Shown piece by piece: positions 1-64,000 of a DNA stretch of 64,000 bases (the first letter of the stretch is position 1; the number at the start of each line of letters is the position of its first letter). This stretch comes from Gemmatimonadota bacterium (GTDB lineage: Bacteria; Gemmatimonadota; Gemmatimonadetes; Palauibacterales; Palauibacteraceae). Where the stretch lies: the NCBI GenBank assembly GCA_021295785.1, contig JAGWBR010000016.1:1-64000 (forward strand), in the 5' to 3' direction. Under the pieces are notes generated by a model. It made no database searches, was not told the DNA's origin, and was given only the letters and a program-made list of their open reading frames with translations. A program made the position numbers and the translations under genes.

Positions 1-89
1 TCCTTGAATCCCAAGGTCGCGACGTGGAGGTGTTCAACCGCGAATACAGGGAGCGCCTGATCGCGACCGGGCGCATCCCCCCCCGCTAG
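1..89 (+). CDS. C-terminal fragment of an unidentified protein
   Basis: The frame open from the left edge ends at TAG 87-89 and encodes 28 residues ending in RLIATGRIPPR. Its stop shares the palindrome CTAG with the stop of the aminotransferase on the other strand, the tail-to-tail arrangement seen again between btuB and kynA, which supports it as a real gene end. Too little remains to name a family. Confidence 0.45.
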   Translation, partial: LESQGRDVEVFNREYRERLIATGRIPPR

Positions 90-1309
90 GCCGAGACGGC
101 CCGCGCCGCCGCGGCAACCACCCGGCCGATCTGGCGGACCGGCGTCGAACACAGCGCAATCCGCACGCCCGTATCCATGGGAATGGCGAACACGTCTTCG
201 TCGCGCATGGCGGCGGCCGCGGCCGAACCGTTCGCGGTCGCCACGGTTGTGAAGAACCCCCCGCTGTAGGGAGCGTGCCGCAGGCCGGCCCCGGCGGCCA
301 GACTGGCAAAGTGCGCCGCCCGCGCCCGCAGCATCTCGACCAGTCGCTTTCGCTGTGCCGCGGCCAACTGCGCGAGCGACGGATCGGTCAGAAGCAGGGT
401 GGCGGCGAGCATCCACAAGTGGTTGGTGTTGGACCACGTGGTCCGGCACACGTAGCCCGCGGCACCCGCCAGGCGCTCCCGTTCCGCCCCGTCCCGGTGG
501 AGCGCGACCAACGCACCGACGCGCGCACCGTACTGGGTGAAGTTCTTGGAGATGGTCCAGGCTACCAGCACCGTGGCCGTTTCGAGCATCGTGCCCACGG
601 CCGCGGTCCACGCGGCAAGCGATTGATCCGCTGTTTCAGGTTGTTCGTAACCGGAGTAGGCGTCGTCAAGCAGAACCGTAACCGGCGCCTCGCGTCCCAG
701 TTCCGCGACGGCGCGGGCCATGTCGTCCCATTCAGCCGCCGCCGGCGAGTAACCAGTCGGATTGTTGCACGGGAAATTGAGGACGATGAATGCTCTCCCG
801 CGCTCGGCGGCCTCCTGGTTGGCCGCCCGCAGCAGGGCGTCAACGTCCAGTGTGAAGTCGGGCCGGAACAGGTTGAACGTGCGCAGGCTCCCTCCGACCG
901 AGTCGATGATCGACGAGTAGGGACCCCAGTACAGGTTGGGGACGATCGCCCGCCCCCCGGTGCCCGCAAACACCTTGGCGGCGGCGAAAATGGCCCCGGA
1001 AGCGCCCGGTGTCGCGACCGGCCGCGCGTATTCGGCGAACTCTGGGCACACGTCGTCCACGACCGCCTCCAGGAATTCCGGCGGGCCCGCCACGGGGGTA
1101 TAGCAGGCTGCCTGCTCTCGCGACACCCGCTCCAGGGCGTCGAAGGCAGCCTCGACCAGCGCCGGGCGACCGTCGTCGTCGGTCAGCAGCCCCAGGGTGG
1201 CGTCGACCACGTCGGCTCCGGTAGCCGCGCGTTCCTTCGCTATCCGACCCAACGCGAAAATGGGGTCCTGGCCGCCTCGTACGGCTTCCGGGATCAGGCC
1301 GCTATGCAC
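86..1309 (-). CDS. PLP-dependent class I aminotransferase (aspartate/aromatic type)
   Basis: The 407-residue product is a fold-type I aminotransferase, a cytosolic enzyme that moves an amino group between an amino acid and a 2-oxo acid through pyridoxal phosphate. The substrate-clamp motif NNPTG, a DDAYSGY segment that holds the PLP ring, and the Schiff-base lysine in SKNFTQYGARVG are all visible. The last motif resembles AspC/TyrB-type enzymes, so an aspartate or aromatic substrate is likely but not proven. Near the end, MDTGVRIALCS carries the usual carboxylate-binding arginine. Length is normal for the family. It is divergent from btuB, with the cobalamin riboswitch between them. Its substrate cannot be read from the neighbours, although kynA nearby suggests aromatic amino acid use in this region. 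Confidence 0.85.
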   Translation of the reverse strand: MHSGLIPEAVRGGQDPIFALGRIAKERAATGADVVDATLGLLTDDDGRPALVEAAFDALERVSREQAACYTPVAGPPEFLEAVVDDVCPEFAEYARPVATPGASGAIFAAAKVFAGTGGRAIVPNLYWGPYSSIIDSVGGSLRTFNLFRPDFTLDVDALLRAANQEAAERGRAFIVLNFPCNNPTGYSPAAAEWDDMARAVAELGREAPVTVLLDDAYSGYEQPETADQSLAAWTAAVGTMLETATVLVAWTISKNFTQYGARVGALVALHRDGAERERLAGAAGYVCRTTWSNTNHLWMLAATLLLTDPSLAQLAAAQRKRLVEMLRARAAHFASLAAGAGLRHAPYSGGFFTTVATANGSAAAAAMRDEDVFAIPMDTGVRIALCSTPVRQIGRVVAAAARAVSA

Positions 1310-1439
1310 GTTTCGTGTCTTTCGCCGCGTTCGCCGTAGTCATGTTCGTCACGCTCCGGGTGCCGTCCCCATGATTCGCCGCCCCACGTCCTGGTTGCGG
1401 GTCCACAAGCGCGAAAAGCTACGGGTTGCCGCCCGGGAG

Positions 1440-1665
1440 GGGCGAGAGTAAATCTGGTCCGACAAACAAAACGAGCCGGAGGGGCCAACGGAAGCCGGTG
1501 AAAACCCGGCGCGGCCCCGCCACTGTAAGAGGCCCGGCGCTTGTACCTGCCGGAACGCCCTGCCCGCAACGCCACCCGGATTGAATCCGGGGAAGCCACC
1601 CGGAACCAAACCCGGGGAAGGCTGGCAGAGGCGGCCTCGAAGCCAGGAGACGTGCCCCGTCCGGC
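1440..1665 (+). promoter_or_regulatory. Cobalamin (B12) riboswitch
   Basis: The core has the classic elements in order: a GGAAGCCGGTGAAAACCCGG segment near 1489-1509, the conserved GCCACTGT at 1518-1525, and a 3' B12 box GAAGCCAGGAGACGTGCC at 1639-1656. This aptamer binds adenosylcobalamin or a related corrinoid in the leader RNA and usually switches off expression of uptake genes. It sits about 110 bases upstream of the btuB start, so B12 repression of btuB is the natural reading. Outer boundaries are approximate. The open frame of btuB extends upstream through this element, but that part is leader, not protein. Confidence 0.93.
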
Positions 1666-1775
1666 GCCCACCCAGACACTTCCGCGGGGAAGTGGGGGCG
1701 CTCTCGACACAGCCGCCGCGGGCGGCGCGAGTTGCGGTTACCCTCAAATCTCTCAGCGGGGAAGGAGAATCGGGG

Positions 1776-3791
1776 ATGATCGCAAACCCATTTCGCCTCC
1801 CTTTGCACGCCTCGCACAGGGTTGTGGCCCTGGCGCTGGCGGCCGGCGCCGCAACGAGCGCCGCACTGGAGGCAAGTGCTGTACAAGATTTAGGCCGGGA
1901 CACCGTGAAGGTCGAAGGCTTCATCGTCACCGCCAACCGCCGTGCCGCGCCGCAGTGGACCGTGGCCGCCAACACGAGCGTGATATCCGGGGCCGATCTG
2001 GAAGCCGCCGGGATCACCTACGTATCGGACGCCCTCGCCCTGCTGCCCGGTGCCGCCGTGGCCAGGTCTGGGTCTTTTGGAGCGACCACATCGTTGTTCC
2101 TGCGCGGCGGGGAATCCGACTACGTGCAGGTCCTGATCGACGGGGTCAAGGTGAACGAACCCGGCGGGTCGTTCGATCTGTCCGCGCTTACCACCGACAA
2201 CATCCACCGCATTGAGATCGTGCGCGGCCCGGGTTCCGCGTTGTATGGGTCGGACGCCATCGCCGGCGTGATCCAGATCTTCACCCGCCCGGGCCAGGGC
2301 AGTCCCCGGGTCGAGGCTGGCCTCGAAGGAGGTTCCTTCGGCTCGTCCACGTGGCGCACGCGCGTCGGCGCGGGCAGCGAGATGTTTGCCTACTCGGTTT
2401 CGGCGGCCCGCACGAAAACCGACGGGATTCTTGCCTTCAACAATCAGCATCACCAGACCACGGTTACCGGACGGGTGGAAGGGTGGCTGGACGCCCGGAC
2501 TGCCGGCAGTGTGAGCGTGAGGTACGAGGACGGTGTGTTCCACTACCCCACGGACGGTTCCGGTGCCGTGGTTGACGAGAACGCCCACACGCTTTCCGAC
2601 GCCCTCAACCTGGGGATTGAGGCCAGCCGGCGGTGGACTGACGAGTTCGAGAGCCGGTTCGTGTTTTCGGTGCGGGAGGCGGAGACCGGCGTTAGCGACG
2701 AGGCTGACGGACCGGCCGACACCACGGGATCCTTTGCCTACGAAAGCCTGGCCGACGTGAGGCGGACCACGGGCGGAGCGCATCTGTCATGGCAGCCCGT
2801 GCCCGGCGCCTCGATCGGAACCGGGTTTGAGGTGGAGCAGCAGGAGTCCCGGACGTTCAGCGTGTCAGAGTCGGAGTGGGGCGGCAGTTCGTCGAACACC
2901 GATCACTCGCGGGGCAACCAGGCGCTCTATGCCGACCTTTCCTGGCATCCCGACTACCTGGCCCTGAACGGCGGAATTCGAATGGAAGACAACGAGCGTT
3001 ACGGGACCTCGGTGACCGGGCGGTTCGGGGCAGTTTGGAGAATCGCGGGCACCGGGCGGCTTCGGCTTGCCGGCGGCACCGGGATCAAGGAGCCCACCTT
3101 CCATGAGACCTTCGCCGCGGGGTTTGCCACGGGGAATCCGGACTTGGGCCCGGAGCGCTCTGCGAGCGTCGAGATCGGGGCCGACGTGGAGGCGGGGCCG
3201 GCCACGCTGTCGCTGACTTGGTTCTCGCAAACTTTTCGAGACCTGATCCAGTACACCGGCACCCCTCAAACCGAGGGCGGACCCAACTTCCACAACGTGG
3301 CCGAGGCTAAGGCGGCCGGCCTGGAGGCAGAAGCGTCGGTGTCTGCCGGGGGTCTGAGCCTCACGGCGACTTACACGGGGCTGGGCACCGAGGTACTCGA
3401 CTCCGGGTTCGACGAGGGGGTCGGCGCGACTTTCGTTGAGGGCGAGCGGCTGCTCCGGCGTCCCGCCAGCACGGCTGGTCTGACCGGGGCCTGGCGAGTG
3501 ACGGGCGGATTGCGGGTGGATCTGTCGGGGGTTCGGGTGGGATCCAGGAGCGACCGGGACTTCTCCGCGTGGCCCGCGGAACCGGTCGTGCTGCCGAGTT
3601 ACACCCGGCTCGATCTGGGCACGACCCTGGACCTGCCGTTTGGCGGGCCGGGCGGATTCGCCCTGAGGCTGCGTGCCGAGAACCTGTTCGATGCCCAGTA
3701 CGAACAGGTCTACGGTTTCCCGTCGCCCGGACGGGGGATCCATGTCGGAGGCAAGTTCCGCCTGGGAGGCGCCGCCGCCGGCGAGCGCTAG
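1776..3791 (+). CDS. btuB: TonB-dependent vitamin B12 outer-membrane receptor
   Basis: The 671-residue protein has a signal peptide (about residues 1-35), a plug domain with RIEIVRGPGSALYGSDAIAG typical of BtuB-like receptors, and a C-terminal beta-barrel with the usual late RAENLFDAQYE motif. Such receptors import substrate across the outer membrane using TonB energy. Start ATG 1776 is chosen because GAAGGAG at 1761-1767 is a good ribosome site and because it lies downstream of the riboswitch. The riboswitch makes corrinoid the likely substrate. No BtuCDF transporter is in the window. The stop overlaps the kynA stop in a CTAG palindrome. Confidence 0.92.
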   Translation: MIANPFRLPLHASHRVVALALAAGAATSAALEASAVQDLGRDTVKVEGFIVTANRRAAPQWTVAANTSVISGADLEAAGITYVSDALALLPGAAVARSGSFGATTSLFLRGGESDYVQVLIDGVKVNEPGGSFDLSALTTDNIHRIEIVRGPGSALYGSDAIAGVIQIFTRPGQGSPRVEAGLEGGSFGSSTWRTRVGAGSEMFAYSVSAARTKTDGILAFNNQHHQTTVTGRVEGWLDARTAGSVSVRYEDGVFHYPTDGSGAVVDENAHTLSDALNLGIEASRRWTDEFESRFVFSVREAETGVSDEADGPADTTGSFAYESLADVRRTTGGAHLSWQPVPGASIGTGFEVEQQESRTFSVSESEWGGSSSNTDHSRGNQALYADLSWHPDYLALNGGIRMEDNERYGTSVTGRFGAVWRIAGTGRLRLAGGTGIKEPTFHETFAAGFATGNPDLGPERSASVEIGADVEAGPATLSLTWFSQTFRDLIQYTGTPQTEGGPNFHNVAEAKAAGLEAEASVSAGGLSLTATYTGLGTEVLDSGFDEGVGATFVEGERLLRRPASTAGLTGAWRVTGGLRVDLSGVRVGSRSDRDFSAWPAEPVVLPSYTRLDLGTTLDLPFGGPGGFALRLRAENLFDAQYEQVYGFPSPGRGIHVGGKFRLGGAAAGER

Positions 3792-4573
3792 AGCCTGACG
3801 CGAATCTCCCAGAGGTCGGGAAAGGAGGGCTGGTGTGTGGTACGCACGAGGTACGCAGCCCCCTCCGACCCGCCGGTACCTTGCTTGGAGCCGATGGTCC
3901 GTTCCACCATCTTCACGTGTCTGTAGCGCCATTCCTGAACGCCCTCGTCCAGATCAACGAGGCGTTCGCAGATCACGGTGTGCCCGGGATCGCGCCGGTA
4001 GATTTGGACGAGCGCGTCCTGGACTTGCGGGGAGGGTTCAACGGGCTCAGTGAAATTTCTTTTGAGCAGTGCCTCGGGAATGTGGTAACCGTGTCGGTGC
4101 AGCCGCTGCATGAACGAGTCCCAGAGCGCGGGACGGGCCCAGCGCTGTTCGAGCGCGTTGCGGGCGCGTGACCCCTCGCGGAACCGTTCGACGGCGTCGC
4201 GCGATTTCTTCCCCAGCACGAATTCCAACTGCCGGAACTGATCTGACTGAAACCCGCTGGCGCTCTCGAGTCTGGTTCGGAATGTCAGGAATTCGGTCGG
4301 CGTCATCGTCTCCAGCACATCAATCTGTGCTACCATAGTCTTCAAAATGGTCAACACCCGCGCCAGGCACGCGACCACCCGTGGTCCCGCCGCCGTTTCC
4401 AGCAGTTGGGAGCATCGGTCCAGTTCGTGCAACACTTGCTTGAACCAGAGTTCATAAACTTGATGGATCACCACGAACAACATCTCGTCGTGCTCAACCC
4501 TGGCTGGATCAGGTTGCAACGAAAGAAGTTCGTCGATCTTCAGGTAGTTGCCGTAGGTGACAGCTTTGGACAT
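3788..4573 (-). CDS. kynA: Tryptophan 2,3-dioxygenase
   Basis: This 261-residue cytosolic haem enzyme opens the indole ring of L-tryptophan to give N-formylkynurenine, the first step of the kynurenine pathway. The family signatures HQVYELWFKQ (residues 37-46), the haem-side RHVKMVERTIG and the substrate-loop GTGGSEG are all present. Length is normal for bacterial enzymes. No other kynurenine gene is adjacent, so the rest of the pathway must lie elsewhere. The gene is convergent with btuB and divergent from the phosphopantetheinyl transferase. Confidence 0.95.
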   Translation of the reverse strand: MSKAVTYGNYLKIDELLSLQPDPARVEHDEMLFVVIHQVYELWFKQVLHELDRCSQLLETAAGPRVVACLARVLTILKTMVAQIDVLETMTPTEFLTFRTRLESASGFQSDQFRQLEFVLGKKSRDAVERFREGSRARNALEQRWARPALWDSFMQRLHRHGYHIPEALLKRNFTEPVEPSPQVQDALVQIYRRDPGHTVICERLVDLDEGVQEWRYRHVKMVERTIGSKQGTGGSEGAAYLVRTTHQPSFPDLWEIRVRL

Positions 4574-4615
4574 GGGACCGGGGCCGGTGTTTCGTGGGAA
4601 TCTCTCTCGGATCTT

Positions 4616-5227
4616 TTGTCGCCCGAAGAACTTACTCGGCGGGAGCAGTTCAGCAGTGAAAAACGACGAACCGAGTTCACACTGGGGCGGGCGGCGGCGC
4701 GGCTATTGATGTCGCGCCTGACCGGCGAGCCTGCCCCGGAAATCACGCTGGCGCTCCCTCCCGGCCCCGGTGGCCAGGCGCTCCCGTCCGGCCCCGGTGG
4801 CTGGCGGGTCTCCATCGCTCACTCCGGCGAGCTTGCAGCCGCGGCCGCCGCCCACGGTGTGGCGGTGGGGGTGGATGTCGAACTAGTGAGACCCGTGAAA
4901 AGGCCGGGGAGGCTGGCAAAACGGCTGCGGGCGCCCGGAGAACCGGCGCTGGACCAGGCCCTGCCGATGGTGTCCAACCCGGTCGCTGCCCTGATCTTGA
5001 TGTGGACTCTGAAGGAATCGGTCCTCAAGGCCACCGGCGCCGGAATCGGGGCGTCGCCGGCGAGTGTGCGCCTGGCGAGGGTCGAAGGGACGGACGGTGG
5101 CTGGGACCGGGGGACCGGCGAGGAGTTTGCTCTGGCGTTCATGCGCGGGCCGGGTGAAGCCTGCTGGGAGACCCGGTTTACGCTGCTGGAGGGTTACTGT
5201 CTGGCGGTGTCACTGCCCGCTTCTTGA
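4616..5227 (+). CDS. 4'-phosphopantetheinyl transferase (Sfp type)
   Basis: The enzyme moves phosphopantetheine from CoA to a serine of an acyl or peptidyl carrier protein. The two diagnostic motifs are GVDVELVRP and WTLKESVLKATGAGI, containing the Mg-binding acidic residues and the KES/KEA lysine. The start is unsure. The frame is open from 4406, but everything before 4573 is antisense to kynA and unlikely to be protein. TTG 4616 (SPEEL...) is the first usable start outside kynA, yet a few family residues before it (SWESLSDL) look conserved, so a missed start is possible. A 27-bp in-frame repeat at 4751-4804 doubles a GPGG loop. Confidence 0.75.
   Translation: MSPEELTRREQFSSEKRRTEFTLGRAAARLLMSRLTGEPAPEITLALPPGPGGQALPSGPGGWRVSIAHSGELAAAAAAHGVAVGVDVELVRPVKRPGRLAKRLRAPGEPALDQALPMVSNPVAALILMWTLKESVLKATGAGIGASPASVRLARVEGTDGGWDRGTGEEFALAFMRGPGEACWETRFTLLEGYCLAVSLPAS
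4751..4804 (+). repeat. Two-copy 27-bp in-frame tandem repeat
   Basis: Copies at 4751-4777 and 4778-4804 share GGCCCCGGTGGC cores and encode two near-identical nine-residue units with GPGG inside the phosphopantetheinyl transferase. It is probably a loop expansion by slippage. Confidence 0.7.
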
Positions 5228-5557
5228 CCGGTTCTTCGCCACGAACCGGTAGGCCCCGTCACGCAACGGGCGCGGCACCACGAGCCCCAGTCGCAGCAAC
5301 GACCACGGCCGGCGCAGCAATGCGGCTGCCGCAAGAACGGCGTCGCTGCGCAGCAGGGCCGTCGTGCCGACCACCAGCACCACCGTGTCGCAACCGCACC
5401 GCACGGTCTCCGGCAGTGCCAGATCCCGCGTCAGGACCGCGGCTTCGGGCGTGCCGAACGGGACCAGATGAACGCGCCCCGGTTCGGCCCGTCTCTCGAT
5501 GAAACGCACGACCGAGCGACAGAACCCGCAGTCACCGTCGTAGATCAGAGCGGGCAC
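5210..5557 (-). CDS. DCC-family (DUF393) thiol-disulfide oxidoreductase-like protein
   Basis: Starting at GTG 5557, the 115-residue protein opens with VPALIYDGDCGFCRSVVRF, the signature DCC motif (YDGxCxxC) of this small thioredoxin-like family. Its cellular role is not well established; a redox function is inferred from the paired cysteines. The frame is open to 5665, but that longer start would run into the copC-like gene, which ends at 5578, so the shorter start is preferred. The 3' end overlaps the convergent phosphopantetheinyl transferase gene by 18 bp. Confidence 0.8.
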   Translation of the reverse strand: MPALIYDGDCGFCRSVVRFIERRAEPGRVHLVPFGTPEAAVLTRDLALPETVRCGCDTVVLVVGTTALLRSDAVLAAAALLRRPWSLLRLGLVVPRPLRDGAYRFVAKNRSRSGQ

Positions 5558-5577
5558 GGCGGAACCTGGACCCGGTC

Positions 5578-6027
5578 TCAGCGGGAGTCCTGGCCCGCGC
5601 CCGCCTCGATGGTGAACAAGAACGTATCCCACACCACATGCCCGTCGCGCGCCATTGCTCGCCACCGAACCTCGTGTTCGCCACCCTCCAGAGGCGCGGG
5701 TATCGCCAGCCTCACGATCGTCGGGTCCCCGTCGTCGGCCCGGGCGTCCGGCAGCTGAGCAGGTTCGCCGTCCGGTCCAACCACGCGAACCGAGGTCCCG
5801 GCCATCTGAGGCGCTTGGCTGAATTCCAACACGATCTCGCGTGGTGACTCGGAGAGAGCCTCACCGGCAGCGGGGGCCGATTTCTCAAGCTCCAGGTGCA
5901 GCGAAGCGAACGGTGTTCCGGCCGGGCTACGGCTGCCAGCGTCCCGGTCCCCGGCGCGCCAGGCGGGGGCGGTTGTGACCAGGACCACAGCGGCAAGCGC
6001 CAGGGGAAACGATGCTGGCCGGTTCAC
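5578..6027 (-). CDS. CopC/YobA-like periplasmic copper-binding protein
   Basis: The 149-residue product has an N-terminal signal peptide, then the CopC pattern of a small beta-sandwich: a histidine near the mature N-terminus followed by KSAPAAGEALSESPREIVLEF, and a C-terminal ARDGHVVWDTFLFTI that matches the family's DGH element. CopC proteins bind Cu(II) in the periplasm. No CopD membrane partner follows, and the first histidine is not at the exact mature N-terminus, so copper binding is probable but not certain. It lies 8 bp after lepB on the same strand. Confidence 0.75.
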   Translation of the reverse strand: MNRPASFPLALAAVVLVTTAPAWRAGDRDAGSRSPAGTPFASLHLELEKSAPAAGEALSESPREIVLEFSQAPQMAGTSVRVVGPDGEPAQLPDARADDGDPTIVRLAIPAPLEGGEHEVRWRAMARDGHVVWDTFLFTIEAGAGQDSR

Positions 6028-6034
6028 ACCTTCC

Positions 6035-6793
6035 CTAGCGCGGCGGAGGCCCGACCCGCCCGGGCCTCATCGCCGTCAAGGCGCGAAACGGCTTCAGAGC
6101 GTCTCGGTCGTACGAATAGTATATGAATGCTGCAGTCCCCTGCATCTTACGGCGTTCCACGAAACCCCAGGATCGCGAGTCAAAGCTGTCGTCGCGGTTG
6201 TCTCCCATCATGAAGTACCGCGCTTCGGGAACGGTGATCGGACCCCAGTTGTCCCGCGTAGGTTGATACGTGTCGCGATCCGACTCCGGCAACAGGAAGT
6301 CAGTTTGCCACAACATTCTCCGGTCAAAAGAATCCGGGTTCCGGAGGTTCCGCCGCACGTAGGGTTCATCGATGGCGACTCCGTTCCGGTATAGGATGCC
6401 GCCATCCATCCGAAGCGTGTCACCGGGCAGTCCGACCGTGCGCTTGACAATATCGATCCCAGGGGAGTGATCGGCTCGAAACACGATGATGTCGCCGTGC
6501 TTTGGCTGGGTGTAGCCTGGAAGGTGGTGGTCTGTTAACGGGATCGGAGCACCTAGCGACATCCTGTTTACCAGCACATAGTCGCCCACCAGCAGTGTTT
6601 CCTCCATCGAGCCCGAATCGATGACGAACGTGGCCATGAGGAACGTGCGGGTGAAGATGGAGATGATGATCGCAATAACCGCCGTGCGACCCCAATCGAA
6701 AAACCACGCCCGGCTGAAACGCGCAGGACGGGGCGGACGCTTCAGCTTCGATCGCGACCCTTTATCCGTCTTACTTCCTTTTTTTCGACCCAC
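6035..6793 (-). CDS. lepB: Signal peptidase I
   Basis: This membrane serine protease (252 residues) removes signal peptides from exported proteins. A basic N-terminus is followed by one membrane segment (about 36-55), then box B with the catalytic serine S62 in SGSMEETLL, box D with the catalytic lysine K117 in DIVKRTVGLPGD, and box E GDNRDDSFDSRSWG. All active-site residues are present. It is followed by the copC-like gene and preceded by tRNA-Ile on the same strand. Confidence 0.96.
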   Translation of the reverse strand: MGRKKGSKTDKGSRSKLKRPPRPARFSRAWFFDWGRTAVIAIIISIFTRTFLMATFVIDSGSMEETLLVGDYVLVNRMSLGAPIPLTDHHLPGYTQPKHGDIIVFRADHSPGIDIVKRTVGLPGDTLRMDGGILYRNGVAIDEPYVRRNLRNPDSFDRRMLWQTDFLLPESDRDTYQPTRDNWGPITVPEARYFMMGDNRDDSFDSRSWGFVERRKMQGTAAFIYYSYDRDALKPFRALTAMRPGRVGPPPR

Positions 6794-6871
6794 GACCTCG
6801 CTTCACATGTCTGTCCCCGCCAAGCCCCCCAAGATCCGGACTTGGACAGGGCTCACTTGGCGTTGTAACAA

Positions 6872-6946
<75 letters not shown>

Positions 6947-7385
6947 CGGAGGGCCGGTTAACTTACCCGCGCGGGGGAATTGTTGCAGTCCGGCGCGGTT
7001 GTAGCCACGCCAGCAGGGGCCGGTCGGGGATCATGTGTCGCAAGAAGTCCTCCACCGGCAGGCACCAGACTCCGTCAATTCTGAGACGAGCGAGCGCCGC
7101 GGATCGGGGGAGTCCACGACCGGGGGTAAGAGGCTGCGTCGCAAATTTGACCCGTAGGTGCCAAAAAGCGACCAAATACGAGCATGCGAGACCGTCCCGC
7201 GCCGGTGGAGCCTGCGAGCGGAACACAAATGCGACGGTCGCCGGTCTGCACCGTGTAGCGAGTTACCCGACCGAAACACATATTCCAAGGGTTGAATCCG
7301 CCCGCCGCGGGGGCCGTGATTTCGACTCCGCCACCCGCTGCGGCCGCTGCCCCGCAATCCACTGACTCGTCACCTGGAGCAGGTC
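6947..7385. other. Intergenic region, no convincing gene
   Basis: This stretch between tRNA-Ile and the DUF4837 lipoprotein has open frames on the minus strand. One (6963-7226) ends in a plausible-looking segment (DGVWCLPVEDFLRH), but it has no recognised family, ribosome site or coupling to a neighbour. A gene remnant is possible. The AT-rich patch at 7138-7185 may hold promoter elements. Confidence 0.3.
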
Positions 7386-8489
7386 TTGAACGTTCCCGTT
7401 TTCGCTTCGCCGTTACCCTCCCGAAAACAGGCAGGACCAAAGGTTCGTGCTGGTTTGTGCATGGCGGCCGTTGCCGCCTGCGCCGTTGCGGCGAGCGCGT
7501 GCAACAAACCCCATGCCCTGGGGCCGGATGACACGCTGATCGTCATGGCGGACTCCGAGCTGTGGCAGCTCGTCGAAGACACGACCCGCTCGGTTCTGGA
7601 ACCGACCGTCTTCACAACCCGCCCCGAGAAGCGGTTCGTGGTGACGGCCACCTCGGGCGACGATCCCGAATTCAGCCGCCTCAGGGTCTTCAAGAACATC
7701 ATCGTGTTCGGTACCCCGGAAGACACGTTGCTGGCAAAGGCGGCAGGCGCGGCAGGGCTGAATCTGGACGGCCTTCAGCCGGGGCGGGTCTTCGAGGCCG
7801 AAGACGTGTGGGCCAGGAACCAGCGAGTAACCGGTGCGGTGCTCCAGGCGGGCGGTGAAGCCGAATCGTGGGCCGGGGCGCTGCCGGCCATACTGAGCGT
7901 GGTTGACGGAGCCTACCGCGAGCGGACCAGGCGTCAGATGTTCGCCACGCCCCCGGACACGAGCCTCGTGGTCGAACTCCGGGAGCGGTTCGGGTTCGGC
8001 GTGGTGGTGCCGGTCCTGTACGACAGGGTAGTCAGGGCTGTCGGGGAGGCGGGCGACCTGCCGGGGGCGGCGGGGGGCGACAGCCTCGTCATCCTCCGCA
8101 ACGACAACCCGGACCCGAGCGAGCTCATCAGGTCGTTGCTCATCACCTGGGGGCCGCCGCTGGCCGAGGGAGAGGTGCTGACCGTCGAACGCGCGATCGA
8201 GTGGCGGGCCACCATCGACAGCGCTCACTACAACGTACCCCAGGCGCTCGATACGTCCACTTCGTCCGTCACCCACTTCCTGCTGGGCGAGAGCCCCGGG
8301 CTGGAGGTAACCGGCGTGTGGCGCGACGAGCTGACCGATTACCCCGCGGCGGGGCCTTTCTTCGTGTGGATGGTAGGCTGCCCCGAACGCACGTTCTACA
8401 TCGACGCCTGGCTGTATTCGCCCGACCGGCCGAAGTACCAGTACATCCTGCAGCTGCAGGAGATCCTGCGCTCCTTCCACTGCGCCTGA
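7386..8489 (+). CDS. DUF4837-type lipoprotein
   Basis: The 367-residue product has an N-terminal hydrophobic stretch ending in a lipobox-like ASAC (cysteine 39). The body resembles DUF4837, a family of unknown function found mostly in Bacteroidetes and relatives: an N-terminal VMADSELW segment, a middle part around a VFKNIIVFG strand, and the C-terminal GPFFVWMV and YIDAWLYSPDRPKYQY motifs. It should be anchored in the inner or outer membrane facing the periplasm. It lies 40 bp upstream of dnaE on the same strand. Function unknown. Confidence 0.7.
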   Translation: MNVPVFASPLPSRKQAGPKVRAGLCMAAVAACAVAASACNKPHALGPDDTLIVMADSELWQLVEDTTRSVLEPTVFTTRPEKRFVVTATSGDDPEFSRLRVFKNIIVFGTPEDTLLAKAAGAAGLNLDGLQPGRVFEAEDVWARNQRVTGAVLQAGGEAESWAGALPAILSVVDGAYRERTRRQMFATPPDTSLVVELRERFGFGVVVPVLYDRVVRAVGEAGDLPGAAGGDSLVILRNDNPDPSELIRSLLITWGPPLAEGEVLTVERAIEWRATIDSAHYNVPQALDTSTSSVTHFLLGESPGLEVTGVWRDELTDYPAAGPFFVWMVGCPERTFYIDAWLYSPDRPKYQYILQLQEILRSFHCA

Positions 8490-8529
8490 CCGCGCCGCAG
8501 GGGACCCAGCCGCCGTTGGTCGACGGGGC

Positions 8530-11500
8530 ATGACCGAACCCAGCGGGGCTCCCCCGCCGTTCGTCCACCTCCACTGCCACAGCGAATTCTCGCTGCTTGA
8601 TGGTGCCAACCGATTAACCGACCTGATCACCAGGGCCGGCGAACTCGGCATGCCCGCTCTGGCCCTGACCGACCACGGCAACCTCTACGGTGCGTGGCAT
8701 TTCCAGCGGATGGCCCGAGCCGCCGGAATCAAGCCGATCATTGGCTGCGAGCTCTACGTGGCCTACGGCGACCGCCGCCAGAGAAGGCCCAACCCGGACG
8801 CCCCCGGCGGCCGCAGGTACGCCCATCTGGTGGTCCTGGCCGAGAACCCGGCCGGCTACCGCAACCTCTGCAAACTGTCGTCGATCGGTCACCTGGAGGG
8901 GTTCTACCACAAACCCCGGGTGGACCGGGAGGTCCTGGCGGCCCACTCGGAGGGCCTGATCGTACTCTCCGCCTGCCTGGTGGGCGAAGTCGCTTCGTAC
9001 CTGATGAACGACCGCTGGGACGAGGCGAAAGCCACGGCCGAGTGGTACGCCCGCACGTTCCCGGGGCGTTACTGGTTGGAACTTCAGGACCACGGACTCG
9101 ACGAGCAGAAGAACGTCAACTCCGGCGTAATCCAGCTGGCCGACGAACTGGGGCTTCCCCTCACGGTCACCAACGATGCCCACTACCTGAATCGCGGCGA
9201 CGCCGACGCGCATGACACGCTCCTGTGCATCGGTACCGGCAAGATGAAGACCGACGAAGACCGGCTGCGGTTCCACGGCGAGGAGATCTACTTCAAGTCG
9301 GCCCGGGAGATGGCGGAGCTCTTCCCCGATCGCCCCGATGCGCTGGCTTCCACTGTCGAAATAGCCGAACGCTGCAACGTCGAATTCGACACGTCCTATC
9401 ATCTGCCCGAATTCCCGCTCCCGGCCGACTTCGAAGCTCCGATGGAGATGCTGCGGCACGAGGCAGGCCAGGGCGCCCGGCGCCGGTACGGCGACCCGTT
9501 GCCCCCGGAAGTCCGGGAGCGGCTGGAGTTTGAACTGGGCGTGATTGAGCGGACGGGATACGCCGGCTACCTGCTCATCGTGTGGGACTTCATCGAGGCG
9601 GCGCGCAGGCTGAGGGTACCGGTCGGCCCCGGGCGCGGGTCCGCGGCCGGGTCCATCATCTGCTATTCGCTCGGCATCACCGACATCGAGCCACTGCATT
9701 TCGGCCTGCTGTTTGAGCGGTTCCTCAACCCGGAACGCGTCTCGATGCCGGACATCGACATCGATTTCTGCTACGAACGCCGGGGCGAGGTCCTTGAGTA
9801 CGTCCGCCAGAAGTACGGCCGTGACTCGGTGGGACACATCGTCACGTTCGGGACGATGCAGGCTCGCGCCGTTATCCGGGACGTCGGCCGGGTGCTGGGT
9901 TTCACGCCGCAGGCGACTGACAAACTGGCCAAGCTGGTACCCCAGAATCCGGCCCGGAAGGTGACGGTAGCCGACGCGCGCCAAGATGTGAAGGATCTCC
10001 GCGAACAGGACGGCGACGATGACGAAGTGAAGCGGCTGCTGGATTACGCGCAGCAGCTGGAGGGGTTGTCGCGGCACGAGTCGGTGCACGCCGCCGGCGT
10101 CGTGATCGCTCCCGGGCCGCTGAGCGACTATGTGCCGGTGTGCGCGGACAAACGCAACCCCGAAGTGGTGGTCACCCAGTTCGACATGGTGGCGCTGGAG
10201 CAGGCGGGGATGCTCAAGATGGACTTCCTGGGACTGCGCACGCTGACCGTGATCGAAGACGCGGTCGCAATGGTGAAAGAAAGGACCGGCGAAACCGTTG
10301 ACTGGGACCGGATCGGACTGGAAGACGCCAGGGTCTTCGAACATCTGGCCAAGGGCGAAACAAGGGGAGTCTTCCAGTTTGAGTCGGCGCTTGCGGCCGA
10401 CAAGCTCCGCGCCATGCGATGCGACCGGTTCGACGACCTGGTAGCCGTGAACGCCCTTATCCGGCCGGGTCCGCTCGATTCGGGCATGACCGACGTTTAC
10501 ATCCGGCGCAAGCGGGGCGAACAACCGGTCGACTACCCCGACCCGCGGCTCAAGGGAATTCTGGAGCCCACCTACGGCATCATCACCTACCAGGAGCAGG
10601 TGATGCAGGCCGCCAACAAGGTGGCCGGTTTCTCGCTGGCCGAGGCGGACGTGCTGCGCAAGGCGGTGGGGAAGAAAGACGCCGAGCTGACCGACCGCGT
10701 GCTCAAGGATTTCGTCGAGGGGGCAGTGAAGAACGGGGTCGAACGGGCCGCGGCGAACGAACTGGCGGAGCTGATTCGGACCTTCGGCCGGTACGGCTTC
10801 AACAAGGCCCACTCGGTGGCCTACGCCATGCTCTCGTACCGGACGGCGTGGCTCAAGGTGCACTACCCGGCGGAGTTCATGGCGGCGCTGATGTCGTCCG
10901 AGATCGGCCAGACCGACAGGGTGGTGTCTTCGATGGCGCTCGCGCAGAAAATGGACCTGAGGGTGCTGCCTCCTTCGGTGGCGGAATCGGGTTACCGGTT
11001 TACGGTGGTGGACGACCCGGAGCGGCCGGGGAAATCGGCCATTCGGTTCGGCCTGGGGGCGATCAAGGGTGCGGGCGAGTCGGCGGTCAGGTCGATAGTC
11101 GAGGCCCGCGCCGAGTCGCCGTTCACCGGATTCCTGGACTTTCTCGAGCGGATCGACCTGCGCCTCAACAATGCAGGCGTGCTGCAGGCCCTGATCGGAG
11201 CCGGAGCGCTGGACTCTTTCGGGGACCGCGCGGCCATGGTGAAGGGCCTGGAGACTATGCTGCGCGAGGCGCAGAGCCGCCAGCACGAAGTGGCCGTGGG
11301 ACAGGTCAGCCTTTTCGGCGGTGGTTCTTCGGAGCCGCGGCCGTCTCCCACGCTTCCGGAGCAAGCTCCCTGGTCCGAGCGGGAACGATTGCGCGAGGAG
11401 AAGGCCAGGCTCGGGTTCTACATCTCGGGGCACCCGCTGCGCCGCCACCGCGAGATCGTGCACTCGTTTGCCAGGACCGCGGCAACGTCGCGGTTTTCCA

Positions 11501-12141
11501 GACTGCGGGACCGCAATGTCGAGGTGGCCTGCGTGATAACCGAGACCGAAGTGCGCACATCGAGGCGCGACGGCCGGGAGTACGCGCGGCTGACAATCGA
11601 AGACTTCGAGGGAACGGCGACCGCGCTGGTTTTCTCGAAAGCGTGGGAGCGGTACCGGGACTCGGTCGGAGACGACCGGCCGGTCCTGATTGCCGGGACG
11701 GTGTCCGGAAACTCGCGCGACGATGACGATCCGCCGCTGTTTGTGAACCGCGTGGTGCCCCTGGCCGAGGCCGTGCGCCCGGAGGACCTGATGGTCCTGA
11801 TCCCGGTGACCGTGGGCGACGGCGTGGCCACGGAGAAGTCTTTCAGGGAAGCTCGCCGGCTGGCAGAGAGCGCCCCCGGGGCATCGCGCCTGGGGTTCGA
11901 ATGGCTGCCCGCGGGAGATGACGAGGCGGCGGCGCAGCGCGCGCCGGGCAGCCTCGGGCGGGGTCCGTGGGTAGGTTCCGGCGGGGGGAGACCGTCTTTG
12001 GGGAACGGCCACCAGGAGCCGTGGCGGCTCACATCGCGCACCCTGCGCGTGGAGGCCAGCAGCGAAACGATCGGCAGGTTGCGAACCATATTCGGCGACG
12101 GCGTGCGGGTGGAGAGAATCGCTGCCGCTGGTCGGCGCTAG
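8530..12141 (+). CDS. dnaE: DNA polymerase III alpha subunit
   Basis: This is the catalytic subunit of the replicative DNA polymerase (1,203 residues, normal for DnaE1). In order: PHP domain starting at HLHCHSEFSLLDG, the palm with catalytic aspartates in PDIDIDFCYERR near residue 405, the fingers with GRYGFNKAHSVAYA, a helix-hairpin-helix region with GFLDFLERIDLRLNNAG, and an OB-fold near residue 995 onward (VACVITETEVRTSRRDGR). The C-terminal tail after about 1,100 is poorly conserved and Gly/Arg-rich. The gene starts a plus-strand run with accA, ricT and metG. Confidence 0.98.
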   Translation: MTEPSGAPPPFVHLHCHSEFSLLDGANRLTDLITRAGELGMPALALTDHGNLYGAWHFQRMARAAGIKPIIGCELYVAYGDRRQRRPNPDAPGGRRYAHLVVLAENPAGYRNLCKLSSIGHLEGFYHKPRVDREVLAAHSEGLIVLSACLVGEVASYLMNDRWDEAKATAEWYARTFPGRYWLELQDHGLDEQKNVNSGVIQLADELGLPLTVTNDAHYLNRGDADAHDTLLCIGTGKMKTDEDRLRFHGEEIYFKSAREMAELFPDRPDALASTVEIAERCNVEFDTSYHLPEFPLPADFEAPMEMLRHEAGQGARRRYGDPLPPEVRERLEFELGVIERTGYAGYLLIVWDFIEAARRLRVPVGPGRGSAAGSIICYSLGITDIEPLHFGLLFERFLNPERVSMPDIDIDFCYERRGEVLEYVRQKYGRDSVGHIVTFGTMQARAVIRDVGRVLGFTPQATDKLAKLVPQNPARKVTVADARQDVKDLREQDGDDDEVKRLLDYAQQLEGLSRHESVHAAGVVIAPGPLSDYVPVCADKRNPEVVVTQFDMVALEQAGMLKMDFLGLRTLTVIEDAVAMVKERTGETVDWDRIGLEDARVFEHLAKGETRGVFQFESALAADKLRAMRCDRFDDLVAVNALIRPGPLDSGMTDVYIRRKRGEQPVDYPDPRLKGILEPTYGIITYQEQVMQAANKVAGFSLAEADVLRKAVGKKDAELTDRVLKDFVEGAVKNGVERAAANELAELIRTFGRYGFNKAHSVAYAMLSYRTAWLKVHYPAEFMAALMSSEIGQTDRVVSSMALAQKMDLRVLPPSVAESGYRFTVVDDPERPGKSAIRFGLGAIKGAGESAVRSIVEARAESPFTGFLDFLERIDLRLNNAGVLQALIGAGALDSFGDRAAMVKGLETMLREAQSRQHEVAVGQVSLFGGGSSEPRPSPTLPEQAPWSERERLREEKARLGFYISGHPLRRHREIVHSFARTAATSRFSRLRDRNVEVACVITETEVRTSRRDGREYARLTIEDFEGTATALVFSKAWERYRDSVGDDRPVLIAGTVSGNSRDDDDPPLFVNRVVPLAEAVRPEDLMVLIPVTVGDGVATEKSFREARRLAESAPGASRLGFEWLPAGDDEAAAQRAPGSLGRGPWVGSGGGRPSLGNGHQEPWRLTSRTLRVEASSETIGRLRTIFGDGVRVERIAAAGRR

Positions 12142-12179
12142 ACCGGCGAACCGGGTACGGCCGACAAACCAGTGAACGA

Positions 12180-13013
12180 ATGAGCGAACTGCCAGCGACA
12201 GCGGGTGCCGGGTCCCTGACCCGTTACGAGCGGGTCAAGCTCGCCAGGGACCCCAACCGGCCCCTGACGCTCGACTACATCAACGGGATCGGATCACGGT
12301 TCTTTGAACTGAAGGGCGACCGCGGATTCCGTGACGACCCGGCCATTGTCGGCGGGTGGCTCAAGCTGGGCGAGCGGACCGTGATGGTCGTCGGCCATCA
12401 GAAGGGCCGGGAGATGCGCGAGAACCTTCGCCGCAATTTTGGCTCGCCCCACCCCGAGGGATACCGTAAGGCGAACCGCTTGATGACGCTCGCCGCGAAG
12501 TTCGGCAGGCCGGTCCTGACCTTCATCGACACCCAGGGCGCATACCCCGGAATCGGCGCGGAGGAACGAGGCCAGGGAGAAGCGATTGCCCGCAACCTGC
12601 TGACCATGGTGGGGCTGCCAGTACCGATCGTAACAGTGGTGATCGGGGAGGGGGGGAGCGGCGGGGCCCTGGGAATAGGCGTTGGCGACAGAGTCCTGAT
12701 GTTGGAGAACGCCATCTATTCGGTGATTTCTCCCGAGGGGTGCGCCGCGATCCTCTGGCGGAGCCGCGAGCGGGCTTCAGACGCGGCCGAGGCTCTGAAG
12801 TTGACCGCCTCGGACCTGCGGGAGCTGGACGTGGTGGACGAAGTAATCTCCGAACCCGCCGGCGGAGCGCAGACAGAACCCGACGCCGCGATTGCCTCGA
12901 CCGGAGAGGCGATTTCCCGGCACCTGGAAGAGCTGGCGGACCTGCCGTCCGACGAGCTGCTGCTGCGACGCCGCGACAAGTACTATGCCATTGGGGAGTG
13001 GATCGAGCCGTGA
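12180..13013 (+). CDS. accA: Acetyl-CoA carboxylase carboxyltransferase subunit alpha
   Basis: AccA pairs with AccD to move the carboxyl group from carboxybiotin to acetyl-CoA, making malonyl-CoA for fatty acid synthesis. The 277-residue product shows the family core: a GHQKGRE loop, PVLTFIDTQGAYPGIGAEERGQ, and GEGGSGGALGIGVGD. It begins at ATG 12180, just downstream of the dnaE stop; the frame is open further upstream inside dnaE, but that part is not homologous. The stop overlaps the GTG of ricT, so the two are translationally coupled. AccD is not in the window. Confidence 0.95.
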   Translation: MSELPATAGAGSLTRYERVKLARDPNRPLTLDYINGIGSRFFELKGDRGFRDDPAIVGGWLKLGERTVMVVGHQKGREMRENLRRNFGSPHPEGYRKANRLMTLAAKFGRPVLTFIDTQGAYPGIGAEERGQGEAIARNLLTMVGLPVPIVTVVIGEGGSGGALGIGVGDRVLMLENAIYSVISPEGCAAILWRSRERASDAAEALKLTASDLRELDVVDEVISEPAGGAQTEPDAAIASTGEAISRHLEELADLPSDELLLRRRDKYYAIGEWIEP

Positions 13014-13966
13014 CCCCTCTCCGGGCACCGCAGTCGTCCGTGCGGCAGGTCGCCGAAATCAGCTTCAAGGGACTGCGGACCGGCCACTTTTCGTGGGCGG
13101 GCAACGGGGCTCTGAAGCCCCGCGAGTACGTGGTGGTCGAGGCAGACCGGGGCCGGGACGTTGGAACGGTAAAGCGCGTGTCCAACACCGAAGATCTTCA
13201 GTGCGACGCCTCCTGCAACGGCTCGGCCTCCCACCGGGTTCCGACACCGGGGCAGTTCGTGCTGCACCGGGCCGCGCCCGCCGATGTGCTCGGGTTGCTG
13301 CAAATGAGGGCCCAAGAGGGTGAAATCCGCCGCCGGATCCGCTCCCTGGCGGCAAGGCACGAGCTTCAACTCAAGGTCAGCGAAGCGGAGTGGCAGTGGG
13401 ACCGCGGCAAACTGACCGTGTATTTCACCGCAGAGCGCAGGGTCGATTTCAGGGGCTTTGTTCGGTCCCTGGCACGGACCTTCAATGCCCGCATTGAACT
13501 CAGGCAGATCGGCGTGCGCGACGAAGCTCGGCGGTTGGGTGGATTGGGCCGGTGCCGCCGCGAACTCTGCTGCCGCTCCTGGCTCCCCGAGATCCGGCCC
13601 GTGACCCTGGATCTGGCACGCAAACAGGGCCTGCCCCTCAACGCGGCCCAGATTTCGGGGGCCTGCGGCAAACTCATGAACTGCCTTCACTATGAGAAGG
13701 ACCTCTACGAGCAAGCCCGGCGGCAGTACCCGAAGATAGGGAAGAAGTACCAGCTGGCCGGCGGCCCCGAGGAAGTGAGGAGCTGGAACATCTTTGAGGG
13801 TACGGTCACGGTTCGCGATTCGGAGGGGCTGGAGCGAGTGATTCTGCTAAAGGAGTTCAGCGCCGAGCGCGGAGCCGCCCGTCCCGCCGGAGAACCCAGG
13901 CGCGCACCCCGGCCTGCCGCGGCCAGGTCGCCCTCTCCGCCACCCCGGGTAACAACTGGGCGGTAG
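13010..13966 (+). CDS. ricT: PSP1-domain protein, RicT (YaaT) family
   Basis: The 318-residue product matches the PSP1/RicT family. In Bacillus, RicT is part of an iron-sulfur complex that affects RNA maturation through RNase Y. The cysteine-rich signatures LGRCRRELCC and SGACGKLMNCLHYE are present, as is an early cysteine pair in LQCDASC. GTG 13010 is chosen because it overlaps the accA stop (GTGA). The C-terminal 40 residues are a Pro/Arg/Ala-rich tail. Genes of this family often sit beside metG, as here. Its role in this lineage is inferred. Confidence 0.87.
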   Translation: MTPLRAPQSSVRQVAEISFKGLRTGHFSWAGNGALKPREYVVVEADRGRDVGTVKRVSNTEDLQCDASCNGSASHRVPTPGQFVLHRAAPADVLGLLQMRAQEGEIRRRIRSLAARHELQLKVSEAEWQWDRGKLTVYFTAERRVDFRGFVRSLARTFNARIELRQIGVRDEARRLGGLGRCRRELCCRSWLPEIRPVTLDLARKQGLPLNAAQISGACGKLMNCLHYEKDLYEQARRQYPKIGKKYQLAGGPEEVRSWNIFEGTVTVRDSEGLERVILLKEFSAERGAARPAGEPRRAPRPAAARSPSPPPRVTTGR

Positions 13967-13985
13967 TCGGCCCCGGATAAGCTCC

Positions 13986-15626
13986 GTGAGCAAGTTCTAC
14001 ATCACGACCGCCATCGACTATGCCAACGGGGAACCTCATCTGGGGCACGCTGTTGAGAAGATCGGCGCCGACGTGATTGCCCGGTACCGCCGCAGTATTG
14101 GCGACGACGTGTGGTTCGTGATCGGCATGGACGAGCACGGCCAGAAGGTCCAGCGCGAGGCCGAGTCGCGGGGGCGCGATCCGCAGGAGTGGGTCGACAG
14201 TATCGCCAAGTCGTTTGAAAGGGCCTGGGGCCGCCTGGGCATCTCGCACGACGACTTCATCCGCACTTCGCAGGAGCGCCACCGCAGGGGCGTGCGCGAA
14301 TTGATGAGGCAAATCGGTTCCGCCGGCCGGTTCAGGAAGGCGCGCTATTCGGGGCACTACTGCGCGGGATGCGAGGCGTTCAAGAAGCCCGAAGAGCTGG
14401 AGGGCGGTCGGTGCCCCCTGCACCCGACCCGCGAAATCGAGTGGACCGAAGAAGAGAACTGGTTCTTCGAGCTGTCGGCCTACCGAGCCGAGCTCCAGCG
14501 GCGGCTCCGCGACAATCCCGACCTGATTCGTCCCGAGTCTCGCCGGAACGAGATCCTGCGGCTGCTTGAGCAGGGGCTGGAAGACATATCGGCGTCGCGT
14601 TCGAGGATCAGCTGGGGAATCCCGTTTCCGGGGGATGACGACCACACCGTTTACGTCTGGTTCGACGCGCTCGCCAACTACATCACGGCGGTCGGATACC
14701 CCGACGGCGACCGCCTGGACGAGTGGTGGCCGGCGGACCTGCACGTCATCGGCAAAGACATTACACGGTTCCATTGTGTCTACTGGCCGGCGATGCTGCT
14801 GGCCGCCGGTGTGGAGCCCCCGCTCGCGGTCTGGGGACACGGGTTCATCAATGTCGGGGGGGCGAAGCTCTCCAAGTCGGCCGGGACCAGCCTGGACCTT
14901 GACGAGCTGACCGACCGACACGGTGCGGAAGCACTTCGCTTCTTCCTGCTGAGCGAGGTGCCATGGGACGGGGACCGCGGTTTTGCCTCGGCGGAGGAAT
15001 TCATTACCCAGTTCGATCGGCGGTACACCTCCGACCTGGCCAACGACCTGGGCAATCTTCTGAACCGGGTAGTGTCGATGGTCGCTCGCTACCGGAAGGG
15101 GATCCGGCTCGGGTCGCTCTGTTCGCCGGGTTCCGGGGGGGCGAGTCAGGGCCCGCTGTCCGCGGCGACAGCCGGGCGGTTAGCGGCCTACCGCGAACAC
15201 ATGAGCGGACTGTTGTTGCACCGGGCGATCGGGGCTGCCATGGGCCTCGTGCGGGACGCCAACACCTTCGTCGATTCCGCGAAGCCCTGGGAGCTGGCCA
15301 AGGCGGAACGGGGCGGCGCGGACCCGGCCGACCTGGATGCGGTACTCGGCCAGCTGGCCGAAGCTCTGGGCACGCTGGCCGCGATGCTGACGCCCGTCAT
15401 GCCGGGGAAGGCCGAGCAGATGTGGAGTTCTCTGGGAGGCTCCGCCCCCTCCCCTCCCGCCCTGGCCGGTCTTGCAAGCGCGATCGGTGACCTTGGGCCC
15501 GCGGAGCCCGGCCCGGTGCTGTTCCCGCGGGACCTGGTGTCGGGAGCACATCATCCGGAGCCTTCAGTGAGGAGCGTGGATGAGCCGGGCGGGGATGCTG
15601 CGAGAAGTGCGGATGGCGGCGTTTGA
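13986..15626 (+). CDS. metG: Methionyl-tRNA synthetase
   Basis: Charges tRNA-Met with methionine. The 546-residue protein has the class I HIGH motif (GEPHLGHA, residues 15-22), a zinc knuckle region (CAGCEAF and CPLHP) of the one-knuckle type, and the KLSKS motif at residues 294-298. It stops after the anticodon-binding helices and has no C-terminal tRNA-binding domain. Start GTG 13986 follows ricT by 19 bp. Confidence 0.96.
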   Translation: MSKFYITTAIDYANGEPHLGHAVEKIGADVIARYRRSIGDDVWFVIGMDEHGQKVQREAESRGRDPQEWVDSIAKSFERAWGRLGISHDDFIRTSQERHRRGVRELMRQIGSAGRFRKARYSGHYCAGCEAFKKPEELEGGRCPLHPTREIEWTEEENWFFELSAYRAELQRRLRDNPDLIRPESRRNEILRLLEQGLEDISASRSRISWGIPFPGDDDHTVYVWFDALANYITAVGYPDGDRLDEWWPADLHVIGKDITRFHCVYWPAMLLAAGVEPPLAVWGHGFINVGGAKLSKSAGTSLDLDELTDRHGAEALRFFLLSEVPWDGDRGFASAEEFITQFDRRYTSDLANDLGNLLNRVVSMVARYRKGIRLGSLCSPGSGGASQGPLSAATAGRLAAYREHMSGLLLHRAIGAAMGLVRDANTFVDSAKPWELAKAERGGADPADLDAVLGQLAEALGTLAAMLTPVMPGKAEQMWSSLGGSAPSPPALAGLASAIGDLGPAEPGPVLFPRDLVSGAHHPEPSVRSVDEPGGDAARSADGGV

Positions 15627-15736
15627 AGGGGTTTATGGTCTATGAAGCCGGAAGCGGACTACGCAAGGGGCCACAGCGAGCGGCTGTTTGGTACGCTGCG
15701 GGCACGGTTGCCCCAGGAACTGGCCAAGGTCGGGAG
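15627..15736. other. Short intergenic stretch before the IS256 scar
   Basis: A short open frame (15642 onward, starting MKPEADYARG) runs straight through the transposon end, so it is either nothing or the 5' stub of a gene cut by the insertion. No family is recognised. Confidence 0.3.
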
Positions 15737-15851
15737 GGGACTGTCAGATTTTCTGTGTAAATGGCCCTTGCACTTCATACGGGCACTCGGCCCTCGAACA
15801 CGATCGACAGGTGGTTCAGGGCTCGCCACAAGGGAATGGCGATCAAGAAAG
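15737..15851 (-). mobile_element. Remnant of an IS256-family (mutator) element: transposase C-terminus and terminal repeat
   Basis: On the minus strand the frame ending at 15780 reads ...WRALNHLSIVFEGRVPV then stop, which matches the C-terminal end of mutator-type transposases (pattern W..ALN.F.I.FE.R.P). Just outside it, at about 15741-15771, lies a terminal-repeat-like end of the form GGGGACTGTCAGATTTTCTG. The coding part upstream is gone: it abuts the 3' end of the propeller lipoprotein gene at 15852. The element is therefore dead and represented by one end only. Confidence 0.7.
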
Positions 15852-17189
15852 TCACTCCCGCTCGATTCGGAACAGCGCCACCCGCTCGATATCAAGCTCG
15901 TCCCGCTCGCGGACCAGCAAATAGTCATCCCCAAATTCGAGGATATCGTCAAGAGGGCCCGTGGTCATGCGCGCCAAAGGCATCGCAGTGTCGTCGAAGA
16001 TAATCCAGCGCCGCTCATCCGCGATGACCAACATCTCATCCGGTACGTACTCGGCAATCCAGAGATTCCCGCGGAGGTCAAATCGCAACTCACTGAAAAA
16101 GGGAATAACCCCTCTGGCGTCAACCTCGTCCAGGTACTTCAGCCCGATTTCCTCGGTCATCACGCTCGCCGATGTCCCCACCACGTCCCTTATCTCGTCA
16201 ATATGCGCCTCGGTGACCACGTCCGGCGCCCGGACAACCCGCAAGATCCGTTGCAACTGGCCAGTAGTGTCGCGTAACCGGACCTCAAAGCGGCTGGATT
16301 CCCCAACTGCAATCGAATGCGGACCGAAGGCCCAATGGCCTTCCGAGGAGAAGAGTTCCTGGAAGATCCAATGAAGCAGGCGACCGCCCGGAAACGACTC
16401 GGCGATCCACACCTTGGTCCCGCGTCTGACGGAGTCTACCATAGTGGCGCTATCCTCAGCATCACGTGCGAGAAAACCAACCTCCCCAGGGTAGCGCAAA
16501 ACCACATCAGGCTCCAGAATAGGCATTGACTCGGATTCTCTCGTTCCAGACCAGAACACGGTGCCATCGCCGGTGAGTCCCTCGAAGTAGCATCGCGGAA
16601 TACCGAGGGCACTCAGCGACGGACCGCCACGCATGCGACAGGCACCTGTACGGACCGCGTTCACGGTCCCGCTCTCGTCGAACAGGGTTATTCTGTTCAA
16701 CCAGTTGTCGCCCACTGCGAACCCGCCATCCTGCAACGTCCACAAGGAAATCGCCTTGAACTCTCCCGGGCCTTCACCCTCGCGGCCGAAACTCCGGCGG
16801 AGCACCCCATCCGGGCCGAAAACGCGTAGGTGGAGGCCGATTCCTTCCGCAATCACGATTGCTCCTGATCGGAGCCTGAGTGCACCCTCAATCTTCCCAA
16901 TCACATAGGGTTCGCCGATCGTGAGTAGAGGCTCCTGGGAGAGAGACCACTCCGGCAGGGAGTCCAGGACCTCCCCACCTACCCGGACGATTTGCACGCC
17001 CGCCGAATCCGTAACGGTTACGTCGACCCCATCGCCCCCGGAACTGATATCCTCGGAGCTGATATCCTCGGAACTGATATCCTCGGAGCAACCAGGGAAA
17101 AGCGAGAGGGCTACAACCGCTACCCAGAGAACTCCGATACGATGCCCTCGCGGAAAAGCAAGTGGAACCCGCCAACGATTGTGAGACAT
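15852..17189 (-). CDS. 6-bladed beta-propeller lipoprotein
   Basis: The 445-residue product has a signal peptide ending in lipobox FPGC (cysteine 34), then three tandem SEDIS units, then VTVTDSAGVQIV, the usual opening of the propeller lipoproteins common in Gemmatimonadota-like genomes. Repeated blades such as FGREGEGPGEFK and LRFDLRGNLWIAEY support an NHL-like six-bladed fold. The ligand is unknown. The gene is visibly less GC-rich than its neighbours and is bracketed by transposon remnants, which suggests later arrival or movement with them. It ends directly against the IS256 scar, so the last few residues may derive from that junction. Confidence 0.8.
   Translation of the reverse strand: MSHNRWRVPLAFPRGHRIGVLWVAVVALSLFPGCSEDISSEDISSEDISSGGDGVDVTVTDSAGVQIVRVGGEVLDSLPEWSLSQEPLLTIGEPYVIGKIEGALRLRSGAIVIAEGIGLHLRVFGPDGVLRRSFGREGEGPGEFKAISLWTLQDGGFAVGDNWLNRITLFDESGTVNAVRTGACRMRGGPSLSALGIPRCYFEGLTGDGTVFWSGTRESESMPILEPDVVLRYPGEVGFLARDAEDSATMVDSVRRGTKVWIAESFPGGRLLHWIFQELFSSEGHWAFGPHSIAVGESSRFEVRLRDTTGQLQRILRVVRAPDVVTEAHIDEIRDVVGTSASVMTEEIGLKYLDEVDARGVIPFFSELRFDLRGNLWIAEYVPDEMLVIADERRWIIFDDTAMPLARMTTGPLDDILEFGDDYLLVRERDELDIERVALFRIERE
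17041..17085. repeat. Three 15-bp tandem repeats (SEDIS units)
   Basis: Units at 17041-17055, 17056-17070 and 17071-17085 (GAACTGATATCCTCG with one variable base) encode Ser-Glu-Asp-Ile-Ser just after the lipidated cysteine of the propeller lipoprotein. This acidic linker may vary in length between strains. Confidence 0.85.
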
Positions 17190-17197
17190 TTTCTGAT

Positions 17198-17702
17198 TCA
17201 GTTTAGTGAGCTTTCTTTCCCCCCGTTGGCCGGCTTTGCGCCGTTGGCCGACGTGACGGGGATTGCACGGTTGATCCAGGCTTCCGCCAGGAGCTTGGCG
17301 GCCTTCGGCGGGCCTTTCACGAAGCGTCGGGTCTGGCGACGTAGGCCGTGGCCAGCACCTGCCGTCTGTTCTCGATCACCTCGGGCGCGGCCGAAGTAGA
17401 CCTGCTGGGGCGTGAGCAGGCTGATGCCGCCGTGGCGGTGTTCGGTGTTGTACCACTGGAAAAAGGTGCGGCAGAAATCCTTCGCGTCCTCGATACAGCC
17501 GAACCGGCTCGGGAAGCCCGGATGGTACTTGATGGTCTTGAACTGCACTTCCGAGTAGGGGTTGTCGTTCGAGACCCGGGGCCGGCCCAGCGACTGCGTG
17601 ACGCCCGGGTTGGCCAACAACTGCGCCGTGCACTTGGCGGTCATGATAGCTCCCCGGTCCGAGTGCAGCGTGAGCACCTGGGGCCGCGCGCCGTGGCTAG
17701 TT
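17198..17702 (-). pseudogene. 5'-truncated IS3-family transposase (OrfB, integrase core)
   Basis: The minus frame holds the last two thirds of an IS3-type DDE transposase: LHSDRGAIMTA with the second catalytic aspartate, NDNPYSEVQFKTIKYHPGFP with the catalytic glutamate, and WYNTEHRHGGI near the end. The first catalytic aspartate and everything before it are missing. Upstream of about 17700 the open frame continues into unrelated low-complexity sequence. No intact OrfA is seen, so the copy is inactive. Confidence 0.85.
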
Positions 17703-18299
17703 GAACTTGGGATTGATTGATTCCCATTATGGGACCCCAGACCGCATTCCGCAAGGCCTATTGGCAGCCATGTCGGGAGCAAATACATGTCCGGTTTTCG
17801 GAGCACGTGAATTGTCCGCTTTTCCAGACCGCCACCCTGCGAGGCGGGCGGAGCGAGCCGAGTGGGGCGGCGGCCAAACCGGAATAGAAATGTCCGGGGG
17901 TAGAGCGAAATAGAAATGTCCCCCCCTGGATGAGTATTTTCCACCCCCAGCCAGCCGTGGCGGGTAGGGGGTGGGGTGGGTGTAGTGGCCCCCCCCGGGC
18001 GGCCATGACGCCATAGGTATCCGATGATCGCCCGGCGGTTTTCCGCACCGTCATCGCGCTCGACGAAACAGGCCATCATCAGCCAACTCGTCGCATCGTC
18101 ATGGATCGAGATTCATGTGCTCCGAAAACAGAACATTCCATCAGTGTCCGCGAAACCCAGTTGGCGAGCAGTAGCGTGTATCGCTACATTGCGCCCGCTG
18201 TACCCTTGCTGTTTGTACACGGGCGGACGGGTTTGACGGGAGCGGGGCTCAAGGGACAGGCTCCGCGGGGTATGAACAGGCACCTGCACAACTAGCTAT
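17703..18299. mobile_element. Insertion-sequence debris, probably IS21-like ends
   Basis: No intact gene is seen. Between 17769 and 17935 there are repeated short units typical of multi-repeat insertion-sequence ends: TGTCGGGAGCAAAT at 17769, ATGTCCGG nearby, AATTGTCCGCTTTTCC at about 17808-17823, and two AATAGAAATGTCC units at about 17883 and 17908. The first two recur at 62172 in this window. The rest, to 18299, shows no coding signal beyond short spurious frames. Confidence 0.5.
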
Positions 18300-19196
18300 A
18301 TGTCAAGGAAACCAGGGCACGAACAGCATTCAGTGATTCAGTGGTTCCCCGCGAACGGGGGAATCGCGAAGAGCTTCAGCATATCCTACCTGACCCGCAG
18401 GTGGGTGCTCGCCGCGGGTTTGATCATCCTGGTGGTGGTGGCGATGGGGTTCCTCAGTCTGGTTAGCCGGGCCGGGGCTGCGCGCGAGATGGCCCAACTT
18501 CGCCAGACCAACGGACTCCTGGCGGCCGAACTCGAAATCGTTGACGACCTGAACCGCGGTCTGGTCCGCGAAATGGACAACCTCACCCTGGTCGAGCAAC
18601 GGTTCCGCGTTGCCGCCGGGCTGCCGGTTCTTTCCGATGATATGTACGCCGTGGGTATCGGTGGCGCCGGGACGGTCAAGGCCGCTGATTCAGATGTCCA
18701 CGCGCTCCTGCGCCGGGCGCGGCTCCTCACGGCCAGTCTCAGCGAGTCGTCGCGGACGCTCGAAGAGAATCGACTGGCGCATGTTGATCTGCCCATCATC
18801 TACCCGGCGGCACATCCGTCGTCCTGGATTTCCTCGGGCTACAGTAACGACCGCATGCATCCGACCCTCAACATTCGGCAGCCCCACCGAGCGGTCGATA
18901 TCGTGGCCCCGCCCGGAAGCAGCGTATGGGCGACGGGCGGCGGACGGGTGGTTTTTGCGGGCAGGCGCGGCACCATGGGCAATTTTGTCGAAATCGACCA
19001 CGGAAACGGATGGATAAGCCGGTACGGGCATCTGGACCGGATTCTGGTTGGGCACGGACAAGAGGTTAACAGGTGGGATCCGGTCGGCACCATTGGCAAC
19101 ACGGGCCGCACCACCGGGTACCACCTCCACTACGAAATTGAACAGGACGGCATCGCCAGAAATCCGGCGCTGTTCTTCTACGACGACGAGTATTAA
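18300..19196 (+). CDS. M23-family peptidoglycan endopeptidase, membrane-anchored
   Basis: The 298-residue protein has a cytosolic N-terminus, one membrane segment (about 35-56), a periplasmic coiled-coil stretch (about 60-105) and a C-terminal LytM/M23 domain. Zinc-ligand positions are H196 and D200 in PHRAVDIVAP and H277 in YHLHYE, with H244 in RYGHLD as the second catalytic histidine. Intact ligands argue for real hydrolase activity on peptidoglycan cross-links, unlike the EnvC/NlpD regulators. The start at ATG 18300 lies just right of the insertion-sequence debris, so the original promoter may have been lost or replaced. Confidence 0.9.
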   Translation: MSRKPGHEQHSVIQWFPANGGIAKSFSISYLTRRWVLAAGLIILVVVAMGFLSLVSRAGAAREMAQLRQTNGLLAAELEIVDDLNRGLVREMDNLTLVEQRFRVAAGLPVLSDDMYAVGIGGAGTVKAADSDVHALLRRARLLTASLSESSRTLEENRLAHVDLPIIYPAAHPSSWISSGYSNDRMHPTLNIRQPHRAVDIVAPPGSSVWATGGGRVVFAGRRGTMGNFVEIDHGNGWISRYGHLDRILVGHGQEVNRWDPVGTIGNTGRTTGYHLHYEIEQDGIARNPALFFYDDEY

Positions 19197-19257
19197 CGAC
19201 GAACTGGCTGGCCGGCGGACCCCGCTTCCCGGGACCGGCCCCGCAGGAGGAGTCGCG

Positions 19258-19998
19258 ATGCGAGTGAAACCCCTGACCGCTGTATGCCTTGTTTCTGTTC
19301 TGGCGACTCTCGCCTGCGGCGGATCGATGACGGTCGAGGTCAACGACGGCAGCGATATGGTGAGTGGTCTGGAAGTCATGTACATGCCTTTTGACCGCGA
19401 TTCGGTGTTTGACGCTCTGGCAGCGCAGGCGGACTCTCCCGAGCCGACCATGGCTGCGGACCTGCAGGAGCGTTACGATGCCGCACTGGCGCGGCAGGGA
19501 GAATGGCGGCAGGCCGAACAAGAGTGGAATGACGTTCGCGAGCAGATGCGCCAAATCCAGGCCGAACTCGACGGCATGAACCCGTCTTCGACCGAATACC
19601 GCCAGCAGTTCAGCGAGTTCACCAACCTCGAAGGTCGCGAGCAGGCCCTGACGGTCAATCGGCAGCGCCTGTTCGAAGAGTACACCGGGATGCTCGAAGC
19701 CACCCAGACCAGTGTCGACAGCTTTGGCGCGGTCTACGAATCGTGGGCCGACCGGGCCTTCGCCGGTTATTTCGACCTTGAGGCCGAGCTTCTCGAAGCG
19801 ACCGGTCGCGAAATCATCGCCGATACGACCGGTGACGCGGGTACCGTGACGACCGGCCTGTCCGGCGGCCCCTGGTGGGTGACCGCCACGACCTCCACGG
19901 TTGAAGGCGAGTTGTACTGGAACGTCAAGGTTGAGCAGGTGACCGGCGACACGCTTCGGCTGACCCCCGATCAGGCTGAGCTGCGCCCCCACAACTAG
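19258..19998 (+). CDS. Coiled-coil lipoprotein of unknown function
   Basis: The 246-residue product starts at ATG 19258, preceded by GCAGGAGG. A signal peptide ends in lipobox LATLAC (cysteine 20). A Glu/Gln-rich segment at about residues 70-150 is predicted by eye to be a coiled coil. The C-terminal 60 residues look like beta strands (GGPWWVTATTSTVEGELYWNVKVE). It follows the M23 peptidase by 61 bp, so a cell-envelope role is plausible. No named family is recognised. Confidence 0.75.
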   Translation: MRVKPLTAVCLVSVLATLACGGSMTVEVNDGSDMVSGLEVMYMPFDRDSVFDALAAQADSPEPTMAADLQERYDAALARQGEWRQAEQEWNDVREQMRQIQAELDGMNPSSTEYRQQFSEFTNLEGREQALTVNRQRLFEEYTGMLEATQTSVDSFGAVYESWADRAFAGYFDLEAELLEATGREIIADTTGDAGTVTTGLSGGPWWVTATTSTVEGELYWNVKVEQVTGDTLRLTPDQAELRPHN

Positions 19999-20017
19999 AC
20001 GTTAGCGGCGGACAGGG

Positions 20018-22186
20018 GTGACCGCCGACAGCCAAAACCCCCTGACGGTCACGTATGACCTGAACGGGGTAGCTTGGCTAACGATTGACGTTCCCGACCG
20101 GAAGGTCAATCTGCTCAGCGAAGCCGTCTTGGATGCGCTTCCGGCTTGGGTGGCGCAGCTTGAATCCAGGGTGTCTGGCGGTCGCCTCAAGTGCCTGGTT
20201 ATTCGCAGCGGCAAACCGGGCAACTTCTGCTCCGGCGCCGATGTGGCCACAATTGCCGCTGTCACCGACCGTGACTCCGCGCGGCGGGCGGCCTCAGCGG
20301 GGCACAGGGCTTTTCAGCGCCTGGCCAGCCTCAACGTGCCCACCATTGCCGCCGTTGACGGAACCTGCCTCGGCGGCGGTGCCGAACTGGCCCTGACCTG
20401 CGACTGGATCGTGGGATCCGACGCCCCTCACACCACAATCGGCCTGCCCGAGGTGGGCCTGGGCATCATCCCGGGGTTTGGCGGATGCATCCGCCTGCCC
20501 AGGCGGGTCGGAATCCGCCGGGCTCTGAAGGTGATTCTCGGGGGCCGGGTCGTGGACGCAGCCGACGCCAGGGCTTACGGGTGGTTCGACCGTGTTTTCC
20601 CGGCGGACGGTTTCTACGATCATGTCGCGGGCTTGGCGGGCGACATCGCGGACGGCCGTGAGAAGCCCTTTCCCGGGCGGTCTGGCCGCGGCAGAGGCGG
20701 TTTGCTGGACCGGACCGCGTTGGGCCGGAAGGTGTTGTTCCGGGCGGCCAGGCGCGACGTCATGGAGCGGACCAATGGCAAATACCCGGCACCGCTGCGG
20801 GCCATCGAGGTGATCCAGGGCGCGCTGGGACGGCACGACCAGGAGGCTGCCCCGCTTGAGATTGAGGCGGTAGCGGACCTTATCACCACTCCCGAGGCGC
20901 GCGGTCTGTTGCGGTTGTTCTTGGCTAGGCAGGCTGCTGGCCGGGGCCTGACCGCCGAGGAACTGGATTCGGCTCCCGCCGTGGGTCGCGTGGCCGTGAT
21001 CGGGGCCGGTGTGATGGGGTCCGGCATTGCCTGGGCAGCGGGCAGGGCGGGGATCGAGGTCCAGATCAAAGACATCGACCGGGACCAGCTGGCCGCGGGG
21101 TTGCAGCGGGGGAAGGCCAGGCTTCAGCGTGCGGTCGCGAGGGGCCGGCTCACCGGGGATCAGGCCCGGGAAACCACGGACCTCGTGACGGTCGCGTCCG
21201 ACTACGATGACCTGGCCGACGCCGATCTGGTTATCGAAGCGGTCAAGGAGCGGATGGACGTTAAGCGCATGGTGCTGCGAGACACCGAGGCCGTAGTGCC
21301 GACCGAATCCGTCTTCGCTACCAACACGTCCGCTCTTTCGGTAAGCGAGCTGGCTCAGAGCGCTGAGTGGCCCGGCCGCGTGGTCGGCCTTCACTTCTTC
21401 AATCCCGTGCACAAGATGCCCCTGGTTGAGGTGGTCAGGGGCGAACAGACGTCGCAGGAGGCACTGGCCGCGGGGTTCAAGCTGGTCAAGGCAATGCGCA
21501 AGGTCCCGGTGATCGTGAAGGACAGTCCGGGCTTTGTCGTGAACAGGGTGCTGGCTCCCTATTTGAACGAGGTTGGATACCTGCTGGCCGACGGCGCAAC
21601 GGTACGGGAAATCGACGAAACGCTTGAGGAATTTGGCATGCCTATGGGTCCGTGCCGCGTTTTGGACGAGGTGGGCCTGGACGTGGCGGCCAGTGTTTCG
21701 GAGCGCCTCGGCGAGTTGTACCGGGCCCGGATGACGCCCTCGCCCGGGATGGAACGGCTGCGGGCTGACGGCCGGCTGGGGCGCAAGGTCAACCGCGGAT
21801 TCTACCGGTATTCCGCCAATCGGGATCCACAGCCCGACATCCACCTGGAATCGCTGTTCCGCGGTCCACAGGGGGGTTCGCGTGTGGCGCGGGCTCCCCG
21901 GGCCGCCGAGATCCGCTCGCGGTGCCTGTTGCCCATGGTCAACGAAGCCGTGCGCGTTCTGGACGAAGGGGTCCTGGCCTCGGGGGCGATACTCGATCTG
22001 ACGATGGTGATGGGATCGGGGTTCCCCCCGTTCCGCGGCGGAATACTGCAGTGGGCGGACACGCAGGGGCCGGCGGCGGTGTTCAAGGCCCTGGGCGACC
22101 TGGCGGAGAAACACGGCGAGCGTTTCGAGCCCGGTTCGGCGCTGTCGAAGCTTGTCGCTGACGGCCAGAGGTTCGGTTCACTGTGA
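20018..22186 (+). CDS. Bifunctional enoyl-CoA hydratase / 3-hydroxyacyl-CoA dehydrogenase (FadB/FadJ type)
   Basis: The 722-residue enzyme carries two consecutive fatty-acid beta-oxidation steps. The N-terminal crotonase domain shows the oxyanion-hole CLGGGAELALTCD and the catalytic-glutamate region LPEVGLGIIPGFGG. The C-terminal dehydrogenase begins with the NAD-binding VAVIGAGVMGSGIAWAA and includes GLHFFNPVHKMPLVEVV and the DSPGFVVNR region. It starts with GTG 20018, 19 bp after the lipoprotein gene. The thiolase partner is not in the window. The stop overlaps the next start (GTGA), coupling it to the M50 gene. Confidence 0.93.
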   Translation: MTADSQNPLTVTYDLNGVAWLTIDVPDRKVNLLSEAVLDALPAWVAQLESRVSGGRLKCLVIRSGKPGNFCSGADVATIAAVTDRDSARRAASAGHRAFQRLASLNVPTIAAVDGTCLGGGAELALTCDWIVGSDAPHTTIGLPEVGLGIIPGFGGCIRLPRRVGIRRALKVILGGRVVDAADARAYGWFDRVFPADGFYDHVAGLAGDIADGREKPFPGRSGRGRGGLLDRTALGRKVLFRAARRDVMERTNGKYPAPLRAIEVIQGALGRHDQEAAPLEIEAVADLITTPEARGLLRLFLARQAAGRGLTAEELDSAPAVGRVAVIGAGVMGSGIAWAAGRAGIEVQIKDIDRDQLAAGLQRGKARLQRAVARGRLTGDQARETTDLVTVASDYDDLADADLVIEAVKERMDVKRMVLRDTEAVVPTESVFATNTSALSVSELAQSAEWPGRVVGLHFFNPVHKMPLVEVVRGEQTSQEALAAGFKLVKAMRKVPVIVKDSPGFVVNRVLAPYLNEVGYLLADGATVREIDETLEEFGMPMGPCRVLDEVGLDVAASVSERLGELYRARMTPSPGMERLRADGRLGRKVNRGFYRYSANRDPQPDIHLESLFRGPQGGSRVARAPRAAEIRSRCLLPMVNEAVRVLDEGVLASGAILDLTMVMGSGFPPFRGGILQWADTQGPAAVFKALGDLAEKHGERFEPGSALSKLVADGQRFGSL

Positions 22187-22974
22187 GCTCGTCCGGGTCG
22201 TCGTGGGCGAGGATCCGCCGCGGAGGCAAGGGCAGGGCGCGGGGGAGCACCGGGGTCGGTTCGCGGCTCGGCCGCCGCACGCGGAGCCGTTTGGTGTTCT
22301 GCGCCGTGTACGGGGTGGCGTTTGCCGTTATCTGGTTTGCGTGGGACTACCTGTACCCGGTCAAGCTGTTCGTCGTGTTGCTGCACGAAATCAGCCACGG
22401 CATGGCGGCACTGGCGACGGGTGGCTACGTGGAGCGAATCGAACTGGTGGCTGCCGAGGGGGGCGTGTGTTTCTGCTCTGGCAGCGCCGTGGCGACGGCG
22501 TCCGCGGGGTACCTGGGCAGCCTGCTCTGGGGTCTTGCCATGTTATGGGCGGTCGAGCGGTTCCCCCGGCGAGCCAGCTGGATGACTTTCTTCCTGGCGG
22601 CGGTAGTTGCCGCCACCACGGTTCTGTACCTGCGCGGCGGAGTGGGAGTGATGGTGGGAGTGCTCTCGGTGCTGGTCCTGACCGCGGTGGGGAGGTGGGG
22701 AGGCGTGGCCGGCAACAAGATTCTCCTGTACGGCCTGGGAATAACGAGTGCGTTCTACGCGCTGCTGGACATCAGAAGCGATGTGTTTGAGCGCCCCAAC
22801 CTGCAATCTGACGCCACGATTCTCGAAGAGATCTTCCGGGAACAGTACGGCATCGGGATCGATTCCCTGTGGATTGGGGCAGCGTGGGCAGCCGTTTCGC
22901 TGTGTTGCGTGTTGGCGTTGTTCAGGTGGGCATGGCGAAGGGCGGGCAACGAAGCGGAGGAAGCAGCGGGGTGA
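22183..22974 (+). CDS. M50-family membrane metallopeptidase-like protein
   Basis: The 263-residue protein has about six membrane segments. The first is followed by VVLLHEISHGMAALATGG, an HExxH zinc site inside the membrane as in the M50B group. These intramembrane proteases cut membrane-bound substrates, but many M50B relatives have no known target. Both ends overlap neighbours by four bases (GTGA with the beta-oxidation gene and with proS), so it belongs to that operon, though the link in function is unclear. Confidence 0.8.
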   Translation: MSSSGSSWARIRRGGKGRARGSTGVGSRLGRRTRSRLVFCAVYGVAFAVIWFAWDYLYPVKLFVVLLHEISHGMAALATGGYVERIELVAAEGGVCFCSGSAVATASAGYLGSLLWGLAMLWAVERFPRRASWMTFFLAAVVAATTVLYLRGGVGVMVGVLSVLVLTAVGRWGGVAGNKILLYGLGITSAFYALLDIRSDVFERPNLQSDATILEEIFREQYGIGIDSLWIGAAWAAVSLCCVLALFRWAWRRAGNEAEEAAG

Positions 22975-24788
22975 GCAGACAGCGGGTTGGTCAGAGAGCA
23001 TCCAAACTGTTCGGGGTTACGCTCAGGGAGCCGCCCGCCGAAACCGACACGGCCTCGCACGCGCTGTTGGTGCGCGCCGGGTACGTGCGGCAGCTGGCGG
23101 CGGGAATCTTCTCTTACCTCCCCCTGGCCTGGCGGTCGCTCCGGAAGATCGAGCAGATACTGCGAGAGGAAATGGACGGGATCGGGGGGCAGGAGATGTC
23201 GATGCCCGTGGTGCATCCCGCGGAGCCCTGGCAGGCGAGCGGCAGGTGGTACGAGATAGACGATGCCATGGCCCGGTTTCAAGACCGCCGCGGGCGCGAC
23301 ATGCTGCTTGCCATGACCCACGAGGAGGTGGTGGCGCTCCACTCGGCCAGCGAACTTCGGTCCTACCGGCAGCTCCCCAACCTGGTCTACCAGATGCAGA
23401 CCAAGTTCCGCGACGAGCCGCGCGCCCGCGGCGGTCTGATCCGGGTCCGCGAGTTCATCATGAAGGACTCATATTCGCTGGACCGCGACCGGGAGGGGTT
23501 GGAGAAGCAGTACCAGGCGCACTACGACGCCTACACCCGCATCGGGCGGCGCACGCGCCTTCCTCTGACGGCCGTCCGCAGCGACGTGGGCATGATGGGC
23601 GGGCGGGCGGCGCACGAATTCATGTATGTGACCCCGATCGGCGAAGACACCCTGGCCCTGTGCGACGAATGCGGGTATTCGGCCAACCGCGATGTCGCGG
23701 CGTTCGCGCCCGCTGCTGGTTCCGGTCCGGGCCAGGACAACTCGGGTCTACTCCCGGAATTGGTTCACACGCCCCAAGCCGCCACCATCGCGGACGTTGC
23801 GGCTATGCTGGGCGTTGAGCGCAAGGATACCGCGAAGATAGTGTTCTTCGTGGGCTCAAAAGCAGCCGCGGATCCCGGCTCCCGGGCAGGGGTGCAAGAA
23901 TCGGGAGAAGCGGGGGAGGTTCGCTCAGCCGCGGAGGAGAAACTGATCGCAGTGGTTGTGAGGGGTGACATGGAGGTCAACCAGGTTCAGGTGCAGTACG
24001 CGGCCGGGACCGCCGATCTCCGCCCCGCCCGCGACGAAGAGATACGTGCGGCCGGTTTGGTGCCCGGTTTCGCTTCGCCAATCGGAGTGACCGAAGGAGC
24101 CGCAACGGTCGTGGTCGACGAGACGGTGGTGGCCTCCGGCGGACTGGTAGCGGGCGCGAACAAGGTCGACTACCACTTCCGCCACGTCAGGTGCGGGCGG
24201 GACTACGAACCCGATGTGGTGAGCCAGGTCGCCGCGGTGTACGAGGGCGCCCCGTGCATGACCTGCGCCGGGCCGCTGCGCCTGGTCCGGGGTGTCGAAG
24301 TCGGGAACATCTTTCAGCTGGGCACGAAATACTGCGAGTCGATGGAAGCCCGGTACACCGACGAGCACGGTGCGGAGCAGCCGATCTGGATGGGCTCGTA
24401 CGGCATTGGCGTGGGCAGGCTGCTGGCCTGTATCGCAGAGGAACACAGAGACGACCACGGCCTGGTCTTGCCCGCGCCCGTTGCGCCCTTCCACGTGTCA
24501 CTACTCGGGCTGGGCCGCGGGGACGAAGCCCGGGCCGCGGCCGTGGCCGTCTACGAAGAGTTCAAGGAGAAGCGGATCGAAGTGCTGTTCGACGACCGGT
24601 GGGAGCTCAGCGCGGGGGTGCGTTTCAACGACAGCGACCTGCGCGGGTTGCCCTTGCGGGTGGTCATTGGCGAGCGGTCTCTGAAGGCCGGCGGGGCGGA
24701 ACTGAAGCGCCGGTCAGGTGGAGAGGCGCAGACCGTGCCGCTGGACGAACTGGCGGAGGTGGTGCGGGACCTTCTGGAGTCTTGCTGA
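22971..24788 (+). CDS. proS: Prolyl-tRNA synthetase (bacterial type with editing domain)
   Basis: Charges tRNA-Pro. From GTG 22971 the product has 605 residues. Class II motifs are visible: motif 2 region KFRDEPRARGGLIRVREFIMKD and motif 3 GSYGIGVGRLL. Between them sits the YbaK-like insert that removes alanine mischarged to tRNA-Pro. The frame is open from 22869, but the GTG overlapping the M50 stop is preferred because the protein normally starts just before the class II N-terminus (SKLFGVTLREPP). The insert has a longer than usual acidic loop at about residues 295-325. Confidence 0.95.
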   Translation: MSRQRVGQRASKLFGVTLREPPAETDTASHALLVRAGYVRQLAAGIFSYLPLAWRSLRKIEQILREEMDGIGGQEMSMPVVHPAEPWQASGRWYEIDDAMARFQDRRGRDMLLAMTHEEVVALHSASELRSYRQLPNLVYQMQTKFRDEPRARGGLIRVREFIMKDSYSLDRDREGLEKQYQAHYDAYTRIGRRTRLPLTAVRSDVGMMGGRAAHEFMYVTPIGEDTLALCDECGYSANRDVAAFAPAAGSGPGQDNSGLLPELVHTPQAATIADVAAMLGVERKDTAKIVFFVGSKAAADPGSRAGVQESGEAGEVRSAAEEKLIAVVVRGDMEVNQVQVQYAAGTADLRPARDEEIRAAGLVPGFASPIGVTEGAATVVVDETVVASGGLVAGANKVDYHFRHVRCGRDYEPDVVSQVAAVYEGAPCMTCAGPLRLVRGVEVGNIFQLGTKYCESMEARYTDEHGAEQPIWMGSYGIGVGRLLACIAEEHRDDHGLVLPAPVAPFHVSLLGLGRGDEARAAAVAVYEEFKEKRIEVLFDDRWELSAGVRFNDSDLRGLPLRVVIGERSLKAGGAELKRRSGGEAQTVPLDELAEVVRDLLESC

Positions 24789-24811
24789 CGACCCTTCGCC
24801 AGTTCCAACTC

Positions 24812-26965
24812 CTAGCTTCCCAGCCGCACCCTCAAACCACCGCTCACGGTCCTCGGGGACCCGATTCGTATGAAGCCCGCCGCGTCGTGCGACATTTCCG
24901 ACGTGGCGTCGAGAAGGTTGATCACCGAGGCGAACGCCGCCAGTCGGTCGGTGATGTCGCGCCGCAACCGCAGGTCCATGGTGAACGAGCCCGCGGCGAC
25001 ACCCGAGTTGAGGTCGTCGTCGTAACGGTCGCCCAGATACCTGGCGGTGACGCTCACATCAGTCTGTTCCGAACCCGCCCACGCGGCCCGGACCGACAGC
25101 CGGTGGACGGGGCTTCCCGGCGCGCGGTTGTTCACGATGTGGTCGGGCCCGTCGACAAACTTGGTGGGGTTGAACGAGTGGCTGCCCGAAACGAACCACG
25201 CTCCCAGTTGGTAACTGAGCTCGCTTTCCACCCCGACGCTGCGGAGTACGCCGATGTTGTCCCGCTGCCGGCACACACCACCCGCGGCGACAAACCCACA
25301 CGGGGCTATTACGCCAGATTCCTCGGCGGTAGCGATGGTCGCATCGGCGATGGCATCCCGGACCCTGGCCCAGAATGCCGTCACGCGAAGCACCACGCCC
25401 CCGGGAGCCAGATAGTCCACGCCGAGCTCCCAACCCGTGAGGCGTTCGGGTTCAAGGCCGGCCTGAGCCTCGGTGACCACTCCGCCGGCTGCCCGAAACG
25501 GTTTGTACAGCTCGTTCAGGGTCGCAACACGCAGGCCCGTGTAGGCGGCTCCCCGAACCGCGGCACCCTGTCCGAGCGGCGCGGTGAAGCCTGCGTTCAC
25601 GCTGGGTACCAGACCGTCGCGGTCGGCGTAGGTCGTGTCTGACAGGGTTTCGTCCGAGACCAGATCGCCGACGCGCCGGTAGCCCCCGCTGTTGGTCCAG
25701 CGGTCGATGCGTACGCCGGCGGCCAAGTCCACGCCGCCGGGAGTGCTGGTGCGGGCCTGCGCGAAGACTCCCGCCAGCGTTTGCTGCCCTCCGGTCACCC
25801 GGCTTCGCGTAAACCGTTTTTCGTCATGGAGGTACTCCTCCGACGCCTCCCCGTCTGACGCAAGGAAATCGGCGCCCGCCGTGAGCCCCGCCACGCCCGG
25901 CGTCCACACCAACCCTGCTCCCGTGGCCGACGAGGGGACCACCTGGGTGATGGAAGGTTGTTCGTCGTTCCGACCCTCGAACACGGTCGAGAAGGCGTTG
26001 TCGTATTCCTGTACCTGATGGAACCCGCTGAACGACAGGCTGGCACCTCCGGACCCATGCCACGAAGCCCCTACTTGACCCTGCGATATCTCGGTTGCGT
26101 TTTCCCGGAGCGGAGTGGCGTTGTCTTTGTTCTGATCAAACAGCGACGCGCCGGCCTGGAGCCGGATTCCGCCGCCCGCGTCGTAGGTGACGCGCCCGCG
26201 CAGAACAGCGTGCTGGGAGGCCGAGGGGATATCCACGTCGCCGCGCAGGTCGGGATGTGTCAACACATACCCGTCGCTGCTGAACAGCTCTCCCCCCGCG
26301 TAGCCGCTGAGCCGTCCCTCCGAAAAAGTGGCCGTGGCATCGACCCGGTACACGCCCGGGTGGCCTGCTTCCACCGAGGCCAGCAATTCGGCCGTGTCGG
26401 GGTCGCGGGTCACGATGTGGATCACACCCGCCAGGCTCTGTCCGCCCCACGTCACGCTCCCCCCGCCCCGCACGATTTCGACCCGCTCGATCAGGCTGAC
26501 CGGAGCCTGGCTCCACCGCACCCACCCGAAGTAGGGATCGTTGATCGGCACCCCGTCCACGATTACCAGGGTCCGGCTGGCGGCGTTGCCCCCCAGCCCG
26601 CGCAGTGCGATCGCCTGCCACGACGGGTGAGCGACGGCAGGGTTGAACGGAAACCTGAAATTGACCCCGGGGATTTCCAGCAGCGCGTCCTGCAGAGTCT
26701 CCGCTGCCGACAACCTCAGCTCGCGGCTGGTGATGACCGTGACGTTGACCGGCAGGTCGCCGGCCTCTGCCGGAGACCGGGTAGCCGCCACGACGAGGGC
26801 TTCCAGCCGGGCCACGGCTTCGTTCTCGGGAGGCTGCCGGTCAGGCGGGTCCTGACCGGCCGCGCCAGTTGCAAGAATGGCCAGAGCCGTTGCCACGCAT
26901 CCGCCGAGGTTCATCGGCCCGCGGTGTTTCAATGAAGTGTCGCTCCGTCGGTGCGAGGAGGTCAC
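24812..26965 (-). CDS. TonB-dependent outer-membrane receptor, substrate unknown
   Basis: The 717-residue product has a signal peptide, a plug domain (EALVVAATRSP..., IERVEIVRGGGSVTWGGQSLAGVI) and a beta-barrel ending in VINLLDATSEM... near the C-terminus. The start is uncertain. GTG 26965 overlaps the glnS stop (GTGA), but ATG 26914 gives a cleaner signal peptide (MNLGGCVATALAILATG). No riboswitch or periplasmic partner reveals the substrate. It is the last gene of the long minus-strand run and is convergent with proS. Confidence 0.88.
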   Translation of the reverse strand: MTSSHRRSDTSLKHRGPMNLGGCVATALAILATGAAGQDPPDRQPPENEAVARLEALVVAATRSPAEAGDLPVNVTVITSRELRLSAAETLQDALLEIPGVNFRFPFNPAVAHPSWQAIALRGLGGNAASRTLVIVDGVPINDPYFGWVRWSQAPVSLIERVEIVRGGGSVTWGGQSLAGVIHIVTRDPDTAELLASVEAGHPGVYRVDATATFSEGRLSGYAGGELFSSDGYVLTHPDLRGDVDIPSASQHAVLRGRVTYDAGGGIRLQAGASLFDQNKDNATPLRENATEISQGQVGASWHGSGGASLSFSGFHQVQEYDNAFSTVFEGRNDEQPSITQVVPSSATGAGLVWTPGVAGLTAGADFLASDGEASEEYLHDEKRFTRSRVTGGQQTLAGVFAQARTSTPGGVDLAAGVRIDRWTNSGGYRRVGDLVSDETLSDTTYADRDGLVPSVNAGFTAPLGQGAAVRGAAYTGLRVATLNELYKPFRAAGGVVTEAQAGLEPERLTGWELGVDYLAPGGVVLRVTAFWARVRDAIADATIATAEESGVIAPCGFVAAGGVCRQRDNIGVLRSVGVESELSYQLGAWFVSGSHSFNPTKFVDGPDHIVNNRAPGSPVHRLSVRAAWAGSEQTDVSVTARYLGDRYDDDLNSGVAAGSFTMDLRLRRDITDRLAAFASVINLLDATSEMSHDAAGFIRIGSPRTVSGGLRVRLGS

Positions 26966-29415
26966 CCGGCGGTCCCGGCTGTGTTGTTGGCCCGGGCCTG
27001 GAGTGCAGTTCTGACGGCGGTTGGATCCACCCGTCCGCCCGAGGATCTTATGATCCGGCCGATGAAAAAGCCCAGGAGCTGGCCCTCGCCCGCCTCGAAG
27101 CGAGCGGCCTCTTCCTGGTGGGCGGCAAAGGCCTCTTCCACCAGCTCCCGCACCTGGTCCGCATCGGAGATCGGAACAAGATCCGCCTGCGCGGCGAGGT
27201 CCACGGGCCGCCCGCCTTCCGCAATCAGCCTTGCCAGGATGTCCTTGGCGCCGGGACGCGTGATCCGCCGCTGCTCAACCATCGCAACGAGCTCACCCAG
27301 GGCTTCGGGGGAGAGTCGGGAATCCTCCGTTTCTCCGCCGGCTCCCGCGACCTCGTGCACAATCCAGGTGGCCACCGCGACCGCGGCGGGAGACGGATCG
27401 GAGGCCGCGAGTGCCTGCTCGAAGAACGCCGTGCGCGCCGGACTGGCCGTGACCAGATCGGCCAAGACATCACCGAGGTCGAGCTCGTCCCTGAGGCGAC
27501 GGAACGCCGCCTCAAGTTCGAGATTCGACGCCCGGGCGTGGTCTCGGGCCTTCCGCCCCGTGTCTTCCCCAGGTGCGGTCCACGGCGCGGTCGCCGCCGG
27601 GGTCTCCCCTCGGGTCCTGTCGATGCGGCGCGCCCAGCTGTCGCGGAGGGTGACGATCAGGTTGAAGCTGGCCTTCCCTTCAACCCCTCCCCCCCCGTTC
27701 GCCCCGTCCCGGACAAAGTACCCGGTGCGCTCAAACTGGAACCGGTCGCCGGTCCGGCTGCCCGCCAGACTGATTTCCGTGCGCGCGTCCGCGAAGACGT
27801 GCAGCGAATCGGGGTTGATGCGGTCCCGAAAGTCGCCGTCCGCCTCCGGATCGGGCACCGCGAAGAGCCGGTCGTAGAGTCGAACCTCGGCCGAGAGACA
27901 CCGCCGGGCCGAAACCCAGTGGATGGCGCCCGTCGGTTTCGGTCCGTCCGCCAGGTCGCCACCGCTCCGAGTGGCCGGATCGTAGGTGCACCTGACTCTT
28001 GCCACGGATCCGTCAGGGCTTCTGTCGAACCCGGTGCAAGTGACGCAGTACGCATGGCGCAGCCGAACCGTCCGGCCGGGAGCCATCCGCTTGAACCCAC
28101 CGGGGGGATCTTCCGAAAAATCAGCCCGCTCGATGAACAGGGTCTGCGTGAAAGGGACTTTTCTTCTTGCCGGGAAACCGGCCGGCGGTGCCGTGACATC
28201 GGGGGGGAAGTACGGCGTCTCCAATATCTCCTCATGGTCGGGCGGCAGATTCTCCACAACCACTTCCAACGGATCGAGCACGGCCAGCACACGGGGCGCG
28301 GTCTCGTTGAGCGTGGTCCGCAGCGCCCACTCGAGCTTGCCGATGTCGGTCCGATTGTCTGCCTTTCCGACCCCGATGGTCCGGCAAAGCCGACGAATGG
28401 CCTCGGGCGGAGCACCCCTTCGCCGCAGTCCGGCCAGCGTGAGCATGCGAGGATCGTCCCACCCGTCGACCAATCCCTCACTGACCAAAGCCCGCAGCTT
28501 CCGCTTGCTGACCACGGCGTAGTCCAGTTCACGCCGGGCGAACTCGTACTGCCTTGGGCGCGGATTCCACGACCCCCGATCGTCGCCGCCCCCGCCACGG
28601 GCCCCGGGGACCGGTTCGGCGAACGCCGCGGACGGCCGGCAGTGATCCAGGTACCAGTCGTAGAGTTCCCGGTTGTCGCTGAATTCCAGGGTGCAGAAAG
28701 AATGGGTGATTCCCTCGATCGCGTCGGATTGGCCGTGCGCCCAGTCGTAGAGCGGGTAGATGGCCCACCGGGTCCCGGTCCTGTAGTGAGCTTGGTGCCG
28801 GATCCTGTACATGAGCGGATCTCGCATTTTCATGTTGGCGGCCGCCATGTCGATCTTGGCCCGCAACACGCACTCACCGTCGGCGAACTCGCCGTCGCGC
28901 ATTCGGCGCAAAAGGTCCAGACTCTCGTCGGGGGGGCGATCACGGTAGGGTCCGGGCGTTCCCGGCGAGGTGACCGTCCCGCGGAGTCGGCGGATCTGTT
29001 CTTCATCCAGGCTGTCGACGTAGGCCAGGCCGTCCAGCACCATCTGCTCGGCCATTCGGTACAGGGCGCCGTAATAGTCGGACGCGTAGCGAACTCCGCC
29101 CTCCCACTCGTACCCGAGCCACCGAACATCTTCGACTGCGGCCTCGACGAAATCGCCCGACCCGCTAACCGGATTGGTGTCGTCCATCCGCAGGTTCGTT
29201 TCGCCGCCGAACTCCGCCCCGACCGAGAAGTTGAGCACGATCGCGGAGGCGTGGCCGATGTGCAGGAATCCGTTGGGCTCCGGGGGAAACCGCGTTCGTA
29301 CCAGCCCCTCCCAGAGGCCGGCCTCCACATCGCGCCGTACGATGCGCCGGAGGAAGTCCTGGCCTGGCGCCCCCCCGTCTGCGGCCGTCGCCCGTGATTG
29401 AATTTTCGCCGTCAC
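26962..29415 (-). CDS. glnS: Glutaminyl-tRNA synthetase fused to a YqeY-like domain
   Basis: Charges tRNA-Gln directly. The 817-residue product has the class I HIGH motif (LHIGHAS, HIGH at 52-55), the GlnRS-specific catalytic core, and the KMSKS-equivalent VVSKRK at 301-306. The anticodon-binding beta-barrels end near residue 570. From about 665 the sequence is a GatB/YqeY-type helical domain (SPEALGELVAMVEQRRITRPGAKDILARL), a tRNA-binding appendage known from some other phyla. Start is GTG 29415. Its presence implies this organism does not depend on GatCAB for Gln-tRNA. Confidence 0.95.
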   Translation of the reverse strand: MTAKIQSRATAADGGAPGQDFLRRIVRRDVEAGLWEGLVRTRFPPEPNGFLHIGHASAIVLNFSVGAEFGGETNLRMDDTNPVSGSGDFVEAAVEDVRWLGYEWEGGVRYASDYYGALYRMAEQMVLDGLAYVDSLDEEQIRRLRGTVTSPGTPGPYRDRPPDESLDLLRRMRDGEFADGECVLRAKIDMAAANMKMRDPLMYRIRHQAHYRTGTRWAIYPLYDWAHGQSDAIEGITHSFCTLEFSDNRELYDWYLDHCRPSAAFAEPVPGARGGGGDDRGSWNPRPRQYEFARRELDYAVVSKRKLRALVSEGLVDGWDDPRMLTLAGLRRRGAPPEAIRRLCRTIGVGKADNRTDIGKLEWALRTTLNETAPRVLAVLDPLEVVVENLPPDHEEILETPYFPPDVTAPPAGFPARRKVPFTQTLFIERADFSEDPPGGFKRMAPGRTVRLRHAYCVTCTGFDRSPDGSVARVRCTYDPATRSGGDLADGPKPTGAIHWVSARRCLSAEVRLYDRLFAVPDPEADGDFRDRINPDSLHVFADARTEISLAGSRTGDRFQFERTGYFVRDGANGGGGVEGKASFNLIVTLRDSWARRIDRTRGETPAATAPWTAPGEDTGRKARDHARASNLELEAAFRRLRDELDLGDVLADLVTASPARTAFFEQALAASDPSPAAVAVATWIVHEVAGAGGETEDSRLSPEALGELVAMVEQRRITRPGAKDILARLIAEGGRPVDLAAQADLVPISDADQVRELVEEAFAAHQEEAARFEAGEGQLLGFFIGRIIRSSGGRVDPTAVRTALQARANNTAGTAG

Positions 29416-29439
29416 TTGCCTGTCGGTGTCACTTGCGCG

Positions 29440-29724
29440 TCAGCGCCACCGGATTGACTCGAAGACCGACCGGCACTCGTTGCAGTAGTACTGGCTGGTC
29501 GAAACCTGCCCCCCAAACGGCGAGAACTGGCTGGCGTCCTCTCCCCCGCAGAAGGGGCACGGCAGCGACGCGGGCAACGTGGGTGACTCCACCGGATCGT
29601 CGATACACGGCTTCTGCTGCCGGGCCTGGCTGGTCACGTTCGCCCGGTCCACCTCGGTCGGCGGGGCAGGCCCGGGGTCCCGCCGGAGGCGGGGTGGATC
29701 ATCCAGGCCGGGGCCGTCACGCAT
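29440..29724 (-). CDS. Small zinc-ribbon protein, matches the C-terminal part of PaaD
   Basis: From ATG 29724, which overlaps the paaC stop by 8 bp, the product is 94 residues. Its last 40 form a zinc ribbon with two cysteine pairs (CPFCGGEDASQFSPFGG and YYCNEC). In Escherichia-type PaaD the same ribbon is joined to the C-terminus of the MIP18-like domain. Here the two parts are separate genes at opposite ends of the paa cluster. The first 50 residues are a disordered, Pro-rich stretch. A role in maturing the iron site or cluster of the epoxidase is inferred from that homology. Confidence 0.7.
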   Translation of the reverse strand: MRDGPGLDDPPRLRRDPGPAPPTEVDRANVTSQARQQKPCIDDPVESPTLPASLPCPFCGGEDASQFSPFGGQVSTSQYYCNECRSVFESIRWR

Positions 29725-30556
29725 CGGCCACCAGCACGCGGTTACGGTCTCCGCGCACCCGTGCGAGCGAATCCTCGTCCGGGCCGCCGTCCTGCCGCCG
29801 CCGCCGCGAGGCCGACCACCCTTCCCAGTGCAGCTCCGGCGCCCCGACCCACTGGCCCTCTTCATCAGATTCGACCTCACCGGACTCGACGGCAAGTCCG
29901 AGCAGGCCCGCGACCGGTCCCACCCGGGCGAGCCACCGGGCCCGCGTAACCCGGGGCCGTGGCACGAGACCCAAATCGGCAAGGGGGGATATCAGCGGGT
30001 CGTCGCTCTCTCCGAACCAGCGGATGCAGGAATTCCAGATCGCACCGCACGCCCCAGCCAGCGCCGCCTCGCCCCCGCTGCCTGTCATCAAGCGCTCCGA
30101 CCAGCCGACGGCGTGATCGAAGTGATACCGCTCCTCCTGCAACAGTTTGCGCGACTTGTGGTGAAGGGGCTCGTAGGATCCTTCGGCCAACACATCGAAC
30201 TGCACCGACAGAGCGGTGTCCCAAAGCAGGTTAAGGGCGATCAGGTCGGGCCAGGTCGGCGCTTCGGAATCGACCACCTCGGAATTCAGGTACCCATCGG
30301 CCTCCCGCAGGAATTCCAGCTGCCTGGGGTCGTGGTCAAAGTCTTTGAGCATCGAGTACACAATGCGCCCGTGTCCCCATTCGTCCTGTGACATTGCGGA
30401 GCAGGCGATGCCCGCCTCAACCGACGGTGCGCCAAGTATCCAGTCCGAGTAGCGGATTCCCAGCAGGCGTTTGTTGTCTGCCAGCGCGAGCAGCAGATGC
30501 CCGAGCCGGGTGCGGTCGCCGGGAGGCAGGTCAGACGGGCTGCGAAACCGCGTCAT
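29717..30556 (-). CDS. paaC: Phenylacetyl-CoA epoxidase structural subunit PaaC
   Basis: PaaC is the catalytically silent ferritin-like partner of PaaA in the ring-1,2-phenylacetyl-CoA epoxidase. The 279-residue helical protein shows LLLALADNKRLLGIRYSDWILGAP and a SQDEWGHGRIVY segment, as expected. The C-terminal 70 residues are charged and less conserved. It lies 24 bp after paaB. Confidence 0.92.
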   Translation of the reverse strand: MTRFRSPSDLPPGDRTRLGHLLLALADNKRLLGIRYSDWILGAPSVEAGIACSAMSQDEWGHGRIVYSMLKDFDHDPRQLEFLREADGYLNSEVVDSEAPTWPDLIALNLLWDTALSVQFDVLAEGSYEPLHHKSRKLLQEERYHFDHAVGWSERLMTGSGGEAALAGACGAIWNSCIRWFGESDDPLISPLADLGLVPRPRVTRARWLARVGPVAGLLGLAVESGEVESDEEGQWVGAPELHWEGWSASRRRRQDGGPDEDSLARVRGDRNRVLVADA

Positions 30557-30580
30557 GGCGGCGGTGTCGCGGGTGCGGAG

Positions 30581-30808
30581 CTAACCAAGGTCTGACTCGT
30601 TAACGGTGAACGGAAATCTGAACAAGTTGACCGCCGAAAAGGAGTCGCGGGGGGCCACCACCATCTCGAACCACTTGTCCTCGTCATAGGTCTGCCACGC
30701 GTAGACGCGGGCCAGATTGCGGTTTGGCGCGGTAACCGTGCCCACATGTTGGAACCTGTCTTGGCGTTGCTTGCGGGCAAAGACCTCGTAGACCCGTTCC
30801 GACTCCAT
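30581..30808 (-). CDS. paaB: Phenylacetyl-CoA epoxidase subunit PaaB
   Basis: Small subunit of the epoxidase complex, 75 residues from ATG 30808. The conserved YEVFARKQRQDRFQHVGTV and YAWQTYDEDKWFEMVV segments identify it. It is about 20 residues shorter than typical PaaB proteins; the truncated part is the C-terminus. It starts 11 bp after the paaD stop. Confidence 0.88.
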   Translation of the reverse strand: MESERVYEVFARKQRQDRFQHVGTVTAPNRNLARVYAWQTYDEDKWFEMVVAPRDSFSAVNLFRFPFTVNESDLG

Positions 30809-30819
30809 CACAGCCGCCA

Positions 30820-31218
30820 CTACGCCGCCACTCCGAAACCGCCGAGAATCTCCCTCCCTCGCTCCGAGATGCACGACGCGGTCCAGGGCGGATCCCAGAC
30901 TACCTCGATCTCGATTTGTTCGATGCCGTCCTCCTGAAGCAGCCGCTTGCGAATGTCCCACTCGATGAAGTCCATGCACGGGCATGCAGTGGCGGTGAAA
31001 GTCAGCTGCAGAAAGGCCAGGCCGGTGTGTTCGTTCACGGTTACTTCCCGGACGAGTCCAAGGTCGGCGATCGACAGGGGAAGTTCCGGGTCCGCAACCT
31101 CGTAGAGGGCCCTCCAGGCACGCCCCGCCAACCCGGGTCTGCTCTCTGCTTCTTCCGGGGGAGGGGGGAGGGGCGGTCGCTCGCCTAAGGTTTCGGCCAG
31201 CAAGGGGTCGAGGTTCAT
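30820..31218 (-). CDS. paaD: PaaD, MIP18/DUF59 domain only
   Basis: The 132-residue product from ATG 31218 is a MIP18-family protein (DPELPLSIADLGLVREV, then FTATACPCMDFIEWDI, then DPPWTASCISERGREIL). In the phenylacetate pathway PaaD is an assembly factor for the epoxidase, probably for iron or iron-sulfur delivery. The zinc-ribbon tail of standard PaaD is missing here and is found as a separate gene at 29440-29724. It follows paaA by 20 bp. Frames open further upstream lie inside paaA and are not used. Confidence 0.85.
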   Translation of the reverse strand: MNLDPLLAETLGERPPLPPPPEEAESRPGLAGRAWRALYEVADPELPLSIADLGLVREVTVNEHTGLAFLQLTFTATACPCMDFIEWDIRKRLLQEDGIEQIEIEVVWDPPWTASCISERGREILGGFGVAA

Positions 31219-31238
31219 CGGCAAGTGGCGGGCGGGGC

Positions 31239-32177
31239 TCAGGCTGCGAGCAACCTCTCCACGTCGAACCGGCTCCGGCGCACCGATTCCACGTATTGCT
31301 GGTTCATTGGCCCCCGCTGCTTCCACCGGTCGAACACTTGTTTCCAGGTGAGAGTCTCGTCGAACAGCCAGCGCCGCTGTTCGGGATCGTACTGACAGGG
31401 CAGTTCGTAGAGGAGTTCCACCTCGCCCGTGTCGGAGTTCGACCGGGCCGGAACGTCGTAACCCAGCTCTTCGCAGAGCGGCACAACCGCACGCAACCAG
31501 GTCTGCCGAAGCTGGTCGTTGGTCATCCCCTTGAGGCGGTAATCGAGCTGGGCGTTGTGGTGTTTGCGGTCGTCGGGCATCCCAAACCACTCGACGCCCA
31601 TCGGGAACATCCAGTCGAGCGCCCTCTGCACGGCGTCTTTGCCCGCGCTGCCAGCCTCCGCCAGGCGGCGAATCCACACCTCGCCATGCCTTAGGTGGAA
31701 GTTTTCCTCCATCGCGACCTTGGCCAGACCGCGCTTGAGCGGCCCGTAGCTGGTGTTGCGGTGCACATCGCCCAGGAGAGTGATACCGGCCCGGTCGTAG
31801 AGGGCGTTCGCCGTGACCAGTTCCGCCCAGTTTTCGAGCGGCTGGTCGAACCCGTAGGGGTGCTTGAACTTTGCCGGTTCCCGTTCGTAAAGCAGCCAGC
31901 GCCGGTCAACGCCGAGGTCTTCCAACAACCGATAGGCGATGTTGGCGTGGCCCAATTCGTCTTGGATGATCGCCACCGCGGAGACCATCGTGTTGGCCGA
32001 CGGCGCGTCCCTCGCGGCCATGAAGTAGGCGGGTGCGCTGATCAGTTCGGTGTCGCCCTGCACGGTCAGCTGCACGATGAGGGCCTTCTTGTAGTCGTCG
32101 GTCATGTCTTCTTCGGACTCGACGATGAAGCCCTCCTGCACCTTCCGCATCAGCTCTTCGTTGGTAAACCGGTTCAT
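31239..32177 (-). CDS. paaA: Phenylacetyl-CoA epoxidase catalytic subunit PaaA
   Basis: PaaA carries the di-iron site that inserts oxygen into the ring of phenylacetyl-CoA. The 312-residue helical protein has the iron-ligand motifs DELGHANIAY and EENFHLRHGE, and the usual N-terminus. ATG 32175-32177 overlaps the META-lipoprotein stop (ATGA), so it is coupled to that gene. The reductase PaaE and the CoA ligase PaaK are not in the window. Confidence 0.95.
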   Translation of the reverse strand: MNRFTNEELMRKVQEGFIVESEEDMTDDYKKALIVQLTVQGDTELISAPAYFMAARDAPSANTMVSAVAIIQDELGHANIAYRLLEDLGVDRRWLLYEREPAKFKHPYGFDQPLENWAELVTANALYDRAGITLLGDVHRNTSYGPLKRGLAKVAMEENFHLRHGEVWIRRLAEAGSAGKDAVQRALDWMFPMGVEWFGMPDDRKHHNAQLDYRLKGMTNDQLRQTWLRAVVPLCEELGYDVPARSNSDTGEVELLYELPCQYDPEQRRWLFDETLTWKQVFDRWKQRGPMNQQYVESVRRSRFDVERLLAA

Positions 32178-33346
32178 GGCGACCGCTCCTGAAACACCAG
32201 CCTGCCGTCTTCGGAGAACATGAACAAGAACCCGTCGTCGGGGTCCATCCGGTAGACATTCTCCAGTACATGCCTCATCGCGGAGGCGATTTCTCCAACC
32301 AGTCCGTCACAGAACCGTGCGGTCGAGGCCAGCGGAGTAACGCGCATCAAAGGAGGCTCGTCGGCCCGGAACGAACCGAAAAACCGGTTGCATCCGTCAG
32401 CGCCTTCAAGTGTGCCGGTCACCCCGGTCTCGCTCACCAGGTCCACCTCGAACCGAAGCCACGGCAGGCTGCCCGGCTCGATGATGTCTTCAGCCGGATC
32501 TGCCGCAGTCTCTTCAGCCGGATCGCCCGCAGCCTCGTCGGCAGCGGGTTGGTTCCCGGCGTGCTGGTCCCCGGCGCCTTCCTCGAGATTCTCGTCCGCC
32601 CCTTCGGCGGTCTCCGCGGCGCGGGCCGCGGCCTCCGCCGCGAGTTGATAGCGCAGCGCCGCGGTGAGGTGATTGACGACCGCGGCGGAATCATCCACCG
32701 CCATGGAGTCCAGAATCACTTCACGGAGCATCCATTCCCGGGCGTATGGGACATCGGGCCCCGGTGTGGCCGCGGCGCCGGGCGCCTGACCGCCCGCCGG
32801 GCTCGCCAGGTCGGGCGAGACATCGGGTCTCTGAACCCGTTCCCAGCGCAGAGGGCGCAAGCCGCGATCGGTCAGGGCCCACGCAGCGCTGACCGGAATA
32901 TCGGGCGGCGCGGACATCCGGCTGCCAAGCGGTTGGACCAGGATTTCGGCCGCGATGACCCCGTCCGCGGCCACCAGATCCAGCAGGGCGATGTGTTCTC
33001 CGACCATGAGGGAGGCGACATCCTCCAGCTCTCCCCCGGCGCTGACCAACGCGTGCAGGGTCACGTACCGGCTGATGCCATCTGCCTCCGCCAGGAGAAC
33101 GGCGGCATCGGTTTGCCCGTCAAAATCAAGGTCGCCGGGGGCCGAGGCCACGACCCGGTACAACCTGCCCGTCGAATCGGAACCTGCCCCTTCCCGCAGC
33201 TGCACTGGCATCTGTCCGGGAAGCACAAGCCGGGCGTTGCCAATTGCGTCCGGGTCGAGTTCACCGTCGCCGCAGCCGGCCGCTGAAACTGCGGCCGTCA
33301 CTGCCGTCAGGGCCGCCGCCGCCGACCTGCGGACCGGGCGAATCAT
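32174..33346 (-). CDS. META-domain (HslJ-like) lipoprotein
   Basis: The 390-residue product from ATG 33346 has a signal peptide with a lipobox-like AAGC (cysteine 25). The C-terminal 110 residues form a META/HslJ domain (GADGCNRFFGSF, MRVTPLASTARFC). The middle has an FDGQTDAAVLLAE repeat-like element and a long Ala/Glu/Asp-rich linker at about residues 225-270. The role is unknown; HslJ relatives are envelope proteins linked to stress. It is coupled by ATGA to pruA upstream and to paaA downstream, an odd place for an envelope lipoprotein. Confidence 0.75.
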   Translation of the reverse strand: MIRPVRRSAAAALTAVTAAVSAAGCGDGELDPDAIGNARLVLPGQMPVQLREGAGSDSTGRLYRVVASAPGDLDFDGQTDAAVLLAEADGISRYVTLHALVSAGGELEDVASLMVGEHIALLDLVAADGVIAAEILVQPLGSRMSAPPDIPVSAAWALTDRGLRPLRWERVQRPDVSPDLASPAGGQAPGAAATPGPDVPYAREWMLREVILDSMAVDDSAAVVNHLTAALRYQLAAEAAARAAETAEGADENLEEGAGDQHAGNQPAADEAAGDPAEETAADPAEDIIEPGSLPWLRFEVDLVSETGVTGTLEGADGCNRFFGSFRADEPPLMRVTPLASTARFCDGLVGEIASAMRHVLENVYRMDPDDGFLFMFSEDGRLVFQERSP

Positions 33347-35001
33347 TCTTCCCCCATGAACGGGTACCGGTAGTCCGAGGGCGGTCTGAACGTCTCCTTG
33401 ATCGTCCGGGGCGAGACCCACCGGTGGAGATTCAAGATCGATCCGGCCTTGTCGTTGGTGCCGCTGGCGCGCCCGCCGCCGAACGGCTGCTGCCCCACCA
33501 CGGCCCCGGTTGGCTTGTCGTTGATGTAGAAATTCCCGGCAGCATGCCGAAGCGTGCTCGTTGCCTGCGCCACGGCGACGCGGCAGTCCGAGAACACCGC
33601 TCCGGTCAGGGCGTAGGGCGAGGTGCTGTCTACCGTCTGAAGGACCCCTTCCCAGTCCGACCCGTCGTAGCGGTGGAGGGACACCACGGGTCCAAAAATC
33701 TCCTCGCACATCAGCTTGTCGCCGGCGTCGTCGCATCCCACCAGGGTCGGCTCAACAAAGTATCCCGTGGAATCGTCGCACCCGCCCCCGACAAGAACCT
33801 TATTGCCAGATGACCCAGCAGCCCAGTCCAGATAGCCCTCGATCCTGTCGAAGGACGGCCGGTCGATCACCGCGCACACGAAATTGCGGAAGTCATCGGG
33901 CCCGCCCATGCGCAGTTCTTCGGTCATGGCGACGCTCCGGTCGACCACCTCGCGCCACAAGCTGGCCGGGATGTATGCGCGGGAGGCGGCGGAGCACTTC
34001 TGCCCCTGATACTCGAATCCGCCCCGCACGATGGCGGTGGCCACTGCCTGCGGGTCGGCACTCTCGTGGGCCAGGATGAAGTCCTTCCCGCCCGTTTCAC
34101 CAACAATCCGCGGGTACGACCGGTAGTTGGCCAGGTTCTGGGCGGTCCGGGACCACAGGTGCTGGAATGTCCGGGTCGACCCGGTGAAGTGGATCCCCGC
34201 GAGGTCCGGGCTCGCGAATACCGCGTCGCTGATACGCGGGGCATCGCCGGGGATGAAGTTGATCACACCGGGCGGCATTCCGGCTGCCTCCAGCAGGCGC
34301 ATCGTGTAGTACGCACCCAGCACGCCGGTCGTGGAAGGTTTCCAGACGACCGTGTTCCCGACGAGCGCGGGAGTCGTGGCGAGATTCGCCCCAATGGCGG
34401 TGAAGTTGAAGGGGCTGATGGCGTATATGAACCCCTCAAGGGGGCGGTGATCCATGCGATTCCAAACGCCCGGCCCCGAAATGGGCTGCTCGCCGTAGAG
34501 CCGGCGCGCGAACGATACGTTGAAAGTGAAGAAATCAATGGACTCGCAGGCCGCGTCGATTTCGGCCTGGTACACGGTCTTGCTCTGGCCGAGCATGGTT
34601 GAGGCGTTGAGCCTGTCCCTCCACTCCTCGCGGAGCAGCTCGGCCGCTCGCAGCAGGACCGCGGCCCGGTCTTCCCACGGCCAGTCCGACCAGAATCTCC
34701 ATGCCTCCCGTGCGGCTTCGATGGCGCGTTCGGCCTCGGCCGCGCCGCCTATATGGCACCGGGCGATCACATGGCCGTGGTCGTGGGGCATGGTAACGTC
34801 GCGCGTCTTGCCCGTGCGGATCTCTTCGCCGCCAATAATCAGCGGGATTTCGACCACCTCGGACATCTGTCTGGCGAGTTCGTTCTTGAGAGATTTCCTG
34901 GTGGCGCTTCCGGGTTCGTAATCCCTGACCGGCTCGTTGTATGCCCTCGGGGGCGAAAAGACGCCTTGGCTCGGTGCAGCGAAGCTGCCGGGTGTGTTCA
35001 T
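33343..35001 (-). CDS. pruA: L-glutamate gamma-semialdehyde dehydrogenase
   Basis: Oxidises glutamate semialdehyde (1-pyrroline-5-carboxylate) to glutamate with NAD, the second step of proline breakdown. The 552-residue protein is the stand-alone aldehyde dehydrogenase type. It has the NAD-loop FTGSTRTFQ, the catalytic cysteine in GQKCSAASRAYIP, the glutamate in VGETGGKDF, and the late substrate loop PFGGGRASGTNDKAG. No proline dehydrogenase is next to it. It is the first gene of the coupled pruA-META-paa run and is divergent from the OmpA-family gene. Confidence 0.95.
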   Translation of the reverse strand: MNTPGSFAAPSQGVFSPPRAYNEPVRDYEPGSATRKSLKNELARQMSEVVEIPLIIGGEEIRTGKTRDVTMPHDHGHVIARCHIGGAAEAERAIEAAREAWRFWSDWPWEDRAAVLLRAAELLREEWRDRLNASTMLGQSKTVYQAEIDAACESIDFFTFNVSFARRLYGEQPISGPGVWNRMDHRPLEGFIYAISPFNFTAIGANLATTPALVGNTVVWKPSTTGVLGAYYTMRLLEAAGMPPGVINFIPGDAPRISDAVFASPDLAGIHFTGSTRTFQHLWSRTAQNLANYRSYPRIVGETGGKDFILAHESADPQAVATAIVRGGFEYQGQKCSAASRAYIPASLWREVVDRSVAMTEELRMGGPDDFRNFVCAVIDRPSFDRIEGYLDWAAGSSGNKVLVGGGCDDSTGYFVEPTLVGCDDAGDKLMCEEIFGPVVSLHRYDGSDWEGVLQTVDSTSPYALTGAVFSDCRVAVAQATSTLRHAAGNFYINDKPTGAVVGQQPFGGGRASGTNDKAGSILNLHRWVSPRTIKETFRPPSDYRYPFMGEE

Positions 35002-35143
35002 TCTGGTTCTCCGATCGGGCGACGGCCGCGGGGAAGTCGATGAGAGGAACGACCGTGGGCCGCCGGGCCCGACAGGCGATACTTGGAGGGCCCCCGCACT
35101 CCCAAAGATGCTATGAATCGGTGTTCTTCGCTATCTTTGGGGC

Positions 35144-36791
35144 ATGGTCCGGTCTCTCCTTCTCGTGCCCGCTTCCGTTTCCGTGCGACCTGGTGCGGGC
35201 GGTTGCGCCGTCGGTCCCCCGATCCTCTTGCGGGCAGCCGTTCTGGCGTGGGCGGCGGTTCTTTGCGGCGGTCTGCCAAGTTCGGCCCGGGCGAGCATCC
35301 CGGAGGCACTGGGTCGCACGTCTGCGTTGCCGCGGGCCGCATGGCAGGAGCGGACAGGTCCGGGCAGTGCAGACGAGGCCGCAAGGCTGATCGGCCGGCT
35401 CCGACACCAGCTTGGCGCTGCGCGCACCCAGGCGGTCCATTTGCTGGCCCCGGCGGAGTTTGAACGGGCCGAGGCCCGGCTGGGCGCTGCCGAACGCCGG
35501 CTGGCCTCCGGGCGGACCGATGTCAGGCTTGTCGAGCTGCTGGATGAAGCCGCCGCATCGTTGGCTGCCGGTGAACAACGGGCCGGAGCTCTGACTGCCG
35601 GGCTCTCGGACGTCCTGCAGCTGCGGGCCGCGGCGATCGCGATTGAGGCCCACGCGCGCGACGCGCGCGGGTGGCGCGACGCGGAATCCCGACTGGAGGA
35701 CGCGGCCCGGCAGGCGGCGCGGGGGCAGGCTGACCGGTCTCGCCAGGCCGCGACCGAGGCGGAGAACGCCTACCGGGAGATCCACTGGGCCGCCTTTGAG
35801 GAACTGCACTTGGGCGCGGCGGTCGCGCGGCCGGGGGCCGCGCCCGCCCCCCCCCCCGCCACGATTTCGGCCAGACTCGGCGCTGACCCTGGCACGAGGG
35901 CTGCTTCGGGGTGCCGCACTGCAGTTGAACGAGGGCTCAAGGGCGGAGGCCGGCGTTACCGCGGCCGGGGATGCCGCGGCGACCGCGACGTTTGGGTTCC
36001 GGCGAGCCGTGAGTCTGGCGGTGTTGGGCGACAGCGCTGCGCAGGATTCGGGCATGGTCGAGGCGCTGCTACTGTCGCACGAGGCTGATTTGCTGAGTCT
36101 GGCTTCGCTGGCCGGCGTTGAAGAGGTTCCCGACGGGCTGACGGGGGAAGTAACCGCGGGCACGGGAGCTGCCCGGATCACACGCTCCATTGCCGCGGAG
36201 GTGGGAGCACTGCTCGCCGACAACGAACGGCTCGGGGCGGCGTTGCCGGTGGCCCGGAGGCGGGCGGACAGTCTGGCTGCGGCCCTGGCCGGAACCGAAC
36301 GCCGCCTGCGCGAGGCGGAAGACCGCTACCTGGAGGCTCGGGCGACGCTGGATGCCCTCCAGGCCGACGACGCCCGGCTCCGGGAGGCGATGGGCCTGTT
36401 CACTCCCGCGGAGGGTGACGTTCTGCTGGCGGGCGGGGACCTCGTGCTCCGCCTTCACGGGATCAACTTTGAGTCCGGGGTGGCGGAAGTAGGCGAGGGC
36501 GCGGAGGCGATCCTGGCGAAGGCGAGGCAGGTGATTGCGACTTTCCCCAACGCTTCAGTTCGGGTGGAAGGCCACACGGACGCCACGGGCGGGGCCGACG
36601 CGAACCGCGTCCTGAGTCAGCGCCGCGCCGCCGCGGTAAGGGAACACCTGTTAAGGAGGTTGCCGATTCCGGCGTCGATGATGTCGGCGGCCGGATTCGG
36701 CGCGGACCGGCCCATCAGCACGAACGACACCGAAGAGGGTAGGGCCCTCAATCGCCGCATCGAAATCGTGCTGACACTTCCGGACAGGTAG
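35144..36791 (+). pseudogene. OmpA-family lipid/peptidoglycan-binding protein split by a C11 frameshift
   Basis: Two frames together make one protein. The first (35144 to about 35860) has a signal peptide and an Ala/Glu-rich helical part resembling DUF4398 (APAEFERAEARLGAAERR). The second (about 35850-36791) continues with more helix, a coiled coil (about 36190-36400) and a C-terminal OmpA domain (FESGVAEVGEGAEAIL, VRVEGHTDATGG, NRRIEIVL) that would bind peptidoglycan. They meet at a run of 11 Cs at 35847-35857; a run of 10 or 13 would join them in frame. This may be a true mutation, a phase-variable switch or a base-calling error. Each half alone looks well conserved, so recent loss or error is more likely than old decay. 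Confidence 0.75.
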
Positions 36792-36816
36792 CGGCATCCG
36801 CCCGGCGCGCGAGACG

Positions 36817-37605
36817 CTAGGCTACAAAGTCTTCTCCGCCGTCAACGCGGACGGTATTCCCGGTCATCCAATAGGTGCCCGGCCGGGCCAGCTCCACCAT
36901 GCAGCGGGCGGCATCTTCGGGCCTGGTAAGCCGCCCATGGGGGTTTGAGGCCGCCGCCCGGTCCGTCATGGCCTCGGCCCCCGGGATCTTGCGCAGCGCC
37001 GGCGTGTCGGTCACCCCGGCGCGGATCGCATTGGCGGTAATGCCCAGCGGGGCGAGCTCCATGGCCAGCTGGCGGCAGTGCGATTCCAGAGCCGCCTTGG
37101 CTGCCGAAACGGCACCGTATGTGGGGATCACCCGGTCGCCGCCCGAGGAAGTCATCGCAAAAATCCGCCCCCCCTCGCCCATCAGGCCCCGCGCCAGCAG
37201 ACCCTGGGTCCAGTACACAAGCGAATGGGCCATGACATCGAGCGTCATGTTCATCTGTTCGGGGGAGATGTCCCCGTCCTCGCCACCGACAAAGGGCAGA
37301 AGCGTGCCAAAGGCCAGCGAGTGAAGCAGCACGCCGATTGACCCGGGCTCCGCCGCCTCCGCGATCTTGTCCAGCGTTCGACCCCGCTTGTGCGCGGCCG
37401 CGGCGTTCGAGTTGAAAAACACGGCCCGCTGCCCCCGTGCCTCGATTGCCGCCCGAATTTCGGCCACGTGGGCCAATCCCTCGCGCCGGTCCATGTGCAC
37501 GCCGTAGATGTCCCAGCCGTCTTCGGCAAACGCCAGCGCCGCGGCCTCTCCGAATCCGCTGGAGGCTCCCAGTATCAGTGCCCCTCGGGTTCCGTTGTTC
37601 GGCAT
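36817..37605 (-). CDS. Short-chain dehydrogenase/reductase, FabL-like enoyl-ACP reductase candidate
   Basis: The 262-residue NAD(P)-dependent enzyme starts at ATG 37605, with AAGGAG 8 bases upstream. It has the cofactor motif ILGASSGFGEA, a YGAVSAAKAALESH active-site segment, and TDTPALRKIPGAEAM followed by NPHGRLTRPEDAA. The last pattern is like FabL-type enoyl-ACP reductases (DTxAL...PxGR), so a role in fatty acid elongation is possible. Other SDR reductases share these features, so the substrate is not settled. Confidence 0.75.
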   Translation of the reverse strand: MPNNGTRGALILGASSGFGEAAALAFAEDGWDIYGVHMDRREGLAHVAEIRAAIEARGQRAVFFNSNAAAAHKRGRTLDKIAEAAEPGSIGVLLHSLAFGTLLPFVGGEDGDISPEQMNMTLDVMAHSLVYWTQGLLARGLMGEGGRIFAMTSSGGDRVIPTYGAVSAAKAALESHCRQLAMELAPLGITANAIRAGVTDTPALRKIPGAEAMTDRAAASNPHGRLTRPEDAARCMVELARPGTYWMTGNTVRVDGGEDFVA

Positions 37606-38146
37606 TTGTGTCACTCCTTGGTGGGTGCGGCGCCGGGGATGAGTAAGACCGTCAATCGCAGCATAAGAATAGCCCAAAATTCGCCGGCGTGCATCAACGG
37701 CAGCCGGTTCGACCGGCCATTAGCGGTCACGGTGTTTTCAAAAAAACGTATCTTGCCCACGGGCGCATTCCCGCAGCGGGGGACGGTCCCGTGCCGCAAT
37801 ATTCCACAAAGGCGCGCCCCGCTCCGGCCCGTACTCGCCGAGCACGGTCTCAAATAATAATCCACAGCTACAGGCGAGTTTTCCACAGGTTATCCCCAAC
37901 CCGGTAACACCAATACAGATCATATGTTACAGAATGATTCCAATTGTCATTGGTTCGGCGCGATCCATTCCCGGGAACCGCCGCACTTGCGCACTACCCG
38001 AACGGCTATTTATCGTGCTGTCCGCCAGTCGCGCAGGGCTGTTTGGAAACCGCCGAATTCGTTCCGACGGCGGACCACAATGGCGCGAAAATCACCAGTT
38101 GCCGCTCTCCAATCGGGAACCCCCGCATGAATTCCAGCACCCCGTC
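37606..38146. other. AT-richer intergenic region with DnaA-box-like sites
   Basis: No gene is convincing here. The stretch 37840-37960 is clearly more AT-rich than the surrounding sequence, and it carries the site cluster listed separately. A short A-run lies at about 37738-37746. Confidence 0.5.
37858..37898 (+). promoter_or_regulatory. Cluster of three DnaA-box-like sites
   Basis: TAATCCACA (37858-37866), TTTTCCACA (37879-37887) and TTATCCCCA (37890-37898) each differ from the consensus TTATCCACA by one base. All have the same orientation, with start-to-start spacing of 21 and 11 bp, about two turns and one turn of helix. AT-rich sequence follows to about 37970. This could be a replication origin, a DnaA-titrating site or a DnaA-controlled promoter. 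dnaA and dnaN are not in the window. Confidence 0.5.
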
Positions 38147-38347
38147 ATGATTTCCAACACCACGCCCAAGCCCGCGAATCTGGAACTGGCACTGCCAAGC
38201 GATGTAGCCGACGACATTGAGGAGCTGGCCGCCGAGGACCCCGAGTTCATCACCGGGGTACTCCAGTATGCCCTCACCCGGTGGACGGTCGCCCGGCACC
38301 TCGCCGCGCCGAATCCCGGGCCACGAATGCAGAACCGAGAGCGCTGA
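38147..38347 (+). CDS. Small protein of unknown function
   Basis: From ATG 38147 a 66-residue product is predicted, with an acidic helical core LALPSDVADDIEELAAEDPE. There is no clear ribosome site. The frame is open from 37934, but the upstream part reads like non-coding sequence. It could be a DNA-binding helix-rich protein, but no family is recognised. Confidence 0.4.
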   Translation: MISNTTPKPANLELALPSDVADDIEELAAEDPEFITGVLQYALTRWTVARHLAAPNPGPRMQNRER

Positions 38348-38451
38348 AACGGGCGCGGCATTGACGCAATAACCCCCGTGGCGAGACATTGCGCCGGGCG
38401 CGGGGGAAATTGCCCCGCCCTTTCTTGCGCGGTGAGCAGGAGATATTTGGG

Positions 38452-38874
38452 GTGTCTCGCCACGAAAATGCGGGAGTTGCGGGCGACGGGTTTGCCGCGG
38501 ATGATGACGAGCGGCAAGACGGCGAGCTGCGCACCAAGTACCAGGATTATTGTGCGGCGCAGATCCATGAGGTCATACTCGGTTTGCCAGACGAGGAAGT
38601 GTACCGGATCGTGGAGAAGACAGCCGGCGAGCAGGGTGGGCGCGGGCTGGCCTTTCGGGAGAGGGTCCGCATTATCACGGAACACCTGAGGGAAAACATG
38701 CCTCTTCCGGATTTTGACGAATGGGCCGACTCCTACCGGCGCAACCCCCAGATGTACGATGCGTACATGTCGGGGCCTTGGGCCGGTTTGGCCAGGGGGG
38801 CGGGCGGTTCTTCGGAATCGGGCGCAGACACGGATTCGGCGGGGTCGGGTGACACCCGATCTCCCGAGAGCTGA
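38452..38874 (+). CDS. Conserved-looking protein of unknown function
   Basis: GTG 38452 is preceded by GCAGGAG and gives 140 residues. The core (about 30-100) is acidic and helical (YQDYCAAQIHEVILGLPDEEV, RVRIITEHLRENMPLPDFDEWADSYRRNP). The last 25 residues are a Ser/Gly/Asp-rich tail. No signal peptide or membrane segment is present. It lies 11 bp before the next small gene, so they are probably co-transcribed. Confidence 0.6.
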   Translation: MSRHENAGVAGDGFAADDDERQDGELRTKYQDYCAAQIHEVILGLPDEEVYRIVEKTAGEQGGRGLAFRERVRIITEHLRENMPLPDFDEWADSYRRNPQMYDAYMSGPWAGLARGAGGSSESGADTDSAGSGDTRSPES

Positions 38875-38885
38875 GAGAGGTGGCC

Positions 38886-39227
38886 ATGTCGGATCCAACA
38901 CAAGGAACCCCCGGCGGCTCGGAAGACAACGACGCGGGAACAACTCCCCCGCAGATTGGCATGTGGTCTGAACAGCCCGGCCAGGACACTCCGCTCGGAC
39001 GTCTGGAACACGCGGGAGAGAGCTGGAGGGTCAGGGTGGTGGTGGAGGCCGTTTCGGGCGGCTTGGCCCAGGGGATTATCTCATTCCGGCTGGGGGACGA
39101 GCGCCACGACACGGCTCCCGTGATTATCGAGTCGTCCCCGTCGATGGTTCTGCAACGAGCGGGCCAACTGCCGCCGCCCATGCTCGAACAGATGCTGGTC
39201 CAGCTACTCCGCTCCGCCGGCCGCTGA
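38886..39227 (+). CDS. Small protein of unknown function
   Basis: From ATG 38886 (GAGAGG just upstream) the 113-residue product has a disordered acidic N-terminus and then strands such as WRVRVVVEAVSGGLAQGIISFRLGDERHD and a helical end MLEQMLVQLLRSAG. It is not recognised. The 3' end overlaps the convergent glycosyltransferase gene by 24 bp. Confidence 0.6.
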   Translation: MSDPTQGTPGGSEDNDAGTTPPQIGMWSEQPGQDTPLGRLEHAGESWRVRVVVEAVSGGLAQGIISFRLGDERHDTAPVIIESSPSMVLQRAGQLPPPMLEQMLVQLLRSAGR

Positions 39228-39971
39228 TCCCCGCCTCCGGCGGGCAACCTCAACCACCAGCGTGGTAAGCATCACCAGGCCGGCGGTTACAGAGGCGGTC
39301 AAACTTCCGGTGATTTTCGATTTGCCCTCGGTGCGGCGGTGGAACGCCATTGGCACGCCGACCACCCTGTAACCTGCCCGGAGGGCGCGGACCTGCATCT
39401 GCACGTACCAACCGTAATCCGGATGGTCGAGCCGCAAGGATTCGAGGACATCCCACCGAATGGCGCGGCACGGACCCATGTCGCGCACTTTGGACCCATA
39501 GAGGGCCCGTATCACCGCCAGCACTCCCAGGTTTCCGAGGCGTGCGTGCCACCTGACACCCTGGCGTGCGTCGGATTCCCGTTCGCCTATGGCCAGGTCG
39601 GCCCCTTGATCGGTGATGGCGCTGACGAGTTTGTGAATCTGTGCGGGGGCGGCGAAATCGTCCGCGTCCAGGAAGACCAGGATGTCGGGAGCGCTGTCGG
39701 GGAACCCGTCTGGGGAGTGATCGCCCAACGCGGCTTCCCCGGCCCGCAACGCCGCGATGCCGGCCAGAGACGCGGAGCCGTACCCGGCCCTTGCCTCGTG
39801 TACGACCAGCGTGCCGCGCTGCCGGGCTATTTCGGCCGTGCCGTCGGTGGAGCCGTTGTCGACCACCAAGACGGTGGACGGAGAGATTCCGGCGGACTCC
39901 AGCCCGGCAAAGAGGAAGGGCAGCGCGTCGGCTTCGTTTCGGGCCGGGACAAGAATCGCTACGCGTGTCAC
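39204..39971 (-). CDS. Family 2 glycosyltransferase (dolichyl-phosphate-sugar synthase-like)
   Basis: The 255-residue GT-A enzyme shows AILVPARNEADALPF, VVDNGSTDGTAE and the metal-binding LVFLDADD. The later HRRTEGKSKITGSL element matches polyprenyl-phosphate mannosyl/glucosyl synthases. One hydrophobic segment near the C-terminus (about 225-243) may touch the membrane. It may make a lipid-linked sugar used by the adjacent membrane glycosyltransferase. Start GTG 39971. Confidence 0.85.
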   Translation of the reverse strand: MTRVAILVPARNEADALPFLFAGLESAGISPSTVLVVDNGSTDGTAEIARQRGTLVVHEARAGYGSASLAGIAALRAGEAALGDHSPDGFPDSAPDILVFLDADDFAAPAQIHKLVSAITDQGADLAIGERESDARQGVRWHARLGNLGVLAVIRALYGSKVRDMGPCRAIRWDVLESLRLDHPDYGWYVQMQVRALRAGYRVVGVPMAFHRRTEGKSKITGSLTASVTAGLVMLTTLVVEVARRRRGSAAGGAE

Positions 39972-40006
39972 GGGTCCACGGGTCTGGGGCGGCGGGGGTA
40001 ACGGAC

Positions 40007-41443
40007 TTGTCGCGGGGCATTTCTTCTCAACCCCTCACCCGGGTTGCGGCCGCCGGTGCGGCACTGACCGCTGCCCTGGGGGTGCTTGCCCACTGGGGAA
40101 ACGGCACTCCGTGGCCGGCGCTCCCGTTGTGGGTCGTGGCATTCGGCGTCTATCTGTGGGCGTGGTCCACGGTGCGAAACCTTGAGCTGGCCGCTGTCGA
40201 TCCGGGGGTTGACGGGCGCCGGGCCCCGGTTCGGGTCGGCAAGGCCGTATGGGCATGCGCCGTGGTGGTGAGGCTCGCGCTGCTCCCGGCCGAACCCGCC
40301 CTGAGCGAAGACATCTACCGCTACGTGTGGGACGGCCTCGTACAGCTCGGTGGCGTCAACCCGTTCCTTCATCCTCCCGGAGCGGAGGCACTCGCGGAAT
40401 TCAGGACTTCGTGGAGCGCCCTGATCAACCACCCCGGCGTGCCCACCATTTATCCGCCCGGTGCCCAGGCGGTGTTTGCCGGGCTGGCCGCCGTCAGTCC
40501 CAGCGTGTTGTTCTTCAAATTGGCCTGGGTTGGTGCCGACCTGGGGGTGGCCGGCGCCCTTTCGGCGCTCGCGAAAAAGAGAGGGGTACGGCTGCAAGCC
40601 CTGGTCCTCTATCTGTGGTCGCCCCTGCTGATTACCGAAGTGGCCTGGAACGGGCATCTGGAACCGCTGGCCCTGCTCCCGCTTGTTGCGGGGATCGCGC
40701 TGGCCGCACGACCCCAACCGGCGGGGGCGACCCGGTCCAAGCGGTCGCGGTGGCTGGGCACTACCAGCGCATTGTTCGGGCTGGGAGCCGCGGTGAAATT
40801 CGCTCCCCTGGCGGGTGTCTTCGCTCTGGTCAGTCGAGGCGGTTGGCCGAGGCGGGACGGTTGGTTGGTGCTGGCGGCCGGAGTCCTGCCGCTCGCCGGC
40901 CTCTACGCTGCGTACGCCGCTTGGGGACTGCCGGCTGGCGAAGAAATCGCGCGCATGTTCACCGGCCTCCGGACCTACGCCGCCAATTGGGAATTCAACC
41001 CCGGTTTGTGGCGCCCCTTTTCGGCCATGAACGCTCCGCGGTGGATTGCGCTGGTGCCGGCGGGCCTCTGCCTGGCCGTGGCATGCCTGCGACGCTGGCC
41101 GATCCAAAGGTCGGTCTACTGGGTGTTTGGGTTGGGACTGGCGTTCCAGCCCACTCTCCACCCGTGGTACCTGCTCTGGATGTTGCCGCTTGCCGCCCTG
41201 CGAGGAAGTGGCGGCTGGATCTTGTATACGGGTACGATCTTCCTCGCCTACCAGGGCCGGGACGCCTACCTGGCGACCGGCAGCTGGCCGGAGCCGTGGT
41301 GGTTGGTTCTCCTCATCCATCTGCCCCCGCTGGCGCTGTTGTCACGAGAGCTGATGCGAGAACTGAAGACACTGCCGGGTCACGAAGCCTGCCGGCGTAG
41401 CCGCGGCGTCTTCCGCAGGCCCTCGCCCACCGAAATCCCGTAA
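40007..41443 (+). CDS. Integral-membrane GT-C glycosyltransferase (GT87/mannosyltransferase-like)
   Basis: This protein of about 478 residues has roughly ten membrane segments and the GT-C acidic motif near the first loop (LSEDIYRYVWDG, then GVNPFLHPPG). Such enzymes use polyprenyl-phosphate sugars and add them outside the inner membrane. The divergent GT2 enzyme could supply that donor. The start is uncertain: TTG 40007 avoids overlap with the GT2 start, and GTG 39965 is an alternative. The 3' end overlaps the convergent GT2-like gene by 64 bp. Confidence 0.8.
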   Translation: MSRGISSQPLTRVAAAGAALTAALGVLAHWGNGTPWPALPLWVVAFGVYLWAWSTVRNLELAAVDPGVDGRRAPVRVGKAVWACAVVVRLALLPAEPALSEDIYRYVWDGLVQLGGVNPFLHPPGAEALAEFRTSWSALINHPGVPTIYPPGAQAVFAGLAAVSPSVLFFKLAWVGADLGVAGALSALAKKRGVRLQALVLYLWSPLLITEVAWNGHLEPLALLPLVAGIALAARPQPAGATRSKRSRWLGTTSALFGLGAAVKFAPLAGVFALVSRGGWPRRDGWLVLAAGVLPLAGLYAAYAAWGLPAGEEIARMFTGLRTYAANWEFNPGLWRPFSAMNAPRWIALVPAGLCLAVACLRRWPIQRSVYWVFGLGLAFQPTLHPWYLLWMLPLAALRGSGGWILYTGTIFLAYQGRDAYLATGSWPEPWWLVLLIHLPPLALLSRELMRELKTLPGHEACRRSRGVFRRPSPTEIP

Positions 41444-42822
41444 CCGATCGCGAACAAGGCCGTGAGCGACGCGGCCTCGGCCCCCGTAGCGAGGAGTCGG
41501 GCGGCAGTCACGGCCAGCGACGCCGCGACCGCCATTCGCAGAATAGACGCGAGCGGAGATCCGACGGCCGTGTAAGTCGCGGCCCCTCCCCCCGCCCCAA
41601 ACTTCGGGGTGCGGCGAAACGGGGTCTTATCGCGGTGTCTCATGCCCCGCACAACCGCCACCGTCAGCGGAGCCGCCAACCCCAGCCCCAGCGTGAGGCC
41701 CTCCACCACGGACCGGACCAGGCGACCCCTGCCGCGAATGACCGTCGCCACCGCATAAAAAGCCATGAACGGTATCAGGGCCGCCGCAAACAGAGCTCCC
41801 GGCAGCCAGCCCGGCAGCCCGGCCAGCCCATCAGGCGTCGCCCATCCCAGAAAAGCCACCGCGGCCGCGAATAAGAAACTCACCGCGTGCACCACGTGGC
41901 CGAACGTGTGGGCCGTGGCCTCCAACTTGATCGCCAGGGGCAACCGAGCCTTCCAAATCCGGGGCAGCAATTTGCGACCCGTCTGAATGCCGCCCTGCGC
42001 CCAGCGGGCTTGCTGCGTTTCCACCGCCCGCAGCGTGCCAGGCAGTTCGGCGGGCACACTCACGTGGTCCAGGTACGCGAACCGCCATCCCCTGAGTTGT
42101 GCCCGGTAACTCAGGTCCACGTCTTCGGTCAAGGTGTCGGCGCTCCAGCCTCCCGCATCCTCAATGCAGGCGCGCCGCCACATTCCGCCCGACCCGTTGA
42201 AGTTGAAGAAAAGCCCGGCCCGGTAGCGGGCCTCGTGTTCAATGGCGAAGTGGCCGTCCAGGAAGAGTGCCTGCGCCCGTGCCAGCCACGACGCGTCGGC
42301 ATCAAGGTGCGCCCAGGCGGCCTGTACCGCTCCAACGCGCGGGTCCGCGAAAGGCGGCAGCAACTTGTGGATCAGGTCGGGCGGCGCCACAAAATCCGCG
42401 TCCAGCACCAGAATGAACTCGGCCCCGTTGAACCTCATCCCGGCAGCGAGGGCGCCGGCCTTGAACCCGTCCCGCGCCGCACGTCGCAGGTGCGTCACCT
42501 CCACGCCCGATTCCCGCCAGTGTTCGATTCGCTGCGCCGCGATCCCGGGGGTTTCGTCGTCCGAATCGTCCAGGACCTGCACGGTGAGGCGGGCCTTGGG
42601 ATAATCGAGCGAGCACGCCGCATCGATGGCGCGGGTCACCACGTTGGCCTCGTTGTAGACCGGCACCTGAACGAGCACGGAGGGCAGTTCACCCCCCCAA
42701 CGAGCAGCCTCCCGGCGTCTGGGATACTTGAGCAGGAGCCACAGCAGCCTGATGCGGTGAGCACCGAACGGGACGAGCAGCAGAAGCAACAGAGCCGAGG
42801 CCAGCAGAAATGAATCAGTCAC
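41380..42822 (-). CDS. Processive membrane GT2 glycosyltransferase (cellulose synthase-like)
   Basis: A membrane glycosyltransferase with an N-terminal anchor, a GT2 domain and four to five C-terminal membrane segments. The CESA-like signatures are in order: VQVPVYNEANVV, LDADF, LTEDVDLSY and QQARWAQG (Q-x-x-RW type). This architecture fits enzymes making glucans or glucomannans. The frame is open to 42873, but GTG 42822 (VTDSFLL) leaves room for the divergent ppx start, so it is preferred. No BcsB or PilZ partner is nearby. Confidence 0.83.
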   Translation of the reverse strand: MTDSFLLASALLLLLLVPFGAHRIRLLWLLLKYPRRREAARWGGELPSVLVQVPVYNEANVVTRAIDAACSLDYPKARLTVQVLDDSDDETPGIAAQRIEHWRESGVEVTHLRRAARDGFKAGALAAGMRFNGAEFILVLDADFVAPPDLIHKLLPPFADPRVGAVQAAWAHLDADASWLARAQALFLDGHFAIEHEARYRAGLFFNFNGSGGMWRRACIEDAGGWSADTLTEDVDLSYRAQLRGWRFAYLDHVSVPAELPGTLRAVETQQARWAQGGIQTGRKLLPRIWKARLPLAIKLEATAHTFGHVVHAVSFLFAAAVAFLGWATPDGLAGLPGWLPGALFAAALIPFMAFYAVATVIRGRGRLVRSVVEGLTLGLGLAAPLTVAVVRGMRHRDKTPFRRTPKFGAGGGAATYTAVGSPLASILRMAVAASLAVTAARLLATGAEAASLTALFAIGYGISVGEGLRKTPRLRRQAS

Positions 42823-42871
42823 GCCGGAAGTTACTGTCCAACCGGTTAGTGGTTCCCTTAACTTTTCACGC

Positions 42872-44524
42872 ATGGCCCACGACGCGACCCCGCCGGACCC
42901 GGCGGCAGTGGCGGCGAGTCCGGCAACACCGATTCGCGACCCGCACGGTACGTTCCCGCTCCGGGTGGCAGCCGTGGACGTCGGCTCGAACGCCCTGCGC
43001 TACAAAGTCGCCGAGTTCGAGAGCAAGACCAATTGCACGCAACTTGCCTCGGGCCGGGCACCCGTCAGGCTCGGCCACGCAGCTTTCCTTACGGGCAGCC
43101 TGTCGGCCGACGCAATGGACCGTGCGGTCGAGGCCCTGGCTGGGTTCGCCCGGGTGTTTGACGACATGGGAGTGGGATTGGTCAAGGGTGTTGCCACAAG
43201 CGCCGTTCGCGAAACCCGAAACGGCCCGGGGTTTGCGCAGCGCGTCCGGGAGGAAACGGGAATCGACCTCTATCCGATTTCCGGCACCGAAGAGGCCCGT
43301 CTGGTGTGGACGGCGGTTCGCTCCCGGGTGCAGCTCGGTGACGCCAAATGGATGTTGGTTGATCTGGGCGGGGGCAGCGTGGAGGTCTCCCTGGCCGACC
43401 GCAACGGGTTGATGTGGACAGAATCTCACACGATGGGCTCGGTGCGCTTGCTGGAAGAGCTTTCCGGTGCCTCCGACCCGCCCGCCCGGTTTGCCGGTCT
43501 GCTGGCCGATTACGCGTCAACCCTGCGGATCCCCCACGCGAGCAGGCACTGGACACCCGTGGGGCTGATAGCCACGGGCGGGAATATCGAAGACCTGGCG
43601 CGACTCGCCGGCCAGCCGCGCGCTCCCGGACTGCCCCATTACAAGCTGAGCCGGGAGCAACTGCGCGGGGCCATTGCCCGTCTGTCGGGAATGACAACGC
43701 GCCAGAGGGTGACGAAGCTGGGGATGCGCGAAGACCGCGCTGATGTGGTTCTGCCGGCGGCGATTGTCTATGACCGGGTGGCCGAGCTGGCCGGGGCCGA
43801 AGAAGTGATTGTGCCCTTCCTGGGGGTCCAGGACGGCCTGCTGGTGGATGCCGTGGAGGAGGCGTGCGAGGGCGACGACCTGGGCCGCGAAGAGCGCACC
43901 GCCCTGGAAGGAGCGCTCTCGCTGGGGCGCCGCTATTTGTTTGACGAAGCTCACGGCAGGCATGTGGCGACTCTGGCGCTCTCGCTGTTCGACCAGCTGG
44001 CCGGGGTGCACGGTCTGGCGGCTGCGGACCGCAGGCTCCTGCTAGCGGGAGCGGTCCTGCACGACATCGGTCTCCACGTCTCGCACCGCAAACACCACAA
44101 GCACTCGCGCTACCTTATCCAGAACTCGGAGATCTCCGGGGTTTCCATCTCGGAACTCCCGATTGTCGCGCTGCTCGCCCGGTACCACCGCCGCGCCGCG
44201 CCGCGCCCGTCGCACTACCTGTACCGGGACCTGGACGGGGCGACCCGAACGCGTGTGCGCCGCCTGGCCGCGATCCTGCGGGTGGCCGATTCGCTGGACC
44301 GGGAACACCTCCAAAGGGTGATTTCGGTGCGGGTCCGTCAGGTGGCCGGCGGCCTTGAACTCCATCTGGAAAAGACTGGGCGCACGCTTCTGGAAGAGTG
44401 GGCCCTGCGTCGCAAGGGGGGGCTGTTTGCTTCGGAATTCGGTCAGGAGCCGGTCGTGGCCAGGCCGGAAAAACCCGCTGCTGAAGACACCGCGGGGTTA
44501 GCCGCGGCGGGGCAGGCGCGTTGA
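42872..44524 (+). CDS. ppx: Exopolyphosphatase / guanosine pentaphosphatase (Ppx/GppA) with HD domain
   Basis: The 550-residue enzyme removes terminal phosphates from polyphosphate or pppGpp. The actin-like ATPase fold motifs are AAVDVGSNALRYKV (phosphate 1), LVDLGGGSVEVSL (phosphate 2) and GLIATGGNIEDL. A C-terminal HD domain (VLHDIGLHVSHRKHHKHS) follows at about residue 390, as in many Ppx proteins. It overlaps ppk1 by four bases, so synthesis and breakdown of polyphosphate are in one operon. Confidence 0.92.
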   Translation: MAHDATPPDPAAVAASPATPIRDPHGTFPLRVAAVDVGSNALRYKVAEFESKTNCTQLASGRAPVRLGHAAFLTGSLSADAMDRAVEALAGFARVFDDMGVGLVKGVATSAVRETRNGPGFAQRVREETGIDLYPISGTEEARLVWTAVRSRVQLGDAKWMLVDLGGGSVEVSLADRNGLMWTESHTMGSVRLLEELSGASDPPARFAGLLADYASTLRIPHASRHWTPVGLIATGGNIEDLARLAGQPRAPGLPHYKLSREQLRGAIARLSGMTTRQRVTKLGMREDRADVVLPAAIVYDRVAELAGAEEVIVPFLGVQDGLLVDAVEEACEGDDLGREERTALEGALSLGRRYLFDEAHGRHVATLALSLFDQLAGVHGLAAADRRLLLAGAVLHDIGLHVSHRKHHKHSRYLIQNSEISGVSISELPIVALLARYHRRAAPRPSHYLYRDLDGATRTRVRRLAAILRVADSLDREHLQRVISVRVRQVAGGLELHLEKTGRTLLEEWALRRKGGLFASEFGQEPVVARPEKPAAEDTAGLAAAGQAR

Positions 44525-46758
44525 CGAAGGCCGCGGCAGACACGGAGGCGGGCACTCCGGCCGAAGAGTCGGCAAGCATTGCGGAGGAAACGCCACCGGC
44601 AGCAGCCGTGATCTCGGCTCCCGGGGTGGCGCTGCCGGCGGCGGTCAGCCCCAGGCCGGCCCCGTCCGACTCTCACAAGACAGGGCACCCCGCCCTCTTC
44701 TTCAACCGCGAAGCCAGTTTGATGGACTTCAACTGGCGCGTCCTGAGCCAGGCGCTCGACGAGAGCAACCCGCTGCTGGAGCGCGTCCGTTTCCTGGCGA
44801 TAACCGCGTCGAACCTGGACGAGTTCGTAATGAAGCGGTTCGGTGGCCTGAAGCGCCAGCACGCAGCCGGCGTCGTCAAGCGGTCGCGCGACGGGAGGAC
44901 GCCGGAGGAACAGCTCGAACTGCTCAGAGGATCGATCACCGCCATGCGCCGGGAATTGTCCACCGTTTGGCGCGAAACGCTGAAGCCGTGCGTGGATGCC
45001 GAGGCGGGCCTCGTCATCAAGCGTTTTGATGAACTCGACGACGACGAGCGGCAGCATGTCGAGACCGAATTCCACAAACGGATTTACCCGCTCCTCACGC
45101 CCCTGACGGTCGATCCCGGGCACCCGTTCCCGTTCATCTCCAACCTCAGCCTTTCGCTGGCCGTCACCCTCTACCACCCCGAGCTGTCCACGCGCCACTT
45201 TGCCCGCGTGAAAATTCCCGTTGAGACCATAGGCAGCTGGGTGAAACTGCCCGCTCCCAATGCACTGGTTTCGTCGGCGGAGCTGGTGAAAGCCCTGGCC
45301 GCACACCTGTTCAGGGGAATGAGGATTGAGGAGGCCGCGCTCTTCCGCGTCATCCGAAACGCCGACATGCGGCGGAACGAGGAAGAGGCCGATGATCTGC
45401 TGCGGATGATTTCGGAGGAAGTACGCGAGCGGCGTTTTGCCCCGGTGGTCAGGCTCGACGTCGAACCGGGCATGTCGGCCGGAACGAGGCAGCTCCTGGC
45501 CGGAGAGCTGGAGCTGGAGGCCGTGGATGTTGCCGAGATCGACCCCCCGCTGGACGCCTCCGGGCTCGCGGAGTTGGTCGATCTGGGCCCGTGGACCCAT
45601 CGCTTCAAGCCGTGGAACCCGGCCATCCCCTCGCCGCTGCGTCCCGGGGAGCGCAGCGAAGAGGTGCCCGACATCTGGGCGGCCATTCGCCGGCGCGACC
45701 TGATGGTCCACCACCCCTACGATTCGTTCACGGCCTCGGTGGGCCATTTCATCGAGGCCGCGGCCGACGATCCGGATGTCCTCGCAATCAAGCAGACCGT
45801 ATACCGGACTTCGGCCGATTCCCCGGTAATCAACGCGCTGGAGAGGGCGGCGGAATCGGGCAAGCAAGTGGCGGTTCTCGTTGAGGTGACGGCCGCCTGG
45901 GACGAAGTCTCCAACATCGGCTGGGCCGCCCGGCTCGAAGAGGCAGGGGTACACGTCACCTATTCGCTGGTTGGCCTGAAGACGCACGCCAAGGCCGCTC
46001 TGGTTTTGAGACGGGAGGACGGCGAGATCAGGACCTACTGCCACATCGGCACGGGCAACTACAACAGTGACACTGCCCGGTTCTACACGGACATCGGCAT
46101 CTTCACGGCCCGCCCCGAAATAGGGACGGACACTGTGAACCTGTTTCATTTTCTTACCGGTTACGCCCCCGAGCAGCGTTACGAGAAGCTGATTGTCGGG
46201 CCGCGGGATCTCCGGTGGAGCGTGCTCAGGGCCATCCAGCGCGAGGGCAAGCATGCGCGAAAGGGCCGAGGCGGTCGGGTCATCATGAAAATGAACGGCC
46301 TGGACGACAAACGGTTGATCAGGGCTCTCTATGCGGCGTCGCGTTCAGGGGCCCGGATAGACCTGATTGTGCGGGGTGCCTGCCAGCTGCGGCCGGGACT
46401 GCCCGATTGGAGCGAGAACATTCGGGTCCGGAGCATCGTGGGCCGTTTTCTCGAACACGACAGAGTGCTCTGGTTTGGGAACGCGGGAGAACCCGAGGTA
46501 TGGATCGGAAGCGCGGATCTGCGCAAACGCAACATGGTGCACCGGGTCGAGGTCTTGATGCCGGTCGACGACGCCGACATCAGGGCGCGGCTGGAAAGCA
46601 TGCTGGACTTGGCCCTGCGGGACAACCAAAGGGCGTGGTCGCTTGGTCCCGACGGCAGCTGGACGCGGCTGGAACCGGATCCCGGTACCACCGGGGTGGA
46701 CTACCAGGCCGAACTGATGGAAGACGCCAGGAAACGCAGGAAGCCCCCCGCGCTCTAG
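44521..46758 (+). CDS. ppk1: Polyphosphate kinase 1
   Basis: Polymerises the gamma-phosphate of ATP into polyphosphate. The 745-residue protein has a Pro/Ala-rich N-terminal extension of about 55 residues, then the N domain (FFNREASLMDFNWRVL), the LDEFVMKRFG helix, and the phospholipase-D-like catalytic domains with the autophosphorylated histidine in CHIGTGNYN near residue 508. A TTG start overlaps the ppx stop. It ends 10 bp from the convergent phoU. Confidence 0.95.
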   Translation: MTKAAADTEAGTPAEESASIAEETPPAAAVISAPGVALPAAVSPRPAPSDSHKTGHPALFFNREASLMDFNWRVLSQALDESNPLLERVRFLAITASNLDEFVMKRFGGLKRQHAAGVVKRSRDGRTPEEQLELLRGSITAMRRELSTVWRETLKPCVDAEAGLVIKRFDELDDDERQHVETEFHKRIYPLLTPLTVDPGHPFPFISNLSLSLAVTLYHPELSTRHFARVKIPVETIGSWVKLPAPNALVSSAELVKALAAHLFRGMRIEEAALFRVIRNADMRRNEEEADDLLRMISEEVRERRFAPVVRLDVEPGMSAGTRQLLAGELELEAVDVAEIDPPLDASGLAELVDLGPWTHRFKPWNPAIPSPLRPGERSEEVPDIWAAIRRRDLMVHHPYDSFTASVGHFIEAAADDPDVLAIKQTVYRTSADSPVINALERAAESGKQVAVLVEVTAAWDEVSNIGWAARLEEAGVHVTYSLVGLKTHAKAALVLRREDGEIRTYCHIGTGNYNSDTARFYTDIGIFTARPEIGTDTVNLFHFLTGYAPEQRYEKLIVGPRDLRWSVLRAIQREGKHARKGRGGRVIMKMNGLDDKRLIRALYAASRSGARIDLIVRGACQLRPGLPDWSENIRVRSIVGRFLEHDRVLWFGNAGEPEVWIGSADLRKRNMVHRVEVLMPVDDADIRARLESMLDLALRDNQRAWSLGPDGSWTRLEPDPGTTGVDYQAELMEDARKRRKPPAL

Positions 46759-46768
46759 CACCGGCCCC

Positions 46769-47461
46769 TTAGGAGTTCGCTTTCGGCCCGCCGCCCGCCC
46801 TGTCAAGGCGCACTCCATGTCTGACGGTTCTGCCCTGCACCATGAAGATCACGTCCTCGGCGATGTTGGTCGCGAGGTCGGCGATTCGCTCCAAGTTGCG
46901 GCCGATGAGGATGACCTCAAGGCATCCCGAGATGTGGTGCTCGGGCATGTGGGTCAGCATGATCCTGACCAGCGAATCCAGCAGCTGATCGACCCGGTCG
47001 TCTCGCTCGCGCACAGCGGCGGCCTCGTCGGTGCTCTCATGCACGAACGCGTCCAGCGCATCTCCCAGCATTCCGCACGCAATCCGACCCATTTCACCCA
47101 GCTCGGGAGGCACAGGCACCTTCGTTTCGAGGCGGCCCAAACGGCCGGCTGCACGTGCGATATTGGCGGCGTGGTCGCCGATTCGCTCCAGGTCGTTGTT
47201 GATCTTCAGCACGGCAACGATAACCCTGAGGTCCCCGGCCCGCGGTTGGTGCAGGGCCAGCATTTCGATTGCCTTTTCTTCGATCTCCACTTCCTGCCGG
47301 TCGATGACCAGATCGCCCCTGATCACGTCCTCGGCCAGCTCGTCAATGTCCACGCCCCCGACAAGCGTAAGCGAGTCTTTCACCAGCTTTTCGACCTGGT
47401 GCGACATATGGTTGAGCGCGGTGGTCAGCGCGTCCAGGCGATCGTCAAGGGCCAGTGCCAC
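46769..47461 (-). CDS. phoU: Phosphate signalling protein PhoU
   Basis: PhoU links the Pst transporter to PhoR and keeps the Pho response off when phosphate is plentiful. The 230-residue, all-helical product shows both metal-binding repeats (NNDLERIGDHAANI and RNLERIADLATNIAED) and looks fully intact. It lies 6 bp after pstB. Its integrity contrasts with the degraded PstB next to it. Confidence 0.95.
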   Translation of the reverse strand: MALALDDRLDALTTALNHMSHQVEKLVKDSLTLVGGVDIDELAEDVIRGDLVIDRQEVEIEEKAIEMLALHQPRAGDLRVIVAVLKINNDLERIGDHAANIARAAGRLGRLETKVPVPPELGEMGRIACGMLGDALDAFVHESTDEAAAVRERDDRVDQLLDSLVRIMLTHMPEHHISGCLEVILIGRNLERIADLATNIAEDVIFMVQGRTVRHGVRLDRAGGGPKANS

Positions 47462-47467
47462 GGCGGG

Positions 47468-48247
47468 TTATCCAGTCCTCCCCGTAATGAATGCCTCTGT
47501 AAGCGGGTGCTCGGGGTTCGTGAACACACGCTCTGTCTCGCCAAACTCGACGAGTTCTCCGTCTTGGACGAAGGCCGTGTAATCGCTGATTCGCGAGGCC
47601 TGCCCCAAGTTCTCCGTAGCCAGCAGAATTGTATGGCGGCCGCGCAGCGAAACGATAATATCTTCGATCTTGCCGCTCTCGTTTCGGTCCAGGCCGGACG
47701 TGGGATGGTCCAGCAGGAGCGCCTCGGGTTCGACTGCCAGCGCCCGGGCAAGGCAAAGCCTCTGCATCTGGCCCGCGCCCAGCGCCATCGCACTCTGGTC
47801 CAGCCGGTCCCCGACCTCGGGCCAAAGCCCGGCCGTTTCCAAAGCGGTCTGAACCTGACGGTCGATATCGCCCCGATACCGGTTGATTCGAAGGCCAAAC
47901 GCCACGTTAAACGAGATCGAACGGGGGAAAAGCCCCGCCCGACCTGACACGAGCACGATCCGGCGCCGAAGCCCGGCCAGGTGCTCCGGCAGGCGGACCA
48001 GCTCCTCGTTTTCGCGAAAAACCGCCCCGCTCATTTCGGCTGCCCCATCCAGATCATGCATACGGTTGAAGCACCTGAGCAGCGCACCCTTCCCGGAACC
48101 GGCCGGCCCGACGATTGCGGTGACCTGGCCTCCGGGTGCCGCGAAAGACACCTCGGAAAGGACCCTGCGTCCGCCGCGCGTCACCGAAACCGAGGCGGCC
48201 CTCAGCCCCGGCGGCGCGAAATCAGCGGCGGCCAATGGAGGACCCAT
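47468..48247 (-). CDS. pstB: PstB-like ABC subunit with degenerate nucleotide-binding motifs
   Basis: By position and overall similarity this 259-residue protein is PstB, the ATPase of the phosphate transporter. Fold residues are kept (LLLD, ITGRTG end, LCLARALA), but every catalytic motif has changed. Walker A reads GPAGSGKG (residues 47-54, so the Ser/Thr after lysine is Gly). The Q-loop reads VSGRAG (residues 100-105, no Gln). The signature reads LGAGQ (156-160) instead of LSGGQ. Walker B reads LLLDHP (His 181 replaces the catalytic Glu). The switch region reads ATENLG (Glu 212 replaces His). The frame is complete and overlaps pstA by 26 bp. ATP hydrolysis is therefore doubtful. Nucleotide binding may remain. 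Confidence 0.85.
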   Translation of the reverse strand: MGPPLAAADFAPPGLRAASVSVTRGGRRVLSEVSFAAPGGQVTAIVGPAGSGKGALLRCFNRMHDLDGAAEMSGAVFRENEELVRLPEHLAGLRRRIVLVSGRAGLFPRSISFNVAFGLRINRYRGDIDRQVQTALETAGLWPEVGDRLDQSAMALGAGQMQRLCLARALAVEPEALLLDHPTSGLDRNESGKIEDIIVSLRGRHTILLATENLGQASRISDYTAFVQDGELVEFGETERVFTNPEHPLTEAFITGRTG

Positions 48248-49100
48248 GCACCAGGGTGGCCCCGGCGTTCAGGAGCAGCGTTCCCGCGAGGAGTACCAGC
48301 GCGGCCGCCCCCGCGAGCCCCCGGAAACGGGCGTCGGTGCTCTCGGTCCACTCGAACACCTGAACCGGCAGGGCGGTGAGCGGATCCAGCGGACTGGTAA
48401 CGTTCAGAGCGATGAACGTGAACGCTCCCAGCACGACCAGGGGAGCGGTCTCTCCCGCCGCCCGTGACAGGGCCCGCAGTGACGCCGCCGCGATCTGGCC
48501 CGCCGAGCCCGGAAGCACGGCGAACCTGATCGCCTGGAACGGGGTGGCGCCCAGCGCGTAGGCAGCCTCCACCTGCGCCCGGGGAACCGCCCGGACAACT
48601 TCGCGCGTGGCCCGGGTCAGCAGGGGCAGAACCAGTAGCGTCAGTGTGGCCGCGCCGGCCAGAAGGGTGTGGCCCATCGCCGCACCGCGGGCGAAAACGG
48701 CAAGGCCAACCAATCCGTAAACCACCGATGGCACCGATGCCAGGTACCCGATGTTGGAACCCAGAATCCGGGCCAGCCGCCGCTGCGGAAAGTAGGCATC
48801 AAGGTACACGGCCGAACCAACCGAGAGCGGGACGGCGACCAGACCCACCAGCGCGACCATCCAGACCGTGCCCAGCAGCAGGGGCCTGATGCCCGCCGAA
48901 GCTGGGTCAGAGGATGGCGCGTTCAAGAAAAAGTCCAAGGTCAGGTGCGGCGCGCCGAGCCACAGGGCATGAACGGCGACCAATACCAGCGGAGCCAGAG
49001 CTACGACCGCGGCCGCCGCGCAGGCCCGCCGGACAATCCGGTCGCTGCGATTCCGCTCCCGGATCGAGGCCGGAAACCCCTGATCAACCCGGGCCGTCAT
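48222..49100 (-). CDS. pstA: Phosphate ABC transporter permease PstA
   Basis: The 292-residue permease has six membrane segments and an intact coupling loop (EAAYALGATPFQAIRFAVLPGSAGQI) that normally docks on PstB. It starts with ATG overlapping the pstC stop (ATGA). Nothing suggests loss of the transport path itself. Confidence 0.93.
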   Translation of the reverse strand: MTARVDQGFPASIRERNRSDRIVRRACAAAAVVALAPLVLVAVHALWLGAPHLTLDFFLNAPSSDPASAGIRPLLLGTVWMVALVGLVAVPLSVGSAVYLDAYFPQRRLARILGSNIGYLASVPSVVYGLVGLAVFARGAAMGHTLLAGAATLTLLVLPLLTRATREVVRAVPRAQVEAAYALGATPFQAIRFAVLPGSAGQIAAASLRALSRAAGETAPLVVLGAFTFIALNVTSPLDPLTALPVQVFEWTESTDARFRGLAGAAALVLLAGTLLLNAGATLVHGSSIGRR

Positions 49101-49984
49101 CCCCCCGACCCTGCGCTATCGGGCAGCGGGTGCAGGCCGGCCGGCGTCGTTAGCGGCGCTCCAGTTCCACCCGACGTGAGCCGGCGTCCGATTGCCGTGA
49201 TTCCAACGGCCATCGCGCACAGCACGAGCCCCACCGCGAACACGGTTTCGTAGGGCCGACTGCCCGTGGCCGGGTCGCCCGTACCGGCCCCGAGTGTGAA
49301 CGCCGTGAGGGTCTGGATGCTCTCAAGCGGGTTCAGGGTGAATCGCGGGGTGGTTCCGGCGGCCAGGGTCACGATCATGGTCTCGCCCACGGCGCGCCCG
49401 AAGGCCAATACGACACTCGACATGATTCCGGCGCGGGCGGCCGGGACCACAACTCTCCTGGAGGCCTCGGTCGGGGTGGCTCCGAGGCCGAGTGCCGCCT
49501 CCTTGAGTGCCGGGTTGACGTTGCTGATGGAGCGCTCCGACATGGACGTGATCATGGGCAACACCATGATTGCCACCACTGCCGAGGCGCTCGCCGCGCT
49601 GAACACGCCGGCGCCGGGAAGCACGGCCCTCACCAAGGGAGTCACGAAGAAAACGGCGAAGAACCCGTAGACCACGGTCGGAATCCCCGCCATCATCTCC
49701 AGCATGGGGCGCACTATTCGCTGCGTGCCGGCCGAAGCGAACTCGCTCAGAAACACGGCGCATCCCAGGCCCAGCGGCAATGCGATTACCCCTGCCCCGA
49801 TCGCGACCAGAAGAGTGCCGTTGAGCAGCCTCAGGAACCCGGCGAGGCCCGCCGGGCCAGCGTCGGCAAGGCCCGCGAAGAAACCCCACGATTCGGAGAT
49901 GAGCACGGCCACGATGCCCACGGTGGCCAGGGCCGATCCCAGCGCGCACAACCGCAGGGCGTGACCGCCCAGCCTGTCGGTCAT
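49097..49984 (-). CDS. pstC: Phosphate ABC transporter permease PstC
   Basis: The 295-residue permease has six membrane segments and the coupling loop EAALGLGATPTEASRRVVVP followed by FGRAVGETM. The start ATG overlaps the stop of phoR-pstS. Together with PstA it forms the membrane channel. Confidence 0.93.
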   Translation of the reverse strand: MTDRLGGHALRLCALGSALATVGIVAVLISESWGFFAGLADAGPAGLAGFLRLLNGTLLVAIGAGVIALPLGLGCAVFLSEFASAGTQRIVRPMLEMMAGIPTVVYGFFAVFFVTPLVRAVLPGAGVFSAASASAVVAIMVLPMITSMSERSISNVNPALKEAALGLGATPTEASRRVVVPAARAGIMSSVVLAFGRAVGETMIVTLAAGTTPRFTLNPLESIQTLTAFTLGAGTGDPATGSRPYETVFAVGLVLCAMAVGITAIGRRLTSGGTGAPLTTPAGLHPLPDSAGSGG

Positions 49985-52302
49985 TGGCTCGAACCCCGGC
50001 GGGCCTCGCTCAGCCGCCGTCTCTGGGCGTGGTAGGCGTCATCGTCAAGCGCGAAGTACCCTGCCGCACTGGTAAAACGGTCCACTCCGTCCAGCAGAAA
50101 AGAGACGAAGTTCCACACCTCGGGACGCCGCAAGGAAGCCTGTCCCACGTACATGTAGATGGTCCGCGCGAGCGGATACGCGCCAGTCACGACCGCGTTC
50201 TCGGAAGGCGGCTGGCAGCCGGCTCCTGCATTGACCGAGATCGTCTTCACCCCGCCGGGGTCGCGCTGCAGTTTCCCCCGGCCCAGAAAACCCAGCGAAC
50301 CGGCGTCACCGCTGACCCCCCTCAGGAGCGCGTCGCTGTGGGGGTTGGAGGCGTAATCGTTCCGACTTTCCCCGGGCCGGCCCATCACGGCGGTAGTGAA
50401 AAAATCAAACGTCCCCGAGTCGGGCCCGGGGCCGTAGAGCAACAGATCGTCGCCCGGCCACTCCGGGCGGACCTGTCCCCACGTGCGGACAGCGGAACCG
50501 GGCTCCCAGATGCCGCGGAGCTCCTCCACCGAAAGGCACTCGACCCAGTTGCTGGCGGGATGGGCGACCACTGCGATCCCGTCGCGGGCCAGGGCGACCT
50601 CGACCGGCTCAATTCCCCTGCGGCGGCAGGTCGCACGCTCGGCGCCCGTCATCCTCCGCGAGGCGTTGCTGATGTCGACCCAACCCTCGCAAAACTTCAC
50701 AAAGCCGCCCGTCGTGCCCGAGGTGCCGACGGCCAGGCGGGCCCGGGGATGCTCGGCGCGAAACGCGGTCGCGGCGGCCTCGGTGATGGGCCGAACCGTG
50801 CTCGATCCGTCAATCCAAACGGGATCGGGCGCCGCGCAGCCGGCAGACACGGCCAGGGCGGCAACAACGGCCAGCGTGGCAATGTCTCGCCGGTCCCGGA
50901 CGTTCCCGCGGAAATGTCCGGTGTTTTTTCGGCCGGTGCCCTCGGGCTCGCCCGGCGGCGGCGAATCCGGGGTCAATGAGCCCGGGAGCGTGAACCAAAC
51001 GGTGGTGCCCTCGCCCACGCCCGTCTCGATGCCCGTTTCGCCACCGTGCGCACCCACCAAGTGCTTGACGATGGCCAGCCCGAGCCCGGTCCCGCCGCCC
51101 TCGCGGGAGCGGTCCGGGTCTACACGATAGAACCGTTCAAATACCCGGTCTACCTGATCCGAAGGAATACCGGGGCCGCCGTCGGAAACCTCCACCCGCA
51201 ACCACTCCGCCCGCCCCTCCAAAGGCCTGAACCTGATTCGGATCGCCGTCTCGGCGGGAGCGTACCTGAGCGCGTTCTCGATCAGGTTCCGCAGCACCTG
51301 CCGGACCGCACGGGCATCGGCGGTTACGCGCGCGTCCGAGGCATCCGGGTCTACGTCGAGCGTCACCCCGTCGGCGGCCAGGCCCGCGGGCAAATCTCGC
51401 CAAACCGTCTCCGCCACACCCCGCACTGCAACCGGTTCGACTGAGGGGCTCCAGCTGCCCGACTCAACGTGCGACAGCTCCAACAAGTCGTCCACCAGGC
51501 GCCGCATGCGAGTGGCGTTCACCAAGATCCTCTCCGCGAATTCCGAAGAGAGCCCGGCCCCCAGGTTCGGATCAGAAATAGCCTCCGCGAACCCGACCAC
51601 GCTGGTGAGGGGAGTCTTCATTTCGTGCGAGACATTGGCCACGAAGTCCCGCCGCATCTGTTCCAACAGCCGGCGGTCGGTCAAGTCTCGCAGAAGCAGC
51701 AGGGCGCCTCCGTCGTGGTGCACCGCCCGCACCAGCACGGTGCGCTCTCCGACCGATGTTTCCCGCGAAACCGGCTCGCCGGCCGCGGCTCGTTCCGCCG
51801 CCTCGGGGATCGACGGATCCCGGAAGATCACGCTCAGCTGCGAACCACGCGGCGCGGGTCGGCCCGCCAGTGTCTCCAGTGCGGTGTTCCGGGCCTGCAC
51901 GCGTCCCTCCGCGTCGACCAGCGCGACAGCGTCGTCCAACCCCTCCAACACGGCCGACAGGTTGTCCCGCGCACGCCGCGCCGCTGCGAGCCCGGTCTCG
52001 AGGCGAACCCCAATCCGGTCGACCGCCCTGCCGAGAGCCTCGGTCTGCCCGCCCGCCCCGGCTCCCGTCCGGGCCGCGAAATCGCCGGCGGCGAGACGCT
52101 CGGCCGCCGACTGAACGGACATGAGCCGGCGGGCGAGGGGCCGCGCCTCGACCACGGCGAGCACCCCGGCGGTCGTGGTCGATGCCGCCAGACCGAGCAA
52201 AAGCTGGGCCGGTGGTGCCGGACCGAGCAGCAGCCAGAACGCAAGAACGGTAGCCGCCCCGATTCCGGTGTATGCCAAAAAAACGCGCAGTGGCGGGTTC
52301 AC
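49981..52302 (-). CDS. phoR-pstS: PhoR sensor kinase fused to PstS phosphate-binding protein
   Basis: One 773-codon frame carries two normally separate proteins. Residues 1-440 are a PhoR-type histidine kinase: two membrane segments (about 7-27 and 32-52), a HAMP-like stretch, a PAS domain (about 113-208), the phospho-accepting His226 in VSHEMKTPLTS, the N-box with N343, and the ATP motifs DGGPGIP (374-380) and GGGTGLGLAI (402-411). A Pro/Gly-rich linker of about 30 residues leads to a hydrophobic segment (474-488) ending in a lipobox-like SAGC (Cys489). From 495 on is PstS: GSSTVRPITEAA, TSGTTGGFVKF, GPDSGTFDFF. The topology is self-consistent: kinase inside, PstS outside. Start GTG 52302 directly abuts the phoB stop. 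The product may stay joined or be cut at Cys489. Confidence 0.88.
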   Translation of the reverse strand: MNPPLRVFLAYTGIGAATVLAFWLLLGPAPPAQLLLGLAASTTTAGVLAVVEARPLARRLMSVQSAAERLAAGDFAARTGAGAGGQTEALGRAVDRIGVRLETGLAAARRARDNLSAVLEGLDDAVALVDAEGRVQARNTALETLAGRPAPRGSQLSVIFRDPSIPEAAERAAAGEPVSRETSVGERTVLVRAVHHDGGALLLLRDLTDRRLLEQMRRDFVANVSHEMKTPLTSVVGFAEAISDPNLGAGLSSEFAERILVNATRMRRLVDDLLELSHVESGSWSPSVEPVAVRGVAETVWRDLPAGLAADGVTLDVDPDASDARVTADARAVRQVLRNLIENALRYAPAETAIRIRFRPLEGRAEWLRVEVSDGGPGIPSDQVDRVFERFYRVDPDRSREGGGTGLGLAIVKHLVGAHGGETGIETGVGEGTTVWFTLPGSLTPDSPPPGEPEGTGRKNTGHFRGNVRDRRDIATLAVVAALAVSAGCAAPDPVWIDGSSTVRPITEAAATAFRAEHPRARLAVGTSGTTGGFVKFCEGWVDISNASRRMTGAERATCRRRGIEPVEVALARDGIAVVAHPASNWVECLSVEELRGIWEPGSAVRTWGQVRPEWPGDDLLLYGPGPDSGTFDFFTTAVMGRPGESRNDYASNPHSDALLRGVSGDAGSLGFLGRGKLQRDPGGVKTISVNAGAGCQPPSENAVVTGAYPLARTIYMYVGQASLRRPEVWNFVSFLLDGVDRFTSAAGYFALDDDAYHAQRRRLSEARRGSSQ

Positions 52303-52998
52303 CTATCGATCCGAGGCCCGGAACCGATACCCGATGCCACGCACCGTCTCGAGCCGGTCGGCCTCATCGCCCAGCTTGGCGCGGATTCTGGCGATATGCA
52401 TGTCGACGGTCCTCGATTCCAGCTTCGACCGGGGCCCCCACACCGACTCCAGTAGATGGCTGCGGGACTGCGCCCGTCCCCGTCGCTCCAGCAGAATGGC
52501 CAAAAGGCGATACTCCAGGGGTGTGAGATCAACCTCTTGGTTCGACACAAACGCCCGGTGGGCATCACGGTCCAGTGCGACCGGTCCGACCACCAGGCGA
52601 CGGCCCGCCGAAACCGGGTCTGCCTTTGCCCGCCGAAGCAAGGCCTCCAGCCGAAGCGTCAGTTCTTTGGCACTGAACGGCTTTGTGATGTAATCATCGG
52701 CCCCCACCTCGAATCCCCGCACGCGTTCTTCCTCTTCGCGCCGCGCGGTGAGCAGAATCACGGGCAGCGATGCGACGCGTTCGTCGCGGCGGAGTCGGCT
52801 CAGCACCTCGTACCCGTCCATACCGGGGAGCATCAAATCCAAAACGATCGCGTCCGGGCGGTCTGTAATCGCTGACTTGAGCGCGCTCTCGCCGTTTACG
52901 GCGGTTGAAACCCGGTACCCCTCCCGGCTGAGATGGTAAACCAGCAGGCTGAGGATATCGGGTTCGTCGTCGACAACGAGTATCTGAGCATCTGGCAT
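52303..52998 (-). CDS. phoB: Phosphate response regulator PhoB
   Basis: OmpR-type response regulator of 231 residues. The receiver has the acidic pocket and phospho-acceptor in IVLDLMLPGMDGYE and the lysine in DDYITKPFSAKEL. The C-terminal winged helix ends in RTVDMHIARIRAKLGDEADRLETVRGIGYRF. It controls genes for phosphate starvation by binding 11-bp direct repeats, and such repeats lie upstream. Start ATG 52998 is the only one that fits the receiver N-terminus (MPDAQILVVDDE); upstream extensions are leader. Confidence 0.95.
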   Translation of the reverse strand: MPDAQILVVDDEPDILSLLVYHLSREGYRVSTAVNGESALKSAITDRPDAIVLDLMLPGMDGYEVLSRLRRDERVASLPVILLTARREEEERVRGFEVGADDYITKPFSAKELTLRLEALLRRAKADPVSAGRRLVVGPVALDRDAHRAFVSNQEVDLTPLEYRLLAILLERRGRAQSRSHLLESVWGPRSKLESRTVDMHIARIRAKLGDEADRLETVRGIGYRFRASDR

Positions 52999-53116
52999 GG
53001 AAGTTTGTCGCCCCAATTGCACTGGTCGCGGCAGCCTCACGGACTCGCGGACATGGCAGGATGACTCGCGGACCAGCGCGAGTCCACCAACCAACAATAC
53101 CCGGCCCAAGCGGCCC

Positions 53117-53152
53117 CTAAAGTAACGAAAACATAACGGTTTTGTAACGACG
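53117..53152 (-). promoter_or_regulatory. Pho-box-like direct repeats upstream of phoB
   Basis: On the minus strand CGTTAC, CGTTAT and CGTTAC occur at an exact 11-bp period (plus-strand TAACG at 53123, 53134 and 53145). An 11-bp spacing of 7-mers is the hallmark of PhoB/PhoP sites. A possible -10 (TATTGT) lies at 53094-53099, about 23 bp downstream, giving a leader of about 90 nt to phoB. This would be autoregulation of the phoB operon. Confidence 0.6.
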
Positions 53153-53241
53153 CGCCCGAGACCGCGTGTCGACCGGGATCGCAAGGGGCGGCAGGCAGCA
53201 CCCGCCACCCGCCAGAGCATCGCAAACCTGCGGCGGCACCC

Positions 53242-53264
53242 GTGACCGAATCGTGACGAAACAG
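53242..53264. promoter_or_regulatory. Second Pho-box-like repeat upstream of the TonB receptor
   Basis: GTGACCGAATC followed by GTGACGAAACA repeats GTGAC at 11 bp (53242 and 53253). The core CGTCAC on the minus strand resembles the CGTTAC units of the neighbouring site. A plausible -10 (GATAAT, 53291-53296) lies 26 bp downstream, nearly the same distance as at the phoB site. Confidence 0.55.
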
Positions 53265-53350
53265 CCCCTTTTCACGTTACGCGCGGGTACGATAATCCCC
53301 CCGTCATGTACATCGATTGCATTCCCGAGAAAAGCCAAAGAGCGATTTCC

Positions 53351-56176
53351 ATGGTTCCAGCCGAACGCCGTGTTCTGGTTACAGCTGTCTCAGTGGCGTC
53401 CGCCGCTTGTTTGTTGCTGGCGGGGGCAGACTGTGCCTTGGCACAAGAGGCGGAGGGCCGGGTGTCGGGCAGGGTGGTGGCCGAAGTGAACTCGCGGCCG
53501 CTGGCTGGCGTGCAGGTCACACTGGCGGACCTGGAAACCGGTGTGCTCTCAGACGTTGACGGCCGCTACTCGATCTCCCGGCTCCCGCCGGGGACGTATG
53601 ACCTGGCGTTCACCCGGATTGGATTTGCCTCCAAGACGGTGACGGGTGTGGTGGTTACGGCGGGCGAGGTTACCGTGGTCGATGTGGTCTTGCCCCCGCG
53701 GACGATAGCGGTCGAGGGGATAACCGTTTCGGCAACGAAAGAGCAGGGGACGGCTGCGGCGGTTCTGTCGGCCAGGCAGACGGCGGCCGCGGTGACCGAC
53801 GCCATCGGGCGCGAGCAGATCAGCGATTCACCCGACTCCGACGCGGCTGCGGCGATGGCCCGCGTACCCGGCGTGACCATCGTCGACAAAAAGTTCGTCT
53901 ACGTCCGCGGCCTGGGGGAGCGCTACGGAAACACGACTCTCGACGGCGCTGTCATGCCCTCGCCGATCGCGGACCGGAAGGCCGTTCCGTTGGACTTGGT
54001 CCCGGCCAGCTTCATTGAGAGCGTCTCGACCTCCAAGAGCTACCTCCCCAGCCAGCCCGCGGACTACGCCGGCGGATTGGTCCAGATTGAGACCCGCCGG
54101 GTGCCAGGGGAAGAGTTCTTCAAAATGGGGCTGAGCTCCGGATACCAGACGATTACGACGGGAGCGACCGGTCTGAGTTACGAAGGCGGCGGGCTCGACT
54201 TTTTGGGGATAGACGACGGTACCAGAGACCTGCCAGACATTCTGCCTGATGACATGGGGGTCACCCGCGGCAACCTGACCACCACCGAACTCGAGGCGAT
54301 CGGCGAGGCGTTCGCCCCGGGTTGGGCGGGCCTGCCCTCAACCGTACCCGCACCGGTCGGCGGCGAACTGGCGTTTTCCACCGAGTTCGGCCTGGGGCCG
54401 CGCGATCTGGGCATTCTGGCCACCGCCCACTGGGACGATTCGTGGAGCCGGCGCGGCAACTACGTGGAGCGCGTCTTCGCTTCCAGTCTGCTGGACGATC
54501 CCGAGGTCAACTACGCCGGCGATGTAACCACGCGACAGGTCACGCTGGGCGGGCTCTTGAACGTGGACTACCCCCTTGCCAGCGGACACCGCATTTCCCT
54601 GAACGGTCTGATGAACCGGATCACCGAGGACCAAGCCCGGATTCTTGAGGGATTCAACCTTGATTCAAACGCCGACCAGAGGAACACGCGCCTCCAGTAT
54701 GTGGAGAACTCGCTCCTTTCGGGGCGGGTGACCGGGAAGCACTACTTCCGGAACCTGGCCGAGGCGTCCGTGGAGTGGCAGGCGTCCTATTCGCGGGCAG
54801 GTCGTTACGAGCCCAACACTCGCGAGGTGCTCTACCGCGAGGCCGACGGCGTGTTCCTGTGGGACAACTTCATCCAGAGCGGCAGCATCTTCCACCAGAA
54901 TCTGGAGGAAGAGGCAATCAACCTGGCCATGGACGCGGAGATCCCGATTTGGGTGAGGGACGTGCCGGGCACGATTGAGTTCGGTGGGGCGCTGGTGTCG
55001 CGAGACCGGAACGTGCTGAGCCGCCGGTTCAGGTTCATGCCCCGGGGGCCGATTCCCGACGACGTGAGGATGTCCGATCCCGACAACCTTTTCACCGCCG
55101 AGAACATTGCGGCCGACCGGTTCGAGATCACCGAGGCCACGTTCCGGCCCGATAACTACGTGGCCGACCAGATCACGGCCGCCGCCTACTTCATGGCCGA
55201 CTTCGAGCTGTTGCCGTCGGTGCGTTTCGCGGGAGGTGCCAGGGTCGAGTCGAGCAAGCAGAACGTTAACCCCCTGGACCTGTTCACCACGTTCGCCGAC
55301 CCGTTGGAAGGTGCCGAGCTGAGCGATACGGACATCGCCCCGGGAATCACCCTCACGTGGGCGGCCAGCGATCAGATCAACGTGCGCGCGGCCGCTTCGC
55401 GGACTGTGGCGCGACCCGAGTTCAGAGAGCTGGCACCGTTCTCGTTCGCCGACTTCGCCGGCGGTTACCTGGTCGTGGGCAACCCGCTGCTTGAGCGGTC
55501 CAGGATCAACAACTTCGATCTGCGGTGGGAGTTCTTCCCGTCACCGGGGTCGGTTTTCTCGGCCAGTGCCTTCCTGAAAGAATTCGCCGGGCCGATTGAA
55601 GAAGTCGTGTTCCCCAGCAGCGAGTTCATCAAGAGCTGGGTCAACGCCGAATCCGCCCAGAACTTTGGTGCCGAATTTGAGGCGCGGACCGGGATGGGCT
55701 TCTTGGCCGGCGGGTGGGACAACCTCCGCCTGAACGTGAACGTGACGGTGGTGGCCAGCCAGGTTGCAACGGGGACGGTCGCGCAGGTCTTCGTGCCCGG
55801 TTTCGGGGCCGACGAGCTGGAGATCGTCGAGCGGGAGCGCCGGCTGCAGGGTCAGTCGGCCTATGTGGTTAACGCCGGCCTCAACTGGTCCGCCCCCGGG
55901 GGCGGATCATCGATGTCGCTGCTCTATAACCGCTTCGGCTCCCGTATCAGTCAGGTCGGCACGCAGTACCTGCCCGACGTGCTGGAGGAACCGCGCGATC
56001 AACTTGACTTCGTTGTGGAACAGAATCTGGGTCGGGGGACATCGCTCAAGATGGGCGCCTCCAATCTGCTGGACAGCAGCTACCGCTTCACCCAGGGCGG
56101 TGACCTTCTGCGCGGTTGGGATATCGGCCGTTCCTTCTCGGTCAGCGCTGAGTGGCAACCGGCAGGCAACTTCTAA
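53351..56176 (+). CDS. SusC-like TonB-dependent receptor with N-terminal CarboxypepD-regulatory-like domain
   Basis: Outer-membrane receptor of 941 residues from ATG 53351. It has a signal peptide, a beta-sandwich regulatory-like domain (GRVSGRVVAEVNSRPLAGV..., ends near residue 115), a plug domain (MARVPGVTIVDKKFVYVRGL, then DYAGGLVQIETR) and a long barrel ending in GASNLLDSSYRFTQG. An earlier ATG at 53306 is in frame, but the likely -10 at 53291 would put the transcript start almost on it, and the later start gives a better signal peptide. The Pho-box-like repeat upstream and the adjacent phoB operon suggest it is made under phosphate starvation, perhaps to import phosphate-containing compounds. 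Confidence 0.9.
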   Translation: MVPAERRVLVTAVSVASAACLLLAGADCALAQEAEGRVSGRVVAEVNSRPLAGVQVTLADLETGVLSDVDGRYSISRLPPGTYDLAFTRIGFASKTVTGVVVTAGEVTVVDVVLPPRTIAVEGITVSATKEQGTAAAVLSARQTAAAVTDAIGREQISDSPDSDAAAAMARVPGVTIVDKKFVYVRGLGERYGNTTLDGAVMPSPIADRKAVPLDLVPASFIESVSTSKSYLPSQPADYAGGLVQIETRRVPGEEFFKMGLSSGYQTITTGATGLSYEGGGLDFLGIDDGTRDLPDILPDDMGVTRGNLTTTELEAIGEAFAPGWAGLPSTVPAPVGGELAFSTEFGLGPRDLGILATAHWDDSWSRRGNYVERVFASSLLDDPEVNYAGDVTTRQVTLGGLLNVDYPLASGHRISLNGLMNRITEDQARILEGFNLDSNADQRNTRLQYVENSLLSGRVTGKHYFRNLAEASVEWQASYSRAGRYEPNTREVLYREADGVFLWDNFIQSGSIFHQNLEEEAINLAMDAEIPIWVRDVPGTIEFGGALVSRDRNVLSRRFRFMPRGPIPDDVRMSDPDNLFTAENIAADRFEITEATFRPDNYVADQITAAAYFMADFELLPSVRFAGGARVESSKQNVNPLDLFTTFADPLEGAELSDTDIAPGITLTWAASDQINVRAAASRTVARPEFRELAPFSFADFAGGYLVVGNPLLERSRINNFDLRWEFFPSPGSVFSASAFLKEFAGPIEEVVFPSSEFIKSWVNAESAQNFGAEFEARTGMGFLAGGWDNLRLNVNVTVVASQVATGTVAQVFVPGFGADELEIVERERRLQGQSAYVVNAGLNWSAPGGGSSMSLLYNRFGSRISQVGTQYLPDVLEEPRDQLDFVVEQNLGRGTSLKMGASNLLDSSYRFTQGGDLLRGWDIGRSFSVSAEWQPAGNF

Positions 56177-56213
56177 GGCGCCGTCTGCAGACGGTGCAGG
56201 GAGAATTCATGAG

Positions 56214-57524
56214 ATGAGAAGCAGACTTACTTTCGCCGGACCGATTTCGCGGCCTTTCGCGGCGGCAGCAGGATGTGTTCTCGTTGCTGCTTGCTCCGAC
56301 GCCACCGGGCCGCCTTCCCCGGCGGGCGGCGACAGCGGCGTCCTCTCGGGAACTCTGACCGCCAACCGCACCCTGTCGGCCGACACGGTCTACCTGATCC
56401 AGGGCACCACGATCATTGAGGACGGGGTGACCCTGACCATCCCCGCGGGCACCACGCTCAAGGGTGACGTCAACTACGCTGGATCTGCCATGATCGTCAG
56501 GCAGGGCGGGCGCATCGTTGCGCGGGGCACGGCGGACGCGCCGATCGTGTTCACCAGCTCGGCCGCGGAGGGTTCGCGGTCTCGCGGCGACTGGGGCGGA
56601 GTGGTTCTCAACGGCCGTTCACACTGCAATTTCCCGGCCCAGGAGTGTGTGGGGGAAGGCGGCTCCGGCCCCTACGGCGGTTCTGAGTTAAACGATGACA
56701 GCGGCGTGCTGAGCTACGTGCGCATCGAGTATGCCGGCTACGAGGTCAGTTTCGGCAACGAGCTCAACGGCCTGACCCTGAACGGTGTTGGCGCGGGCAC
56801 CGAGCTCCACCACATCCAGTCGCACTACGGGTCCGATGACGGCATCGAGTTCTTCGGCGGTACCGTCGATCTGAAGTACGCTGTCGTCACCGGCGCTTCG
56901 GACGATTCGTTCGATTTTTCGACCGGATGGCAGGGCCGCGGCCAGTTCTGGGTGGTTATCCAGGATCCGTTCGATGCAGACAACGGTTTTGAGGTTGACG
57001 GCAACGAAGAGAACTTCGATGCAATTCCGCTCACGAACCCGACCATCTACAACGTCACCCTGATCGGCAAGCCCGCGGGTGTCGGCAGCGCCGGCGAGAG
57101 CCCGCGCGGGATTATCTTCCGTCGCGGCACCGCCGGGTCGATCCACAACGTGGTCGTGCTTGGCTTTGAGAAGGGAATCGATCTGGACCAGATCGAGACC
57201 GTGGAGTCCGACGGCGTCACGCTGACGAACTCCTACTTTTTCGGGCAGACCTCGGGGACGTTCGAGGAAGACGAAGACGGGATTGACGAGGAGGCCTACC
57301 TGGGGAACGTGGTGTGGTCCAACGCTTTCGACACCGATCCGATGCTGACGGATCCCTACAGCACGTTGGCTCCCGACCTGCGCCCGATTTCGACCTCTCC
57401 GCTTGTGTCCGGTGGCGCCACGCCGGCCGCCGACGGGTTCTTCGATCAGGTCAGCTTCATAGGCGGAGTTGATCCCAACGGCGAACAGTGGTTCGACGCC
57501 TGGATTACTCGCGACATCAACTAG
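56214..57524 (+). CDS. Beta-helix lipoprotein downstream of the Pho-linked TonB receptor
   Basis: The 436-residue product has a signal peptide with lipobox VAAC (cysteine 27). The rest reads as repeated short strands of a right-handed parallel beta-helix (TLTIPAGTTLKG, APIVFTSS, GDWGGVVLNG, DGIEFFGGTVDLKYAVVTG). GGGAG-type ribosome site at about 56199. It follows the receptor by 37 bp and probably shares its transcript. It could be a surface partner that captures substrate for the receptor; this is inference from position. Confidence 0.75.
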   Translation: MRSRLTFAGPISRPFAAAAGCVLVAACSDATGPPSPAGGDSGVLSGTLTANRTLSADTVYLIQGTTIIEDGVTLTIPAGTTLKGDVNYAGSAMIVRQGGRIVARGTADAPIVFTSSAAEGSRSRGDWGGVVLNGRSHCNFPAQECVGEGGSGPYGGSELNDDSGVLSYVRIEYAGYEVSFGNELNGLTLNGVGAGTELHHIQSHYGSDDGIEFFGGTVDLKYAVVTGASDDSFDFSTGWQGRGQFWVVIQDPFDADNGFEVDGNEENFDAIPLTNPTIYNVTLIGKPAGVGSAGESPRGIIFRRGTAGSIHNVVVLGFEKGIDLDQIETVESDGVTLTNSYFFGQTSGTFEEDEDGIDEEAYLGNVVWSNAFDTDPMLTDPYSTLAPDLRPISTSPLVSGGATPAADGFFDQVSFIGGVDPNGEQWFDAWITRDIN

Positions 57525-57547
57525 CCCGGATTACTCGCGTCAGCTAA
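57502..57547 (+). repeat. Imperfect direct repeat at the beta-helix gene end
   Basis: GGATTACTCGCG at 57502 and again at 57528 (26-bp period) duplicates the last codons of the beta-helix gene just beyond its stop. It marks the left side of a rearranged stretch that continues with the inverted repeat. Confidence 0.7.
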
Positions 57548-57594
57548 TACCGACAGGCTGCGCCTTGCAGCGCTCGTGTTTGGTGGGGGGGGGC

Positions 57595-57668
57595 GCTCGG
57601 GCCAGACCATCTGGTTGTGCACGCCCTCCGACAAGGGCAGAGCCCCCAGCGACGCCGTAACGCGGGTC
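57595..57668. repeat. Left arm of a 74-bp inverted repeat
   Basis: The arm is the reverse complement of 57727-57800 with about four mismatches over the central 70 bp (for example GTGCAC against GTGCTC). The spacer is 58 bp. The arm is an inverted copy of coding sequence in the gene to the right, so it arose by duplication, not as a functional signal. Confidence 0.88.
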
Positions 57669-58093
57669 TCCGCGGCTCGGCGAGCTCGCTGGATGTTTTG
57701 GCCCGGCGTGTTCTGGCCGCTCTTTCGACCCGCGATACGGCGACGCTGGGGGCTCTGCGCTTGTCGGAGGGCGAGCACAACCAGATGGTCTGGCCCGAGC
57801 TCCCGGCCTCGGCCCCCGAGGTCAACTATCCGGTGGATTTCGCTTGGACCAACATCGGTATCCGCAACCGGGCGGCGCTCGCCACCCTGCTTTACGACTT
57901 TCGGGACGCGGAGCCGGAGCTGACGGGCACGGAGTGCCGCGGCCCGACCCAGAGCTTCGAGAGTTTCGTGGTCCATACAAACTGTTGGGTCGAGTTTCGC
58001 ACCGACGGAGGCGGGCCGAGGGCCCAACAGCTCTACAAGGACGTTCTGGACTGGGACGGCGAACTCAAAGTGTTTCGGTACTACGAGCCCTGA
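57669..58093 (+). pseudogene. 5'-truncated gene of unknown function
   Basis: The frame from about 57680 to the stop at 58091-58093 encodes a protein with a good-looking core (STRDTATLGALRL, EHNQMVWPELPAS, YPVDFAWTNIGIRNRAAL, CWVEFRTDGGG). No start codon or signal peptide precedes it: upstream lies the inverted copy of its own 5' region. The only ATG (57617) is inside that copy. The gene was most likely a secreted or lipoprotein of about 180-220 residues whose 5' end was replaced by the inverted duplication. Confidence 0.6.
57727..57800. repeat. Right arm of the 74-bp inverted repeat (coding)
   Basis: This is the original-looking arm, lying inside the truncated gene and covering its RDTATLGALRLSEGEHNQ segment. 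The two arms could form a long hairpin in RNA or a cruciform in DNA. Confidence 0.85.
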
Positions 58094-58105
58094 AACCCCT
58101 CGGCG

Positions 58106-59149
58106 TTAGAAACCGAACTGGACCAGGGCGAAAAGTTCCCCGTCGGCCAGCAGTCGGTTGTCTTCGCCCTGCAGGCGTTTGGCATACTGAAGGCTGAGCC
58201 GGGTCAGGTAACCGGGGAAGAGGTTCAGTCCGGCCATCAAGAAACCGTCGGTCTCGCCGTCGGCTCCTTCAAGACTGTCGTACCTGACCACCGCCTCGGT
58301 GAGTCCCCACACTGCCCTGGCCATCTCGGCATGGAAACCATGCGTGGTCTGCATGTCCCGCCGGTCTTCGGCAGTGCGCTCCCCGCGATGGTCGTCGAGA
58401 TTCCATTCCCATTGGTTCTCGGCCCGCAGGTATTCGGCCGTCAGATTGAACCCCCTGTAGGCGGCATGGAAATCCGCCCCCCAGGACTGCGTGGACCCCG
58501 TCCCCCACCCCGCAACATCGTCCGACCAGAGAACCGATAGTCCGCCCTGCAGCACGAACTGGTCCGTGAATGCAATCGGACCGACGGTGTTGAACTGAAC
58601 CCGCCCGGCCCACATGTAACCCCCGTCGTTGCTGGCCGTGCGCCCATTGCCGTTGAAAACCCCCCCCCCGTATTCGAGCCGGCCGTCGAGGAACGCGCCT
58701 CCCAGGCTCACGCCGACCTGCCTGCCGGGGGCAATGGCCCGGGTTGCGGACGCCCGCTCCAGAAACCTGAGTTGCCCCTTCGGGTCAAGGGCGTCCAGGC
58801 CGAAAGACGGTCTGAACATCCCGGCGGTCAGGTGAACCTCGGGCGAAATCGGGAGAGTGGCCTGCACATCGAACAGCTCCATGGCCCGGGACTCGGCGTC
58901 GTACCGTACTATTGCGCTGTATTCAAACGTGCCCGTCCTGCCGCCGCTCACAAGCAACCGGCCTTCAAACACTTCAAACCCGGCGGGCTGTGCGTTGGAG
59001 GAACCCGGGTCGTGAAAACCGGTCTGGATGAGAACGCTCACGTCGGCCGAAAGGTCCTGGCCGAGACCGGGTGAGGTGGCAAGGCCGAGCGCAACCAAGG
59101 CCACGCTGGGGATCTCAAGGGCCAAAGCCCGGAACCTGTGGGTCTTCAT
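58106..59149 (-). CDS. Phosphate-selective porin (OprO/OprP-type)
   Basis: From ATG 59149 the 347-residue product has a signal peptide and then a beta-barrel of OprP character (TGTFEYSAIVRYDAES, VHLTAGMFRPSFGLDAL, GYMWAGRVQFNTVG, YAKRLQGEDNRL and a terminal FALVQFGF ending in phenylalanine). Such porins form trimeric anion channels for phosphate in the outer membrane. The position near the Pho region fits. No clear Pho box precedes it, only a GGTTTAAACC palindrome at 59226-59235 in the divergent promoter region. Confidence 0.82.
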   Translation of the reverse strand: MKTHRFRALALEIPSVALVALGLATSPGLGQDLSADVSVLIQTGFHDPGSSNAQPAGFEVFEGRLLVSGGRTGTFEYSAIVRYDAESRAMELFDVQATLPISPEVHLTAGMFRPSFGLDALDPKGQLRFLERASATRAIAPGRQVGVSLGGAFLDGRLEYGGGVFNGNGRTASNDGGYMWAGRVQFNTVGPIAFTDQFVLQGGLSVLWSDDVAGWGTGSTQSWGADFHAAYRGFNLTAEYLRAENQWEWNLDDHRGERTAEDRRDMQTTHGFHAEMARAVWGLTEAVVRYDSLEGADGETDGFLMAGLNLFPGYLTRLSLQYAKRLQGEDNRLLADGELFALVQFGF

Positions 59150-59236
59150 GGGGCAAATGATGGCCGCCCGATCCCCTTCCGTCAACCTGCCGCCCCACCT
59201 GCCGACGTCCTTTCCCCACCGGTTAGGTTTAAACCC

Positions 59237-60151
59237 ATGGCGGCGATTTCGACACAAGAAACCGTGCGGATCAGAGAGGGCGACGTGCATCTTGTCGTCG
59301 TCCGCAGCGACCGGGGTGCTGAGTGCGGCCGGCCCGCTCTGTTGCTCCACGGATTGGGGGCGCGCGGGCGCACTTGGTACGGTGTGGCGGAGCGCTTCGT
59401 TGACATATGCCCGCAGTGGGAATGCTGGGTGCCCGACCTGCTGGGACGCGGTGCCTCGGTCGGCTCGGAGGGGTCGCGACTTGAGAAGCTGCGGTACGGC
59501 ATCCCGGAGGACGTACGGCGCCTGGGGGAGATGTCGGAGGTACTGTGGCCGGGGAAGGGAATTCCCCGGTTGATTGCCGGGCATTCGCACGGGGCGGCCC
59601 TGGCCATGGGACTCGCCAGTGCTGCCAACACAGGTCCGGTGCAGCGCGCATTGCTGTTGTGCAATCCGGTTACTCACAAGATCATCCCGCCTGCTTTTCT
59701 TTCGGTCCTGAGGCGACCCGCGGCCCGCCGCGCCGCCGGGGTGCTGCTGGCACCGCTGCAAGCGCCGCTCGGGCGGTTCATTACTCAGATGGCCGCCGGG
59801 CCGCGGTTCCGCGTCTCTCCAGGCGTGGCGGACGAGTATTCCCGCCCGTACGACGATTCCGCGGGGGCCGCGGTGTTGATGAAGATCATGGCAGACTGGC
59901 AACCGGCCGAGTTGGAGGGCTTTCTCCCGATCCCCGGCGAGACTGTGTCGGCGCATGTGGTGGGTGGCCCGCACGACCGCAGGATTCCGCTCAAAGCCGC
60001 AACCGACCTCGCGAGGATGCTGTCCTGTCCGCTCACGGTGATCCCTGATGGCGGCCACCTGATTCCCGAACAACACCCGGCGCTTCTGGCCGGTATCCTG
60101 CGCGACCTGGCAGGCGCGTTGGAAGGCGGTTCGGAGGCCGCTGGAGAATGA
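59237..60151 (+). CDS. Alpha/beta-hydrolase-fold protein
   Basis: The 304-residue protein from ATG 59237 has the oxyanion motif LLLHGLGARGRTW, the nucleophile elbow AGHSHGAA with the catalytic serine, and a late PDGGHLIPEQHP histidine. Substrate unknown. It overlaps the nitrilase-family gene by four bases and is the first of three coupled genes ending in nadE. Confidence 0.85.
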   Translation: MAAISTQETVRIREGDVHLVVVRSDRGAECGRPALLLHGLGARGRTWYGVAERFVDICPQWECWVPDLLGRGASVGSEGSRLEKLRYGIPEDVRRLGEMSEVLWPGKGIPRLIAGHSHGAALAMGLASAANTGPVQRALLLCNPVTHKIIPPAFLSVLRRPAARRAAGVLLAPLQAPLGRFITQMAAGPRFRVSPGVADEYSRPYDDSAGAAVLMKIMADWQPAELEGFLPIPGETVSAHVVGGPHDRRIPLKAATDLARMLSCPLTVIPDGGHLIPEQHPALLAGILRDLAGALEGGSEAAGE

Positions 60152-61029
60152 CGCCCGTGCCTCGGACGATTTGCATCGCGCAGTTTCGGCCGGACAAGTC
60201 GGATCCCGGGAGTGCGCTGAGGCGAGCCGGTGCCACCATTGAGCGCGCGCTGGACCGCGATCCGAACACCCGATTGATCGTGTTCCCGGAGACCGCCCTG
60301 ACCGGGTACTTCCTGGAAGGGGGAGTATACGAGGAGGCACGGACCGCGCCGGAGTGGTTCCAGGCGCTGGACGGCGAACATGGCCGGCGGGGGCTGCCTC
60401 CCGTAGACGTGGCGGCGGGCTTCTACGAGAGGCACGAACGGAAGTTCTCCAACTCCGCCATTTACGCGCGGTTGGGCGAGGGCGGCGGGATAGTACACGT
60501 TCACCGGAAGGTCTTCCTGCCTACCTACGGGCTGTTTCAGGAGGCCCGGTTCGTGTCGCCCGGGGCGGGTGTGGCGGCCTTCGACACACGCTTGGGTCGC
60601 ACCGCGATGTTGGTCTGCGAGGACGCCTTCCATTCGGTAACCGGAGCGCTGGCGGCCCTGGACGGCGCCCAACTCCTGCTGGTGCTCTGCGCGTCGCCTG
60701 CCCGCGGTGCAAGATCGCCCGACGGACCGGAAAACTTGGCGACGTGGGACGTGATCGGGAGTCGTCTGGCCGCGGAACACGGTATTTTCGTGATCCTCGC
60801 CCAGCTCGCGGGGTTTGAGGGAGGGAAGGGGTTTCCGGGCGGTTCCACCGCATATGATCCGGCGGGACAGCGGATTGCATCGGGGCCGCTTTGGGACCAG
60901 GCACTGGTGCCCGTGACCATCAATCCGGGGGATGTCTCGCGCGTCAGGGGGCAGGCACCCCACTTGGCCGACCTCGAGCAAGCCTGGCGGCGGTTGATGG
61001 CGAACAGTCCCGGCGCCGCGGACAGATGA
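60148..61029 (+). CDS. Nitrilase-superfamily amidohydrolase, probably the glutaminase partner of NadE
   Basis: The 293-residue enzyme has the full Glu-Lys-Cys triad: E48 in VFPETALTGYF, K121 in VHRKVFLP, and C157 in LVCEDAFH. In many bacteria a domain of this family is joined to the N-terminus of NAD synthetase and supplies ammonia from glutamine. Here it is a separate protein whose stop overlaps the nadE start (ATGA). That makes a two-part glutamine-dependent NAD synthetase the best guess, with an unrelated amidase as the alternative. Confidence 0.8.
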   Translation: MTPVPRTICIAQFRPDKSDPGSALRRAGATIERALDRDPNTRLIVFPETALTGYFLEGGVYEEARTAPEWFQALDGEHGRRGLPPVDVAAGFYERHERKFSNSAIYARLGEGGGIVHVHRKVFLPTYGLFQEARFVSPGAGVAAFDTRLGRTAMLVCEDAFHSVTGALAALDGAQLLLVLCASPARGARSPDGPENLATWDVIGSRLAAEHGIFVILAQLAGFEGGKGFPGGSTAYDPAGQRIASGPLWDQALVPVTINPGDVSRVRGQAPHLADLEQAWRRLMANSPGAADR

Positions 61030-61898
61030 CGCAGCGTTTCGACAGTCGGGTGCGGCCGGCCCCGGGGCTCGATCCCGACGACGACTCGGTGCTTGAAATC
61101 AATGTCGAAACCGTCAGGCGCTGGCTTGTCGAGTTCCTGAGACAGGAGATAGCGGTCCAGCGGGGTTTTTCCAGCATTGTGATCGGACTGTCGGGCGGTG
61201 TGGATTCGGCTCTCTCCGCCGCACTTTGCGCCGAGGCGCTGGAGCCGGAATCGGTCCACTGCTTCATGCTGCCCTACCGCTCGTCGGACCCCCGCAGTCT
61301 GGATGACGCGCACGAGGTGGCGGAGGCCTTGGGCACGCCGCGCCGGGTGATCGACATTGCGCCGGCGGTGGACGGGTATTTGGAAAAAGAATCCGGTCCC
61401 GGCGCGCACCGGACGGGGAATGTCGCGGCCCGGGTTCGCATGGCGATCCTGTACGATCAGGCCGCCGGACTCGGTGCGCTACCGGTGGGCACAAGCAACA
61501 AGTCAGAGCGGCTGCTTGGCTACTTCACGTGGCACGGCGACGACGCGCCCGCGGTCAATCCTCTCGGGGACCTGTTCAAGACCCAGGTGTGGGCGCTGGG
61601 GCGGGCGATGGGTCTGCCGCTCTCGGTGATCGACAAGCCGCCGACGGCTGACCTGATCCCCGGCCAGACCGACGAGAACGACTTGGGCGTCACCTACCGG
61701 AGCGCGGATCTGATTCTGTTTCACCTGCTGGACGGAAGGTCCCCCGCCGAGCTCGTCGACGCGGGCTTCCCAGAGGGGGACATGCGCGCCGTGACCGCGC
61801 GCCTCGACGCAACGCACTGGAAGCGCCGCCTGCCCACCCAGGCGATGCTGTCCCAGACAGCAATCGGAGAGTCCTACCTGCGGCCGGTGGATTACTGA
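61026..61898 (+). CDS. nadE: NAD synthetase
   Basis: Last step of NAD synthesis: amidation of deamido-NAD with ATP. The 290-residue protein is the short, synthetase-only form, with the PP-loop SGGVDS at 56-61, the GTSNKSERLLGYFT motif and a NPLGDLFKTQVWAL helix. The standard glutaminase domain is absent and is probably supplied by the preceding gene. Confidence 0.93.
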   Translation: MTQRFDSRVRPAPGLDPDDDSVLEINVETVRRWLVEFLRQEIAVQRGFSSIVIGLSGGVDSALSAALCAEALEPESVHCFMLPYRSSDPRSLDDAHEVAEALGTPRRVIDIAPAVDGYLEKESGPGAHRTGNVAARVRMAILYDQAAGLGALPVGTSNKSERLLGYFTWHGDDAPAVNPLGDLFKTQVWALGRAMGLPLSVIDKPPTADLIPGQTDENDLGVTYRSADLILFHLLDGRSPAELVDAGFPEGDMRAVTARLDATHWKRRLPTQAMLSQTAIGESYLRPVDY

Positions 61899-62028
61899 TT
61901 CGGATCACTGGCCGGGGCGGGCTTGGCCACTGACACTAACTACTAACGCGCGCGCCTCGCGAAGACGGCCCGAAACAAGAACGCCCCGGATCCGCGGACT
62001 CACGGACCGTGGCGTGTGGTAGCCCGCA

Positions 62029-62101
62029 TACCCCCTAGGGGAATCGAACCCCTGTCTCCTGGCTGAGAACCAGGTATCCTGGGCCACTAGACGAAGGGGG
62101 C
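62029..62101 (-). tRNA. tRNA-Glu(CTC)
   Basis: Minus-strand cloverleaf: acceptor GCCCCCT/AGGGGGT (one G-U at the end pair), anticodon arm CCTGG-TTCTCAG-CCAGG with anticodon CTC, T-arm AGGGG-TTCGATT-CCCCT, discriminator A at 62029. CCA is not encoded. Confidence 0.95.
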
Positions 62102-62159
62102 AGGGCGTACTTCAAAGTCCCGTACGAACGGCCCGCGAAAATAAATCTCCGCGCCTCCG

Positions 62160-62339
62160 TGATCAAGGCGGTGTCGGGAGCAAATGGAATGTCCGCTTTT
62201 CCTGTGGAGAGTTCCGGGAACGGTAGAGTCTCCCTCGTGTTCGAGATGACCACGCGCGCTCCGAGCATCGACACCTGAGCCCGCAGCTCAGCTCGACGGC
62301 TCATGTGGGAATCAGGCATCGAGGCTCAGCGGTGTCGGC
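62160..62339. mobile_element. Insertion-sequence end remnant
   Basis: GTGTCGGGAGCAAATGGAAT at 62171-62190 followed by GTCCGCTTTTCC repeats the end units seen at 17769-17823, so both are probably scars of the same IS21-like type. A short minus frame (62319 downward) starts with MSRRAELRAQV, which may be a transposase stub, but it is too short to assign. It sits next to tRNA-Glu, a common insertion place. Confidence 0.5.
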
Positions 62340-62996
62340 TCAGTTGCCTGCCGTCCCTAGAAGGCGTCCCAGAGCGGCCAGATCCATCCGCACCTGAAGC
62401 GGCACGGCGTCTTCCGACATCAATTCGCCACGGAATGCGCCGACGTGCACATGGGGGTTGAATGAGGAGCCGTTGTTCCCAATGCGGGCGACCGGGTCGC
62501 CTGCCCGCACAGTGTCACCCTGGGATACCGTCACCTCGCGGACATGGACGTATGCGACATGGATACCCGTCGGTTCGCCGTCGACCAGCTGCTGGAACCC
62601 GATGGCGCTTGAGCGGCCCGAGCCCCGGACGCCGGGGACCGTGGTTTCAGGATTGATCTGGATGCCGATAACGACTCCGTCGAAGGGTGCCAGCAGCGGT
62701 TCGCGCCAGCTGTGCCAATCCTCGTTGCGGGTTCCGTCTCCCGTGTACAGCGATGTCAGGTTGCCGTTCGGTCCGCCGTCCCGCCGCACCACGACGCAGT
62801 CGGCGGCGAGCGCGTCGGGTACGTGATCTTCCGCGGCGAACGGGTGTTCGGAGCACTGGAACCGTGCCGCGACGGGCGGGTGGATCGTCACTGCCTCGAT
62901 CATGACCGGAGTGGACTGCGCACCCACTGGCGCAGGGAGCAGCGCCTGGCTCAGCAGCAGCGTCGCGGCCGCAGGGATGGTGTGGAGTGTCTTCAC
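62340..62996 (-). CDS. M23-like secreted peptidase-fold protein
   Basis: The 218-residue product has a signal peptide (about 1-26). The C-terminal part is M23/LytM-like (PLLAPFDGVVIGI, YVHVREVTVSQGDTVRAGDPVARIGN, NPHVHVGAF). The usual first zinc motif HxxxD is not recognisable, and the region before it is cysteine-containing and unusual. It may therefore be a non-catalytic relative. An unusually long variable part precedes the domain. Confidence 0.75.
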   Translation of the reverse strand: MKTLHTIPAAATLLLSQALLPAPVGAQSTPVMIEAVTIHPPVAARFQCSEHPFAAEDHVPDALAADCVVVRRDGGPNGNLTSLYTGDGTRNEDWHSWREPLLAPFDGVVIGIQINPETTVPGVRGSGRSSAIGFQQLVDGEPTGIHVAYVHVREVTVSQGDTVRAGDPVARIGNNGSSFNPHVHVGAFRGELMSEDAVPLQVRMDLAALGRLLGTAGN

Positions 62997-63253
62997 GAAT
63001 AGCCCTCCTCGGCAGAGTATGTATCCCTTGTGCTCCAGGAGATACTACGTTCGGTCCAACCAGTCGGTGTCACTCGGACCCTGAAAGGCCGCGGCTAACC
63101 CGCCGTGTGCCGGTACACGATCGTGCCGTCCCGGAGCCGGATAGGCGGGCCGCTAGCTTTCAGGTCTTCCTCCCCGGAGGGGGGGTTCTATTCCGGTTTG
63201 ACACGGAGCTGCTGAAAAAAGGTTTCGAGGCTTGCGCGGGAGCGCTGCCCGGT
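62997..63253. other. Intergenic region
   Basis: No gene is seen. A short hairpin CCTCCCCGGAGG at about 63167-63178 lies 75 bp past the symporter stop but has no T-run, so it is at best a weak terminator. Confidence 0.3.
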
Positions 63254-64000
63254 TCAGCCGTGCAGGGTCTCGATGTGCGCGATCATCTCACTGGACTCGC
63301 GGGGACCCAGGATCCCGCCCAGGATCATGGCCGCGGCGCTGGCGGCCAGCGCGACCACTACCGGGGCCAGCCCGACGTCGATAACACCGAACTGCAACAG
63401 CGCGTAGACCACCGCGCCCGACACCACCGCGCCGACGCCGCCAACCAGGTTGGCGCGTCGCCACCAGAGCCCGGCGATGGTGGGCACGAAGAGGCTTGAG
63501 CTCAGGATGCCGACCCCCGCGGTGTAGAACTCCGAAATGAGGTCGGGCGGCGAGAACGCCCACAGCAGCGCCGCCACGCCGATCACCCAGGTGGAGCCCA
63601 CGCGCACAAGGCTCATTGTGCGCTGGCTGGCCCGGTTTCGCAGGTGGCGGCCCAGGATGTCGTGCGAGATCGCCGAGCTGCAAGCGAGCAGAAGGGCGTC
63701 GGTGGTGGACATGACGGCCGCGAGCACGGCCGCGACCGCAATGCCGCGGATGACGGGCGAGAACTGTGCCTCCATAACGCGCAGGAAAAGCTGATCGGCG
63801 TCCACAAGCCCGGGGAAGTCGATGCGGCCCACCGGCACGATAACGAGTACCGCCGCGAGGATTATCATGCTGTAGACCAGCATCGAGAGGTTCAGCGAGA
63901 GGCGCGCGCTCTCGGCGTCCTTCGCAGTGAAGACCCTCATGACGATATGGGGGATCACCGGAATGGCCGTGGCCCAGATGATGAAGTACCCGATGTAGCT
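63254..64000 (-). CDS. Sodium:solute symporter (SSS family), C-terminal part
   Basis: The gene runs off the right edge, so only about 249 C-terminal residues are visible. They contain at least six membrane segments and family motifs: GYFIIWATAIPVIPHIVMRVF, then AAVLAAVMSTTDALLLACSSAISHD (the sodium-site helix with the STTDA segment) and SLFVPTIAGLWWRRAN. These transporters use a sodium gradient to import substrates such as proline, pantothenate or acetate. The substrate cannot be told from this part. Confidence 0.9.
   Translation of the reverse strand, partial: SYIGYFIIWATAIPVIPHIVMRVFTAKDAESARLSLNLSMLVYSMIILAAVLVIVPVGRIDFPGLVDADQLFLRVMEAQFSPVIRGIAVAAVLAAVMSTTDALLLACSSAISHDILGRHLRNRASQRTMSLVRVGSTWVIGVAALLWAFSPPDLISEFYTAGVGILSSSLFVPTIAGLWWRRANLVGGVGAVVSGAVVYALLQFGVIDVGLAPVVVALAASAAAMILGGILGPRESSEMIAHIETLHG

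Follow-up and report, generated by a model that had tools for sequence, protein, structure and literature searches.

The window analysed here is a stretch of 64,000 nucleotides from a Gemmatimonadota bacterium (assembly GCA_021295785.1, contig JAGWBR010000016.1, positions 1 to 64,000 of the forward strand). It contains a pst operon that runs leftward and encodes a PhoB-type regulator, an ORF of 773 amino acids with a kinase and a PstS part, PstC, PstA, PstB and PhoU. A convergent ppk and then ppx follow beyond phoU, and the congeners share this order. The genes were assigned as follows:

42872..44524, plus strand: ppx/gppA-type gene, order shared with the congeners (synteny)
44521..46758, plus strand: ppk, convergent with the operon, order shared with the congeners (synteny)
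46769..47461, minus strand: phoU, conserved at a normal rate (family match, rates)
47468..48247, minus strand: pstB, 259 amino acids, degenerate catalytic motifs, open frame (sequence, predicted fold)
48222..49100, minus strand: pstA, accelerated, pore Arg (E. coli R220) retained (family match, alignment, rates)
49097..49984, minus strand: pstC, accelerated, pore residues (E. coli R237, E241) retained (family match, alignment, rates)
49981..52302, minus strand: ORF of 773 amino acids, PhoR-type histidine kinase (residues ~1-440) followed in frame by a lipoprotein-type signal and PstS (residues ~468-773)
52303..52998, minus strand: phoB-type response regulator, from MPDAQ, conserved at a normal rate (family match, rates)

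The reading frames overlap at the pstS-pstC, pstC-pstA and pstA-pstB borders, and pstB is separated from phoU by 6 nt. Between the end of the kinase and the signal of PstS there is no in-frame ATG or GTG, only a TTG, and kinase and PstS are separate genes in the congeners examined. A PhoR-PstS fusion in the window is therefore likely from the reading frame; no such fusion was found among the listed results of a literature search of open-access full text. The pstB gene was identified as the orthologue by its position between pstA and phoU, which is syntenic with the congeners. A horizontal origin of the locus was ruled out by the synteny and by the trees of the neighbouring genes, and in the trees of PstA, PstC, PhoU and PhoB the locus grouped with the congeners. 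We take this to be the genus's own phosphate transporter operon, passed on by vertical descent. Elsewhere in the window, at 17198-18079 on the minus strand, the C-terminal half of an ORF resembles the remnant of an integrase-type transposase, as read from the translation only.

The pstB frame starts with ATG and has no internal stop in the ORF reading. Its catalytic motifs were read directly from the sequence:

48083..48109, minus strand: Walker A segment GPAGSGKGA, residues 47-55 (sequence reading)
47942..47944, minus strand: Q-loop position 102, Q102G, in VSGRAGLF (sequence reading)
47768..47782, minus strand: ABC signature LGAGQ, residues 156-160 (sequence reading)
47705..47707, minus strand: Walker B catalytic Glu to His, E181H, in LLLDHP (sequence reading)
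47612..47614, minus strand: switch His to Glu, H212E, in ATEN (sequence reading)

The Walker A changes are S54G and T55A, giving GKG, and the signature changes are S157G and G158A. The Tyr of the A-loop is likewise missing (Y24R). Of the five elements checked, namely Walker A, the Q-loop, the signature, the Walker B Glu and the switch His, none is intact in this protein. An earlier note on this DNA had described these altered motifs in an intact gene, and the motifs, the coordinates and the open frame were found as described, with the gene lying on the minus strand and encoding 259 residues. Its statement that every motif is altered holds in that all catalytic motifs are changed, but it is wrong if taken to mean that nothing is left, since G47, G50, G52 and K53 of Walker A, G159 and Q160 of the signature, D180 of Walker B and D187 of the D-loop are retained. 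Positions 181 and 212 together form a reciprocal exchange of Glu and His, for which the codon table demands at least two nucleotide changes per codon.

In ABC ATPases the loss of the Mg-binding Ser/Thr, the loss of the Q-loop Gln and a change in the signature each lower the activity. From the motif losses we infer that hydrolysis is absent, PstB being then a pseudo-ATPase, and that this Pst would no longer transport. An AlphaFold model of the protein reached a pLDDT of 88.3 and matched E. coli PstB structures with TM scores of 0.88-0.90 (0.90 to 9k3x). The sequence appears compatible with the ABC nucleotide-binding fold, short of proof, as canonical homologues were present in the alignment behind the model.

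To see how unusual this PstB is, we counted the losses in 64 columns with a conservation of at least 97% among 108 other PstBs. The window PstB lost 16 of them, compared with 0-4 in ordinary PstBs, and its motif losses are beyond chance. The TIGR00972 profile gave 242 bits, under the curated cut-off of 343.2 and still by far the best family match. Among the 394 genomes of the class that were surveyed, 299 had a PstB match at E <= 1e-57, and the lowest best score of these 299 was that of the window's own genome. By score, a measure that mild cases would escape, no further PstB of such degeneracy was apparent in the 394 genomes. Searching GTDB r220 with the window PstB returned nearest relatives at about 50% identity, and the matches listed span scattered phyla. 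The congeners have canonical or near-canonical motifs, a result that the earlier note had named as refuting its reading, since it would point to recent decay or sequence error. In the PstB tree, however, the terminal branch of the window protein is 1.27, compared with at most 0.30 for all other PstBs, which argues against both an error and a very recent event. The protein sits deep in the clade of the class, as expected of a long branch. A dN/dS analysis was unusable because there is a single genome, 85% complete, with no relative closer than about 50% identity and saturated distances. No naturally ATPase-dead PstB was found among the listed results of the literature searches (open-access full text).

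The rates of the operon's products were then compared relative to a family outgroup. PhoB (1.24), PhoR (1.10) and PhoU (1.13) were close to normal, whereas PstS (1.93), PstC (2.01), PstA (2.35) and PstB (2.59) were fast. The same division was seen in the invariant columns lost, with 3% in PhoU, 4% in PhoB and 8% in PhoR against 19% in PstS, 24% in PstC, 26% in PstA and 36% in PstB; the Pst subunits of every other genome compared lost at most 12%. The regulation is conserved, including PhoU as the earlier note had it, and the whole transporter is accelerated. PstB retained 65 of 102 group-invariant columns. Its excess change is nearly uniform over the conservation classes (survival 0.74, 0.74, 0.73, 0.59 and 0.56; difference not significant), which is the pattern of lost constraint and counts against a kept role. 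The losses were modestly enriched in the motif segments (27 of 58, compared with 10 of 44 elsewhere, p = 0.02), an enrichment that was gone when a narrow set of ATP contacts was used (p = 0.78).

Stops or frameshifts of a pseudogene were not found, as pstB, pstA, pstC and the pstS part are all open. A neutral model, in which the entire excess, sized from the relative rates to the outgroup, is assumed to be neutral, expects about 3.7, 3.8, 2.2 and 4.6 stops in pstB, pstA, pstC and pstS, respectively. Over the four frames of about 1140 codons, 0 stops were observed and about 14 expected; the joint neutral chance of four open frames is P ~1e-6 with indels left uncounted. The pore residues R237 and E241 of PstC and R220 of PstA (E. 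coli numbering) are retained, and the coupling loops of PstA and PstC, which the earlier note had called normal, are near normal in the alignment. In PstS, all 8 aligned phosphate-contact positions correspond to the consensus of the relatives, which agree in 17 of 17 at seven positions and in 16 of 17 at the remaining one; the protein aligns only weakly with PstS of E. coli. Retention of all 11 phosphate and pore residues is not significant on its own (chance ~0.08, estimated from the loss rates).

The earlier note had suggested looking for a second, canonical pstB. None was found in the assembled genome, which at 85% completeness makes the absence likely but not proven, and the assembly, with 15% missing, also contains no heterodimer partner that would restore one canonical composite site. 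By TIGR00972, the next ABC ATPase of the genome scored 131 bits. The congeners have one pstB at the locus or a tandem pair and no dispersed copies. A full-length PiT importer is encoded in the genome (PHO4 395 bits; G000:C10:40880-42028; L189, L223), and no Na/Pi cotransporter was recognisable in the assembly. This PiT is nearer to the PHO4 profile than the PHO4 proteins that most congeners have, which are divergent.

Four congeners, G010, G011, G003 and G007 (pst operons L145, L146, L147 and L228), lack PstS both at the locus and elsewhere in the genome by TIGR02136. They retain PstC, PstA and PhoU, all evolving at a normal rate, as well as PstB, with a rate of 1.1x. In the three that were read for motifs, PstB has LSNGQ and a switch His to Asn change and is otherwise conserved. 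They carry another PBP-like protein, as do the congeners with PstS; it is no simple replacement of PstS, though it could serve. A further congener (G002) has no PstB, no PstS and no PhoU. Partial loss of Pst function is recurrent in the genus, and PhoU goes with PstCAB. A second PBP_like_2 protein occurs in genomes of the genus (for example G010:C29:173522-174166), is missing from the assembled window genome and in several genomes shares its contig with a divergent PHO4 protein.

Tandem PstB1/PstB2 pairs with complementary defects were observed in G013, G006, G046 and G058 (L149, L150, L237, L239). PstB1 kept LSGGQ and lost the Q-loop Gln and the switch His; PstB2 has an LSLEE or LPLEA signature and is otherwise canonical. 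Such sequences predict a heterodimer that pairs a canonical with a degenerate site, an arrangement stable across two families. In other tandem pairs of the class (L233, L234, L235, L236) both copies are canonical.

The window Pst may have retained a signalling role. Tentatively, and at somewhat less than an even chance, we favour a transport-dead Pst that is kept as the signalling partner of PhoU and PhoR, with PiT importing the phosphate. The membrane complex would have lost ATP-driven transport but stayed on to work with PhoU and PhoR. PstS, which shares its frame with the kinase, would still bind periplasmic phosphate. PstCA and the pseudo-ATPase PstB would serve as a scaffold, and PhoU and the PhoR kinase would read its conformation or its occupancy. 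The phosphate itself would enter via PiT. For the kept role speak the four open frames, since neutral drift of such size would give stops, and the alteration of all hydrolysis motifs in a protein that kept its fold. It is also supported by the different rates of regulators and transporter, by the retained phosphate-contact and pore residues in a genome with PiT, and by the congeners, of which those lacking PstS keep PstCAB-PhoU and the one lacking Pst is also without PhoU. Transport-dead PstB variants of E. coli still signal, which adds to this; that their signals are constant and not responsive was counted against it (PMC5775613). A more specific version is a phosphate transceptor, in which a complete but non-transporting PstSCAB with a pseudo-ATPase PstB, its PstS joined to the PhoR kinase, only senses periplasmic phosphate and PiT imports it. 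This version we consider rather unlikely.

The interpretation in the earlier note is plausible and finds support in the normally evolving regulators, in the presence of PiT and in the absence of a second PstB from the assembly, but it had been stated too firmly. The open frame is genuine evidence, yet the faster change in all four subunits points just as strongly to a loss of constraint. Its argument from the open frame to a selected role stood insofar as the frames exceed the neutral expectation; it is weakened by the acceleration, by the uniform PstB excess and by the overlaps, which may hold the frames open for phoU. Pst could be a decaying vestige: PiT took over the uptake, PhoU and PhoR read cytoplasmic phosphate directly, and a strongly relaxed PstSCAB keeps its frames open by polarity on phoU, as stops upstream of it across the overlaps and the 6-nt gap would be polar, and by incomplete decay. 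With this agree the acceleration of all four transporter subunits, the uniform excess in PstB, the PiT gene, the congener without Pst and PhoU, the four without a PstS at the locus and M. smegmatis, where PhoU senses phosphate and controls SenX3 without Pst (PMC12301784). The missing stops, the 65 retained PstB columns, the well-predicted fold and the retained phosphate-contact and pore residues argue against a vestige, which we regard as a serious possibility on the unlikely side. The data do not cleanly part a relaxed from a repurposed Pst, and hence both readings are held with reserve.

For the proposal in the earlier note that another ATPase powers Pst, no positive evidence was found. A shared ABC ATPase, or a canonical PstB encoded on the 15% missing from the assembly, would fit the incomplete genome, the near-normal coupling loops and the complementing PstB pairs that seem to exist in relatives. 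We judge continued transport improbable, as the next-best ABC ATPase stays far below the window PstB and the cut-off, the congeners have no dispersed pstB, and accelerated PstA, PstC and PstS speak against intact transport. Moreover, both half-sites of the window PstB are damaged, and a canonical partner would still leave two defective composite sites. That PstB itself continues to hydrolyse ATP at a rebuilt site, E181H/H212E keeping a Glu-His pair at the gamma-phosphate, has in its favour the exactness of the exchange, its cost in nucleotide changes and the retained Walker A Lys and Walker B Asp. It is very improbable, because Walker A no longer has its Mg-binding Ser/Thr, the Q-loop has lost its Gln and the signature is changed, and no homologue with the E/H exchange occurs among the PstBs read. 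Least probable of all is an assembly or sequencing artefact. The sequence is a singleton from a draft genome, but many changes need several nucleotides with the frame left open, three neighbouring genes follow the same trend, and the synteny is conserved on a 76-kb contig.

It is still debated what the Pho response reads, be it the flux of phosphate through Pst, the shape that Pst takes or the phosphate in the cytoplasm. If the window Pst is a true sensor, a natural Pst with its partners but no motor would set signalling apart from transport with no engineering needed. If it is a decaying vestige, it would show that PhoU-PhoR persist after Pst transport is gone, and this would argue for cytoplasmic sensing.

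The locus resembles the PstSCAB-PhoU-PhoBR system of E. coli (PstB structures 9k3s, 9k3x, 9k3y) in gene content, operon logic, PstB fold, pore residues and PhoU, and differs from it by the degenerate PstB motifs, the PstS in the kinase frame and the accelerated transporter. The E. coli PstB mutants Q160K and E179Q do not transport, and one sends a replete and the other a starvation signal to PhoR (PMC5775613). They share with the window a PstB that would be unable to drive transport, in a complex that in E. coli still affects PhoR; theirs is one engineered change each, whereas the window change is natural and affects several sites. Degenerate motifs in an ABC ATPase subunit are also found in the heterodimeric TAP, CFTR and MsRv1273c/72c (PMC12038006), but these pair a degenerate with a canonical site, whereas in the window both half-sites are degenerate and no partner was found. 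The tandem PstB1/PstB2 of Enterococcus belong to the same family and have canonical motifs, in contrast to the single degenerate PstB here (PMC12096839). In Caulobacter, PitA can take the place of Pst in uptake, and PhoB nonetheless continues to follow Pst (PMC11208175). The PhoU of M. smegmatis controls its kinase SenX3 with phosphate and without Pst (PMC12301784); PhoU and kinase are kept as in the window and Pst may be dispensable for sensing, but the M. smegmatis Pst is a working transporter. The E. coli and Caulobacter results agree with a transport-dead Pst that acts as a sensor, and the M. smegmatis result agrees with a vestige.
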